A stretch of 45,796 nt of DNA from Eubacteriales bacterium (GTDB taxonomy: Bacteria > Bacillota > Clostridia > Saccharofermentanales > Fastidiosipilaceae). The position numbers were made by a program, and so were the translations under genes. This document shows, piece after piece, positions 1 through 45,796 of the stretch. The stretch's first letter is position 1; each line of letters begins with the position of its first letter. Location: NCBI GenBank assembly GCA_030537565.1, contig JAUNVS010000002.1, positions 23,208-69,003 of the forward strand, written 5' to 3'. The notes under the pieces are model-generated. The model made no database searches, was not told where the DNA came from, and saw nothing but the letters and a program-made list of their open reading frames with translations.

Positions 1-219
1 CTATTAAGAAAACACATGACCTTCCGCGAAGCCGCTAGACAGGCCCGACAGTTGCGGGCGAAATCTCTCATTCTCACCCATTTTTCCGCAGCGATCAAAG
101 ACCCCAGCATCTTTATTGAAAATGCGCGCTCCGAGTTTCCTGAGGTCCGTCTGGCCGAGGATTTGATGCAACTCTCCTATGGTTTTGAAAAGAGAAACGA
201 GGTATCTGACAATGAGTGA
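1..219 (+). CDS. rnz: Ribonuclease Z, C-terminal fragment
   Basis: Only the last 72 codons are in the window; the gene begins upstream and reads open from base 1. The residues HMTFREAA, then LILTHFSA, then an acidic/aromatic stretch ending in AEDLM match the end of RNase Z, the metallo-beta-lactamase endonuclease that matures tRNA 3' ends. In that family the THFS segment follows the last metal ligands and the A-x-DLM end is well conserved. The stop codon overlaps the start of the next gene (ATGAGTGA), so the two are probably co-translated. The adjacent gene is also a tRNA enzyme, which fits. The main metal-binding motifs lie outside the window and cannot be checked. Confidence 0.82.
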   Translation, partial: LLRKHMTFREAARQARQLRAKSLILTHFSAAIKDPSIFIENARSEFPEVRLAEDLMQLSYGFEKRNEVSDNE

Positions 220-1009
220 TCCTGATTTGCTATTCTCCGCCTCAGAGCGCTCAAGCCTACTCCTCGGCCGCGCTGGAATTAAGCGGCTCTCCGAAGCCCG
301 GATAGCCGTCTTTGGCTTAGGCGGTGTCGGGGGCATGGCCGCAGAAGCCCTCTGTCGCAGTCATATCGGGGCCCTGACTCTGATTGATGCCGACGTCCTC
401 AGCGCTTCAAATTTAAATCGTCAAATCATCTCCGACTATAAGAGCATCGGTCAATCAAAGGTCAAGCAGATGGCCGAGCGCCTACGCGCTATTAACCCAG
501 CGATCCAATTGGAGCTCCGTGAAGAATTCATAAGTACCGATAGCAATCTTGACTTTCTGATCGGACACGATTATGTGGTCGACTGCATCGACACAGTCTC
601 TGCGAAGATTGCGATCGCCTCTTATTGCGATCGTCAGTCCCTGCCCTTGATCGCCTGTATGGGGACCGCCAGACGCCTCGATCCCAGTAGGCTCCGCTGC
701 ATGGATCTCTTTGATACGAAAAATGATCCCCTTTGCCGTGTCATGCGACGGGAATTGAGAAAACGTGGGATTAGCAGGCTTGAAATCGTTGCATCGGATG
801 AAGCGCCCCAGGGGGTCAGTCCGAACTGTTTCCCAGGTGAAAAGCGGCTTGGCTCTCTGATTTTCGTTCCGGCCACGGCAGGACTGCGTTTAGCCTCAGA
901 AGTCATCTTTCGCTTAGCCGCGCCACTAAAGGATGAGGCCCTCAGCGACGAGGAGCGCGTTTACCTGGGTGATTCTTCGCTGAAGCCAGAGCTGGATCAA
1001 CCGTCTTAA
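212..1009 (+). CDS. tcdA: tRNA threonylcarbamoyladenosine dehydratase TcdA
   Basis: E1-like ThiF/MoeB-fold enzyme that uses ATP to cyclise t6A37 to ct6A in tRNAs. I take ATG 212 (265 aa): an in-frame ATG at 179 lies inside rnz without a ribosome site, whereas 212 has GAGG about 10 bases upstream and overlaps the rnz stop. Seen in the protein: the nucleotide loop GLGGVGGMAAEAL, then LIDADVLSASNLNRQI, IGQSKV, RLRAINP, VVDCIDTVSAK, and the family-specific LDPSRL...DTKNDPLCRVMRRELRKRGI block. All are typical of TcdA (YgdL) rather than MoeB or ThiF, and no CxxC zinc pairs are visible, as expected for TcdA. The 3' end overlaps the convergent gene on the other strand by 68 bases. Confidence 0.9.
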   Translation: MSDPDLLFSASERSSLLLGRAGIKRLSEARIAVFGLGGVGGMAAEALCRSHIGALTLIDADVLSASNLNRQIISDYKSIGQSKVKQMAERLRAINPAIQLELREEFISTDSNLDFLIGHDYVVDCIDTVSAKIAIASYCDRQSLPLIACMGTARRLDPSRLRCMDLFDTKNDPLCRVMRRELRKRGISRLEIVASDEAPQGVSPNCFPGEKRLGSLIFVPATAGLRLASEVIFRLAAPLKDEALSDEERVYLGDSSLKPELDQPS

Positions 1010-2009
1010 GTTCTTTGAGTCTTCGTATCTCTGGATAGTATCGAATGAGTCGTTTGCGCCGATCCGAAGCCTTTGCATCGAAAACTTTTACATGCTCGCA
1101 GAATTCGTCAAGCGCTTCGAGGCTGTAGTCTGCTTCGCCTTCAATAATTTCAGCGCCACGAAAAATTAGCTGTAAGCGCTCGCAGACCAGGCGTTTGAAG
1201 AGTGGATATTCCTGAAAGACTACTCCATCTAATATAAAGCGAGCGCTGGCTTGCTTCGGGAGCAATGCCGCCAATCGTCTTCCATAGAAAAGCAGTGACT
1301 CAACTTCCTCCCGTAGAAGTTTTAGGGCTAGTCGATCGCGCGCCTCGGCAGCAGCGTATAGTGCATTAAGCAACTTTTGTCTCTGACTCTCCTCGGCGGG
1401 ATGACAGATCAGCCGTTCGAGAAAATCCCTCTGTGATTGACCCTTTGGGATGGACAGATGCTCTAGGATGCCTGTCTCTGCAATCAGGCCATCGAGACTA
1501 TGGAGACAGGCCCGCGAGGCGACTCGGAGCTGATGACTCAACGAAGCCCCTAGTTCAACCCCATCGCCATAGTAGGCGCAGGCGTAGTCTTCCTGACCGT
1601 CATAGGCGATCGCCCCCGCATATAAATCGGAAGCCGAGAGAAGCACATGGGCCTCATCCCGCAATAAAAAGCGCGACATAAACTGCTGGCTGCTACCATA
1701 AAAAATCTTCGCCCGTTGAAAATGGCAACTGAGGTAGTCGAGGACGTACTTCTTAACATCCTTTTGGAGCCCGAGAGCCGCGAGCAAACAAATATGACTA
1801 AACTCGTCAGCTTGGTATTTCTTCTGAACCAATTGATCGAGATTCTCCATCTCAGCACAGAGTGCAGAGGCTGAAACGAAGTTGCTGCATTTTCGCTTAA
1901 TACGCAAACGTTCACTGCGGCGATTCGGCAATCGCCGAATTCGAAGTTGCCACTGCTGTTCCTCCAAGATGATGAGAAGGCAAAGCGGTCTCGAGATCGT
2001 CTCAGGCAT
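942..2009 (-). CDS. BadF/BcrA-type kinase fold protein, probably inactive
   Basis: 355 aa from ATG 2009, chosen because AGGAGG sits 9 bases upstream and ATGCCTGA overlaps the stop of the preceding gene; a longer frame to 2081 has no such support. The middle and C-terminal parts resemble the BadF/BadG/BcrA ATPase and N-acetylglucosamine kinase family. VLLSASDLYAGAIAYDGQ (about 122-139) occupies the place of the phosphate loop (L-GTGS-IAYG-DG), GDGVELG (148-154) that of GDEGSGYWIG, followed by the helix ending in LDG and later AEARDRLALKLL and ARFILDGVVF. The N-terminal phosphate-1 loop (normally DGGGTKT) is missing: residues 9-24 hold only hydrophobic and polar residues. ATP binding is therefore unlikely. 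It is translationally coupled to the threonine-synthase-like gene and its 3' end overlaps tcdA. Family assignment is by fragment resemblance and is moderate. Confidence 0.6.
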   Translation of the reverse strand: MPETISRPLCLLIILEEQQWQLRIRRLPNRRSERLRIKRKCSNFVSASALCAEMENLDQLVQKKYQADEFSHICLLAALGLQKDVKKYVLDYLSCHFQRAKIFYGSSQQFMSRFLLRDEAHVLLSASDLYAGAIAYDGQEDYACAYYGDGVELGASLSHQLRVASRACLHSLDGLIAETGILEHLSIPKGQSQRDFLERLICHPAEESQRQKLLNALYAAAEARDRLALKLLREEVESLLFYGRRLAALLPKQASARFILDGVVFQEYPLFKRLVCERLQLIFRGAEIIEGEADYSLEALDEFCEHVKVFDAKASDRRKRLIRYYPEIRRLKELKTVDPALASAKNHPGKRAPRR

Positions 2010-3696
2010 CGCCCAGAGCCTCCTGTGACTCACAACTCGGCTCTGATGGATCAGACTGGTCAGAAGCGTCCTCCCCGGCATCCATCAAGGCCCCCAGACT
2101 AAAATCAGGACGCGAAGCCAAGTTTAAATAATAGTCCAAGCGCTCAAAATCCAGCGCATGACTCTGTACCCCCTCTGCCTCAAAGGCTTTCAGGATGAAC
2201 TCCGGTAAATCGATGGCGGCCTCATTGGCGAAATTTTCAAGAATCTCGGGTTTCAGTTTTGCTTCACGTCTTGAACGCTCGAATGCCCGAGTCAACTGAC
2301 GCGGGGCACGCAGGGGAGAATATAGGTCGAGGATAACCCGTGCCTCTGACCTACGGCGTGATTTTTGGCGTGCCTCATCGTCTAAGAAACAGAGGGCTGA
2401 ACTTGGATGAAGCAGATGGTCGAAGCGCTCATAGGCTGACTTAATGGCCGCATAAATCTGACCATCCTTATGCGACTGACTCGAATAAAAGGAGCGAATC
2501 GATTTTCGCATGACATCTGAGACTTCAAAACGCTGACGCGTAGTTAATGACTCGAGGATCGACTCCGTCTCATGCTGATCTCGTAAACTCAACTCGAAAA
2601 TAAAACGTTCCAGATTTAAGGGGCGCATCGAATCCTGACTCGAAATCGCAGTGCGCTGTAAGCGCTGAGCCTGGTTGTAGCGACCATTGCGTATTAAATC
2701 GGATGCCGCTCGATTACTCGTCGCTGAGAGATGCATATCTTGAATCTTAAAACCGAGGGCACGCACATAGATCGCCGCAGTCAGGAAATCATAATCCGAC
2801 TCGCTGACGAAAAAGCTAATGGCCTCGGCCTCCTCCCCCTCTCGCTCGTAGAGCAAGACGGCCAGGATCAAAAGCGCAATATGAATCGCCAGATAACCAA
2901 AACTACGAGAACTGACTCGGATCCAATCACGAGCACGTCCATCTTGCGTCAAAGGCCAAAAGGCAATTTCCTGATCTAGTCTTCTTTGGATTTGATCGTG
3001 TTTAGCTGAAAATCGCAATAAGGGCGTCGAAGACCCACTGCCAACAGCTTCGAGAGCCTGCTCGAATTCATCGCCAGACTTACTGCGAGAAAGGATCACG
3101 AGCTCACCTCTAGCACGCGAATGCTCAAAAGCAGATCGACACGTACTCGCCGACTGGCCATCGGAAACAGCGACGTAGAGCGGGGCTGTATTAGAATCCA
3201 TCAATTGCTCGACACATAAATCTGCAAGACTGAAGAAGATTCGGTCGACCAGGTCATGGTAGGAGCCCGTCTCCATATGCCAGAGTTCAAGTAGAAAAGC
3301 ATCTTTTAAACAGGGATTTAAGGGTAAGAACTTCAGCCATGCATTCGTCTCTGGAACGATGTCGAGTGAAGCGAGGTCCAACTCAACGTTGTAAGGTTTG
3401 GAAGCTTCCTGGTGGACGATTTCTGGCATGCCCTGGTACAGTGCCTGGCTTGCCTCGTTCGCGAAGCTTGAGAATATCCGTCGCTGGATCTTCTCTCGCT
3501 CTAGGCTCGGAAAAAAAGCTGCGAGGACCTCAGTGAAAAAAGCCACTGGCCCCTGGTCAATGCATTGCTGCAAGCGCGTTGCAGACAATTCAGGAAGCTC
3601 TTCGGGGACATAGAGGCCGCCATCCTCAGCGCAGTCGGCGAGGAAGACTTTGAGATCAGAACTTTCCTTCGCAGCACGAGTCGAACGATATAACAT
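2002..3696 (-). CDS. Threonine synthase homologue lacking PLP residues
   Basis: 564 aa, start preceded by AGGGAG 8 bases upstream and 2 bases after the folC stop. The whole length aligns by eye to ThrC (PLP fold type II): MLYRSTR and DGGLYVPEELP (25-35), LELWH (136-140), RVSSRSFGYLAIHIA in place of SANSINWGRLLPQ, LGFKIQDMHLSATSNRA in place of MGLPVKKLICASNEN, and SMRPLNLERFIFEL in place of SMDILVSSNLERLLFEL. The chemistry is gone. ELxHGPTxAFKD reads ELWHMETGSYHD, so the PLP lysine is His147; the phosphate-binding ATSGDTG reads AVSDGQS; PTGNFGN reads SESDYDF. An extra C-terminal region follows the usual ThrC end. The frame is open and well initiated, so this looks like a maintained pseudoenzyme rather than a decaying gene. 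It is coupled to folC upstream and the BadF-like gene downstream. Confidence 0.8.
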   Translation of the reverse strand: MLYRSTRAAKESSDLKVFLADCAEDGGLYVPEELPELSATRLQQCIDQGPVAFFTEVLAAFFPSLEREKIQRRIFSSFANEASQALYQGMPEIVHQEASKPYNVELDLASLDIVPETNAWLKFLPLNPCLKDAFLLELWHMETGSYHDLVDRIFFSLADLCVEQLMDSNTAPLYVAVSDGQSASTCRSAFEHSRARGELVILSRSKSGDEFEQALEAVGSGSSTPLLRFSAKHDQIQRRLDQEIAFWPLTQDGRARDWIRVSSRSFGYLAIHIALLILAVLLYEREGEEAEAISFFVSESDYDFLTAAIYVRALGFKIQDMHLSATSNRAASDLIRNGRYNQAQRLQRTAISSQDSMRPLNLERFIFELSLRDQHETESILESLTTRQRFEVSDVMRKSIRSFYSSQSHKDGQIYAAIKSAYERFDHLLHPSSALCFLDDEARQKSRRRSEARVILDLYSPLRAPRQLTRAFERSRREAKLKPEILENFANEAAIDLPEFILKAFEAEGVQSHALDFERLDYYLNLASRPDFSLGALMDAGEDASDQSDPSEPSCESQEALGDA

Positions 3697-3698
3697 GA

Positions 3699-5219
3699 TT
3701 ATTTCTCCCTTTGTTCAGAGGCATGAATTTTTTGATAGGCCTGCTTGATTGGGGCGATACAAAAGAATGATCCAAAGGCGACACTGGCCACCCCAACTTC
3801 CCTAGTGTAGCGGAAATAGGCCTCGATATCTTCTGGGCTAGAGAGCTGTCCAAGCTCTGGCAGCGCTTCACGCAAGCTTCCATTCTCGGACAGCTTGGCT
3901 GACTTTAAAATCCGCCCCTGTTTAACTGCCTCAGTCTCGAGCAAATCGAGCAGTTCGGAAACTGAGAAGCAACGGACTGAAGCCGGCGCCAGGGCATAGA
4001 TCTTTCGAATATTGAGAGTCTTGCACTGGTAGATTGTGCGAATGATCTCCGCATAGGCCTTATCGCGATTAAGGCTTATCAATAGATCGACTGAGCGATT
4101 AGCCAGGATGTCTGATACATTTCGTAAAAGGGAATCCACCGCCTGAGGATTATGGGCACCATCGACAATCAGCATGGGATCTTCGCCGAGGCAGTCGATG
4201 CGCCCTGGGAGATCGGCATGCTGGATGCCCGCAACAAGCTGGTCAAGCCACTCGGATCCTCGCTTCGAAAAGCGAGCGATAAACAGTGGATCGGAGAGAA
4301 TCGCCCGCAGGACTAGACTTGCATTATGTGCCTGAAAATCACCTAATAACCGGGTCTGAAATTCAGCATCAACCCCCGCGAGTTCAAAGCGCTGCCCCCA
4401 AAGCCCAGCATCCAAGCGGCGATAGTCTCGCGACGAAACCCGAGTCAAGTCCAGATCATAGGCTCTGCAGTGTTCAAGAAAAGTTCGATTTACGATCGCA
4501 GCCTCCTCAGGGCTAAGGTTTGTGTCCTCAGGCTCGTAGAGGAAGACGCGCGACTTAGGCCGAATGATTCCCGCCTTTTGAGCAGCGATCTCGGAAATCG
4601 TATTGCCTAAGATCTGACAGTGATCATAGGAGATCGGTCCAATGAGAACCGTCTTCTGCGAAAGAATCACATTGGTCGCATCCCAGAGCCCACCCAGCCC
4701 CGTCTCAAAGACAATCACCTCCGCCTCACGCTTCGAAAAAAAGAGGATGGCAATCAGGGTAAGATAATGAAAATGCGAGTAATTACTGCGATCAAATCCG
4801 AGCAAGTCAATCGCCATGAAGATGCGAGCCAAGTATTCGATGCACTCGCGCTCTGAAATCTCGACCTCAGCTGGAGACTTCTCAGCAGCGATATAAGCCT
4901 CTCGCCCCGAATAAAAGCGAATTCGTTCACCGAAGCGTTCCACATAAGGGGAGGTGAAGAGGCCTACACGGAGGCCACTGAAGGCAAGACAGGCCGCCGC
5001 ATATGCTGCGATCGATCCCTTCGCGTTACTCCCCGCAATGTGGTAGACATAGAGCTCCCGATCTGGGTCACCCCAGAACTCCAGTATAGAACGCAGTTCA
5101 GCCTGCATCTGTCCTGGATTCAATGAAGCGGGCTTCATCTGAAAAAACGAGTCTCGCCAGTAGGTCTCGGCGGCTCTCAATGCCGATTCATCGAGCTGAT
5201 CCATCGCTCCTGCTACCAT
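3699..5219 (-). CDS. folC: Folylpolyglutamate synthase-like Mur ligase
   Basis: 506 aa, longer than the usual 420-430. FolC adds glutamate to (dihydro)folates and in many bacteria also makes dihydrofolate. Motifs in order: ATP loop HIAGSNAKGS (usual GTNGKGS, with Ala for Gly but Lys and Ser kept), LFTSPYVERFGERI, FETGLGGLWDATNVI, SYDHCQILGNTISEIAAQKAGII with the Lys that is carbamylated in Mur ligases, LPGRI and VDGAHNPQAVDSL. All key residues appear present, so I consider it active, although substitutions near the ATP loop make it a divergent member. ATG 5219 has GGAGG 8 bases upstream; the next ATG at 5204 has its AGGAG too close. First of a three-gene block with the ThrC-like and BadF-like genes. 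Confidence 0.83.
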   Translation of the reverse strand: MVAGAMDQLDESALRAAETYWRDSFFQMKPASLNPGQMQAELRSILEFWGDPDRELYVYHIAGSNAKGSIAAYAAACLAFSGLRVGLFTSPYVERFGERIRFYSGREAYIAAEKSPAEVEISERECIEYLARIFMAIDLLGFDRSNYSHFHYLTLIAILFFSKREAEVIVFETGLGGLWDATNVILSQKTVLIGPISYDHCQILGNTISEIAAQKAGIIRPKSRVFLYEPEDTNLSPEEAAIVNRTFLEHCRAYDLDLTRVSSRDYRRLDAGLWGQRFELAGVDAEFQTRLLGDFQAHNASLVLRAILSDPLFIARFSKRGSEWLDQLVAGIQHADLPGRIDCLGEDPMLIVDGAHNPQAVDSLLRNVSDILANRSVDLLISLNRDKAYAEIIRTIYQCKTLNIRKIYALAPASVRCFSVSELLDLLETEAVKQGRILKSAKLSENGSLREALPELGQLSSPEDIEAYFRYTREVGVASVAFGSFFCIAPIKQAYQKIHASEQREK

Positions 5220-5298
5220 CCACTAGTCCTCCACCTGATCGTCCCACTAGTTTAACAAATTCGAGAGGCTAGGCTCACGAAACATGAGCGTGCTCCTC

Positions 5299-6081
5299 CT
5301 ATCGGCGTCGACGTGTTGAATCCGCTGATTTCGAGCGTGGATGAATCCAAGATCGCAACAAAATGATCAAGAGGATCAGGACGATTGCAAGCACGAGAAT
5401 GATCACGATCAGGAGCATCGGACTCTGCTGGCGTTCCATCGGAAGAGCTTGAGGGAATGTTGCCCCCTGATTTGTACTAACTGGATTAGAAAGTTCGGCC
5501 TCACGACTTTCTTCAACGAGCTCATCTGGGTCGGGATTGGAATAGGCATAGTCACCTAAGTCCCCCGGACTACGGAGATAGGAAGACTCCTCTGCTGGTC
5601 TCTCCCCCTCAATCTTCAAAAGACCGACCTGATAAAACGGGGTCACCGACAGCAACTCGCCACTCGGACGTATCGCTGAGCTTGTTTCGAGAATGAGATC
5701 ACTATAGCCTGGCTTAAGGCCTCTAAAGCGCAGCTCACCAACGACATCGAAGCTTCCATCATTGGCTCCAATTCCCTCAAGAGTCAGACGGATGCCGTCC
5801 GATTGATTTTCGCTCGTCACCTTTAAATGGGAATCTACGGGCGTAAAGCCTAGAAATTCAAAGATATTCGAATCATATCGCAGCGTGAAGTCTATGCGTC
5901 CAAGCTCACTCAATCGCGCAGATTTCAATGCAATCCGGGCCTCTTCGCCATCATAAATACTGTCACTGATCGCCTCCAAGCTGAACTGAACCTGCATATC
6001 TGCAAGTAGGATACTGCGACCATAGCCAAGGACAATCAGAACAGCGAGGCAAAACTTCAGGAAAACAAATCGCGTCCTCAT
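5299..6081 (-). CDS. Membrane-anchored cohesin-domain protein
   Basis: 260 aa. N-terminal signal peptide (hydrophobic about 8-22, then an ALA/ADM-type region), a single beta-sandwich domain about 30-165, a Ser/Glu/Asp/Pro-rich spacer, a strongly hydrophobic C-terminal helix (about 221-243) and a basic tail RSKSADSTRRRR. The pattern ALKSARLSELGRIDFTLRYD, NIFEFLGFTP, GELRFRGLKPG and SDLILETSS is typical of cohesin/carbohydrate-binding-like sandwiches in which 'L-x-E-L-G-x-x-D-F-x-L-x-Y-D' opens the fold. It would display a cohesin on the outer face of the membrane. No dockerin partner was recognised in the window. The start follows the glucosaminidase stop by one base, with GAGAGG 7-9 bases upstream, so it is co-expressed with that wall enzyme. 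Confidence 0.68.
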   Translation of the reverse strand: MRTRFVFLKFCLAVLIVLGYGRSILLADMQVQFSLEAISDSIYDGEEARIALKSARLSELGRIDFTLRYDSNIFEFLGFTPVDSHLKVTSENQSDGIRLTLEGIGANDGSFDVVGELRFRGLKPGYSDLILETSSAIRPSGELLSVTPFYQVGLLKIEGERPAEESSYLRSPGDLGDYAYSNPDPDELVEESREAELSNPVSTNQGATFPQALPMERQQSPMLLIVIILVLAIVLILLIILLRSWIHPRSKSADSTRRRR

Positions 6082-6082
6082 C

Positions 6083-7891
6083 TCAGTTCACCTCTCGATC
6101 ATGAAGAATAGTCGCTGGATGTGGAGCAAGTTCATCCGGCATATTGGTGTAGACTGGGATCAAAAAGCGAATCGCCTCATCAAGCATGCCAGCCTGTTGA
6201 TAGGTTTTATACTGATGGTATCCCTCAACTTCAGGGGCAAGTACTGAGCCCATGTACTGATGCCAGTAGCCTGGAAAATCCCCCTTAACATCCCATTTTT
6301 GGAAATAGATCGTATCCTGACCCTCATCGACGTACTGGCTCTTAATCCATTTCAAAGCTCCCCGGAGTGCCTTTTCCCGACTATTCCAGGGAAGTTCATA
6401 GGCCAGTTTCTCATCTTCACTGAGGCCAGTGTTATAGCCCATCGCATAATAGATTGCATTAATCGCAGCACCGTCTGGGCGCGAGACATTCGGATACGCG
6501 CCAATATTTGCAAAATTATAATAGCGCTCTACAGGTGGCGCTAAACTCGCTTCTGGATTGGCTGAGAGCTCACGCTTAAATTGTTTGTATTTCGCAGGAA
6601 GGTCGGCGCCCCTCGACTTCAGCTGGGCCTCATAGCGCTGCAGGGCCTGACGCTGCTCCTCGGGCGACATAAGTGTAATCGACGCCTCGCCGACGTGGAT
6701 TGGAAGACAGTACGGGTCGATCAGCCCCTGTGCGGCATTGGTAATCCGACTACCGATACCGACTTCATTCTTTATCCGCGTTGCAAAGGTATAGGCGTTA
6801 AAATCGAGAGTCTTACATGTCTCGAAGAGAATCGAACTGAGATCTCTGAGGTCCTCGTTATCTTCGAAGAGGAGTCGGACCCCCTCTTCGGTCTGCCCCT
6901 CACCAGCCGCCATCGACTCAAATTGAAAGATCTCCTCCTCGTGGAGAAAGTTTCTCGGATCGAGGAAGTAAGCGGTCGCCTCCCGATTGATCGAGACATA
7001 ACCGCCCCCATCATAGACCTTTTGATTTTTAGCCATCGCCTGCGATCCAGGCGTATGCGCCGATGGCACAATTAGATTGCGACCATCGATGCTGCACTCA
7101 CTCTCAACACTAGCCTCGAAATCAGCCGCCAATTCGACCGCTTCAAATTTCCACTTTGGATGATCTCGATGAAGGGCTCGAAGATACGGTTTGTAGGACT
7201 CAGGAAAGGCAAGCAAGTCATTTTCAAAGAGGAGATCATCACTGATCTGTACATCCCCTGTGGATTTGGCAAAGGGATCGGCCTCCAAACGCTCAAAATT
7301 GGGATCAGCGAATAAGTATAGCCACTGATTGTAGGCATAGATCCGATACCAAGCTTCTCCCTCACTGTTACTTGCGATTCCCTGAACGCGTAACACAGAA
7401 TTTGCAGGTAATGAGGCCACGAGTGTGGATTCCGTTGTCGCTTGACTTCTCAAATTGTAATTAATATTCGTACGAAGATAGTCGCCTCGAACAGCCAATT
7501 CCGCTGGCCAGTCTTCAACCGCTTCGTCTTCATCGATCTTAATCTCCAGTCCTGTGCTACTCTCTCCAGACTCCTCCTCGCTCTCATCCACATCGGATGC
7601 TGGTGAATCCGTTTCTGAACTGCTCTCCCCTGGATCTGAGTCCTGTGTAGTCTCAGCCGCCCTGCTCGCACTAAGCTCGACTCTCGCATCGGTGCTGGGC
7701 TCAGAAAACAAGCCCTGTGTTGGCTCGCCCTGAAGTGAGGCCAGATGTGCCTGACGCTGCTGTTTTAACTGCCAAAAACGCGCGATGATTAACAAGACCA
7801 GTAGGATGAACATCGCAATTAGGAGACGGAAGAGATTTCGATAACGCCTCTGTCTCACACGTAGCTTGGCATCAGCCCTCTGTTTCGACAT
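6083..7891 (-). CDS. Membrane-anchored N-acetylglucosaminidase (autolysin)
   Basis: 602 aa. A basic cytosolic tip, one membrane helix (about 20-40), an acidic Ser/Glu linker (60-130), an SH3-like domain (about 133-200: YLRTNINYNLRSQATTESTLVASLPANSVLRV), then a glucosaminidase region of the clostridial type. Diagnostic segments are GGYVSINREATAYFLDPRNFL (297-315), IFQFE, FATRIKNEVG (369-378, containing the probable catalytic Glu376), YYNFANIGAYP, LPWNSREKALRGALKWI, GQDTIYFQKWD and WHQYMGSVLAPEVEG. It should cleave the GlcNAc-beta-1,4-MurNAc bond of peptidoglycan outside the membrane. Catalytic Glu and the downstream Tyr/Asn region are retained. The start has only a weak, distant AGGAG. It lies between pcrA and the cohesin gene in one operon. 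Confidence 0.82.
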   Translation of the reverse strand: MSKQRADAKLRVRQRRYRNLFRLLIAMFILLVLLIIARFWQLKQQRQAHLASLQGEPTQGLFSEPSTDARVELSASRAAETTQDSDPGESSSETDSPASDVDESEEESGESSTGLEIKIDEDEAVEDWPAELAVRGDYLRTNINYNLRSQATTESTLVASLPANSVLRVQGIASNSEGEAWYRIYAYNQWLYLFADPNFERLEADPFAKSTGDVQISDDLLFENDLLAFPESYKPYLRALHRDHPKWKFEAVELAADFEASVESECSIDGRNLIVPSAHTPGSQAMAKNQKVYDGGGYVSINREATAYFLDPRNFLHEEEIFQFESMAAGEGQTEEGVRLLFEDNEDLRDLSSILFETCKTLDFNAYTFATRIKNEVGIGSRITNAAQGLIDPYCLPIHVGEASITLMSPEEQRQALQRYEAQLKSRGADLPAKYKQFKRELSANPEASLAPPVERYYNFANIGAYPNVSRPDGAAINAIYYAMGYNTGLSEDEKLAYELPWNSREKALRGALKWIKSQYVDEGQDTIYFQKWDVKGDFPGYWHQYMGSVLAPEVEGYHQYKTYQQAGMLDEAIRFLIPVYTNMPDELAPHPATILHDREVN

Positions 7892-7917
7892 AGTCAGAAT
7901 GTGCCTTTCTCCTAGAC

Positions 7918-10518
7918 TTATTGGGGAATCTCAAGTCCTGCAGAAGAGAACATGAGACGTTTAATTCCCGCTGAAAAGGATATCTCTAAAATCATATCAC
8001 CTGCGATTGGCTCCATGCTGAGCACTTTTCCTAAACCGTATCGTCGGTGCTTCACAGTCATACCGATGGCTAACGAGCTGAGGTCGATCTGAGATCTCTT
8101 ACGTTTAATCTTGTTCAGCTCAGCCCGTTTTTTCTCAGCTTGCACCCCAGAAAAACCGTCGAAGCTCATCGCTTGTCGGCGCGGATTCGAAGCCCAAGTC
8201 GACGTCCCTGAACGGCTAGATGAAGCCGTTTGCGTTCCATACGTAGAAGATTTCAGAGATTGTCGCCGTAAGCCCATCCGACTCAGACCAATCTGCTGAG
8301 CATCGATGCAATGCTGAGGAATCTCCCCCACAAAGCGAGATGGAAGATAGATCTGTGTTTTACCATATAGGAGGCGTTGATTACAGCTGGAAAGATAGAG
8401 TAGCTCTCGGGCTCGGGTAAAGGCAACATAGGCCAGACGACGCTCCTCTTCGAGACTCTTCTGATCGACACTGCTACGCCCTGACGGGAAGATCTCCTCC
8501 TCCATGCCGATGACGAATACAACTCGAAATTCAAGTCCCTTCGCACTATGAACCGTCATCAGCTGGACGGCATCCTCATCTGCCCCCCGCTCATTAACAG
8601 CGAAGGAAAGCGCAATATGATCTAAGAAATTCGCCAAGATTTTGATATCAACTTCGCCTAGTGCAGCGCGTTCCGCCTCCGTCATCTCAGCGCGGTCCAC
8701 ACTCGTTGTCGGCTCAGGCTTCTCCGCAGAGGCAGTCGGCTGAGGCTCTGCCTCCGACATATCCATCTGCAGACGTTTCTGTTCCTTAAACGTCTCAGCG
8801 AGATGCTCATCAATCTCCAAACCAGCAGCCAGCCACTCCTCTTCATCAAATTCGAAAACGTCAAAATCGTCCGAACTATCTGAGAACTCAATAATCGCCG
8901 AAATCAACTCTCTAAGGTTCTCGATGCGATTCAACTGGCTCTGATCCCCACTTCGCTCCATCTGATCGAGATACATTTGCTCGAGCCCAGTATCATCGAG
9001 GATCTTACTAACGAAATCCGCAAGTTCATAATTCCCCGATAAGAGCAGCTTATGCATCGATAGAATCATCGTTGCAAAATCACTCAGGGACTTCGCCTTA
9101 CGGGAGAGTTCAGGAATCTTAGCCGCTTGGAAACAGATGGCAAGAGGTGAAACTCGGTGGCGTTCAGCCATCTCGTCGATCAGGCGTTTCGTCTCAGTAC
9201 CAATACCGCGGCGAGGAGTATTATAAATTCGATCGAAGGCCTCCGAATTATTCGGATTAACGATCAAAGAGAGATAAGCGAGTGCATCTCGAATCTCAGC
9301 CCGCGAATAGAAGCTCATTCCCTTATGGATATGGAAGGGAATCTTCGCATCCGTAAAAATCAGCTCGAGATGTCGCATCAGAGCATTCTGTCGATAGAGG
9401 ACCGCAAAGTCACGGTAGACATAGGAGCCCGTCGCCATCAGACGTTCCATCTCTTTGAGGATGAAGCGCCCCTCTTGAATATGATCCTCGCAAGAGATAT
9501 GTCGGATCTTCTCACCCTGATTCGAGTCCGTCCAGAGCCGTTTCCCCTCACGTGTCTTATTATTCGAAATCACCGAGTTCGCAGCGTCGAGGATCATCTT
9601 CGTCGAACGATAATTTTGCTCGAGTTTAATAACAATAGCCCCGGGAAAATCATCTCGAAAACGCCCGATATTGCTGGCGTCAGCCCCACGGAAACCGTAG
9701 ATCGACTGATCGTCATCGCCAACGACACAGATATTCGCCCTCGTCCCTGCGAAGAGTTGCAACAGTCGACACTGAACTGGATTCGTATCCTGATACTCAT
9801 CGACAAGTATGTATTTAAAGTGCTCCTGGTACAGTCTCAGGACGTCTGGATTCTCCTCAAGCAAACGGCATGTCAAAAGCAAGAGATCATCGAAATCCAT
9901 GGCATTTCGTTGGCGCAAGTCCAGCTGGTAGGCTTCGTAGATCTGTGCGAGCAGGAGGCGCTTAGGGTCCTGTTGACTGCGACTACTGAGATCCTCTGGA
10001 TATACGGCATGGGACTTCAACATCGAAATCCGATTAATACACCACTTCAGATCGAGGTTATCCTCAGCAATATGTAAATCCGCAGCGACCTGCTTAAAAA
10101 TTCGAAGCTTGTCCTGCTCGTCTACAATCGAAAAATTATCCTGAAACTCAATACGCGCTGCGAAACGACGCAAGATTCTCAGCATAATCGAGTGGAACGT
10201 ACCGATCCATAGACGCTGGACGCTACGCTGTAGTAGCGCCTCAATACGCTGCTTCATTTCCGATGCAGCCTTATTCGTAAAGGTCAGGGCTAAAATTGAG
10301 CCTGCAGAGACTCCGTCGTGTTCGATGAGCCGAGCAATCCGATGAGTAATTACACGCGTCTTCCCCGAGCCAGCGCCCGCGAGGACCAGAAGTGGCCCAT
10401 CTCGGTGCAAGACGGCCGCTCGCTGTTCATCGTTTAAGCCCTCAGTGAACTCACGTCGCTCGTTCGGGACCTGGCCATCTCCAAGCAGCTCATCTATTCT
10501 GGAATCGAGAAAATCCAT
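7918..10518 (-). CDS. pcrA: ATP-dependent DNA helicase PcrA/UvrD
   Basis: 866 aa superfamily 1A 3'-5' helicase acting in nucleotide excision repair and replication-fork processing. Motifs: LNDEQRAAV (Q motif), LAGAGSGKT (Walker A), LALTFTNKAASEM (Ia), IGTFHSIMLRIL, VDEYQDTN (Walker B/II), VGDDDQSIYGFRGAD (III), LEQNYRST (IV), LMTVHSAKGLEFRVVF (V) and YVAFTRARELL (VI). The C-terminal end (VKHRRYGLGKVLSME) is the Tudor-like domain that binds RNA polymerase in PcrA. An acidic insertion lies around 575-625. ATG 10518 is preferred over TTG 10527 because AGGAGG is 9 bases from the ATG and only 1 from the TTG. A LexA-like box sits 51-64 bases upstream. Confidence 0.95.
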   Translation of the reverse strand: MDFLDSRIDELLGDGQVPNERREFTEGLNDEQRAAVLHRDGPLLVLAGAGSGKTRVITHRIARLIEHDGVSAGSILALTFTNKAASEMKQRIEALLQRSVQRLWIGTFHSIMLRILRRFAARIEFQDNFSIVDEQDKLRIFKQVAADLHIAEDNLDLKWCINRISMLKSHAVYPEDLSSRSQQDPKRLLLAQIYEAYQLDLRQRNAMDFDDLLLLTCRLLEENPDVLRLYQEHFKYILVDEYQDTNPVQCRLLQLFAGTRANICVVGDDDQSIYGFRGADASNIGRFRDDFPGAIVIKLEQNYRSTKMILDAANSVISNNKTREGKRLWTDSNQGEKIRHISCEDHIQEGRFILKEMERLMATGSYVYRDFAVLYRQNALMRHLELIFTDAKIPFHIHKGMSFYSRAEIRDALAYLSLIVNPNNSEAFDRIYNTPRRGIGTETKRLIDEMAERHRVSPLAICFQAAKIPELSRKAKSLSDFATMILSMHKLLLSGNYELADFVSKILDDTGLEQMYLDQMERSGDQSQLNRIENLRELISAIIEFSDSSDDFDVFEFDEEEWLAAGLEIDEHLAETFKEQKRLQMDMSEAEPQPTASAEKPEPTTSVDRAEMTEAERAALGEVDIKILANFLDHIALSFAVNERGADEDAVQLMTVHSAKGLEFRVVFVIGMEEEIFPSGRSSVDQKSLEEERRLAYVAFTRARELLYLSSCNQRLLYGKTQIYLPSRFVGEIPQHCIDAQQIGLSRMGLRRQSLKSSTYGTQTASSSRSGTSTWASNPRRQAMSFDGFSGVQAEKKRAELNKIKRKRSQIDLSSLAIGMTVKHRRYGLGKVLSMEPIAGDMILEISFSAGIKRLMFSSAGLEIPQ

Positions 10519-10568
10519 TCGTTGCAATCCTCCTAATTCCTAACAAGATATCACAAGAAGCGGCTTCG

Positions 10569-10582
10569 CGAACATTTGTTTT
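10569..10582. promoter_or_regulatory. LexA/SOS-box-like operator upstream of pcrA
   Basis: CGAACATTTGTTTT matches the Gram-positive LexA consensus CGAAC-RNRY-GTTYC at 12 of 14 positions (differences: the second R and the final C). It lies 51-64 bases upstream of the pcrA ATG, in the region where a promoter would be expected, and pcrA/uvrD is a plausible SOS gene. No second box was seen and no LexA gene is in the window. The site is called from resemblance only. Confidence 0.42.
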
Positions 10583-10620
10583 TTCTCGTTGTAAATTCTC
10601 GAGAAGCTGTCCAATTCCCC

Positions 10621-10651
10621 CAAAACAAAAACTGGAGGCCAAAGCCTCCAG
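10621..10651 (-). terminator. Rho-independent terminator of hpf
   Basis: Perfect 8-base inverted repeat CTGGAGGC / GCCTCCAG (10632-10651) with a 4-base loop. Read on the minus strand it is followed by TTTTTGTTTTG. It lies 43 bases past the hpf stop and upstream of pcrA, so it separates the two transcripts. Confidence 0.88.
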
Positions 10652-10693
10652 CAATCAAGTTAATTTATGATGGCGTCCTAGCGGATGAAGAAT

Positions 10694-11230
10694 TTAGTAC
10701 TCGGCTTCGATGAGGCCATAGCTTCCATTCCTACGCTTATAGACGACATTGGCCCGACCACTATCAGGATTCAAGAAGATGTAGAAATTATGTCCCAGCA
10801 TTTCCATCTGGAGAATTGCCTCATCCTCATGCATCGCTTCAATCGGGAACTGCTTACGACGGATCTCATAGCTCTCCTCGTCCTCGGCCTCAAAATCCTC
10901 GAGATCTTCATTCATATAGGTATTGAGGTAGGCAAAGTCATGGGCACGGCGTTTAAACTTCGCCTTATGCCTACGTAGCTGACCCTCCATGATCGAGACG
11001 GTCTGGTCAAAGGCCTCATCCGCCTGCTGACTAATCGCTTCGGCGCGGTAAAAATGTTTGCCGACCTTAAACGTCGTCTCACAGAGGAGCTGTGGACCCT
11101 CCGGCCTAAACTTGACACGGGCCTCTGCGGCATCGCCAAAATAGCGGTCAAACTTCGAAAGTTTCTTCTCGACTCGCTCCTGGACTCGCTCACTGACCTT
11201 CATTCCCTGGCCATCAATTTTAATCCGCAT
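10694..11230 (-). CDS. hpf: Long-form ribosome hibernation promoting factor
   Basis: 178 aa. The N-terminal RaiA/YfiA domain (about 1-95: MRIKIDGQGMKVSERVQERVEKKL, DRYFGDAAEARVKF, CETTFKVGKHFYRAEA) binds the decoding centre of the 30S subunit. A charged linker leads to the C-terminal dimerisation domain (about 118-178: EIRRKQFPIEAMHEDEAILQMEMLGHNFYIFLN, NVVYKRRNGSYGLIEAEY), which joins two ribosomes into a 100S dimer. This is the long form usual in Firmicutes. The start has AAAGGAG about 6-8 bases upstream. It is monocistronic, with its own promoter at 11293-11321 and a strong terminator, consistent with stationary-phase or stress control. Confidence 0.95.
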   Translation of the reverse strand: MRIKIDGQGMKVSERVQERVEKKLSKFDRYFGDAAEARVKFRPEGPQLLCETTFKVGKHFYRAEAISQQADEAFDQTVSIMEGQLRRHKAKFKRRAHDFAYLNTYMNEDLEDFEAEDEESYEIRRKQFPIEAMHEDEAILQMEMLGHNFYIFLNPDSGRANVVYKRRNGSYGLIEAEY

Positions 11231-11292
11231 AGAAAAGCTCCTTTCTCCAAGTTGCGCTTAGCTTCAACGAACTTGGGATTACTTTCAAAAAT

Positions 11293-11321
11293 ATGATAGC
11301 TGTCTGCGTCATTTTTAACAA
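11293..11321 (-). promoter_or_regulatory. Probable sigma-A promoter of hpf
   Basis: On the minus strand TTGTTA, 17 bases, TATCAT, about 63 bases before the hpf ATG. The -35 hexamer is a 4/6 match and the -10 a 5/6 match. Confidence 0.5.
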
Positions 11322-11332
11322 GCACAGTATAT

Positions 11333-11347
11333 GAAAATTATATTTTC
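11333..11347. repeat. Small AT-rich inverted repeat after oppF
   Basis: GAAAAT-TAT-ATTTTC, a perfect 6-base stem with a 3-base loop, 12 bases before the hpf promoter and just past the stop of the last ABC ATPase gene. No T-run follows, so it would be a weak terminator at best, and I see no other terminator for the peptide transporter operon. Confidence 0.3.
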
Positions 11348-11358
11348 CTAGCCATGCT

Positions 11359-12141
11359 TCACAATCGCATTTCGTTTTGAAAGACTTCTGCGGATGCGAG
11401 CAAGTCCCGAGCCACTGCACTCTTCGGATCTCTGATGAGCTCCTCCGTCTTGGCAATCTCAACGATTTGCCCCTCTTCGAGGACCATAATTCGATCACAG
11501 AGATAGGCCATTACATCGAGGTCATGTGAGATAAACAAGGTACTGAAATCACGGGACTCATGGAGGAATCGAAAGTAGTTCAAGATCTGTGCCTGTACCG
11601 ATAAGTCCAGGGCTGAGACAGCTTCATCCGCAATCAGAAGCTGAGGACGACTTAAGAGAGCACAGGCAATCGCAGCCCGTTGCTTTTGTCCGCCGGACAG
11701 AGCTATCGGATATCGCTTGGATAATTCGGGATCCAAGCCCAGCTCGCGCTGCAACTGGACGAAGGCACTGCGGTCTCGCAGCAGTTCAACTTGACCAGAC
11801 ACCGTGAGGACGTCTTTTAATTGTCTCTCGATGCTCTTATATGGGTGTAAGGCTGAATTTGGATCCTGAAATACCATGGCAATTCGTTTTTCACGTCGAC
11901 CACTGCGCCCCGCAGCGGCCGCCATCAGTTCTTCGCCATCGAAATATACCTTTCCCGAGCTCAGCTGCAGATCGCCGATAATCAGTCGAGCCAAACTACT
12001 CTTTCCACTGCCACTGGCGCCGATGAGGCCGAGGATCTCACCCTCGAACATTTGGAAATTAAGTCCCCTTAATACCTCCTTGCCGTCCTCATGGGCGGCA
12101 TATACATCTTTAAACTCAAGAATGATCTTCGGCGTCGGCAT
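11359..12141 (-). CDS. Oligopeptide ABC transporter ATPase (OppF/DppF-like)
   Basis: 260 aa from ATG 12141, which has GGAGGGAGG 6-7 bases upstream; a longer frame to 12165 lacks this. Motifs: Walker A LIGASGSGKSS, Q-loop MVFQDPNSALHP (typical of peptide/nickel ATPases), signature LSGGQKQRAAIACAL, Walker B LLIADEAVSALD and switch FISHDLDVM. It pairs with the preceding ATPase to drive import through the two permeases. The family's C-terminal oligopeptide extension with the Cys motif is absent here, as in shorter DppF/GsiA-like subunits. The start overlaps the end of the preceding gene by 26 bases. It is the last gene of the five-gene operon. Confidence 0.88.
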   Translation of the reverse strand: MPTPKIILEFKDVYAAHEDGKEVLRGLNFQMFEGEILGLIGASGSGKSSLARLIIGDLQLSSGKVYFDGEELMAAAAGRSGRREKRIAMVFQDPNSALHPYKSIERQLKDVLTVSGQVELLRDRSAFVQLQRELGLDPELSKRYPIALSGGQKQRAAIACALLSRPQLLIADEAVSALDLSVQAQILNYFRFLHESRDFSTLFISHDLDVMAYLCDRIMVLEEGQIVEIAKTEELIRDPKSAVARDLLASAEVFQNEMRL

Positions 12142-13135
12142 GCCTAGCCTCCCTCCAAAGTTCATGGGCCCGGAAGCAAGCAGCCTCGTGGCCGGGCTCG
12201 AGCGTCATCAAAGTCGGCTTTTGCTGATGACAAAGTTCAAACTCTCGGCTACAACGCCCAGCGAAAATACAGTGCTGGCGCCGCCCCTCAGCTTCGATCT
12301 GTCCCATCGAGGGGACCCTGCCCCGAATACGCTCGAGATATGAAGATCGCTTCTCGAGAGTAGGTACCGATCGCAGCAACATCTTGCTATACATATGACA
12401 GGGCTCTTGCATCCACTGCGCTGCTGGCGCTCGTTCGACCAATTCCCCCGCGTAAAGGATGATCAAATCTTCGCAGAGATAGCGGGCCACGCGCAAGTCA
12501 TGGGTAATAAACAAGATGCTCAGCGCCTCGGCCTCATGAATTTGTAGGAGGAGGTCAAGAATTTCCTTTTGGATCTTCAGATCCAACGCGGTCGTCACCT
12601 CGTCAACAATTAAAAATCGTGGCTGGTGGATGAGTGCCATGGCCAATAGGACCCGCTGCCTCATCCCCCCAGACAACTGATGTGGGTAGGCGTGATAGAC
12701 GCGTTCAGGATCCTTCAACTGCATGCGTTCAAGAATCTCTAAACTTCGCTGTCTTCGAGCCGCGGCACTGCTAGACTTTTCGTGTAGGAGTAGGCATTCC
12801 TCAAGTTGATCTCGGATCCGCATCAACGGATTCAGGGCACTTAACGCATCTTGAAAGACCATCGCCATTTCGCAGCCGCGTAAGCGAGCCGTGGCCTCAG
12901 GCTGGCATAAATCAAAGCGTTCTCCGAAGAAGTCCAGCGTCCCAGATCTCAACTCGATCTCTGTCGGCAACAGCCCCATCAGCGCCGAGGCTGTGAGACT
13001 CTTCCCACAGCCACTCTCCCCGAGAAGACCGAGAATCCCACCAGCATCGATTTCGAAACTGATCTCCTCAAGCAAATTACTCGTGAAACCTCGCAGGCCC
13101 AGCGATAAATTTTTAACCACAATCTCTTTTGCCAT
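12116..13135 (-). CDS. Oligopeptide ABC transporter ATPase (OppD/DppD-like)
   Basis: 339 aa from ATG 13135 (MAKEIVVKNLSL), 7 bases after the permease stop with AGGTGG 4-5 bases upstream; the longer frame to 13222 runs inside the permease gene. Motifs: Walker A LLGESGCGKSLTASALMGLL, Q-loop MVFQDALSALNPLMRI, signature LSGGMRQRVLLAMAL, Walker B FLIVDEVTTALDLKIQ and FITHDLRVARYL. The C-terminal oligopeptide extension is present (MYSKMLLRSVPTL, RGRVPSM) together with the cysteine group CIFAGRC-x5-LC, which binds an Fe-S cluster in some OppD/DppD proteins. Energises peptide import at the cytoplasmic face. Confidence 0.9.
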   Translation of the reverse strand: MAKEIVVKNLSLGLRGFTSNLLEEISFEIDAGGILGLLGESGCGKSLTASALMGLLPTEIELRSGTLDFFGERFDLCQPEATARLRGCEMAMVFQDALSALNPLMRIRDQLEECLLLHEKSSSAAARRQRSLEILERMQLKDPERVYHAYPHQLSGGMRQRVLLAMALIHQPRFLIVDEVTTALDLKIQKEILDLLLQIHEAEALSILFITHDLRVARYLCEDLIILYAGELVERAPAAQWMQEPCHMYSKMLLRSVPTLEKRSSYLERIRGRVPSMGQIEAEGRRQHCIFAGRCSREFELCHQQKPTLMTLEPGHEAACFRAHELWREARHADAEDHS

Positions 13136-13142
13136 AAGCCAC

Positions 13143-14027
13143 CTAAGAATCCTGTCGCTGCCGCTGCCGTTCAGCCTGAATCGTCGCGAGCGCATCACTG
13201 AGGGCGAAGAGGACGAGGACACTGTAGATCAGAAAAGCGGCAGGTGCGAGGAGAAGCTGTGGTGCGTAATAGAGTGAACTCTGGGCGTCTTTTAACATCC
13301 TTCCCCACGATGGCAAACGTTGAGGAAGACCGATCCCCAAATATGAAAGGGTAGACTCGGCCAAGATCGCATTCGCAAGTCCGATCCCAATCGCCGTCAG
13401 CAAATCACGAAATATTAAGGGCAAAAACTGACTTACTAGAAGATAGATGGGCTTCGCCCCCGCCAGTTCGAGGCGAAGAATGAAGTTCTCCTGCCGATGT
13501 TGAAGAATAGACGAACGGATGACACGCGCAAACGAAGGCGCAAACGCCAGTGAAAGCGCAATCAGACAACTTCGAAAACCACTGCCTAGGATGGCAGCAA
13601 AGAGCATGGCCGAGAGGATTGATGGAAAGGCAAAAAGCAGGTCGATGAGCCTCAGAGAGAGCCAACTTAATGGGCCCAGGCCATAGGCGCTGAGAGCTCC
13701 GAGCGTAAATCCTAGGATGATCGCAAAGACGATGGATAGCGCCGCCAGAGCAAAGCTGGGAAAGGCACCATACGCAATCCGAGTCAAAATATCACGGGCT
13801 AAGTGATCCGTGCCTAGAGGATGACTGAGACTTATCCCTGCCAAAGTCCCCTCGGGACAGATTTCTTCGGGACTATATGGGGTCAATAATCGGACGCCGA
13901 TCAGGAAAAGCACGAGAATAATGAGGGCCGAAAGTGCCCATAGTAGGTGCCGTCGTCCAAGGCTCTTCTGAATTTGAAGCGGCCGAGGTCCCGAGAGCGG
14001 ATTCGCCTTTGTCGTAAACGCCGTCAT
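13143..14027 (-). CDS. Oligopeptide ABC transporter permease (OppC/DppC-like)
   Basis: 294 aa membrane protein with a cytosolic N-terminus, first helix about 28-48, periplasm/outside loop containing HPLGTDHLARDILTRIAYGA (the hallmark OppC motif), and further helices from about 90. The permease coupling loop is EFILRLELAGAKPIYLLVSQFLP-like, here NFILRLELAGAKPIYLL. The C-terminal part keeps STLSYLGIGLPQRLPSWGRMLKD. ATG overlaps the upstream permease stop (ATGA), showing translational coupling. Forms the channel with the OppB-like subunit. Confidence 0.9.
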   Translation of the reverse strand: MTAFTTKANPLSGPRPLQIQKSLGRRHLLWALSALIILVLFLIGVRLLTPYSPEEICPEGTLAGISLSHPLGTDHLARDILTRIAYGAFPSFALAALSIVFAIILGFTLGALSAYGLGPLSWLSLRLIDLLFAFPSILSAMLFAAILGSGFRSCLIALSLAFAPSFARVIRSSILQHRQENFILRLELAGAKPIYLLVSQFLPLIFRDLLTAIGIGLANAILAESTLSYLGIGLPQRLPSWGRMLKDAQSSLYYAPQLLLAPAAFLIYSVLVLFALSDALATIQAERQRQRQDS

Positions 14028-14986
14028 GAAAAAATCTCCTTAGTACGACGCAGCCGCGGATCGATGCTGATATTGATGAGATCAGCGAGGGTGTTGATGC
14101 TCACGATCGAAACCGCCAAGCAGAGAAGCAGGCTCTGAGCGAGGGGGAAGTCCCGCTGAGCGACCGACATGAAGAGCAGTTGGCCGAGTCCTGGGAGGGA
14201 GAAAACCTGCTCAACAACCAGGGTCCCGAGGATCAGTTCTGAAAGCACGAGACTTATCGCAGTGACGTATGGAACGAGGGCATTACGAAGAACATGGCGC
14301 AAGAGAATTCTGCGGCGAGAAGCCCCCTTTGCACGTGCTGTTTTTACAAAATCTTGACGACCCGCATGCTCTAAGGCACTTCGCAAAAACTGATAGGCCT
14401 GCGCGGCTCTCGGGAGAGCAACGGCGAGGCTTGGTAGGAGCAGGGCTTTGAGATATGGAATTAAGTCCCGCACGGGAGACAAACTCTGACCTGGGCGATA
14501 CCAGTGGAGGACAAATGAAAAGAAAAGCGCTAGGAAGAGCGCCATCAAGAATGCAGGCAAGGATAGGAAGAGGCGCATGCTAAGGCCGATCGCTCGATCG
14601 AGAAAACGGCCTGCGTGATACGTGGCGAGCAGGGCCAGGGGAAGTGAAATCAGAAGGATCCAAACAAGCGCGAGCAGCATGAGGCTTAAACTAAGACCCA
14701 GTCGCTCGTGAATCAGCTCCCGTACCGGGCGATGCAAACGATACGAAAGCAGCGGTTTCGACGTCGAAAAATAGGACCCGATATTGTGACGATACTGATC
14801 CCAGATCGCCTGGTCATAGCCAATTTCCTCATGGATTTGATCGATCGCTTCTTGACTGGCAGAGGGTCCAAGCATGATCAGGGCTGGATCCCCAGGAATC
14901 CAGTAAAAGGTCAAGAAAAGGATGACTGAGAGACTGAATAAGGTCGCAAGCAATGCGAGTATTTTTTTTAAATAAAAGCCCAGCAT
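14024..14986 (-). CDS. Oligopeptide ABC transporter permease (OppB/DppB-like)
   Basis: 320 aa. First membrane helix at about 10-30 followed by FYWIPGDPALIMLGPSASQEAID, the usual OppB opening. Later helices flank HAGRQDFVKTARAKGASRRRILLRHVLRNALVPYVT, the EAA coupling loop that contacts the ATPases. VVEQVFSLPGLGQLLFMSVAQRDFPL is the conserved C-terminal block. The start overlaps the binding-protein stop (TGATG). Together with the OppC-like permease it forms the peptide channel. Confidence 0.92.
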   Translation of the reverse strand: MLGFYLKKILALLATLFSLSVILFLTFYWIPGDPALIMLGPSASQEAIDQIHEEIGYDQAIWDQYRHNIGSYFSTSKPLLSYRLHRPVRELIHERLGLSLSLMLLALVWILLISLPLALLATYHAGRFLDRAIGLSMRLFLSLPAFLMALFLALFFSFVLHWYRPGQSLSPVRDLIPYLKALLLPSLAVALPRAAQAYQFLRSALEHAGRQDFVKTARAKGASRRRILLRHVLRNALVPYVTAISLVLSELILGTLVVEQVFSLPGLGQLLFMSVAQRDFPLAQSLLLCLAVSIVSINTLADLINISIDPRLRRTKEIFS

Positions 14987-16611
14987 CAGCGATTCAGTGA
15001 GGCCTCTGCAGCTTCAGGAGTCTGATAGTAAAGTTCAGCAACTGGCTGTATGTAGGCTGGGTACTGTCGATAGCCCTCGACGACCGAACGCAGGCCAGTA
15101 ATATTGTCGATATCCTGGAGATAGATCGCCGCATGCTCCTCATGGAGAATCTCTTGGCAGTTTTTATATGCAGCATTTCGCGCCTCAAGGCTTGTAGCGG
15201 CATCTGCTGCTTCGAAGGCCTCATCATAGCGATCGCTCTTATAATTCATGAAGTTATTCTTGGCTGTGCTCTGATAGCGACTCATGACCTCATAGGCACT
15301 GTACTCGGACGGTGGCAGGGCGATAATCGTCGCCTGATAATTCCGGTGGCTGTATACCTCTTCCAACCACACGCCCCATTCGAGATTCTCCACACTCACC
15401 TCGACACCCGCAGCCTGGAACTGACTCGCAAGGATCTGCGCACTGTCTAAATGATACTTGTAATTCGCGGGAACCTTCAAAGTGAAGCGCAGCGGCCGAC
15501 TTTCATCGTAACCCGCCTCACGCAACAATGCCTGAGCCCGTTCCAAATCGGGCTCAAATGCAATCGCATCGTTAAAGGCGTCGGGCATCGCCCGCGAGAT
15601 CGGACTATAACAGGGATGCGAATAATCGCCAGCAAGCATCGAGACAATCTGCTGACGATTGACGATCAGGTCGAGAGCCTCTCGAACACGAAGATCAGAA
15701 AAAGCCGGATCCTCATGATTCAATGCGAGAAGCTGAATCATATTGGCAGCACCATGAGCAAATTTATAATCCGCCCCCAACCCTCGAATCATCTCGTGCG
15801 TTAGATATGGGAAGACATCGACCGTTCCACTTCTAAAGTTAAGCATCGCAGCATCTGTGCTGGCGACCAGTTTGAAATCAACGGCATCGAGGTAAGCTGC
15901 CCCCTGGGGACGATGACCCTCAAAGCGCTTCAATTCGATGACTTCCTGTGGTCGATAACTGACGAACTCAAAGGCTCCCGTCCCGCAGGGACTTTCGTTG
16001 AGATCAGCATGCTCGGCCGGCACGATCATCTCGCAGAGCGCTGAACGGAACTCTGGGTTCGCCTTTTTTAAAGTAATGCGTAGCGTAAGGGGCGATAGCG
16101 TTTCGATCGACTCGATCTGCGAAAGGCTCTTATTCGAAGACTTGACACTCTCATCAATCTCCCCCGCTGCACGCTTATACGAATAGACCACATCCTCCGA
16201 ATCGAGTTCATGGCCATTATGAAAGAGGACGCCGGACTTTAGCTCAATCTCATAGGATTTACCGTCGTCACTCAGTTCTATGGACTCAGCCAATTCATTT
16301 TCAAATTGGCCCTCACTGTTCACGCGAAGCAGTCCCTCATAAATGGCATGGAGAATTTCCTTCGTCCCAGCAGCAACGGCGCGATGAGGGTCTAGAAAGT
16401 CTGGCTCCTGGCTGACCGCAACAACCATCTTGCCACCATGGACAATTCCAGATGCATCAGTGGCCGTCTCGGTGGCTTCAGAGGCCAGACTGACGGAAGT
16501 TCGAAATACGAAGGACAAGATGAGAATCACTGCGACAGCGAGGCCGCAGAGGCGCTTTCGTGTACGGGTAAAAACACAGCGCTCGACGGGTGAGCATTGA
16601 GATTTATTCAT
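14986..16611 (-). CDS. Oligopeptide ABC transporter substrate-binding protein
   Basis: 541 aa, SBP family 5. A basic N-terminus and a hydrophobic signal core (about 22-40) end in SLASEA, which suggests signal peptidase I cleavage; no lipobox cysteine follows the core. The mature part shows VVAVSQEPDFLDPHRAVAAGTKEILHAIYEGLLRV, LAESIELSDDGKSYEIELKSGVLFHNGHELDSEDVVYSYKRA, FRSALCEMIVP, CGTGAFEFVSYRPQEVIELKRF, VREALDLIVNRQQIV and the end region NAAYKNCQEILHEEHAAIYLQD, all typical of Dpp/Opp binding proteins. It would capture peptides outside the membrane and deliver them to the permeases. First gene of the operon; AAGGAG lies 7 bases from the ATG. Confidence 0.9.
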   Translation of the reverse strand: MNKSQCSPVERCVFTRTRKRLCGLAVAVILILSFVFRTSVSLASEATETATDASGIVHGGKMVVAVSQEPDFLDPHRAVAAGTKEILHAIYEGLLRVNSEGQFENELAESIELSDDGKSYEIELKSGVLFHNGHELDSEDVVYSYKRAAGEIDESVKSSNKSLSQIESIETLSPLTLRITLKKANPEFRSALCEMIVPAEHADLNESPCGTGAFEFVSYRPQEVIELKRFEGHRPQGAAYLDAVDFKLVASTDAAMLNFRSGTVDVFPYLTHEMIRGLGADYKFAHGAANMIQLLALNHEDPAFSDLRVREALDLIVNRQQIVSMLAGDYSHPCYSPISRAMPDAFNDAIAFEPDLERAQALLREAGYDESRPLRFTLKVPANYKYHLDSAQILASQFQAAGVEVSVENLEWGVWLEEVYSHRNYQATIIALPPSEYSAYEVMSRYQSTAKNNFMNYKSDRYDEAFEAADAATSLEARNAAYKNCQEILHEEHAAIYLQDIDNITGLRSVVEGYRQYPAYIQPVAELYYQTPEAAEASLNR

Positions 16612-16652
16612 CGCTAGACTCCTTTTTGAAATCGGGCGTACATACAGGCGTC

Positions 16653-16661
16653 ATTGTAGCA
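16653..16661 (-). promoter_or_regulatory. Extended -10 promoter of the peptide ABC operon
   Basis: Minus strand TGC-TACAAT, about 42 bases before the binding-protein ATG. The TG motif one base before a 5/6 TACAAT fits an extended -10 promoter. No good -35 hexamer was seen. Confidence 0.42.
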
Positions 16662-16726
16662 CAGAGGCAGTCGAAGACCGCCACTCGGAGCACATTTTAA
16701 CTGCCAGGTAAAAATCTAAGAAGCGA

Positions 16727-16754
16727 TAAAAAAGGCCTCCCCAAAGGGAGGCCT
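16727..16754 (-). terminator. Rho-independent terminator of gap
   Basis: GGCCTCCC-CAAA-GGGAGGCC (16734-16753), an 8-base perfect stem extended by one A-T pair. On the minus strand it is followed by TTTTTTATCG. It lies about 37 bases past the gap stop and before the peptide operon promoter. Confidence 0.92.
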
Positions 16755-16790
16755 CAGCTGCGTGCACTGCGTCACGCCTAATGTTAAATC

Positions 16791-17918
<1,128 letters not shown>

Positions 17919-17928
17919 TCATGCCATT

Positions 17929-17957
17929 ATTTTAATCGTCAGGTGCCGAGAATTCAA
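17929..17957 (-). promoter_or_regulatory. Sigma-A promoter of gapA
   Basis: Minus strand TTGAAT, exactly 17 bases, TAAAAT: 5/6 at -10 and 4-5/6 at -35, about 71 bases before the gapA ATG. The untranslated leader can form a short CGGGG/CTCCCG stem. Confidence 0.68.
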
Positions 17958-17972
17958 GCGATTTAGCGCTTA

Positions 17973-17992
17973 TTTGATAATAAAGTATCAAA
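17973..17992. repeat. Perfect inverted repeat upstream of gapA promoter
   Basis: TTTGATA-N6-TATCAAA, a 7-base perfect repeat lying 15 bases upstream of the gapA -35 and 6 bases past the stop of the AI-2E permease gene. It could be a regulator operator or a weak stem for the permease transcript; there is no T-run on the minus strand right after it. Confidence 0.4.
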
Positions 17993-17998
17993 ATAAAA

Positions 17999-19516
17999 TC
18001 ACTGCTTTCCATCGCTTTTTTCGTGACTTTCTACAAGTAGATTTTTATCTTCGGATTTAGATTTCAATTGGGATTCTGTCTCCACTTTTATCTTAGAAAT
18101 CTTCTTGTCCCGATGGGAAAAAGTGAGCTTAATTTTGGCGACCACGCGGAAGATTTTCTCCCGCATCCGTTTAAACAATGGCAGATGCGCCTTCGTCACC
18201 TTCGTTGTCGACAGGACTTCGCTGTCGCTCACCTGTTCGAGCTTCTTCTCGATTTGTTTCTTATGATCTAGTATCCGCTTCTCACTCAAAATGATCTCTT
18301 CTTCTTCGTACTCGACCTGCTCAATCCTCTGATCTAAGAGTGCAATATTGGCCCGCTGAGAGTATTCCGTGGCATCGACTTCGCGTTTTAAGACGCGGAT
18401 GTGAGCATGATACTTGATCAGGGAATAAGCCACTGAAGTCACAGGCACAGCAAGAAGCAATCCGACGAAGCCAAAGAAGCGTCCACCGAGGACAACCGCC
18501 GTAAACACTAATATCGGAGGAAGACCAATCTTATTACCGACGACGTTTGGATAGATCACGTTCCCCTCAAACTGCTGGATCACCAGCAACATAATTAAAA
18601 AACCCAAAGCCTGCGAGGGATTTACGAGCAAGATAAGGAAACAACCTAGGGCCCCAGAAATATAGATGCCAAAGATCGGAATCATCGCAAACAAGACCAC
18701 CAGGGCACTGATAACGAGAGCATAGGGCATCTTAAAGATGAGCATGCCGACAAAGACGAGGGTACCTAGAATCAAAGCCTCCAGGACCTGGGCCGAGATG
18801 TACCGGGTGAAGGTGGCGATCGAATAACTGATGACATCGATTAGATTACGAGCCGTCTTCTTCGGGAAAAAGGCATAACAGAGCTTGCGGGCACTAAAAC
18901 CAAGCTTTTCTTTGCTCAAAGTTCCATAAATTGCGAACAGAAGCGCCAAAATGAAAACGAGGAAGCTACTCATTACACCGAGGACGAGATTGACCATGAT
19001 ATTGATCGAGTTCGCTGCGAAGTTCTGCGTGCGACTAATCAGGAGCTTCGAAATCACATCAAGTTTGATATTGCTGCTCTCTAGGAATTTAGAAAACTCC
19101 CGATTCTTATCGAGCCATTTTCGAAGCACCTGTTCACCCCGGCTAAAGGTATCCGGAAGCTGTTCAACCATCAATCGAACCGTATTCTGTAGTTCTGGAA
19201 GAACGAGGACCAAGAAGAGAGAAATGATCCCAAAGACGAATATGAGAGAGATCGTCAAACTAATCGGGCGCTTAAGCTTGAGGCGCCAGGAATCATATTT
19301 TCCCCAGGGGATACTGAGCAGATTTGTCTCTAAAACCGTAACCGGGATATTGATGATAAAAGCGATTAAAATTCCAAATAAGACTGGCGAGAGTAAATTC
19401 GTCAGTCGATAGATAATCTTCGGAATAATCGAAATGTCGCGTGCCAACCAATAGCACACAAAGAAAAAGGCGATGAGTTCAATCAGACGCTTGAACGTAT
19501 ACCGGTTTAATTCCAC
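17999..19516 (-). CDS. AI-2E family membrane transporter
   Basis: 505 aa from a GTG start with GGAGGAG about 9 bases upstream. Multiple membrane helices: two near the N-terminus (about 10-28 and 36-56), a middle soluble region with the helix RGEQVLRKWLDKN, then helices at about 160-195, 225-350. The signature LVIQQFEGNVIYPNVVGNKIGLPPILVFTAVVLGGRFFGFVGLLLAVPVTSVAYSLIK is characteristic of the AI-2E/PerM/YdiK family, whose members export autoinducer-2 or act as Na+/H+ antiporters; the substrate here cannot be told. A long, charged, coiled-coil-like cytosolic tail (about 380-505) is unusual for the family. Divergent from mrp. Confidence 0.88.
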   Translation of the reverse strand: MELNRYTFKRLIELIAFFFVCYWLARDISIIPKIIYRLTNLLSPVLFGILIAFIINIPVTVLETNLLSIPWGKYDSWRLKLKRPISLTISLIFVFGIISLFLVLVLPELQNTVRLMVEQLPDTFSRGEQVLRKWLDKNREFSKFLESSNIKLDVISKLLISRTQNFAANSINIMVNLVLGVMSSFLVFILALLFAIYGTLSKEKLGFSARKLCYAFFPKKTARNLIDVISYSIATFTRYISAQVLEALILGTLVFVGMLIFKMPYALVISALVVLFAMIPIFGIYISGALGCFLILLVNPSQALGFLIMLLVIQQFEGNVIYPNVVGNKIGLPPILVFTAVVLGGRFFGFVGLLLAVPVTSVAYSLIKYHAHIRVLKREVDATEYSQRANIALLDQRIEQVEYEEEEIILSEKRILDHKKQIEKKLEQVSDSEVLSTTKVTKAHLPLFKRMREKIFRVVAKIKLTFSHRDKKISKIKVETESQLKSKSEDKNLLVESHEKSDGKQ

Positions 19517-19628
19517 CCTTATGAACTCCTCCCTATCAGTACTAAGAAACGGACAGACTCCGTCCGCCTAAAAATGTATCATATCGTGAGAGGAAATTCT
19601 TTAAGGAATTGGAGACTGGAGGAAATTT

Positions 19629-20507
19629 ATGTCAAAAGACTACCATCTGATTACGGATCCCGAGGAACGGGCCCGTCGTGAAGCTGAGTTAAAAGCAAAA
19701 GCGGCCGAATATCTCGCCCAAAAGGGTCAATCCGCAATCCAAGAGCTGGAATCAAATCCAGGTAGCCAGGTCAGCGAGGTCATCGCTGTGATGAGCGGAA
19801 AGGGAGGTGTCGGAAAATCCTCAGTCACCTCACTTTTAGCAGCTGGCCTCGCCAAACAGGGCTACCGAGTAGGCATCCTCGATGCAGATATTACTGGGCC
19901 CTCGATTCCAAAGGCATTTCACGTTGAGGATCTACCCGTCTATCAGTGTGAACACGGGATGTTGCCCGTTGAAAGTGTCGAGGGAATTAAAATTCTTTCA
20001 ATTAACCTAATGATGGACAACCCGGCCGACCCCGTCGTCTGGCGCGGCCCCGTAATTGCCAATCTCGTACGCCAGTTCTGGACTGATGTCGCCTGGGGCG
20101 AACTTGACTATCTCTTTATCGACATGCCGCCTGGGACTGGTGACGTCCCGCTCACGGTCTACCAATCACTCCCCGTTACCGCAAGCATCATCGTCACTAG
20201 CCCCCAGGATCTGGTGAGCCTGATTGTCGAAAAGTCGATTAAAATGGCAAAACAGATGAACATTCCGATCTTGGCCCTGATTGAAAACTTTTCCTACTTC
20301 GTCTGCCCCAACTGCAATGAACGCCACGACATTTATGGCCAAAGCCATCTCGAGGACCTGGCCCGCAGCCACGGTATCCTCTACACCGCGCGCGTTCCAA
20401 TCGACCGCAGCATCGCAGCCTCGATGGACGCAGGCCAGATTGAAGCTATCGATCGGCCTGAGCTCGAAAACTTAATCGGCGCGCTCATGCTGCGCTCTAA
20501 ATCCTAA
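19629..20507 (+). CDS. mrp: Mrp/NBP35 family Fe-S cluster carrier ATPase
   Basis: 292 aa. Deviant Walker A SGKGGVGKSS (56-65), switch LDADITGPSIP, GMLPVESVEGIKILSINLMM, VVWRGPVIANLVRQFWTDVAWGELDYLFIDMPPGTGDVPLT (Walker B) and the C-terminal CPNC pair (about 226-229) that binds a bridging Fe-S cluster between monomers. These define the ApbC/Mrp carriers that transfer Fe-S clusters to apoproteins in the cytosol. An N-terminal Glu/Ala-rich helix replaces the DUF59 domain found in some members. Start has GGAGG 6-7 bases upstream. Only plus-strand gene of the middle of the window; divergent from the AI-2E permease. Confidence 0.93.
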   Translation: MSKDYHLITDPEERARREAELKAKAAEYLAQKGQSAIQELESNPGSQVSEVIAVMSGKGGVGKSSVTSLLAAGLAKQGYRVGILDADITGPSIPKAFHVEDLPVYQCEHGMLPVESVEGIKILSINLMMDNPADPVVWRGPVIANLVRQFWTDVAWGELDYLFIDMPPGTGDVPLTVYQSLPVTASIIVTSPQDLVSLIVEKSIKMAKQMNIPILALIENFSYFVCPNCNERHDIYGQSHLEDLARSHGILYTARVPIDRSIAASMDAGQIEAIDRPELENLIGALMLRSKS

Positions 20508-20534
20508 CGCACAAGCCAAGGGACAAGTTACAGA

Positions 20535-20575
20535 GAAAAACAAGGAAGCCCCGTGATCAAGAATCTCGGGGCTTC
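20535..20575 (-). terminator. Terminator between mrp and SleB-like gene
   Basis: GAAGCCCCG (20545-20553) pairs with CGGGGCTTC (20567-20575) around a 13-base loop. On the minus strand it is followed by CTTGTTTTTC, so it best serves the SleB-like gene; it may also stop mrp transcripts, though the plus-strand side has no T-run. Confidence 0.72.
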
Positions 20576-20607
20576 TACAATCTGAAAATAATTTAGTCGC
20601 TCAAGCG

Positions 20608-22158
20608 TTACGGGGCAGCAATCTCTGAACCTGGCTCGATCGGAGCACCTGTGTTCGGCGGCGCGATATTCGGTGGAGAGGTCGGCTCAATGTAGCCAGT
20701 CGTTCCCTCATTTGCATTGACGTTCTGACCATTACCGTTCTGAGCATCTCCATTCTGTGGATCTGGCTTCTGATTGTTATTGTTTTCATTGTTGCCAGCA
20801 GTCGTCGTGGTGGTAGTCGTGGTCGTCCCCTGCGATTTTTTATCAAGGTCGACACTATCTGGATCAACACCGGCGGCTAGCGCATGTTCGGGAAGGAAGA
20901 AGAACGTAACATTAGCAAAGACACGATAGCGCCGATAGCGATTCTTAAACTCAGGACGTTCGAAGCATTCGTTCGTACAGAAACCGATGACGTACGACGG
21001 CAAATTCAATCCTTCGCCGCGCAAAGCATCATTTACGACTTGACGCTGGAGATCATTCGCTATGCGGTTCTTAAAAGAGCCATTGCCTACTGGTGAAAAC
21101 TGACCGGGAGCGTAAATAACACTAGTCAATGTCGAACCATAGGAGCCCATGTGAAGTCGATTCATGACAACGCTGGCAATCAGCATCTGCCCCTCATAAC
21201 TCCAACCAGGTGCAGCCTCTGCTGCGATCAAATGGTAAAAGTCTTCAACTTCCTCCGAGCTGTGATTTCCGACAGCTGGCGCAGAGGCCTCTTCTTTTTT
21301 TTGCGTACTTTGTGATGGCTTAGTTTTGCTTGGAGCGGTCGCAGAGCTTGTTGGCTGAGTTTCAGGAACTGTGGGCTCCTGGGCTGGCTCTTGTTCAGCG
21401 ACACTCTCAACGGTCGTCGTACTGCTGACCATAGTGTTTAGATTAACTGTGGGATTGATATCACTGGATGCTGGAGCGGTTCCTTCCGGTTCCTGGGCCT
21501 GGACAGGCACAGTTGGAATCGTCGCTTCTTGGCTCTCAAGCACGGAAGTAGCTGAAGCACTGGCCACTGGTGCAGCATACTGAGGGACTACTCGGCCTCT
21601 CGTTGAACTCGAAGCTGACGGTGCCTGAATCGCGATCAAATTCGACTTCAAGTAATTATCAACGCCAGGAGACTTCTTGGGTTTGCGTACACTACGAAGT
21701 CGATTCTGAGAACGATTCAGAAGTCTAACAGCTTGGCTCGAAGCCAACTCTACCGAAGGCAGTGAGAGAACCGCTTCCCCACGAACGTCACTCGCCGCTT
21801 CCCAGCTTCGTCCCGAATTAAATGGTTTAAAGGCAAGAATCGTGGTAGATAGGACAATAAATGCGGATGCTGCAGAAAGATAACGAATAACTCGCGCCAT
21901 CCGAAAAGGCTTTTGTTGATCTAGTGTGCTGATGCGTTGCGGTACGTCAAGCGATGAGTCGCTTGCCTCGCTGCGAATCAGATCTTCATAGCTACGTGAT
22001 GGATACGATTCAAATGCCGAAAAAAAATCTTCTTCATTCATGGGCTGCGCGTCGGCAGTCATATTAATCGGCGTAGCCGGTTCACGATGGATCAGAATAT
22101 CATTCTTACTCCGAGTGGCCGGCTGTTTTGAATTGAAATCTCTATGATGATTTTTCAA
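20608..22158 (-). CDS. SleB/CwlJ-type cell wall hydrolase, membrane-anchored
   Basis: 516 aa from a TTG start with AGGAGG 7 bases upstream. Layout: about 88 cytosolic residues, one membrane helix (about 89-110), a long Ser/Thr/Ala/Gln linker (120-300), the Hydrolase_2 domain (about 303-425), and a low-complexity tail with a run of nine Thr and Asn/Gln/Gly/Pro-rich segments. The hydrolase domain reads LIAAEAAPGWSYEGQMLIASVVMNRL, TSVIYAPGQFSPVGNGSF, then VVNDALRG; Glu314 in AAEAA is the expected catalytic acid of this lytic/amidase family and is kept. Acts on peptidoglycan outside the membrane. The family is best known from spore cortex lysis, but a membrane anchor and long linker suggest vegetative wall remodelling here. 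Confidence 0.83.
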   Translation of the reverse strand: MKNHHRDFNSKQPATRSKNDILIHREPATPINMTADAQPMNEEDFFSAFESYPSRSYEDLIRSEASDSSLDVPQRISTLDQQKPFRMARVIRYLSAASAFIVLSTTILAFKPFNSGRSWEAASDVRGEAVLSLPSVELASSQAVRLLNRSQNRLRSVRKPKKSPGVDNYLKSNLIAIQAPSASSSTRGRVVPQYAAPVASASATSVLESQEATIPTVPVQAQEPEGTAPASSDINPTVNLNTMVSSTTTVESVAEQEPAQEPTVPETQPTSSATAPSKTKPSQSTQKKEEASAPAVGNHSSEEVEDFYHLIAAEAAPGWSYEGQMLIASVVMNRLHMGSYGSTLTSVIYAPGQFSPVGNGSFKNRIANDLQRQVVNDALRGEGLNLPSYVIGFCTNECFERPEFKNRYRRYRVFANVTFFFLPEHALAAGVDPDSVDLDKKSQGTTTTTTTTTAGNNENNNNQKPDPQNGDAQNGNGQNVNANEGTTGYIEPTSPPNIAPPNTGAPIEPGSEIAAP

Positions 22159-22236
22159 TCCATAACCTCCTTTTATTTAGTCCAGCCCCCGCACAAGCGC
22201 AGGTGCAGACGTCGTCAAGGACATAATCATTACAAA

Positions 22237-22264
22237 ATTCTAACACAGAAATTTTTGTTGTCAT
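22237..22264 (-). promoter_or_regulatory. Probable promoter of the SleB-like gene
   Basis: Minus strand ATGACA, 16 bases, TAGAAT, with TG one base before the -10 (extended -10). It lies about 79 bases before the TTG start. The rest of the 258-base gap up to the deacetylase-fold gene holds no other recognisable element. Confidence 0.58.
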
Positions 22265-22416
22265 ATCGAACGAGTCTTTTCTTGTTGAAAACGTCGAATT
22301 TTACACTTCCTTGCGCTGCATTGTTTACAAAAGGTCTAAGGCTGTCCTGCATTTCTACATTTCCGTCAGAATTTAATTCCCTCGTAATAACTTTGACTTA
22401 AATGGCAAGTGCCCAA

Positions 22417-23457
22417 CTAGTTCAGACTGGTCGTGGACTGACTTTCGCCCGTCTCAATAGCCTCCGTACGACTCGGTAAAAGGGACGTCTCAATCTCACG
22501 GAACTCGTCGTGACTTGGCGCAGATGAGCTTGGTCCAATTTCTGCTGGATTGACAACTCTAAAATTCCGCTCACGAAGTCCCTGCAGTAAGTCGGGCATC
22601 GCTTCAGCCGTCCAGCTCAGATCATGGAAGAGTATATTCATTCCATCCATAAGTGGGGTCTCATCTAGGATCACATGCAAAAGTGCTTCTTTACTTTGAT
22701 AGCTATCGATCCAATCGTAGGAAAATGACCAGTCGACATAAATGAGATTCAGAGACTGGCAGATGGCTCGGGTAGTCTGATCCGCATCGCCCTGAGGGGC
22801 TCGATAGAAGCGCGGAGTAATCCCACAAATTCGCTGAATCTGTTCGATGTTCTCCTCAATCTCCGCACGCTGTTGACTCTCACTGAGACCAACCATATTC
22901 GCCCCAGTTCGACCATTGCAACCAAGACTATGCCCACGTTCGGCAAGCTGTTTAACAATCTCACGGTCGGAGGCAGCCTCTAAATTATTACCATTAATAA
23001 AGAAAAGCCCTCGATAACCAAACGCTTCAAGCGCATCAGCAAGCTCGAGACTATGTCCATAAGGAACATTATCAAAGGTAATCAAGCAGAGTTTCTCACT
23101 ACTACGAACTGAGCTCGTCTTCACCAACGAAAAATCTGGGTCAATAAAGTATTTAAACGTCAAGCCCTCAGAAGGATCAACAAGTGACAACTGTGTCGAC
23201 GGCTCGTCCCCCTCCCCCGCTATGCTAGAAGTTCCCAAAGCCAAATCAGGAACCACAATCGTCGTCTGCTGAGGATTAGAATCCACCACCTCCCCAGGAG
23301 ACTCAGACGTAGCAAGTGAAATCGCCCCGGTCTCAGCCGAGCGATCTAAGCCCTCATAGACCGGGTGATCAACAACCTTACACCCTGCCACACACAGCAA
23401 AACAGCCGTCAAAGCGAGGCTTATCCCCCGCATTCGCATGTTTTTCATATCTCTCAC
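22417..23457 (-). CDS. NodB-deacetylase-fold lipoprotein, probably inactive
   Basis: 346 aa from GTG 23457 (GAGAGG 5 bases upstream); ATG 23448 is the alternative. Lipoprotein signal with lipobox VAGC (Cys26), a 75-residue low-complexity spacer, then a polysaccharide deacetylase-like domain (about 120-335). The frame of the NodB motifs is recognisable: LITFDNVP (125-132), FFING, RGHSLGCNGRTGANM (174-188), RFYRAPQGD (216-224), VDWSFSYDW and ILFHDLS. The metal site is missing: TFDDGP is TFDNVP, and the H-x3-H of GNHTxSHP is replaced by Asn181 and Gly185. Deacetylation of peptidoglycan or chitin is thus unlikely. Forty-three bases downstream of the GH20 gene, so probably read with the sugar operon. 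Confidence 0.75.
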   Translation of the reverse strand: MRDMKNMRMRGISLALTAVLLCVAGCKVVDHPVYEGLDRSAETGAISLATSESPGEVVDSNPQQTTIVVPDLALGTSSIAGEGDEPSTQLSLVDPSEGLTFKYFIDPDFSLVKTSSVRSSEKLCLITFDNVPYGHSLELADALEAFGYRGLFFINGNNLEAASDREIVKQLAERGHSLGCNGRTGANMVGLSESQQRAEIEENIEQIQRICGITPRFYRAPQGDADQTTRAICQSLNLIYVDWSFSYDWIDSYQSKEALLHVILDETPLMDGMNILFHDLSWTAEAMPDLLQGLRERNFRVVNPAEIGPSSSAPSHDEFREIETSLLPSRTEAIETGESQSTTSLN

Positions 23458-23500
23458 GGCATCCTCTCAAGAGTCAAAACTGACCATAGATCTTTGTATT

Positions 23501-25204
23501 TTAAAAGATTGGATTCGGTGCCGCAATTTTATGCCACTGATTTTCATTAATCTGCTTCAAAGCAGCATCTGCCTCTCGTCCGCGATAGTCACGCAGTGTC
23601 AGGTCAAACTCCTGCATAGTCGCCTCGTCGCCTGCCAGATAAGCATGGATGTCCATAATCAAAGTCTGTAAGCGACCGATCAGTGCAGATAAACGAATGT
23701 CGAAGCTCTCAAACCCCATCGGCTTCGAAGAAGCATACCAGAGGATTCTCGCGCTGGCTTTGAGCTGTGAAAGTGAATCAATGAGCCTTGGAATTATTGT
23801 TTCTTCAAATTTCACGAGACTGTCGCGTTCCGAGGCTCGGTAGGCCTTACGTATTTCATGACTGAGGCAGGCTTTTTGTTTGAGGCATGCAGCGAGCTGA
23901 ACGTAGAAGTCAAAGAGTGGACGATAGTCTTCATTCTCAACTTTTACCGCACGTAACTTGCTTTCGAGATCGAGGTAGTGCTGCTGAATTTGTCCAGCAT
24001 GCGCTTCAACAAGATTGTCAAAAAAGGGAAGTTTTGGATCCTGATATAGGAGATACTTGCTTGGATTAACACATTCGATATTATCCTCATCGACGAGAGG
24101 CAGCTGATCGAAGTCGCCGAGGAGCATGAAGTCATCATAGGAGATATCACAGTTAGCTTGAAACTCATCCGCTAAAGACGCTTCATCAAAGTCGGCTCCA
24201 TAATACAGGTATTGCGCATAGCGCTGCAGCGTCGGCAGTATGGTTATGAGACTGGTTTCAGCTCCATTATCTTGCCAACAGGTGCAGAAAACTTCTTCGA
24301 TACCAAGTTTGAGGCAGGCTCGCATCTGGACGTCGGTACTCTGCCGCGCCTTACGCAAATTGGGAGCGATGCCGTTCCAAGTCCAAGCACCACCTGCGAA
24401 AAGGATCGGTGACTTGAAGCCAAAATGGCGCCTCAGCATGGCCTCATAGTCCTCCTCATGCTGGTGATAGTAATCCCAGTAGACCAACTCGAGTCCGTCT
24501 GGGACTAATCCCGCAGCACGCTCAGCGAAGTCTTCAACCGTTTCCGATCCGACCCAGTAAATTCCTTCAGGACTCGCTGCGCGAAATGGCATGTCCGACC
24601 AGATCATCGGGACTAGGCCTTTGTCTTTACAATAATTGTATACGCGCTCCATATGTGCTTGGAGGATGGGCCGCATCTTCTGATAACCGTGGATCTGGAG
24701 ATAACGTCCGAGGCCGACCCCAAAGGCCTCATCCATACCGAGGTGTATGCGACGGGTGGAGAAGAGTTCAGAACTCCGGTCGATCATGGCTCGAATGAAG
24801 TCGAAACTGGCCTCATCCTCACAGAGGAGGACGGCATCCGTGTCGCGAAGCTTCTCTGCAAAGGGCCAACGGAGGGCCTTTTCGAGATGTCCAAGGGTTT
24901 GAATGCAGGGAACTAACTCAATCCCAAGAGCTGCGGCATAACGGTCGATTCGGCGAATTTCATCCGCACTATATACGCCTCGAAAATACGAAAAATACGG
25001 ATACTCAGGAATTTCATATGTATCTTCGGTGTAGAGCATCGCAAAGTTAAGTCCCATGCGCGCCATCTTACGGAAAATCCACTCAAGACGCTCCGCAGTG
25101 AGGACCGAATTTCGCGAACAATCCAGCATCACACCAGAACTTTTAAAGTGCCTCTGCCAAGTTCCCGACTCAACACCATGAAGAAGCTGGTTAAATAAGC
25201 GCAT
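23501..25204 (-). CDS. GH20 beta-N-acetylhexosaminidase, catalytic part
   Basis: 567 aa from the first ATG after an in-frame amber codon. GH20 TIM barrel: GVMLDCSRNSVLTAERL, RKMARMGLNFAMLYTEDTYEI, IRRIDRYAAALGIELVPCIQTLGHLE, then IHLGMDEAFG with the catalytic Asp158-Glu159 pair, LVPMIWSDM and LVYWDYYH. It should remove terminal GlcNAc/GalNAc by substrate-assisted catalysis. There is no signal peptide, so it acts in the cytosol on imported oligosaccharides. ATG 25204 has no convincing ribosome site (CGGAAGCG directly before it), while the same frame continues upstream to ATG 25387, which has an excellent one. The true gene is therefore probably the longer, amber-interrupted reading (23501-25387); see the separate entry. 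The C-terminal 200 residues form a helical domain common in cytosolic GH20 enzymes. Confidence 0.78.
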   Translation of the reverse strand: MRLFNQLLHGVESGTWQRHFKSSGVMLDCSRNSVLTAERLEWIFRKMARMGLNFAMLYTEDTYEIPEYPYFSYFRGVYSADEIRRIDRYAAALGIELVPCIQTLGHLEKALRWPFAEKLRDTDAVLLCEDEASFDFIRAMIDRSSELFSTRRIHLGMDEAFGVGLGRYLQIHGYQKMRPILQAHMERVYNYCKDKGLVPMIWSDMPFRAASPEGIYWVGSETVEDFAERAAGLVPDGLELVYWDYYHQHEEDYEAMLRRHFGFKSPILFAGGAWTWNGIAPNLRKARQSTDVQMRACLKLGIEEVFCTCWQDNGAETSLITILPTLQRYAQYLYYGADFDEASLADEFQANCDISYDDFMLLGDFDQLPLVDEDNIECVNPSKYLLYQDPKLPFFDNLVEAHAGQIQQHYLDLESKLRAVKVENEDYRPLFDFYVQLAACLKQKACLSHEIRKAYRASERDSLVKFEETIIPRLIDSLSQLKASARILWYASSKPMGFESFDIRLSALIGRLQTLIMDIHAYLAGDEATMQEFDLTLRDYRGREADAALKQINENQWHKIAAPNPIF

Positions 25205-25234
25205 CGCTTCCGAAATCTGGCGATAACGAATCCG

Positions 25235-25387
25235 CTACGTACCGGCCTCGAAATGAATGCTCATTTCATTAGAAGCTTCGAAGACCACGCGGGCTCCGCT
25301 GGCATCGAGCTTAAGACCTAGTTCCTCGGAGAGGATTTCGAGACCTGCTTTTAGGCTCGGATCTGATTCAAGCTTGGAAATTAACAT
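25235..25387 (-). pseudogene. 5' part of GH20 gene, ending in an in-frame TAG
   Basis: ATG 25387 begins a 50-codon stretch in the same frame as the GH20 catalytic part, ending at TAG 25237-25235. Conceptual translation through the TAG gives VVFEASNEMSIHFEAGT-[stop]-RIRYRQISEAMRLFNQLL, which looks like the small N-terminal domain (GH20b-like beta strands plus helix) that normally precedes the GH20 barrel. Eleven codons separate the TAG from ATG 25204. Explanations are a recent nonsense mutation, a sequencing error, or programmed readthrough. TAG ends at least three intact genes here (13143, 41487, 42425), so it is an ordinary stop in this genome. Confidence 0.72.
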
Positions 25388-25393
25388 ACTATA

Positions 25394-25400
25394 CTCCCCC
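25394..25400 (-). promoter_or_regulatory. Strong ribosome binding site of the full-length GH20 frame
   Basis: GGGGGAG 6 bases before ATG 25387. It supports 25387, not 25204, as the original start and hence supports the amber codon lying inside the gene. Confidence 0.7.
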
Positions 25401-25413
25401 AATGTTTTACCGT

Positions 25414-26409
25414 TTAAAGGGCATGTGTCTTCAACCAGTTGAGGACGAGGTCAAGTTCTGTAAATGCCAACCCCGTGACCGTATCTGCAGCACCGTAGTA
25501 GATCGCAATCCGTCCGGTCTCTGCATCGCTTAGCGCAGCGCAGGGGAAGATGACATTTGGCACATCGCCGACTCGTTCATAGATTTCGCGAGGGCTCATC
25601 AAATAATCTTGGGATCGATAGAGAATCTTCCAGGGTTCTTCAAGATCGAGGAGGGCAGCACCAAAGGCATAGACGAAACCATTACAAGAATTCAAAACAC
25701 CGTGGTAAAAGAGCAGCCAACCCTCGTCGGTCTCGATCGGAACTGGACCGGCGCCGATCTTCGTCGACTGCCAGGCCGAAGCATTGCTCTTGATCGTACT
25801 CATCAAGTGTCGATGCATACCCCAGAATACGAGGTCCTCACTCTGGGAAATGAACATATCACCAAACGGCGTATGTCCCGTATCTGAGGGGCGAGAAATC
25901 ATCATGTAGCGACCCTGGATCTTACGTGGAAAGAGGACACCATTTCGATTATATGGTAAGAGAGCATTTTCCATCTGATAAAAATGCTTGAAGTCATCGG
26001 TATAGGCGAGTCCAATCGTCGGGCCGTGGTAGCCATTACACCAGGAGATATAGTATCGACCATCGATCTTTACAACTCGGGGATCATAGCGATACTCATA
26101 GCGAAAGATTTCAGGATTCTCAGCCTCATTCTCGAAACTGAGGCACTCTTCTTCGATTTTCCAGTTAATTCCATCTTCACTAAATCCAATGTGGAGGTCC
26201 ATCGAACGAGCCTGATCATCGCAGCGAAAAACGCCTGCGAAGCCCCCCTCAAAGGGCACTGAAGCAGAATTGAAAATGCTGTTCGAACGACTGAGAAGGT
26301 CCTGTGGGATAATCGGATTTTGCACCGAACGCCAAATAACCGCCTGGGATCCAGCAGGTCGTGCTTCAAAAGGAATATTCGGCAGGGCTTCGCCAATAAT
26401 CTTACTCAT
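25414..26409 (-). CDS. GH130 mannoside phosphorylase
   Basis: 331 aa from ATG 26409 (GGAG 6 bases upstream); a longer frame to 26475 runs through the upstream terminator. Five-bladed propeller family GH130, which phosphorolyses beta-mannosides to mannose 1-phosphate. Seen: RSVQNPIIP, GGFAGVFRCDD, LHIGFSEDGINW, then EYRYDPRVVKIDGRYYISWCNGYHGPTIGLA with the catalytic Asp of the YDPRV motif, SRPSDTGHTPFGDMFISQSEDLVFWG, KIGAGPVPIETDEGWLLFYHGV and GDVPNVIFPCAAL with YYGAADT. No signal peptide: cytosolic. The HTPFGD and CNG features recall subgroups acting on mannosyl-N-acetylglucosamine or short beta-mannosides, but the subgroup needs a phylogeny. Lies between the sugar ABC binding protein and GH20, which suits import and breakdown of mannosyl-GlcNAc glycans. 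Confidence 0.88.
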   Translation of the reverse strand: MSKIIGEALPNIPFEARPAGSQAVIWRSVQNPIIPQDLLSRSNSIFNSASVPFEGGFAGVFRCDDQARSMDLHIGFSEDGINWKIEEECLSFENEAENPEIFRYEYRYDPRVVKIDGRYYISWCNGYHGPTIGLAYTDDFKHFYQMENALLPYNRNGVLFPRKIQGRYMMISRPSDTGHTPFGDMFISQSEDLVFWGMHRHLMSTIKSNASAWQSTKIGAGPVPIETDEGWLLFYHGVLNSCNGFVYAFGAALLDLEEPWKILYRSQDYLMSPREIYERVGDVPNVIFPCAALSDAETGRIAIYYGAADTVTGLAFTELDLVLNWLKTHAL

Positions 26410-26424
26410 CGAAAACTCCAATCT

Positions 26425-26455
26425 AAAAAACAGGGGCCCCCTTTGGAGGTCCCTG
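26425..26455 (-). terminator. Intra-operon terminator between binding protein and GH130
   Basis: On the minus strand CAGGGACCTCC-AAAG-GGGGCCCCTG folds with one mismatch and one G-U pair and is followed by TTTTTT. The T-run ends 16 bases before the GH130 ATG, so it probably limits read-through and keeps the enzymes below the binding protein in amount. Confidence 0.72.
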
Positions 26456-26554
26456 TTGACTGTACCTCGTCGCAACTCTAAGTAGAGGCGGACTAATTGT
26501 ACAGACTTTTATCCAAGTGCACAGCTAGAACTGCCGCGCTTGGAAAACTTTAAT

Positions 26555-28093
26555 TTATTGGGCTTCTCCGCCCTGTTCGACGAGGTAGTTGTCGATTTGC
26601 TTTTGCATCTCATCCATAACTGCCTGGAGACCAGAATTATCGAGATCCTCATACATATCTGATAGCATCTCTTCCACTGGCTTGTCGCCATTACCGGTCA
26701 TGAGGTTTGCATAGTACTTCTCAACCGTGGCATTGCATGCGGCAATCTGGCTCTCAACTGGTTCTTGGTTGAAGACGAAACCGAGGAGCTTCGAGGCTTC
26801 AGCATCAGAAACCTGGCTAACGATCGTCTTAAACTGCTTGGGATCGGTATCTTCTGGCTTGTCTTCGTTCAGCCAAATGTGGAGGTATTCAAAACCGCCC
26901 TGACTGTAGGCTGGGACGTTATAACCATTATCAACACTGCCATCCTTATCCTTTTCACCGAGGCGACGGATAACATTGTCGACGCCATCAACTGGCTCGA
27001 AGGTTACATCTTCACCGTTGCTGCCCTTTGCTTCTTTAACGATCTCATATTCGACACCTTCGCGACCATAGGCGAGGAGGTTGCGGATCTCTGGATCGGT
27101 GTTGACGCGCTCGAGGTACTTAATCGCGGCTTCCTGCTTGCTGCTGCCTGCGTTAATGATCATGAAGGATCCACGGATTGAGTCGCCCGTAAGAACTGGG
27201 CCATAGCGGAGGTTGATCGTAACTGGGTGGCCTGAGCCGTTGCCCCAAATCGCTTCAGCGCCATCCCAACCCTGGGCGGAATAGAGGATCTCAGCGCCCT
27301 TTGGCAGCTGATCAGAAGTCTTCTGGTTGGCATCGGGATTGATGTAGCCCTTTTCTTTCCATTCACGGAGAAGTTTGAACTTGGCAACGACGTCTTCTTG
27401 CTTATAGAGGTTAATGACCTCCGTGGTTCCAAATTTAACGTTGAATGGCTGGTTGTTGAACTCATACTCACAGAGCATGGAGTTAATACCGTCATTGGCG
27501 AGCACGAAGGGGTAGCGACCAGGCTCATCGGCGATCGCTTCCTTTAGCTGAGGCATGACGGCGTCGAGATCTTCCATCGTCTTAATCGTCTTAATATCGA
27601 CACCGGCCTTTTCTGCGACGGCCGTATCGATAACCCAGTACTGAGCAGCAGCACTGTCTTTTAACGCGGGAACACCATAAATCTGACCTTCAAATGAAAC
27701 ACCATCCCATAGGCTCTGAGGAATGTATTCCTTTAGCTTCGGGGCATGTTGTTCAAGCAGATCGTTCAGATAGGCGAAGTTGCCATTCTGGGCGTATTCC
27801 TGATAACCGGAAATTGGCGAACCAAAGGCGACATCCCACTCTTCACCAGAGGAGATCATACGGCTCATGTCATCGCCATATACACCCCAGTCATGGTAGT
27901 GATATTCGACCTGAATACCGTCTGAAGCCAATTTTTCATTAATCGCTGCCTGAACCTCTGCGAGCTTAGCAGGCTCGCCACCAATAGCGTGCACGCTTAA
28001 GGTCACCGGTTCGTCCGCTTTAAGCATGCTAGGCAAAGCGAAGCTTGCTGCAAAAGCGGTCGCCAGCAAAAATGCGTTCAACTGTTTTTTCAT
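26555..28093 (-). CDS. Sugar ABC transporter substrate-binding protein
   Basis: 512 aa family-1-type binding protein of the LipO/YtcQ group (the C-terminal part resembles DUF3502 proteins). Signal peptide with core about 7-22 ending SMLKADEP; there is no cysteine at or near the cleavage region, so it is not a standard lipoprotein. Mature part: VTLSVHAIGGEPAKLAEVQAAINEKL, YHYHDWGVYGDDMSRMISSGEEWDVAFG, NGNFAYLNDLLEQHAPKLKEYIP, GQIYGVPALKD and the AIKYLERVNTDPEIRNLLAYGREGVEYEI block typical of this group. Would bind an oligosaccharide outside the membrane. AAGGAG 6 bases before ATG. It sits last among the transporter genes, with a stem-loop upstream and a terminator downstream. Confidence 0.87.
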   Translation of the reverse strand: MKKQLNAFLLATAFAASFALPSMLKADEPVTLSVHAIGGEPAKLAEVQAAINEKLASDGIQVEYHYHDWGVYGDDMSRMISSGEEWDVAFGSPISGYQEYAQNGNFAYLNDLLEQHAPKLKEYIPQSLWDGVSFEGQIYGVPALKDSAAAQYWVIDTAVAEKAGVDIKTIKTMEDLDAVMPQLKEAIADEPGRYPFVLANDGINSMLCEYEFNNQPFNVKFGTTEVINLYKQEDVVAKFKLLREWKEKGYINPDANQKTSDQLPKGAEILYSAQGWDGAEAIWGNGSGHPVTINLRYGPVLTGDSIRGSFMIINAGSSKQEAAIKYLERVNTDPEIRNLLAYGREGVEYEIVKEAKGSNGEDVTFEPVDGVDNVIRRLGEKDKDGSVDNGYNVPAYSQGGFEYLHIWLNEDKPEDTDPKQFKTIVSQVSDAEASKLLGFVFNQEPVESQIAACNATVEKYYANLMTGNGDKPVEEMLSDMYEDLDNSGLQAVMDEMQKQIDNYLVEQGGEAQ

Positions 28094-28146
28094 CTTCTTC
28101 TCCTTTTCATTGACGGTCTCCCGCCAAGGTTGATGATCCTTACTTC

Positions 28147-28162
28147 ACATGGCAGACCATGT
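28147..28162. repeat. Intercistronic stem-loop before the sugar-binding-protein gene
   Basis: ACATGG-CAGA-CCATGT, a perfect 6-base stem with a 4-base loop in the 87-base gap between the permease and binding-protein genes. No T-run follows. It may stabilise the binding-protein message, often needed in excess over permeases. Confidence 0.4.
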
Positions 28163-28180
28163 TCCATAACAAGTAATAAA

Positions 28181-29101
28181 TTAGCCCTTCACCGCGCCAA
28201 TCGTTAGGCCAGAGATGAAATACCTCTGGAAGAAGGGGTAAATACAGGCGATGGGGATGACGATGACGACAACCAGTGCCATGCTCATCGACTCTGGTGG
28301 AATCTTAACCGTTCCCATCGTTGAAGCCGTCTTAGAGGCCTCGCGCAAGTAGTTAATGTTGTTCTGAATCTCCATCAGCAAGTACTGGAGGGGCTTGAGA
28401 TTTTTATTGGAGATAAACAAGGATGCGTTATACCAATCATTCCAATAAGCAAATGCGAGGAAGAGACCGATCGTCGCGAGAACTGGTTTGGAAATCGGCA
28501 GGACAATCGAGCGGTAGATCTTATATTGGCTTGCGCCATCAATCATCGCCGATTCAACAATCGAGTCTGGTACTGAGGACTGGAAGAAGGTTCGAATAAT
28601 AATAATATTCCAAGTCGACACTGCCATCGGCAATATCAGAGCGAGAATATTGTTCTTCAAGCCGAGGAAGTTCGCCACGACATTGTAGAAGGGAATCATT
28701 CCACCGCCGAAGAGCATCGGGATCGTGATATAGAGGGTGATCGCACGACGATAGCGATAGCTCCGACGACTCAGGGTATACGCTAACAACGAATTGAAAA
28801 TCAAACCAGAGATCGTCCCCAATACCGTGACGACAATCGATACGATAAAGGCATTAATGATCTCTGAGTTCGATCTGAAGAGGGCCATGTAAGCATCCCC
28901 AGAATACTCATGAGGAATGAACTGATAACCGTATAGTGCAAGACTGCGGTCCTTTGATAGCGAAACCGAGATAACCAGAATCAGCGGAATCACACACATC
29001 AAAGCACAAAGAATCATGAGCGCCGAAAAAAGCAAGTTGACGGGCTGGGAAACACGGTTATAGCGCTCGAGGCCAGTAAGTGATTTATGACGTTTGGACA
29101 T
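28181..29101 (-). CDS. Sugar ABC transporter permease (LplC/YtcP-like)
   Basis: 306 aa CUT1 permease. Six predicted helices from about 28 (LLFSALMILCALMCVIPLILVISVSLS), the coupling-loop region SVPDSIVESAMIDGASQYKIYRSIVLPISKPVLATIGLFLAFAYWNDWYNA, and the C-terminal YPFFQRYFISGLTIGAVKG, which is characteristic of LplC/YtcP subunits. Pairs with the following LplB-like subunit. AGGAGG 7 bases before ATG; 12-base gap to the upstream gene. No ATPase gene is in the operon, so a shared MsmK-like ATPase encoded elsewhere is likely, as usual for this transporter class. Confidence 0.93.
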   Translation of the reverse strand: MSKRHKSLTGLERYNRVSQPVNLLFSALMILCALMCVIPLILVISVSLSKDRSLALYGYQFIPHEYSGDAYMALFRSNSEIINAFIVSIVVTVLGTISGLIFNSLLAYTLSRRSYRYRRAITLYITIPMLFGGGMIPFYNVVANFLGLKNNILALILPMAVSTWNIIIIRTFFQSSVPDSIVESAMIDGASQYKIYRSIVLPISKPVLATIGLFLAFAYWNDWYNASLFISNKNLKPLQYLLMEIQNNINYLREASKTASTMGTVKIPPESMSMALVVVIVIPIACIYPFFQRYFISGLTIGAVKG

Positions 29102-29113
29102 CGTAGCGCCTCC

Positions 29114-30127
29114 TTAGAATAGTGCCGAGTCTTCGTCGACCTTCGTAACGATCCGATTGGCAATCATGATCGTGACAAATCCGAAGAAAGACTGGAAGAA
29201 GCCGGCTGCAGCGCCCATACGGATCTGCGATGGAGAACCGCCACGGACGATCTGATAGACGTAGGTATCGATGGTCTGCCAGACATTAACCAGCGTCGGG
29301 CTCTGGCGGGGAATATTCCAGAAGAGGCCGAAATCCGACGAGAAAATGCGACCGATTGCCATGATGAACTGAATGATGATAATCGTCTTTAAGGCTGGAA
29401 TCGTAATGTACTTAATCTGCTGCCACTTCGACGCGCCATCGATCACAGCGGCTTCGTAGAAACTCTGATCGATCCCCGTGATCGCAGCCAGATAGACCAC
29501 CGATCCGTATCCAATCCCCTTCCACTGACTCACGAAAATTAAGAGTCCGCGCCAGTACTTAGGACTGTTGTAAAAGGGAATCTTCGCGCCTCCCTTCGAC
29601 GCAATCACCTGGTTGATAAACCCCTTATCATCGGATAAAAAGGCAAAGACAAAGAAGGAAACGACGACCCAACTGAGGAAGTGAGGTAAGAAGACCGCCG
29701 TCTGCGTCACCTTTTGCAAACCCTTACTATGGACCTCACTAATCATCAGTGCGAAAAGCACGGGCAGTGTAGCTCCCAGGATGATGAAGATGATGTTGTA
29801 GACAATCGTATTGGTGATGATCAGCTTCGCATCGGGTGTCGTAAATAGAAATTTAAAGTTATCGAAACCCGACCAACGGCTACGGAAGAGATTCTGAAAG
29901 AAGTTCTGCCCAGGCACGACCTTATAGTGTTTAAAAGCCATAAGTAAACCAGGCATTGGAAGATATGAAAAAATCAAGAACCAGAGTAGCGTCGGTAGTG
30001 CGAGAATCGTCAACTGACGATTATGACTCCCCTGCACACCGCCCCGTTTTCTCCTGCGAAGTTTAGTTTGGGCAAGAGCTTGGGCACTCTGGGTCCCCGT
30101 ATCGGCTTCGTGTCGCATAGCATCCAT
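29114..30127 (-). CDS. Sugar ABC transporter permease (LplB/YteP-like)
   Basis: 337 aa CUT1 permease, first gene of the sugar operon. A basic cytosolic N-terminus (RRRKRGG) precedes helix 1 at about 42-62. Conserved features: LPTLLWFLIFSYLPMPGLLMAFKHYKV, WSGFDNFKFLF, NTIVYNIIFIILGATLPVLFALMISE, the coupling loop QSFYEAAVIDGASKWQQIKYITIPALKTIIIIQFIMAIGRIFSSDFGLFWN, and the end GAAAGFFQSFFGFVTIMIANRIVTKVDEDSALF. These define the LplB/YteP group that imports oligosaccharides. GGGAGGAG 6 bases before ATG. Preceded by a 340-base gap holding a probable promoter. Confidence 0.93.
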   Translation of the reverse strand: MDAMRHEADTGTQSAQALAQTKLRRRKRGGVQGSHNRQLTILALPTLLWFLIFSYLPMPGLLMAFKHYKVVPGQNFFQNLFRSRWSGFDNFKFLFTTPDAKLIITNTIVYNIIFIILGATLPVLFALMISEVHSKGLQKVTQTAVFLPHFLSWVVVSFFVFAFLSDDKGFINQVIASKGGAKIPFYNSPKYWRGLLIFVSQWKGIGYGSVVYLAAITGIDQSFYEAAVIDGASKWQQIKYITIPALKTIIIIQFIMAIGRIFSSDFGLFWNIPRQSPTLVNVWQTIDTYVYQIVRGGSPSQIRMGAAAGFFQSFFGFVTIMIANRIVTKVDEDSALF

Positions 30128-30304
30128 CGGCGACTCCTCCCTAAACGCTTAAGTAGCAAAACGCTCAGTCTTATTAAAGGCATCTCCTCTCGGAGAAGTG
30201 GAAATCAATGCCGATCAGAGTTTGCGTCCCATTTAGCTACTTGGAAGCTAATAATTGGTGACGACTGGGTGAATTTGCATATTTCCATGACTGATTAGGA
30301 AGAA

Positions 30305-30333
30305 ATCTTAGCACATTTTTCTGATTTTGTCGT
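30305..30333 (-). promoter_or_regulatory. Probable promoter of the sugar ABC operon
   Basis: Minus strand ACGACA, 17 bases, TAAGAT, with TGC before the -10 (extended -10). Each hexamer is a 4/6 match. About 178 bases before the LplB-like ATG, leaving room for regulation in the leader. Confidence 0.42.
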
Positions 30334-30340
30334 AATTTTT

Positions 30341-30380
30341 ATGTCCATCATAGGCATTAAAAAAAAAAGCCATCGGACAT
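30341..30380 (-). terminator. Possible weak terminator after the C39-fold gene
   Basis: ATGTCC (30341-30346) and GGACAT (30375-30380), with GGC/GCC pairs inside, flank a run of ten A (T on the minus strand). The T-run lies in the loop rather than after the stem, so this is an imperfect terminator. Confidence 0.3.
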
Positions 30381-30467
30381 TTTGGATTTAGCGATCTAGA
30401 AAAACATCGATATATGCAATACTTAACAGCTTATTGGAATTTCATTTAAAATCGGAGCTTCCACGAA

Positions 30468-31949
30468 CTAATTCTCGTAGACCCAGGCTTTTTGTAGTTT
30501 CGACAAAATGGACTCAAGATTAATACTTCGATTCCGCGAACTCGGCTTGCGTGGATCGTAGACCGTGCCCCGTCCCTCATGATCTAGATGCAGGAGTAAG
30601 TAGTAACCATTATCGAGACGATTGGAATCGGCCTCATCGCAGGACTCAATCAAAACGATCTTGCCTCGTGTACAAGCTGCTTCCAAGGCTGATCGCTGAC
30701 TCGGTATCGATTTCAATGCGGGTAGAAACTGAGAAGCAAACGCATCGATCCCCTCTGGACTTGTTCCACTCTCACCAACATCGAAGGAAGACGCCTTCAT
30801 ATAAGCGGCAATCGCGAGTGGGTGAAGCCCCTGATTCTGATCAGACAGGGCCAGGCTCGCCAAACAGAGTGGTCCAGATCCCGAATCACCAAGAAAAACG
30901 CCATTGTATGGTTCAAAGGCCCAACGAGGATCGTACTGCGAAAGTGGCACGAGCCCGAGGTCACGTTTGGGGAATTCAAAGCTAAAATCTGCACGTTTTG
31001 GGCTAGGGCTGCGACTCAAGGCATAGACATAATCCACTGACTCGGGAAATGGCCCAATCAAATTTTTTCGCAACTGGTAGGCCTCTGACTTACCCTCCTG
31101 CAATTCAAGCATCATCTTCAATCGAATCGGCGTGTATCCAGCGCGAAACAAGTAGAACAAAAGTCCAACGGCAATAAAACTGGCTAAGATGAGACTGATT
31201 TTAAGGATGCGAAGGCCACGCTTAATCTGTTCTCGCAGCGAGCGTTTCGGACGTCGTCTTGCCTCCAGAGAACTTGGCTCCGTCGCCTCAGGGAAACGGC
31301 GATCTAAGGCCGTTGAGACCGTCTGATTCGGATAGTGATCGAGAGAAAAATATGAGAGATAGGGCGTTGCCTCGAGCTCAGGCCCATCCAAGTAGGGATT
31401 CGAACTTAAGTTCGCTGAAGCCGGCGAGCTCGTCTGTTTCCTCTGCTCTCCAGAGGCGATGTATAGATTCTCAAAAGGCGCTCGCGAGTCTGAGCTCAGG
31501 CCCCCATCCCCCATTTCGTCCAAAGTCGGCGTCGAACTGCGCCTTGCATCACGCAAAAAAGATTTTCTATCAGAGCGTAAATAAAGTTCAGCCGCAAGTT
31601 CGGGATCAATTTTAGCAAGCTGTGCCCAATCCTCGTCTTCGGCTGTTTCCCAAATTGAAGACACCGCGCTCGGCTGCGGACGAGACTCGAGTTCGTCGAT
31701 CCGCCCTGAGCTCAGTTTAGGACTTTCGACCTCGATAAACTTCGCTTCCCCATGCAAGTCGGGAGAACGACTAGGCGCCTGCTGCGCCCCTTCTTCAAAA
31801 AAAAGCCTTTTATGGGAGCGTTTCGAACTAGGTTTCAGAGTAGGTTCAGCGAACAGGAAGTCAGACTTCGCGGCAGACGTATCGTCCCTCCGCTCAGACC
31901 GTTTGCTCCGCCGCCTCGGTCCATCTAAGAAATCAAAATTTCCTGACAT
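30468..31949 (-). CDS. Membrane protein with C39-like peptidase fold, probably inactive
   Basis: 493 aa. A long, charged, disordered cytosolic region (about 1-240) leads into a basic stretch (RRRPKRSLREQIKRGLRI), one membrane helix (about 251-269), and an external domain whose last 160 residues resemble Peptidase_C39_2: LVPLSQYDPRWA (333-344), DSGSGPLCLASLAL, HPLAIAAYM, ACTRGKIVLIES, NGYYLLLHLDHEGRGTVYDP. Usual residues are replaced: the nucleophile Cys of SGCGP is Ser358, and the His of GHYVVL is Tyr449; the DP pair near 465 is kept. Proteolysis is therefore unlikely, and it may bind peptide or wall ligands. It starts 68 bases after prmA; a TATAAT lies in that gap, but it may simply be the last gene of the chaperone operon. 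Confidence 0.66.
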   Translation of the reverse strand: MSGNFDFLDGPRRRSKRSERRDDTSAAKSDFLFAEPTLKPSSKRSHKRLFFEEGAQQAPSRSPDLHGEAKFIEVESPKLSSGRIDELESRPQPSAVSSIWETAEDEDWAQLAKIDPELAAELYLRSDRKSFLRDARRSSTPTLDEMGDGGLSSDSRAPFENLYIASGEQRKQTSSPASANLSSNPYLDGPELEATPYLSYFSLDHYPNQTVSTALDRRFPEATEPSSLEARRRPKRSLREQIKRGLRILKISLILASFIAVGLLFYLFRAGYTPIRLKMMLELQEGKSEAYQLRKNLIGPFPESVDYVYALSRSPSPKRADFSFEFPKRDLGLVPLSQYDPRWAFEPYNGVFLGDSGSGPLCLASLALSDQNQGLHPLAIAAYMKASSFDVGESGTSPEGIDAFASQFLPALKSIPSQRSALEAACTRGKIVLIESCDEADSNRLDNGYYLLLHLDHEGRGTVYDPRKPSSRNRSINLESILSKLQKAWVYEN

Positions 31950-32017
31950 TCTCTCTCCGCCTCTATCTCGAAATCACAAGTTCTCCAGGGATTATATTAT
32001 CATGGCCAATCTGTCTC

Positions 32018-33151
32018 TTACTCAAATAGAAAGGCAACCCAATTGTCCCGCTCACGTTGTTCTCTACATATAAATCCCTCAGCTTCGATCGCCGCTCGGA
32101 CCTCGCAAGCACGCTCAGAAATAACGCCTGAAAGAATGAGTTTTCCAGTTGCGCTCAGACGTTTTCGGTAACGTTCTGCAAAATAGAGGTGAAGGTCACT
32201 AATCAGATTTGCGACGATCAAATCATAGGCGCCCCCCTCTTCCTCTAGACTCGCCACCCGACTCGTGATCACCCTGCAATGATTTTTCTCAAAATTCCGC
32301 TGGGCAACACGAATCGCATTCGCATCGATATCACAGGCCTCAATCTCAGCCGTCGCAGCTAAGAGGCGATCCATGGCAATCGCGAGTATCCCCGATCCTG
32401 TTCCCAGGTCCAACGCCCGGCGAATCTGAGTACTAGAGGACTGTGTTAAATCTGAAATCAAGCCAGCACAGAGCGCTGTCGTCGCATGCATCCCCGTCCC
32501 AAATGCACTCTCCGGATCTAGCTCAATCTTCGCCTGCGAGCAATCCGGCTCAAAATCTAGCCAGGAAGGCACAACGACGAGGCCAGGGCAGAGATCGATG
32601 CGACCATAATGCGCCTTATACGCCTCGAGATAGTCGCATTCAGCAATCACCTTAGCTTCAAAGAAATAGTCTGGAACGGCGTCGAAAAAGCCCAGATAAT
32701 TTCTGACTTGCTTCGAGATAATATCGTCTGCTTCGGCCAAACTATGCCGTTCTTCGACGATTGCCTGTCCGCCCGCTTGGGGATAAAAGCGTTCAAAGAG
32801 CGTAGCCTCATCGATCTGCATTTCCATCTCGTCTTCTTCACCTTCGAAATCGAAGTCGAAGATCGAACGTGCTTCTTTAAGGATAGCCACCTCTCCGTCC
32901 TCAAAAGCAAACCAGGCACGCACCCGGCCTGAACTTTGAAGGCCCTCGAGATAGGCTGGGTCGAAGAAAATAGAAACATCCCGATTCGCCCCTGACTCTC
33001 CATCGATTGGATCTTGAAGCAAGGCGATTGCATCGCTGGGATCCTCGACACTAACACCGAGGGCTCCAAGCCGACGCAAATAGAGATCGATGCCCTCTAA
33101 ATACTGAGCATCGATCTCTAGATAAACTTCCCATAGCTGACGATTGGTCAT
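32018..33151 (-). CDS. prmA: Ribosomal protein L11 methyltransferase
   Basis: 377 aa, longer than the usual 290-320 because of extra residues in the N-terminal substrate-recognition half (including a very acidic patch about 98-115). N-terminal WEVYLEIDAQYLEGIDLYLRRLGALGVSVED, then the linker FYPQAG, SWLDFEP, the catalytic-domain entry LDPESAFGTGMHATTALC, and SAM motif I ALDLGTGSGILAIAM, followed by ACDIDANAIRVAQRN and YDLIVANLISDLHLYFA (motif with NLI for the usual NIL). It trimethylates L11 in the cytosol. The dnaJ-prmA order is a common Firmicute arrangement; 13 bases separate the two. Confidence 0.9.
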   Translation of the reverse strand: MTNRQLWEVYLEIDAQYLEGIDLYLRRLGALGVSVEDPSDAIALLQDPIDGESGANRDVSIFFDPAYLEGLQSSGRVRAWFAFEDGEVAILKEARSIFDFDFEGEEDEMEMQIDEATLFERFYPQAGGQAIVEERHSLAEADDIISKQVRNYLGFFDAVPDYFFEAKVIAECDYLEAYKAHYGRIDLCPGLVVVPSWLDFEPDCSQAKIELDPESAFGTGMHATTALCAGLISDLTQSSSTQIRRALDLGTGSGILAIAMDRLLAATAEIEACDIDANAIRVAQRNFEKNHCRVITSRVASLEEEGGAYDLIVANLISDLHLYFAERYRKRLSATGKLILSGVISERACEVRAAIEAEGFICREQRERDNWVAFLFE

Positions 33152-33164
33152 AAGTCTATGTCCC

Positions 33165-34307
33165 CTATAGATTGAATAGTTCTTTTAGTTTTGAGAAAAA
33201 GCCTGGACGGTCCTCATACTGATCACTTGCAAGTTTTCCCTCGAACTGTCGGAGTAATTCCTTTTGTTCGTCACTAAGACGCTTCGGGACTTCCAGACGC
33301 ACAGTACAGTAGTTATTTCCACGTACACCACTGCGTCGAGCATGCGGAATCCCCTTACCAGCTTGAGTTAAGACATCTCCTGGCTGCGTCCCCTCTTTTA
33401 ACTTCACCCGCATTGGTCCATCAACCGTTGGGACTTCAATCTCTTCCCCCAGTGCTGCCTGGGCGAAGGTCACTGGAACGTCACAGTAAGTATCGTAGCC
33501 ATGTCGTTGGAAAATCGGATGTGGGCGAAGGTGGATTTGAATGTAGAGATCTCCATAGGGGCCACCATCGGTGCCCGGATTCCCCTGTCCTCGTAAAGTC
33601 AAAGCCTCGCCGTCATCAATTCCAGCTGGAATTTTAACAGTCAGATTCTTCGTCTTCTTTTTTAAGCCACGCCCATGGCAATTGCTACAGGGCGTTTCAA
33701 TCATCTTACCTGTTCCATGGCAACGCGGACAGACTTCGGTCGTCATCATCATGCCGAGCATCGATTTCTGCTGACGATGGATCTGTCCTCGACCGCCACA
33801 ATCCGGGCAGGTCTTCACCTCAGAACCTGGCTCTGCACCAGAGCCATTACAATGGTCGCAGCGGTCATCGAGGCTAAATCGAAGCTCTTTTTCACAGCCC
33901 GTGACCGCCTCCATGAAGTCGATGCTCATTCGATATTGAAGGTCATCCCCGCGACTCGGTCCACTTCGACGGCCTCCGCCCCCAAAACCCGAGAAACCAC
34001 CAAATCCACCAAAGATTGAACCGAGGATGTCATCGAAGTTGATATTCATATCCTGGTAGGATCCGAAGCCCTGACCATCGGCCCCTGCAAAACCAAAGCG
34101 ATCATACTGAGCACGACGGCTTGCATCACTGAGGACGGCATAAGCTTCATTCGCCTCTTTAAACTTCGCCTCGGCTTCTTTATCTCCTGGATTTAAGTCA
34201 GGGTGGTGTTTCTTGGCAACCTTTCGAAAGGCCCGTTTGATCTCGTCCTCACTTGCCGTGCGACTGACACCTAACACCTCGTAATAATCTCGTTTATTCT
34301 CAGCCAC
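33165..34307 (-). CDS. dnaJ: Chaperone DnaJ (Hsp40)
   Basis: 380 aa from a GTG start with AGGAG 6-7 bases upstream. J domain 1-70 with the HPD tripeptide ([15 protein letters not shown]), a Gly/Phe-rich segment ([26 protein letters not shown]), four zinc-finger repeats [24 protein letters not shown] and CSNCHGRG, and the substrate-binding C-terminal domains ([44 protein letters not shown]). Class I DnaJ, which delivers clients to DnaK and stimulates its ATPase. All functional motifs are intact. Part of the hrcA operon. Confidence 0.97.
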
Positions 34308-34356
34308 CCTCGTCTCCTGTACTTCTTAAATGTTTTACTAATTCTTTCGTGATTGA

Positions 34357-34382
34357 AGCACGCAGCCTATAGGCCGCGTGCT
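34357..34382. repeat. Strong hairpin between dnaK and dnaJ
   Basis: AGCACGCAGCC-TATA-GGCCGCGTGCT: an 11-base stem (one G-U pair when transcribed from the minus strand) with a 4-base loop. No T-run follows on the minus strand, so it is more likely an RNA processing or stability element than a terminator. Confidence 0.62.
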
Positions 34383-34406
34383 CCTCAGATTAATTCCAAA
34401 TTGAAC

Positions 34407-36260
34407 TTATTGCTGTGGATCGTTCGAGCTGAAGTCCGCCTCGTACGTCCCTGGATTCTGACCATCAGTTCCTGGAGCAGCACCCTGAGCATTGAAGTCT
34501 GGGCCTGGAGCCGCGCCGGCCGCAGCGCCAGCCTGCTGATAGATCTTCCCACTGATATCGAATAGCTTCTGCTGAACCGTTTCAGTTTTTTCCTTCATCG
34601 CCTGAAGATCCTTACGCGAGATCGCATCATTAAGAGCTGAGAGCTCTGCTTCGATCGCGGTCTTATCTTCTGCTGGGACTTTGTCACCGAAATCTTTTAG
34701 CGTCTTCTGGGCTTGATAGGCAATGGTATTGGCATTGTTTTCCGTGTCTGCCTCTTCCTTACGCTGACGATCCTCTTCTGCGTACTGCTCAGCTTCCTTT
34801 ACAGCACGATCAATCTCTTCGTCGCTGAGATTGGTCGATGCAGTGATCGTGATCTTCTGCTCTTTCCCTGTACCGAGGTCTTTTGCCGAAACATTGACGA
34901 TACCGTTGGCATCGATATCAAAGGTGACTTCGATCTGTGGGATCCCGCGTGGTGCGGGCGCAATCCCGTCGAGGATAAAGTTACCAAGCGTCTTATTGTA
35001 CTGCGCCATGCCGCGCTCACCCTGGAGAACGTGGATTTCGACCTGTGTCTGACCATCGGCAGCCGTCGAGAAAACCTGACTCTTCTTGGTTGGGATCGTC
35101 GTATTCTTCTCGATAATCTTCGTGAAGACACCACCTAGGGTCTCGAGGCCCAGCGATAGCGGGGTTACGTCGAGGAGCAATAAGCCCTTTACATCACCCG
35201 TTAGAACACCGGCCTGGATGGCAGCACCGATCGCAACACATTCGTCTGGATTGATCCCCTTAAATGCATCCTTAGAGAAGAAAGTCTTCACCGAGGTTTG
35301 TACAGCAGGGATACGGGTTGAACCACCGACAAGCAAGATCTTCTGAATGTCTGCTGGTTGCAATCCTGCATCTTGCAGAGCCTGACGCACAGGTCCCATC
35401 GTCGCTTCAACGAGCGAGGAAGTCAGCTCATCGAACTTCGCCCGGCTTAGGGTGAGGTTAAGATGCTTCGTACCGCTTGCATCCGCAGTAATGTAAGGCA
35501 GGTTGATGTTGCTCGAGGTCAAACCAGAAAGCTCGATCTTCGCCTTCTCCGCAGCGTCGCGTAAGCGCTGCATCGCCATCTTATCCTGACGCAGGTCGAG
35601 CCCCTCTTCGCGGCGGAACTCTTCAACCATCCAGTCGACGATCTTCTGGTCGAAATCATCACCACCGAGGCGGTTATTGCCGTTCGTGGCGAGAACTTCG
35701 AAGACCCCGTCACCAATCTCAAGAATCGAGACGTCGAAGGTACCACCACCTAAGTCGTAGACGAGGATCTTCTGATCTTCTTCCTTATCGAGACCGTAGG
35801 CGAGTGAGGCGGCCGTTGGTTCGTTAATGATACGTAGGACTTCTAAGCCAGCAATACGGCCAGCATCCTTCGTTGCCTGACGCTGAGCGTCACTGAAATA
35901 AGCTGGAACCGTGATGACGGCCTGAGTGACCGTCTCACCGAGGTAAGCCTCAGCATCACTCTTCAACTTCTGAAGGATCATCGCTGAAATCTCTTGGGGC
36001 GTAAACGACTTGTCTTCAATTTGAACCTTATGGTTGGATCCCATCTCACGCTTGATTGAGATAATCGTGTGATCGGGGTTGGTCACTGCTTGGCGCTTAG
36101 CCACTTGACCAATTAGGCGCTCATTATTTTTGGTAAAAGCAACCACAGATGGCGTCGTACGCGCACCCTCTGGATTCGGGATTACCTTTGCCTCGCCGCC
36201 TTCCATGACAGCAACACATGAATTCGTCGTTCCTAAATCAATACCAATAACTTTTCCCAT
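34407..36260 (-). CDS. dnaK: Chaperone DnaK (Hsp70)
   Basis: 617 aa. Nucleotide-binding domain: [91 protein letters not shown]. Substrate-binding domain: [79 protein letters not shown]. Helical lid and a Gly/Ala/Pro/Asn-rich tail. As in other Gram-positive DnaKs, the short form lacks the roughly 24-residue insertion of proteobacterial proteins in the first subdomain ([18 protein letters not shown] follows directly). GAGG lies 5-6 bases before ATG. Central member of the HrcA-regulated operon. Confidence 0.98.
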
Positions 36261-36337
36261 AATTTCCTCCTGCGCTCAAAAGCGACTGTAAATTTCAAAT
36301 CGATCTAAATCGGATTATTGTTTCGTTAAACGGTCGA

Positions 36338-36940
36338 CTAATTTGCGACCTTAACAACACTGTGGCGGATCACCCGCTCACCGCGGCGATATCCCGTCTG
36401 GAAGACTTCAGCGACCTCGTTCTCGCCCAAAGACTCGTCCTCAACATGGAGAACGGCTTCGTGGAGCTCCGGGTCAAAGCTGCTACCAAGTGCCTCAATG
36501 CGTTCAACGCCTAAGCTGGCTAGAACCTCATTGGCCTGCTCCTGAATTAGCTTCAAGCCCTCTGCCACCGTCTTCACCTCTTCATTGCTCACTTGCTCAG
36601 CTGCCTTCTCGGCACGTTCGAGATTGTCGAGAACGGGCAACCAGCTGCGAACAACGTCGGAAACTGAATCATCGTAGAGAGCACGTTTCTCGCGGGCTGT
36701 ACGCTTACGGTAGTTATCGTACTCAGCATAGAGTCTCAGATACTTATCCTCCCACTGTGCTTCAAGATCATCTTCCTCCACCTTAGACTCAGTTGAAGAC
36801 TCTTGAGTCTCCTCTGAATCAAGTTCTGGCTTCACATCTTCGCTGCATTCGCAGGCGTCACCGCTCTCACAGCAATGTTCACAGCACTCGTTTTCGCTCT
36901 CTACTCGCTTATCAAAAGCCTTATCCTTCTTAGACTTCAT
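36338..36940 (-). CDS. grpE: GrpE nucleotide exchange factor with Cys-rich N-terminus
   Basis: 200 aa from ATG 36940, where AGGAGG lies 4 bases upstream; ATG 36958 overlaps the hrcA stop but has no ribosome site. The C-terminal core is typical: long helix EAQWEDKYLRLYAEYDNYRKRTAREK, PVLDNLERA, GLKLIQEQANEVLASLGVERIEALGSSFDPELHEAV, EVFQTGYRRGERVIRHSVVKV. GrpE releases ADP from DnaK. The odd part is the N-terminal tail: residues 19-32 read CCEHCCESGDACEC, six Cys and one His in 14 residues, in a region that is normally a Cys-free acidic tail. Other tail residues are the usual Glu/Asp/Ser. This could bind metal or sense redox state. Confidence 0.95.
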   Translation of the reverse strand: MKSKKDKAFDKRVESENECCEHCCESGDACECSEDVKPELDSEETQESSTESKVEEDDLEAQWEDKYLRLYAEYDNYRKRTAREKRALYDDSVSDVVRSWLPVLDNLERAEKAAEQVSNEEVKTVAEGLKLIQEQANEVLASLGVERIEALGSSFDPELHEAVLHVEDESLGENEVAEVFQTGYRRGERVIRHSVVKVAN

Positions 36941-36954
36941 ACGTCCTCCTAGTT

Positions 36955-38127
36955 TCATCTCTTCGACGAGAGTCCCGTCGCCAGAAGTGCTCGGACCAGG
37001 GTCTTACCCTCACCGATTTCCATCTGTAGACGCTCTTCGTCCAAGAGCTCATTTAACAATAATCGTAGATAAGCGACTCGGCTTATCACCTGACCATAGT
37101 CCATACGCTTCGGGCCTAAGACAATGATCGAACCTGAGAACTTGCGTCCATAGCCGTATCGGCTGGCAATCAAGCTGCAAGAATCGAGCCCTGTAAAGCC
37201 GAGATCCGCCCCAATTTTAAGAACGAAGCAAGACTGAAAGGCATTTTGCAAACAGGGTCTTCTCCCATGCTCGCGGACAAAGGCGAGTGCCTCTGCCTCC
37301 CGGCGATTCTGCTCATACTCGACATAGTCTTCGATCGCCCCCTCTTCGGAAATCCAGCGGTAAAGACGCTGAGCCTCATGGCCATCCTGAAACTCAGGAT
37401 ACTTCAGCAAGCTAAACTCTCCGTCGAGATAGCGACTTCGCTTAAGAGCCGATCCGACACAAGCGATGAACTCCGAAACCAAGGACTCGAGGATCTGAAC
37501 CGAAAAGCCCTGGTCTGCCAGTAAGTCCCAACAAAGCTGAGGCGCAATCGCTGTCAGCTTCTGGCCCTGAAACGCCTGTTCAAAACAGGTCTGAATCCGT
37601 CGCAGATCCTTCTCATGTAAGTGCGAATGACAGGCTGAGAGTCTCTCTTGGAGCCTCCCCCCCTTTAGCACTAAGAGGATGAGGATCTTGCCCGGCTCGA
37701 TCATGAAAAAGCGTAGTTTTTCGAGCCGTTCATCCCGCCTCGGCTCACTCGTCATCAGGGCAATATAGCCTGTTTCCTGTTGGAGGAGGCGATTACTCTC
37801 CTCAACAAAGGACTCGAGGTGGAAGACCTCTGATCGAAGTCGATCCATGAGCCAGGGCAGTCTAAGTGGCTGCATCGATGCCCCGCGCATCAGGAGCTCT
37901 ACATAGGCTCGATACCCCTGGTCGCTCGGTACGCGTCCAGCTGATGTATGAGGCGAAATGAGGTAGCCCGCCTGTTCGAGCGCCGCCATCTCATTACGCA
38001 GAGTTGCAGAACTAAGGCGAAACTGATGCGATTGAACGAGGGTCTTCGATGCAACTGGCTGGCCATTCGCGACGTATTCGTCGACGATCGCCATCAGAAT
38101 GCGTTCTTTTCTCTCGTCCAATTTCAT
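36955..38127 (-). CDS. hrcA: Heat-inducible transcription repressor HrcA
   Basis: 390 aa, somewhat above the usual 340-350. N-terminal winged helix: RKERILMAIVDEYVANGQPVASKTLV, LSSATLRNEMAALEQAGYLISPHTSAGRVPSDQGYRAYVELLM (the HTSAGRxP block is diagnostic). Later segments of the GAF-like dimer domain and QVISRVAYLRLLLNELL at the end are visible. It represses the operon by binding CIRCE and is activated by the GroE chaperonin in characterised species. GGAGGG lies 4 bases before ATG, next to the CIRCE half-site. First gene of hrcA-grpE-dnaK-dnaJ-prmA. Confidence 0.95.
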   Translation of the reverse strand: MKLDERKERILMAIVDEYVANGQPVASKTLVQSHQFRLSSATLRNEMAALEQAGYLISPHTSAGRVPSDQGYRAYVELLMRGASMQPLRLPWLMDRLRSEVFHLESFVEESNRLLQQETGYIALMTSEPRRDERLEKLRFFMIEPGKILILLVLKGGRLQERLSACHSHLHEKDLRRIQTCFEQAFQGQKLTAIAPQLCWDLLADQGFSVQILESLVSEFIACVGSALKRSRYLDGEFSLLKYPEFQDGHEAQRLYRWISEEGAIEDYVEYEQNRREAEALAFVREHGRRPCLQNAFQSCFVLKIGADLGFTGLDSCSLIASRYGYGRKFSGSIIVLGPKRMDYGQVISRVAYLRLLLNELLDEERLQMEIGEGKTLVRALLATGLSSKR

Positions 38128-38139
38128 CTAGCCCTCCGT

Positions 38140-38166
38140 TTAGCACTCTTGCCGTTCGACTGCTAA
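38140..38166. promoter_or_regulatory. CIRCE operator (HrcA binding site)
   Basis: TTAGCACTC-N9-GACTGCTAA, one base off the perfect TTAGCACTC-N9-GAGTGCTAA. It lies between the -10 of the hrcA promoter and the hrcA ribosome site, the classical position for autoregulation. Confidence 0.96.
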
Positions 38167-38171
38167 ATGAT

Positions 38172-38199
38172 ATTTTACGCCCTTTTTAGCGAAAGTCAA
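38172..38199 (-). promoter_or_regulatory. Sigma-A promoter of the hrcA operon
   Basis: Minus strand TTGACT, 16 bases, TAAAAT (each 5/6), immediately upstream of CIRCE and 45 bases before the hrcA ATG. Confidence 0.8.
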
Positions 38200-38241
38200 G
38201 AAAAGACAAATTATTTTTATCTGGCGTGCATTCTCCCCAAA

Positions 38242-39465
38242 CTAAATGAGATCAAGCGCAATCTGATCAGCGAAGTCGAGTCCCTTTTCACTGAGGATAT
38301 ATTGACCTTCGGGGAGAGCTTCGAGGAGACCCAAGCGATGGTGCTTCTCCAAAGCCGCCTGAAGAGTTTCAGGAAGCTCACAAGCAAATCGTCTTTGAAA
38401 ATCGCTGCCAGCAAAGGGTCGTAGTAGGCGCAGGGCAAAACAGACTTGCTCGCGCATCGCCTCCTCCCGATCGACAAAGAGATCCTCGCTATATTGATGG
38501 GTGATGAGTTCCTCAGGGAGTTTGGGGTTAATGCGACGATGCCCCGCCAGATATGAGGCGGCCCCGAGACCAAAGCCATAGTAATACTCACCAAGCCAGT
38601 ACGCTGCATTGTGCCTGGAATATTGATGATTACGTGCGAAATTAGAAATTTCATACTGTTGGTAATCATGTTGTCTGAGGCAGCAAAGAGCCGTATGAAC
38701 CAATTCTCGCTCTATGTCTTCATCAGGCAGTTCCACCAAGCCCCGCTGATGGGCACAGTAGAGCGGGGTGTCTTCTTCGAGGATTAGCGAGTATGCGGAA
38801 ATGTGTTCGAAGCCAAGATCGGCAAAGGCTGCAATCGACGCTTCGATCATCTCCGAACTTTGCCCAGGAAGGGCTAGGATGAGGTCTGCGCTGAGATTCG
38901 TGAAGCCCTGTCTTCGAGCCTCGCGGCTAAGGGCCTCAACATCAGAGAAGCGATGCAGGCGGCCAAGACGACGCAAAAGATGATCTTGTATGGCCTGGAC
39001 ACCGATACTAAGGCGGTTAAATCCCGCCGATCTCAGTAGCCCAAAGTCAGTCTGCCTTAGAGTTTCAGGATTCATCTCGATGGTTATTTCTGCGTTGGGA
39101 GCTATGGAAAAAGTGGAGTCCAGAGCATTGAGAATTCGGCAGAGGTCTGCACTTGGCAATACAGTCGGCGTTCCCCCGCCGAAGTAAATGGTCTCGAGCC
39201 CCTGGCCAGAGGTATTCGGATACTGTAACGCCGTGGATTTAATCTCTTGAATCAATAAATCCGCATAGTCCTCGGGATGGCAGTTGAGCCGTCTTTGTTG
39301 ATTGGGTGAATATGAAAGGAAGTCACAGTAGATGCATTTGTGGAGGCAAAATGGAATGTGGATGTACGCCGATAGCGCTGGACGATCGACTCGATAGGCG
39401 CGCGCTCGAAAAGGGTAGCTCGTCTCGAGCGAATTGAAGAGGTCATGGGGAATTCGTTGATTCAT
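38242..39465 (-). CDS. hemW: HemW-like radical SAM heme chaperone
   Basis: 407 aa. AYIHIPFCLHKCIYCDF carries the CxxxCxxC Fe-S/SAM motif followed by the extra-residue pattern of the HemN/HemW family. Further family segments: TIYFGGGTPTVLP, ITIEMNPETL, GFNRLSIGVQAIQDHLLRRLGRLH, NLSADLILALPGQ, HISAYSLILEEDTPL, YEISNFAR, NAAYWLGEYYYGFGLGAASYL. HemW was long annotated as oxygen-independent coproporphyrinogen oxidase but in tested species acts as a heme chaperone. A hemW gene before hrcA is standard in Firmicutes. Its start overlaps the DUF4276-like stop (ATGA) and has no ribosome site of its own, so translation is probably coupled. Confidence 0.93.
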   Translation of the reverse strand: MNQRIPHDLFNSLETSYPFRARAYRVDRPALSAYIHIPFCLHKCIYCDFLSYSPNQQRRLNCHPEDYADLLIQEIKSTALQYPNTSGQGLETIYFGGGTPTVLPSADLCRILNALDSTFSIAPNAEITIEMNPETLRQTDFGLLRSAGFNRLSIGVQAIQDHLLRRLGRLHRFSDVEALSREARRQGFTNLSADLILALPGQSSEMIEASIAAFADLGFEHISAYSLILEEDTPLYCAHQRGLVELPDEDIERELVHTALCCLRQHDYQQYEISNFARNHQYSRHNAAYWLGEYYYGFGLGAASYLAGHRRINPKLPEELITHQYSEDLFVDREEAMREQVCFALRLLRPFAGSDFQRRFACELPETLQAALEKHHRLGLLEALPEGQYILSEKGLDFADQIALDLI

Positions 39466-40151
39466 CGATTTTGTGGATGGACTTTTTGGCGCAGAGCTTT
39501 TCGAAGCTTGCGGCGAAAACTGATATACGATGGCGATTGGTTGTGTTCAGCATCAAGTAGCGGGCTGATTCTTTCCGCCCAGGACATTTTATAACGACCG
39601 ACACTTGGGTAGCCTTCTTCAATAATCTGCTCTGCACGCTTCCCTTCTAGAACCCGACAGAGGTATTCCCAGGTCCCACAGACCGAATCCTGCTGATATT
39701 GCTGATAGAGCTGAGCATCGTAGTCGGGATAGGCGGATGCAATCGCTGCTTCGTCGGCGAGCATCCAGGACTCCAACTCTTCGACCGCTATCGCGATAAT
39801 CGCTCGACGGCCCTGGTAATACTTCCCCAAGACAGTTTCTATCTGCTCTCGCAGCTCTTCGGGATCATTGCGATCGGAATCAAAACAGATGATAAGCAAA
39901 TCCGATTCGACATCTAAGATACGGCGATAAGCACGTAGCTTGGCAGGCAAAAGATCAAGTAGGCCCCCCAACAGTGGCGACGGCTCAGCATCCCAGTTAC
40001 GAGGTAGGTGTCCAAGTCCACGATGGGCCCGAAGATCGTTCGTAATATCCAGACCGATCTCCGCTTCGAGACCACTGAGTTCCTGCTCACAGAGGCTACG
40101 AAAGATCAGCGCACCCGAGCGATCCTCGACGAGGGCCTCAACGTGCATCAT
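39462..40151 (-). CDS. DUF4276-like (TOPRIM-related) protein
   Basis: 229 aa from ATG 40151 (GGGGAG 7 bases upstream); an ATG at 40175 overlaps the upstream stop but lacks a site. The opening MMHVEALVEDRSG matches the VExxSE-type start of DUF4276/TOPRIM-like proteins, followed by LLIICFDSDRNDPEELREQIE (an acidic DxD-like cluster) and the characteristic AIAVEELESWMLADEAAI. DUF4276 proteins are repeatedly encoded next to OLD-like AAA ATPases, and related ATPase plus TOPRIM pairs (for example PARIS, Gabija) act in phage defence as nucleases. A basic C-terminal tail (SFRRKLRKAL) may bind nucleic acid. Function here is inferred from the pairing. Confidence 0.68.
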   Translation of the reverse strand: MMHVEALVEDRSGALIFRSLCEQELSGLEAEIGLDITNDLRAHRGLGHLPRNWDAEPSPLLGGLLDLLPAKLRAYRRILDVESDLLIICFDSDRNDPEELREQIETVLGKYYQGRRAIIAIAVEELESWMLADEAAIASAYPDYDAQLYQQYQQDSVCGTWEYLCRVLEGKRAEQIIEEGYPSVGRYKMSWAERISPLLDAEHNQSPSYISFRRKLRKALRQKVHPQNR

Positions 40152-40174
40152 TTCAAATCTCCCCGCATCCCGCA

Positions 40175-41485
40175 TCAGAAATAGCCACCATACCAGAGTT
40201 GCGAGAGGTAGACCCCTTCGTGGAGCATCTCGCGAACGAGCTCGTTTTCAGCGAGGCAATAGGGCGGCTTAATCACGGCCCCGCCCGACTCATCTTCAGA
40301 ACGCTGGAAGCACCAGATTTCTTTAGGACTGAAATGGTCGAGGAAGTTCGGATAGTGAGATGTTAAGAATATCTGCGAATTTGAAACCTCGTGGGTGACC
40401 CGCCGAATGGCAGCAGCCAAGATTTCAACATTGTCGGGATAGAGATTCTGTTCTGGGCTTTCAAAGGCAAATATGCTGCCAGACCTCGCCTTTTGCAAGT
40501 GGTCGAGAATAACGAGGGCGCGCTTCTCAGCACCCGAAAGATCGGACAGTGTCTGTTTTAGCGAGCGATTTCGCTTGAGATCCGCATCCAATTTAGCGAG
40601 GATATGCCCCGCCTCCCGCTGATGAAGAGCCAGATGCGAATTGTGTTTAACAATATCTCTGATATCTGGGAGCTCTAGTGATTCTAAATTCGAAGCAAGA
40701 TCCAGATGGAGGTCCAACTCGATCCCTGATAAGAGCTCGGCAAAACGGTCAATCGCGGCCGAGTCCGATTCCGAGAAATAAGCTCTTAGTGGCTCTAAAG
40801 CAGATGATTTCGCCTGATTTTGCACGAGAGCGGCTACAGGACGATTATCCCAAGTGGGATCGAGTGAAAAATCCTCATGCTTGGAGAGCGCACGCAATCG
40901 ATTCCGGCGACGATAAAATAGAACCTCCGTCGGAGCCAATTCATCGGCCTCGATGGCATCAAGCGCAAAACTGCGTCGTTTCCCCGCACAGAGTTTGATG
41001 AGCCCAAGTTCAATCGATGAAACGCTGAGGGCTTCGGCAAGTATATGCATCGCATCACTTCGCGTTTCGCCAGGATCGAGTTCATCCAATTCAAGAGCCA
41101 AGTCGTAGCGATAAATTTTCCGATGCTTGCGATCGAGGAGGTAAACAATCCATCGCATCACCCGCTCTTCGACCCGGTGAATATGACGAGGCCGCATGCC
41201 AAGGATGGCTTGCGGCGCACGCGTCATCGTCAAATACGAATCCTCACTCACTGGAATCGGTTCACTAAAGAGTAGGCTGAGACAGTTCAGGGCAGTCAAA
41301 ATCGTACTCTTACCCGACCCGTTGGGTCCGATTAAGGCAGTGATCGGCGTCAGCGGATAAATCCGCTTTAGAATCTCCCGCCGCGATTCTGGCTTCGTCA
41401 AATAATGGGCTAGTGCTTGGCTCTCGAGACCGAGGCGAAGCTGTGATATCCCCCCGAAATTTCTTGCCTCAAAGCCAACTAGCAT
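40175..41485 (-). CDS. AAA ATPase of the OLD/AAA_21 type
   Basis: 436 aa from ATG 41485 (GGAGAGAG 5 bases upstream, overlapping the SPFH stop region). SMC/ABC-like layout: FEARNFGGISQLRL start, Walker A LIGPNGSGKST (about 52-61), a long middle region, signature LSGAEKRALVILDHL, a Walker-B-like IFAFESPEQNLYPDNVEI (acidic Glu plus SPEQ in place of DEPE) and IFLTSHYPNFLDHF (H-loop). Cytosolic ATPase resembling those that pair with DUF4276, DUF4435 or RloB effectors in defence systems. The stop overlaps the start region of the DUF4276-like gene, so the two are a unit. It is embedded between stomatin and hemW rather than in a recognisable defence island. Confidence 0.76.
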   Translation of the reverse strand: MLVGFEARNFGGISQLRLGLESQALAHYLTKPESRREILKRIYPLTPITALIGPNGSGKSTILTALNCLSLLFSEPIPVSEDSYLTMTRAPQAILGMRPRHIHRVEERVMRWIVYLLDRKHRKIYRYDLALELDELDPGETRSDAMHILAEALSVSSIELGLIKLCAGKRRSFALDAIEADELAPTEVLFYRRRNRLRALSKHEDFSLDPTWDNRPVAALVQNQAKSSALEPLRAYFSESDSAAIDRFAELLSGIELDLHLDLASNLESLELPDIRDIVKHNSHLALHQREAGHILAKLDADLKRNRSLKQTLSDLSGAEKRALVILDHLQKARSGSIFAFESPEQNLYPDNVEILAAAIRRVTHEVSNSQIFLTSHYPNFLDHFSPKEIWCFQRSEDESGGAVIKPPYCLAENELVREMLHEGVYLSQLWYGGYF

Positions 41486-41486
41486 A

Positions 41487-42422
41487 CTAACTCTCTCCGT
41501 TTTCCTTCGTCTCAGCAGCAATCTTACCCGCAGAGATCAGTGAAGTTAAGTTCTGGATCTCGCTAGGAATGATCAGTTTCGTCGCCTTACCATCAGCGAC
41601 TTTTTCGAGGGCATCCAAACTACGTAGGGCAATCAGGGCATGGTCTGCTTCAACCGACTTAATCAAGTTCAGGGACTCCATCTTCGCGCGGGCCACCGTA
41701 AGCATCGCCTCGGCCTCACCCTCAGCTTGGAGAATCTGAGCTTGCTTCTCACCCTCAGCAACCCGGACCTTTGATTCTTTTTCAGCCTCAGCCATGCGGA
41801 CCATCTCACGCTTTTCGCGCTCAGCCTTCATCTGCTTCTCCATCGCATTGCGAATTTCCTTTGGTGGAAGGATATTCTTCAACTCAACACGATTGACCTT
41901 AATCCCCCAAGGATCCGTCGCTTCATCAAGGATGATTCGCATCTTGCCGTTAATCAGATCACGGCTCGTCAGGGTTTCATCCAATTCCAGATCACCAATG
42001 ATATTTCGCAGGGTGGTCGCTGAGAGATTTTCAATCGCCAGAATTGGACGCTCAATACCGTAGGTATATAAAACAGGGTCCGTGACTTGGTAGAAGACAA
42101 CCGTATCGATCTGCATCGTAACGTTATCCTTCGTAATAACGGCTTGGGGCTCGAAGTCGGCAACCTGCTCCTTCATCGAAACAGCCGATTTCACACGTTC
42201 AATAAATGGAACCTTAAAGTGAATCCCCGTCTGCCAAGTCGATTTATATGCGCCGAGTCGCTCGATAATCTGGACAGATGCCTGGGGCACAATTCGCACG
42301 CAGCGACTGATGACCCAAAGAAGCACAACAATGAGGATAATCAGTCGAAGTTCTGGACGCTCTAGAATCGCACCCTCCGACCTACGAGCAAGCAGCAAGT
42401 TCATTAAAAGCATGGAATTCAT
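41487..42422 (-). CDS. SPFH/stomatin-family membrane protein
   Basis: 311 aa. Short N-terminus, one membrane helix (about 25-43), then the SPFH/band-7 domain: VRIVPQASVQIIERLGAYKSTWQTGIHFKVPFIERV, VITKDNVTMQIDTVVFYQVTDPVLYTYGI, ATTLRNIIGDLELDETLTSRDLINGKMRIILDEATDPWGIKVNRVELKNILPPKEIRNAMEKQMKAEREKREMV. A coiled-coil helix rich in Glu/Lys/Ala follows (MAEAEKESKVRVAEGEKQAQILQAEGEAEAM). Forms oligomeric rings that organise membrane microdomains. The NfeD partner is immediately upstream (GGAGG spans the stop), a conserved pairing. Confidence 0.93.
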   Translation of the reverse strand: MNSMLLMNLLLARRSEGAILERPELRLIILIVVLLWVISRCVRIVPQASVQIIERLGAYKSTWQTGIHFKVPFIERVKSAVSMKEQVADFEPQAVITKDNVTMQIDTVVFYQVTDPVLYTYGIERPILAIENLSATTLRNIIGDLELDETLTSRDLINGKMRIILDEATDPWGIKVNRVELKNILPPKEIRNAMEKQMKAEREKREMVRMAEAEKESKVRVAEGEKQAQILQAEGEAEAMLTVARAKMESLNLIKSVEADHALIALRSLDALEKVADGKATKLIIPSEIQNLTSLISAGKIAAETKENGES

Positions 42423-42424
42423 TT

Positions 42425-42886
42425 CTAAGCCTCCACTTCATTTATCGGTTCTACTATCGCCCGGACGCCAGCTATTTCGACGACGCGGACCTTTTCCCCA
42501 GATGGGATGTATTGATCAAAACGGCTAAGCGCTGACCACCGTTCTCCTCGCACACAAACCAAGCCCCGACGTTGAACGTTGTCGATGCTTTCGATCACTT
42601 CAGCTTCTGCACCAATAATCCGGTCATAATTCGTCGCAACCGTGGATTTACGTCCGAAGATGAGGCGATCTTTATAGCGAAAGAATACTAGAAAGGAGAC
42701 GAGAGAGACAATCGCAAAGCAAATAATTTGTGAAACGAAGCTCAGGCCTAAGGCCGCAGCCCCAGCAGTAACAAGCGCGGCCACGAGGAACCATATGGAA
42801 ACGAGAGCCACTGTCATCGCCTCAGCCACTGCGAATATGGCCGCTACCACTAACCAAAAGATCCAGTACTGCACTCCATAAATCAT
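42425..42886 (-). CDS. NfeD-family short protein
   Basis: 153 aa. Three closely spaced membrane helices (about 7-28, 29-50, 52-72) and a C-terminal OB-fold (about 83-150: STVATNYDRIIGAEAEVIESIDNVQRRGLVCVRGERWSALSRF, SGEKVRVVEIAGVRAIVEPI). The YDRIIGAEAEVIE and RGLVCVRGERWSA segments are typical of NfeD1b/YqiJ-like partners of stomatins. No protease domain, as in the short form. AGGAG 6 bases before ATG; 2 bases from the stomatin start. Confidence 0.9.
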   Translation of the reverse strand: MIYGVQYWIFWLVVAAIFAVAEAMTVALVSIWFLVAALVTAGAAALGLSFVSQIICFAIVSLVSFLVFFRYKDRLIFGRKSTVATNYDRIIGAEAEVIESIDNVQRRGLVCVRGERWSALSRFDQYIPSGEKVRVVEIAGVRAIVEPINEVEA

Positions 42887-42912
42887 ATTAGACTCCTGTC
42901 ATATCCGAGCGA

Positions 42913-44277
42913 TTATTCTGCGTCGATCCGCACAGCAACCCCGTCGCTACAGCCCTTACGTAGAGCGCCGAGGCATAGGAACGCGACCGTATTAACTCGC
43001 CGCTGCAACTGATTGCGATCGAGGATCCGCTCGAGGCGTGCACGATTATCATAACTTGTTCCAGACACGCGACCACCGCTACTCGAAAAACTCGGGTTGC
43101 GGTTCTCGCACTGGTCAGAAAAATCCTTACCATTGTAATCGTATGATTCAACGAAGGCACAGGGGATTCCCAACTCATCTGCAACTAAATAATCGGATCG
43201 ATTATAGCTAAATTCACGATATAGAGTACGCGCTTGCGTCAGTGGATTGGGAACATCAAAAATCGATTCATTCAGGAGGAGATCCTCGCCATTATCGTAG
43301 AGCAAACCCGTTTCAAGCGAGACATCCGTCATCTCATAAATCTTGCGGCGCAAGAGATACTTACGGTCACTATCGATTGCCTGCCAACCTGCGTGGACAT
43401 AGAGCGAATCGCCCGCATAAATATTTCTCAACTCATAGAAACAGTCGATATTGTCCAGTTCCTCATCACTGAAGTGCGCAAGCAACTGACGGGTTCCCTC
43501 ATAGTTATTACCCGAGGCCGCAACAAAGGCGAGCGTCACGTCATAACCGAGGTTCTCATTCTTCAACAGCTTGGCCAGGGTCAAAAGAGAAGCGATCCCC
43601 GAAGCATTATCAGATATCCCCTCCAACTCACTAGCCTCATAGACGACTTCGCCACGATTCTCGGCACGGGCCCAGGCAAAATCGTCGGGCTTCGCCTCAC
43701 CGTTTTCATCCGTCTCAGTCGGCACCGTCTCTTCACTTTCGCCGGGTGTCTCACTCGGCTCCGCCTGTGCCTCTTCAGTACATAGACGAGTTGCCAAAAT
43801 CACCTGGCGCGAGAAGATATGTCCATAAATCTGCCCCTGATCTGGCTCGACGTAGAGCTTATCAATGAGATTCACAGGTCGATAGCGAAATCCACTTCCT
43901 GGAATTTTTACAATAATATTCGAGACGCTACTGCCATTCGACGTGAAAGTCTGACGTTCCGGATGGTAGCCCAATGCGGTCAGGGCATTAAAGACCATCT
44001 CGCCCGCTGCCTGCTCCTGGCTCGAACCTGAGGGTCTCGGGCCGAGAGCTGCGATCTGATTCGCGATCTCAGCGCCATAACTTCCGTAATCCGCCAGCTT
44101 CTCATCCTCCCGATCTTCACCGCAAGCACTCAGGGGGAGAATCATGAAGGCACAGAGTAAAAGCAGAGCGAGACTACGGAATATTGCCGATCTCGGCTTC
44201 CCAGAGTTTGACGATGCGCTCAAGCGCTGTGTATTCACTAAATTTAATGATGCGCATGAGCGCTGCCTAACGATCAT
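42913..44277 (-). CDS. M28-aminopeptidase-fold lipoprotein, probably inactive
   Basis: 454 aa; ATG 44277 with GAGG about 9 bases upstream gives an unusually long 50-residue lead before the lipobox LSAC (Cys52). The mature domain resembles the M28 zinc peptidases: YGAEIANQIAALGPRPSGSSQEQAAGEMVFNALTALGYHPERQTF (69-111), VSNIIVKIPG, VILATRL (159-165), GISDNASGIASLLTLAKLL (220-238), VTLAFVAASGNNYEGTRQLL (247-266). The metal ligands are largely missing: the His of VIIGAHYDS is Arg164, the Glu-Glu pair of GAEExGLxGS is absent at 254-259, and the NxD block reads YELRNIYAG. Only Asp223 of SDNASG remains. An acidic Pro/Glu/Thr insertion (about 168-200) sits in the active-site loop. First gene of the operon leading to hemW. 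Confidence 0.72.
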   Translation of the reverse strand: MIVRQRSCASLNLVNTQRLSASSNSGKPRSAIFRSLALLLLCAFMILPLSACGEDREDEKLADYGSYGAEIANQIAALGPRPSGSSQEQAAGEMVFNALTALGYHPERQTFTSNGSSVSNIIVKIPGSGFRYRPVNLIDKLYVEPDQGQIYGHIFSRQVILATRLCTEEAQAEPSETPGESEETVPTETDENGEAKPDDFAWARAENRGEVVYEASELEGISDNASGIASLLTLAKLLKNENLGYDVTLAFVAASGNNYEGTRQLLAHFSDEELDNIDCFYELRNIYAGDSLYVHAGWQAIDSDRKYLLRRKIYEMTDVSLETGLLYDNGEDLLLNESIFDVPNPLTQARTLYREFSYNRSDYLVADELGIPCAFVESYDYNGKDFSDQCENRNPSFSSSGGRVSGTSYDNRARLERILDRNQLQRRVNTVAFLCLGALRKGCSDGVAVRIDAE

Positions 44278-44313
44278 TCAAAAAATCCTCACACGAGCTA
44301 AAGTTAGATTGTT

Positions 44314-44319
44314 ATTATA
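44314..44319 (-). promoter_or_regulatory. Possible -10 of the M28-fold/NfeD/stomatin operon
   Basis: Perfect TATAAT on the minus strand, 37 bases before the ATG of the lipoprotein gene, in the 94-base gap between divergent genes. No clear -35 hexamer was found. Confidence 0.38.
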
Positions 44320-44371
44320 CACCAAGAAGAAGTGGGGATTTTTGCCTGTCCCTCTGAACTAGGAGGCTGAA

Positions 44372-45796
44372 TTGACTAAACTAAGCCATTCAAATCGACG
44401 CAGTACAGAGCAGCACAGCTCCGTGAATACACTGAGCTTTTCCGCCCGGAGATGGGCGCTCATCTTACTTGCTTGCCTCAGTCTTATTTACCTCTCTCCA
44501 ATTATGCAAGTCGCTATATACGCTGAGAGCGATGGCCACACTTCAGAGCCTTCGAAACGGGAGGAGCCCATCGAGGATCTCGTCCCAGCTCTAGCGATTG
44601 ACCAAGATGCTACCGCCTTTAACCGAGATCCCTACCGCATCGCTTCACAAACCACAGATCCAAACGGCAGTCTAGATATCTCTGCCAACACCCTGCTCGT
44701 CATCGAAAATGATCATCAGATCCCCCTCCATGCAAAAGAAGCTCAGCTCATCCGCAACTCGCCGCTCGCCTTCCAGCTATGTCTCGCGCTCTGCGTCATC
44801 GATCGCTTCAGCGAAAACGATGAGGTCGTCGCCGCCGCCCTCGTCAACAACGAGCTGGATCCAAACTTCAAGTTAAAAGCGGGCGAGTCCTATCCAGTAT
44901 CCTACCTGCTCTACGGTCTACTCCTCGAAGATAGCCTCAACGCCCGACTCGCCCTCTGTCAGGCCCTCGCGGACAGCGAAGCCAACTTAATCCAGATGAT
45001 GAATAAAAAAGCCAGCGCGCTGAATCTTCTCGATAGCAAGTTCTATGCCATCCCCCTACCTCGAGCGGAAAATCGTAGTCAACTTTACGCCCCCTACTTA
45101 TTAAAGGACTATAACTCATCTCGAGAAGCCTCAGTCAGCACAGCAAAGGATTGCCTTGTCTTCTATCAGAATGCGATGAGTTCCAAGCGGCTCTCAACGA
45201 TTTTAAAAACTCGCGACTATTCCTACTTTTCTCTAAACATTTTACGTTTATTTAAAAGCCGTCTCGCCCTCGCCTTCGACCTCTTCGCTCCCGAGATCGA
45301 ATCGGCCGCCTATTCCGAATCGCCAGATCACTTCGACCTCATCATCCAGACCAACGAAGGTGGATTTCGCCGCATCAGTTTCCTCTCCTATAATTTTAGC
45401 GACCGCGATGTCGACCTCCAGCGGGCTCTCAACGATTACCGCCGTCTAAACGATCGCGTCTCAAAGATTTGGGAAAACACCCTTCTCTTCTATACAGGGC
45501 AAGCCTACGTCGATAAGCTCAACGTCGAAGGGCGCGAGGTTGGCTTGAAGATTAATAAAGAAGTGCGCTATGTCCATCCCGTGGGTGAGTTGTTCATTCA
45601 CGACATGCAGATCCAAGACTTATCCAGCGAGCAATTGAGTCTCCCCATCCACCAAAATCAGCTTGTCGCCCGACTCAACATTCACTTAGAAAACGGAACC
45701 TCCCTACTCTGTGACCTAGAAGCCAGCGAAACCGTGCGCGCAGAAGTCCGTTTTGGTCTCCTCGTCGAACTCCACGATCGATACCCAATTTTGATT
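44372..45796 (+). CDS. D-Ala-D-Ala carboxypeptidase (DacA) homologue, probably inactive; 3' partial
   Basis: Reads open from TTG 44372 (AGGAGG 5 bases upstream) to the window end, 475 codons, so the 3' end is missing. One hydrophobic signal/anchor (about 28-50), a spacer, then a PBP5-like domain from about 100: ISANTLLVIENDHQIPLHAKEAQLIRNS, YPVSYLLYGLLLEDSLNARLALCQAL, LIQMMNKKASALNLLDSKFYAIPLP, LIIQTNEGGFRRISFL, and the PBP5 C-terminal sandwich (VGLKINKEVRYVHPVGELFI, LSLPIHQNQLVARLNI). The SxxK tetrad is lost: where PASLTK is expected the protein has NSPLAF, with Pro131 for Ser and Phe134 for Lys. SxN remains as SLN (188-190); no KTG was found. Carboxypeptidase activity is unlikely; it may bind wall peptides. 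Divergent from the M28-fold operon. Confidence 0.72.
   Translation, partial: MTKLSHSNRRSTEQHSSVNTLSFSARRWALILLACLSLIYLSPIMQVAIYAESDGHTSEPSKREEPIEDLVPALAIDQDATAFNRDPYRIASQTTDPNGSLDISANTLLVIENDHQIPLHAKEAQLIRNSPLAFQLCLALCVIDRFSENDEVVAAALVNNELDPNFKLKAGESYPVSYLLYGLLLEDSLNARLALCQALADSEANLIQMMNKKASALNLLDSKFYAIPLPRAENRSQLYAPYLLKDYNSSREASVSTAKDCLVFYQNAMSSKRLSTILKTRDYSYFSLNILRLFKSRLALAFDLFAPEIESAAYSESPDHFDLIIQTNEGGFRRISFLSYNFSDRDVDLQRALNDYRRLNDRVSKIWENTLLFYTGQAYVDKLNVEGREVGLKINKEVRYVHPVGELFIHDMQIQDLSSEQLSLPIHQNQLVARLNIHLENGTSLLCDLEASETVRAEVRFGLLVELHDRYPILI

Follow-up and report, generated by a model that had tools for sequence, protein, structure and literature searches.

A conserved family of PBP5-type proteins without carboxypeptidase active-site motifs in an order of Clostridia

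At one end of the analysed window, a stretch of 45,796 nucleotides from a genome of the clostridial order Saccharofermentanales, lies a gene for a PBP5-type protein in which none of the motifs SxxK, SxN and KTG is intact in the family alignment. With a probability of roughly 0.6, we read this protein as a membrane-anchored pseudo-carboxypeptidase, which would neither cut D-Ala-D-Ala nor bind it covalently and would act by contact, its sandwich domain serving to scaffold or regulate. The lack of catalysis is well supported, and the partner and mechanism are put forward as a proposal.

The gene and its two-domain product

The gene (44372..45796, forward strand, as are all features of its product given below) starts with TTG and remains open up to the end of contig C18 at contig position 69003, which is also the end of the window; its product comprises 475 residues and its 3' end is missing. 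The TTG start claimed in the earlier note was confirmed, with an AGGAGG ribosome-binding site (44361..44366) located 5 bases upstream. Another contig of the same genome, C53, begins with a gene that we take to be DUF5685-like and with gltX; since these are the genes expected downstream, the missing end is probably in the assembly gap between C18 and C53. The sequence and the model helix both reveal an N-terminal hydrophobic helix (residues 23-50; 44438..44521), which is likely a signal peptide, presumably cleaved at VAIYA/ES. A linker modelled with low confidence leads to two folded domains: the former carboxypeptidase domain I (residues about 101-366; 44672..45469), delimited by Pfam, the model and the structure match, and domain II, a membrane-proximal beta sandwich that is PBP5_C-like by descent (residues about 367-455; 45470..45736), delimited by the model and the structure match.

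The window protein scores 30.1 bits against Peptidase_S11, above the Pfam gathering cut-off of 27.6 bits, in the profile alignment proposed earlier as a check; this single-protein match is confined to profile positions 81-166 and leaves the SxxK segment outside, and relatives score 80-132 bits. Single-protein matches between the window protein and its relatives go down to E 1.9e-24. The family profile A1, built from 30 relatives and including the window copy as one of its rows, gives 341 bits over profile positions 3-377 of 418; only the last 40 or so positions, which hold the transmembrane segment and the tail, are missing. An AlphaFold model of the window protein (17 sequences, pLDDT 76.5, pTM 0.70) matched E. 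coli PBP5 in Foldseek (E 3.6e-21) and S. pneumoniae PBP3 in VIA-align (Z 30.0, 341 aligned residues, spanning 101-456). Because the model matches the complete PBP5 architecture, both halves are kept, in agreement with the earlier claim of a PBP5 layout that includes the membrane-proximal sandwich, the better conserved half in the order. The Pfam PBP5_C model has no match in the window protein, though its fold aligns to residue 456, and is matched by the orthologues L071 and L066. The structure search also returned YxkC-DacA (PDB 9a4z), which looked like a lead to a DacA partner.

A simple hydropathy cut called a C-terminal transmembrane helix in 63 of 67 family members; two of the remaining four are cut at contig ends and two have long tails. 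In members not cut short, the helix is accompanied by a basic tail, and in the window copy it would lie past the contig end. The protein resembles the PBP5/DacA-type low-molecular-mass PBPs (Peptidase_S11 plus PBP5_C), such as E. coli PBP5, S. pneumoniae PBP3, B. subtilis DacB and S. aureus PBP4, in its end-to-end two-domain fold, its export signal and the C-terminal membrane anchor seen in orthologues, which is a transmembrane helix rather than the amphipathic helix of E. coli PBP5. Unlike the PBP5/DacA-type PBPs, the family of the order is without SxxK, SxN and KTG, and domain II is its conserved half.

Elsewhere in the window, no Rfam elements were found. An AAA ATPase (448 aa) and a DUF4276-like protein (237 aa), encoded at 39462-41521 on the reverse strand, correspond to HEC-01A/HEC-01B, a candidate anti-phage pair (E 2.5e-27 and 6.8e-60). 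Seven relatives have the pair at the corresponding syntenic position, an unusual pattern for a defence system.

Loss of the active site in the order and across the class

In the family alignment, the SxxK helix of the window protein is represented by PLAFQ (residues 131-135; 44762..44776), with Leu132 in the Ser column and Gln135 in the Lys column, the SxN motif by DSL (residues 187-189; 44930..44938), and the KTG motif by AYS (residues 313-315; 45308..45316). The loss of SxxK recognized in the earlier note stands; the residues it named, Pro131 and Phe134, are one off, as they align four residues (Pro131) and one residue (Phe134) ahead of the catalytic Lys column. The SxN motif is likewise lost, and the SLN reported in place of SGN (residues 188-190) is one residue out of the family register, in which the columns hold D187-S188-L189; this is the least certain of the three motifs, since the sequence alone leaves a margin of one residue in its register. 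The reported absence of KTG is borne out at A313-Y314-S315, and neither KTG nor KSG was found anywhere in the window protein.

The gene had been treated as a single odd case; it is instead one of a conserved orthologous family, with a full-length orthologue detected by the A1 profile search in 35 of 58 genomes of the order (families f1, f3 and f4), mostly in the same syntenic place. The same search found no orthologue in any f2 genome sampled, so the family is not universally needed; it is also missing in a few f1 and f3 genomes. The shared gene order includes dnaJ-dnaK-grpE-hrcA-hemW, in many genomes SPFH and NfeD genes, then an M28 peptidase on the opposite strand, the dead gene, gltX and glnS. 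In the window, the divergent M28-type peptidase neighbour, assigned by Pfam and synteny, is located at 42913..44277 on the reverse strand, and this adjacency is conserved in the order. A phylum-wide search produced five further matches near E 1e-51, which were rejected as family members because their coverage, which ends by profile position 368 of 418, resembles that of ordinary S11 proteins.

No SxxK is present in any of the 29 aligned members of the order, the window protein included; Ser is retained in one, which has Arg at the Lys place. In a set of 30 ordinary S11 paralogues taken from this order, Ser, Lys and both together are each found in 29. An ordinary f2 paralogue outside the family (L056 in G057) has AITQ, with Ala and Gln at the SxxK columns, a separate loss. 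As no aligned member of the order has SxxK at the right place, its protein is firmly predicted from the aligned residues not to act as a carboxypeptidase, and covalent beta-lactam binding is not expected of it, as had been anticipated. The window genome encodes one S11 protein that is apparently intact by its motifs (SLAK, SGN and KTG; contig C5), as well as a VanY-type peptidase. The dead copy is the sole S11 match even at E 10 in three genomes (G003, G007 and G011), and in a fourth (G010) it is accompanied only by a sub-cut-off S11 fragment.

A class-wide search identified a separate high-scoring set in families f10, f19, f28, f55, f65, f69 and f87. A branch of the tree (100/100) separates the ordinary S11 proteins from this set and from the copies of the order; the f55 loci L071 and L075 belong to the same family as the window copy by profile score, tree position and C-terminal helix. 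Active sites in f55 are mostly intact (SANK, SGN or SAN, KTG), with Cys for Ser in one, and L071 and L075 (SANK/SGN/KTG) are, judging by these motifs, probably active enzymes. The loss in f87, f65 and f19 is limited to Ser, in some cases together with one residue of KTG; in f28 it comprises the Ser of SxxK, that of SxN and the Thr of KTG; nearly all active-site residues are lost in f10, and all in the order of the window. With SxxK ancestral and no regain, which is our assumption (unconstrained parsimony gives five changes of Ser state), the tree holds six losses in the family and one among 32 ordinary rows, which suggests about six independent losses of the active site in the family. The close orthologues L188 (G392) and L187 (G166) differ by a Ser-to-Cys replacement at the nucleophile column, while SAN and KTG are retained; this may be a CxxK variant. 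Two members have unusual surroundings: the open frame around L025 (G044) is unusually long upstream (830 aa), and a 1003-aa frame adjoins L101 (G038).

Conservation of the two domains

The two kinds of protein were compared within the same eight f4 genomes. The mean pairwise identity of the ordinary paralogue is 0.66 in domain I and 0.28 in domain II, and that of the dead copy is 0.48 and 0.65, respectively; this paired comparison is the firm part of the constraint shift. The f3 dead copies have a mean identity of 0.38 in domain I. The difference in identity between domains II and I is -0.38 for the ordinary paralogues, -0.14 for f55, -0.02 for f28, -0.04 for f10, +0.16 for f3 and +0.17 for the f4 dead copies. 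It rises broadly with loss of the active site, a trend that is only suggestive, because divergence differs between the sets; in f55, unlike the order of the window, domain I is still the better conserved half. As measured by these identities, conservation in the order has shifted towards the membrane-proximal sandwich and away from what was the catalytic domain, the reverse of the pattern in ordinary paralogues. Conservation of domain II is not in itself proof of a binding site.

Possible role of the protein

Since related clostridia keep the same dead gene in the same place under strong selection, a non-enzymatic job in the cell envelope is probable. By ancestry and placement, the protein would be a PBP5/DacA descendant that is secreted and anchored C-terminally in the membrane. 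Its sandwich and anchor may hold a partner, such as a PBP, a SEDS protein, a wall hydrolase or another envelope protein, the dead domain I may serve as a spacer, lid or docking surface, and the protein could thereby localise or tune wall enzymes. The basic residue, Lys or Arg, that 19 of 29 members of the order keep at the Lys place counts against this scheme, as it would be odd were domain I only a spacer.

That residue, together with a domain I of full length and fair conservation (the f4 and f3 means given above), would suit a non-covalent substrate sensor, in which the dead groove binds uncrosslinked pentapeptide or lipid II uncleaved and reports the precursor level or guides localisation. 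We consider such a sensor unlikely, because the residues that hold the peptide and its carboxylate, namely Ser and Asn of SxN and those of the KTG strand, are also replaced, and because in E. coli PBP5 the Ser44Gly substitution alone disperses the protein from wall-synthesis sites, with loss of septal placement (PMC2909392); moreover, domain I is the faster evolving half in the order. The earlier note had suggested binding of wall precursors or other PBPs without hydrolysis: with SxN and KTG lost, the precursor part is disfavoured, and binding of proteins fits better.

It is less probable still that the active site was rebuilt, with other residues doing the chemistry, for instance the conserved Ser at the centre of the D-S-D motif, or a Ser shifted upstream by one position, which some orthologues of the class have. 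The middle Ser of the SxN place does persist in 27 of the 30 members from the order, but A1 has six invariant columns (A, L, G, Y, P and P), and these contain no new invariant Ser-Lys or Cys-His set; in addition, constraint on the catalytic domain is relaxed relative to domain II. A functionless, slowly decaying relic of an old DacA is very improbable. The window copy, which diverges more than any other in the set (end branch 2.83, best identity 26%), and the gaps in f1, f2 and f3 would fit such decay; against it stand frames that remain open across 18 genera, the conserved synteny, long conserved blocks in domain II and dN/dS values between species of about 0.1 (0.07-0.21 for pairs within the order). 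Given this divergence and a genome 84% complete, purifying selection is shown for the relatives and not for the window copy. Hardly credible, finally, is an active DacA with SxxK kept through a shifted alignment, the outcome that the earlier note had named as its refutation: the single-protein Pfam match leaves room for it, but the family profile places the helix in register with the relatives, and the sole S..K of the window protein is STAK at residue 256, which aligns to a loop-helix region well downstream of the nucleophile helix.

The pseudo-carboxypeptidase would resemble pseudoenzymes in general, as an enzyme fold under selection without catalytic residues; a published non-catalytic S11 branch was not found in a literature search of open-access papers. 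For the PBP5-type lineage in Clostridia as a whole, we give slightly less than even odds to a history in which a structural or regulatory job borne by the sandwich would predate the loss of catalysis, the active site would have been shed about six times independently once hydrolysis was no longer required, and the protein of one order would have become a purely non-enzymatic factor of the cell envelope.

PBP5-type carboxypeptidases are very widespread, and to our knowledge the role of their sandwich domain has been unclear. The natural series of orthologues from intact to dead, with constraint moving to the sandwich, would make the question of sandwich function testable, and it would be a mistake to count Peptidase_S11 matches in genomes of this kind as penicillin targets.
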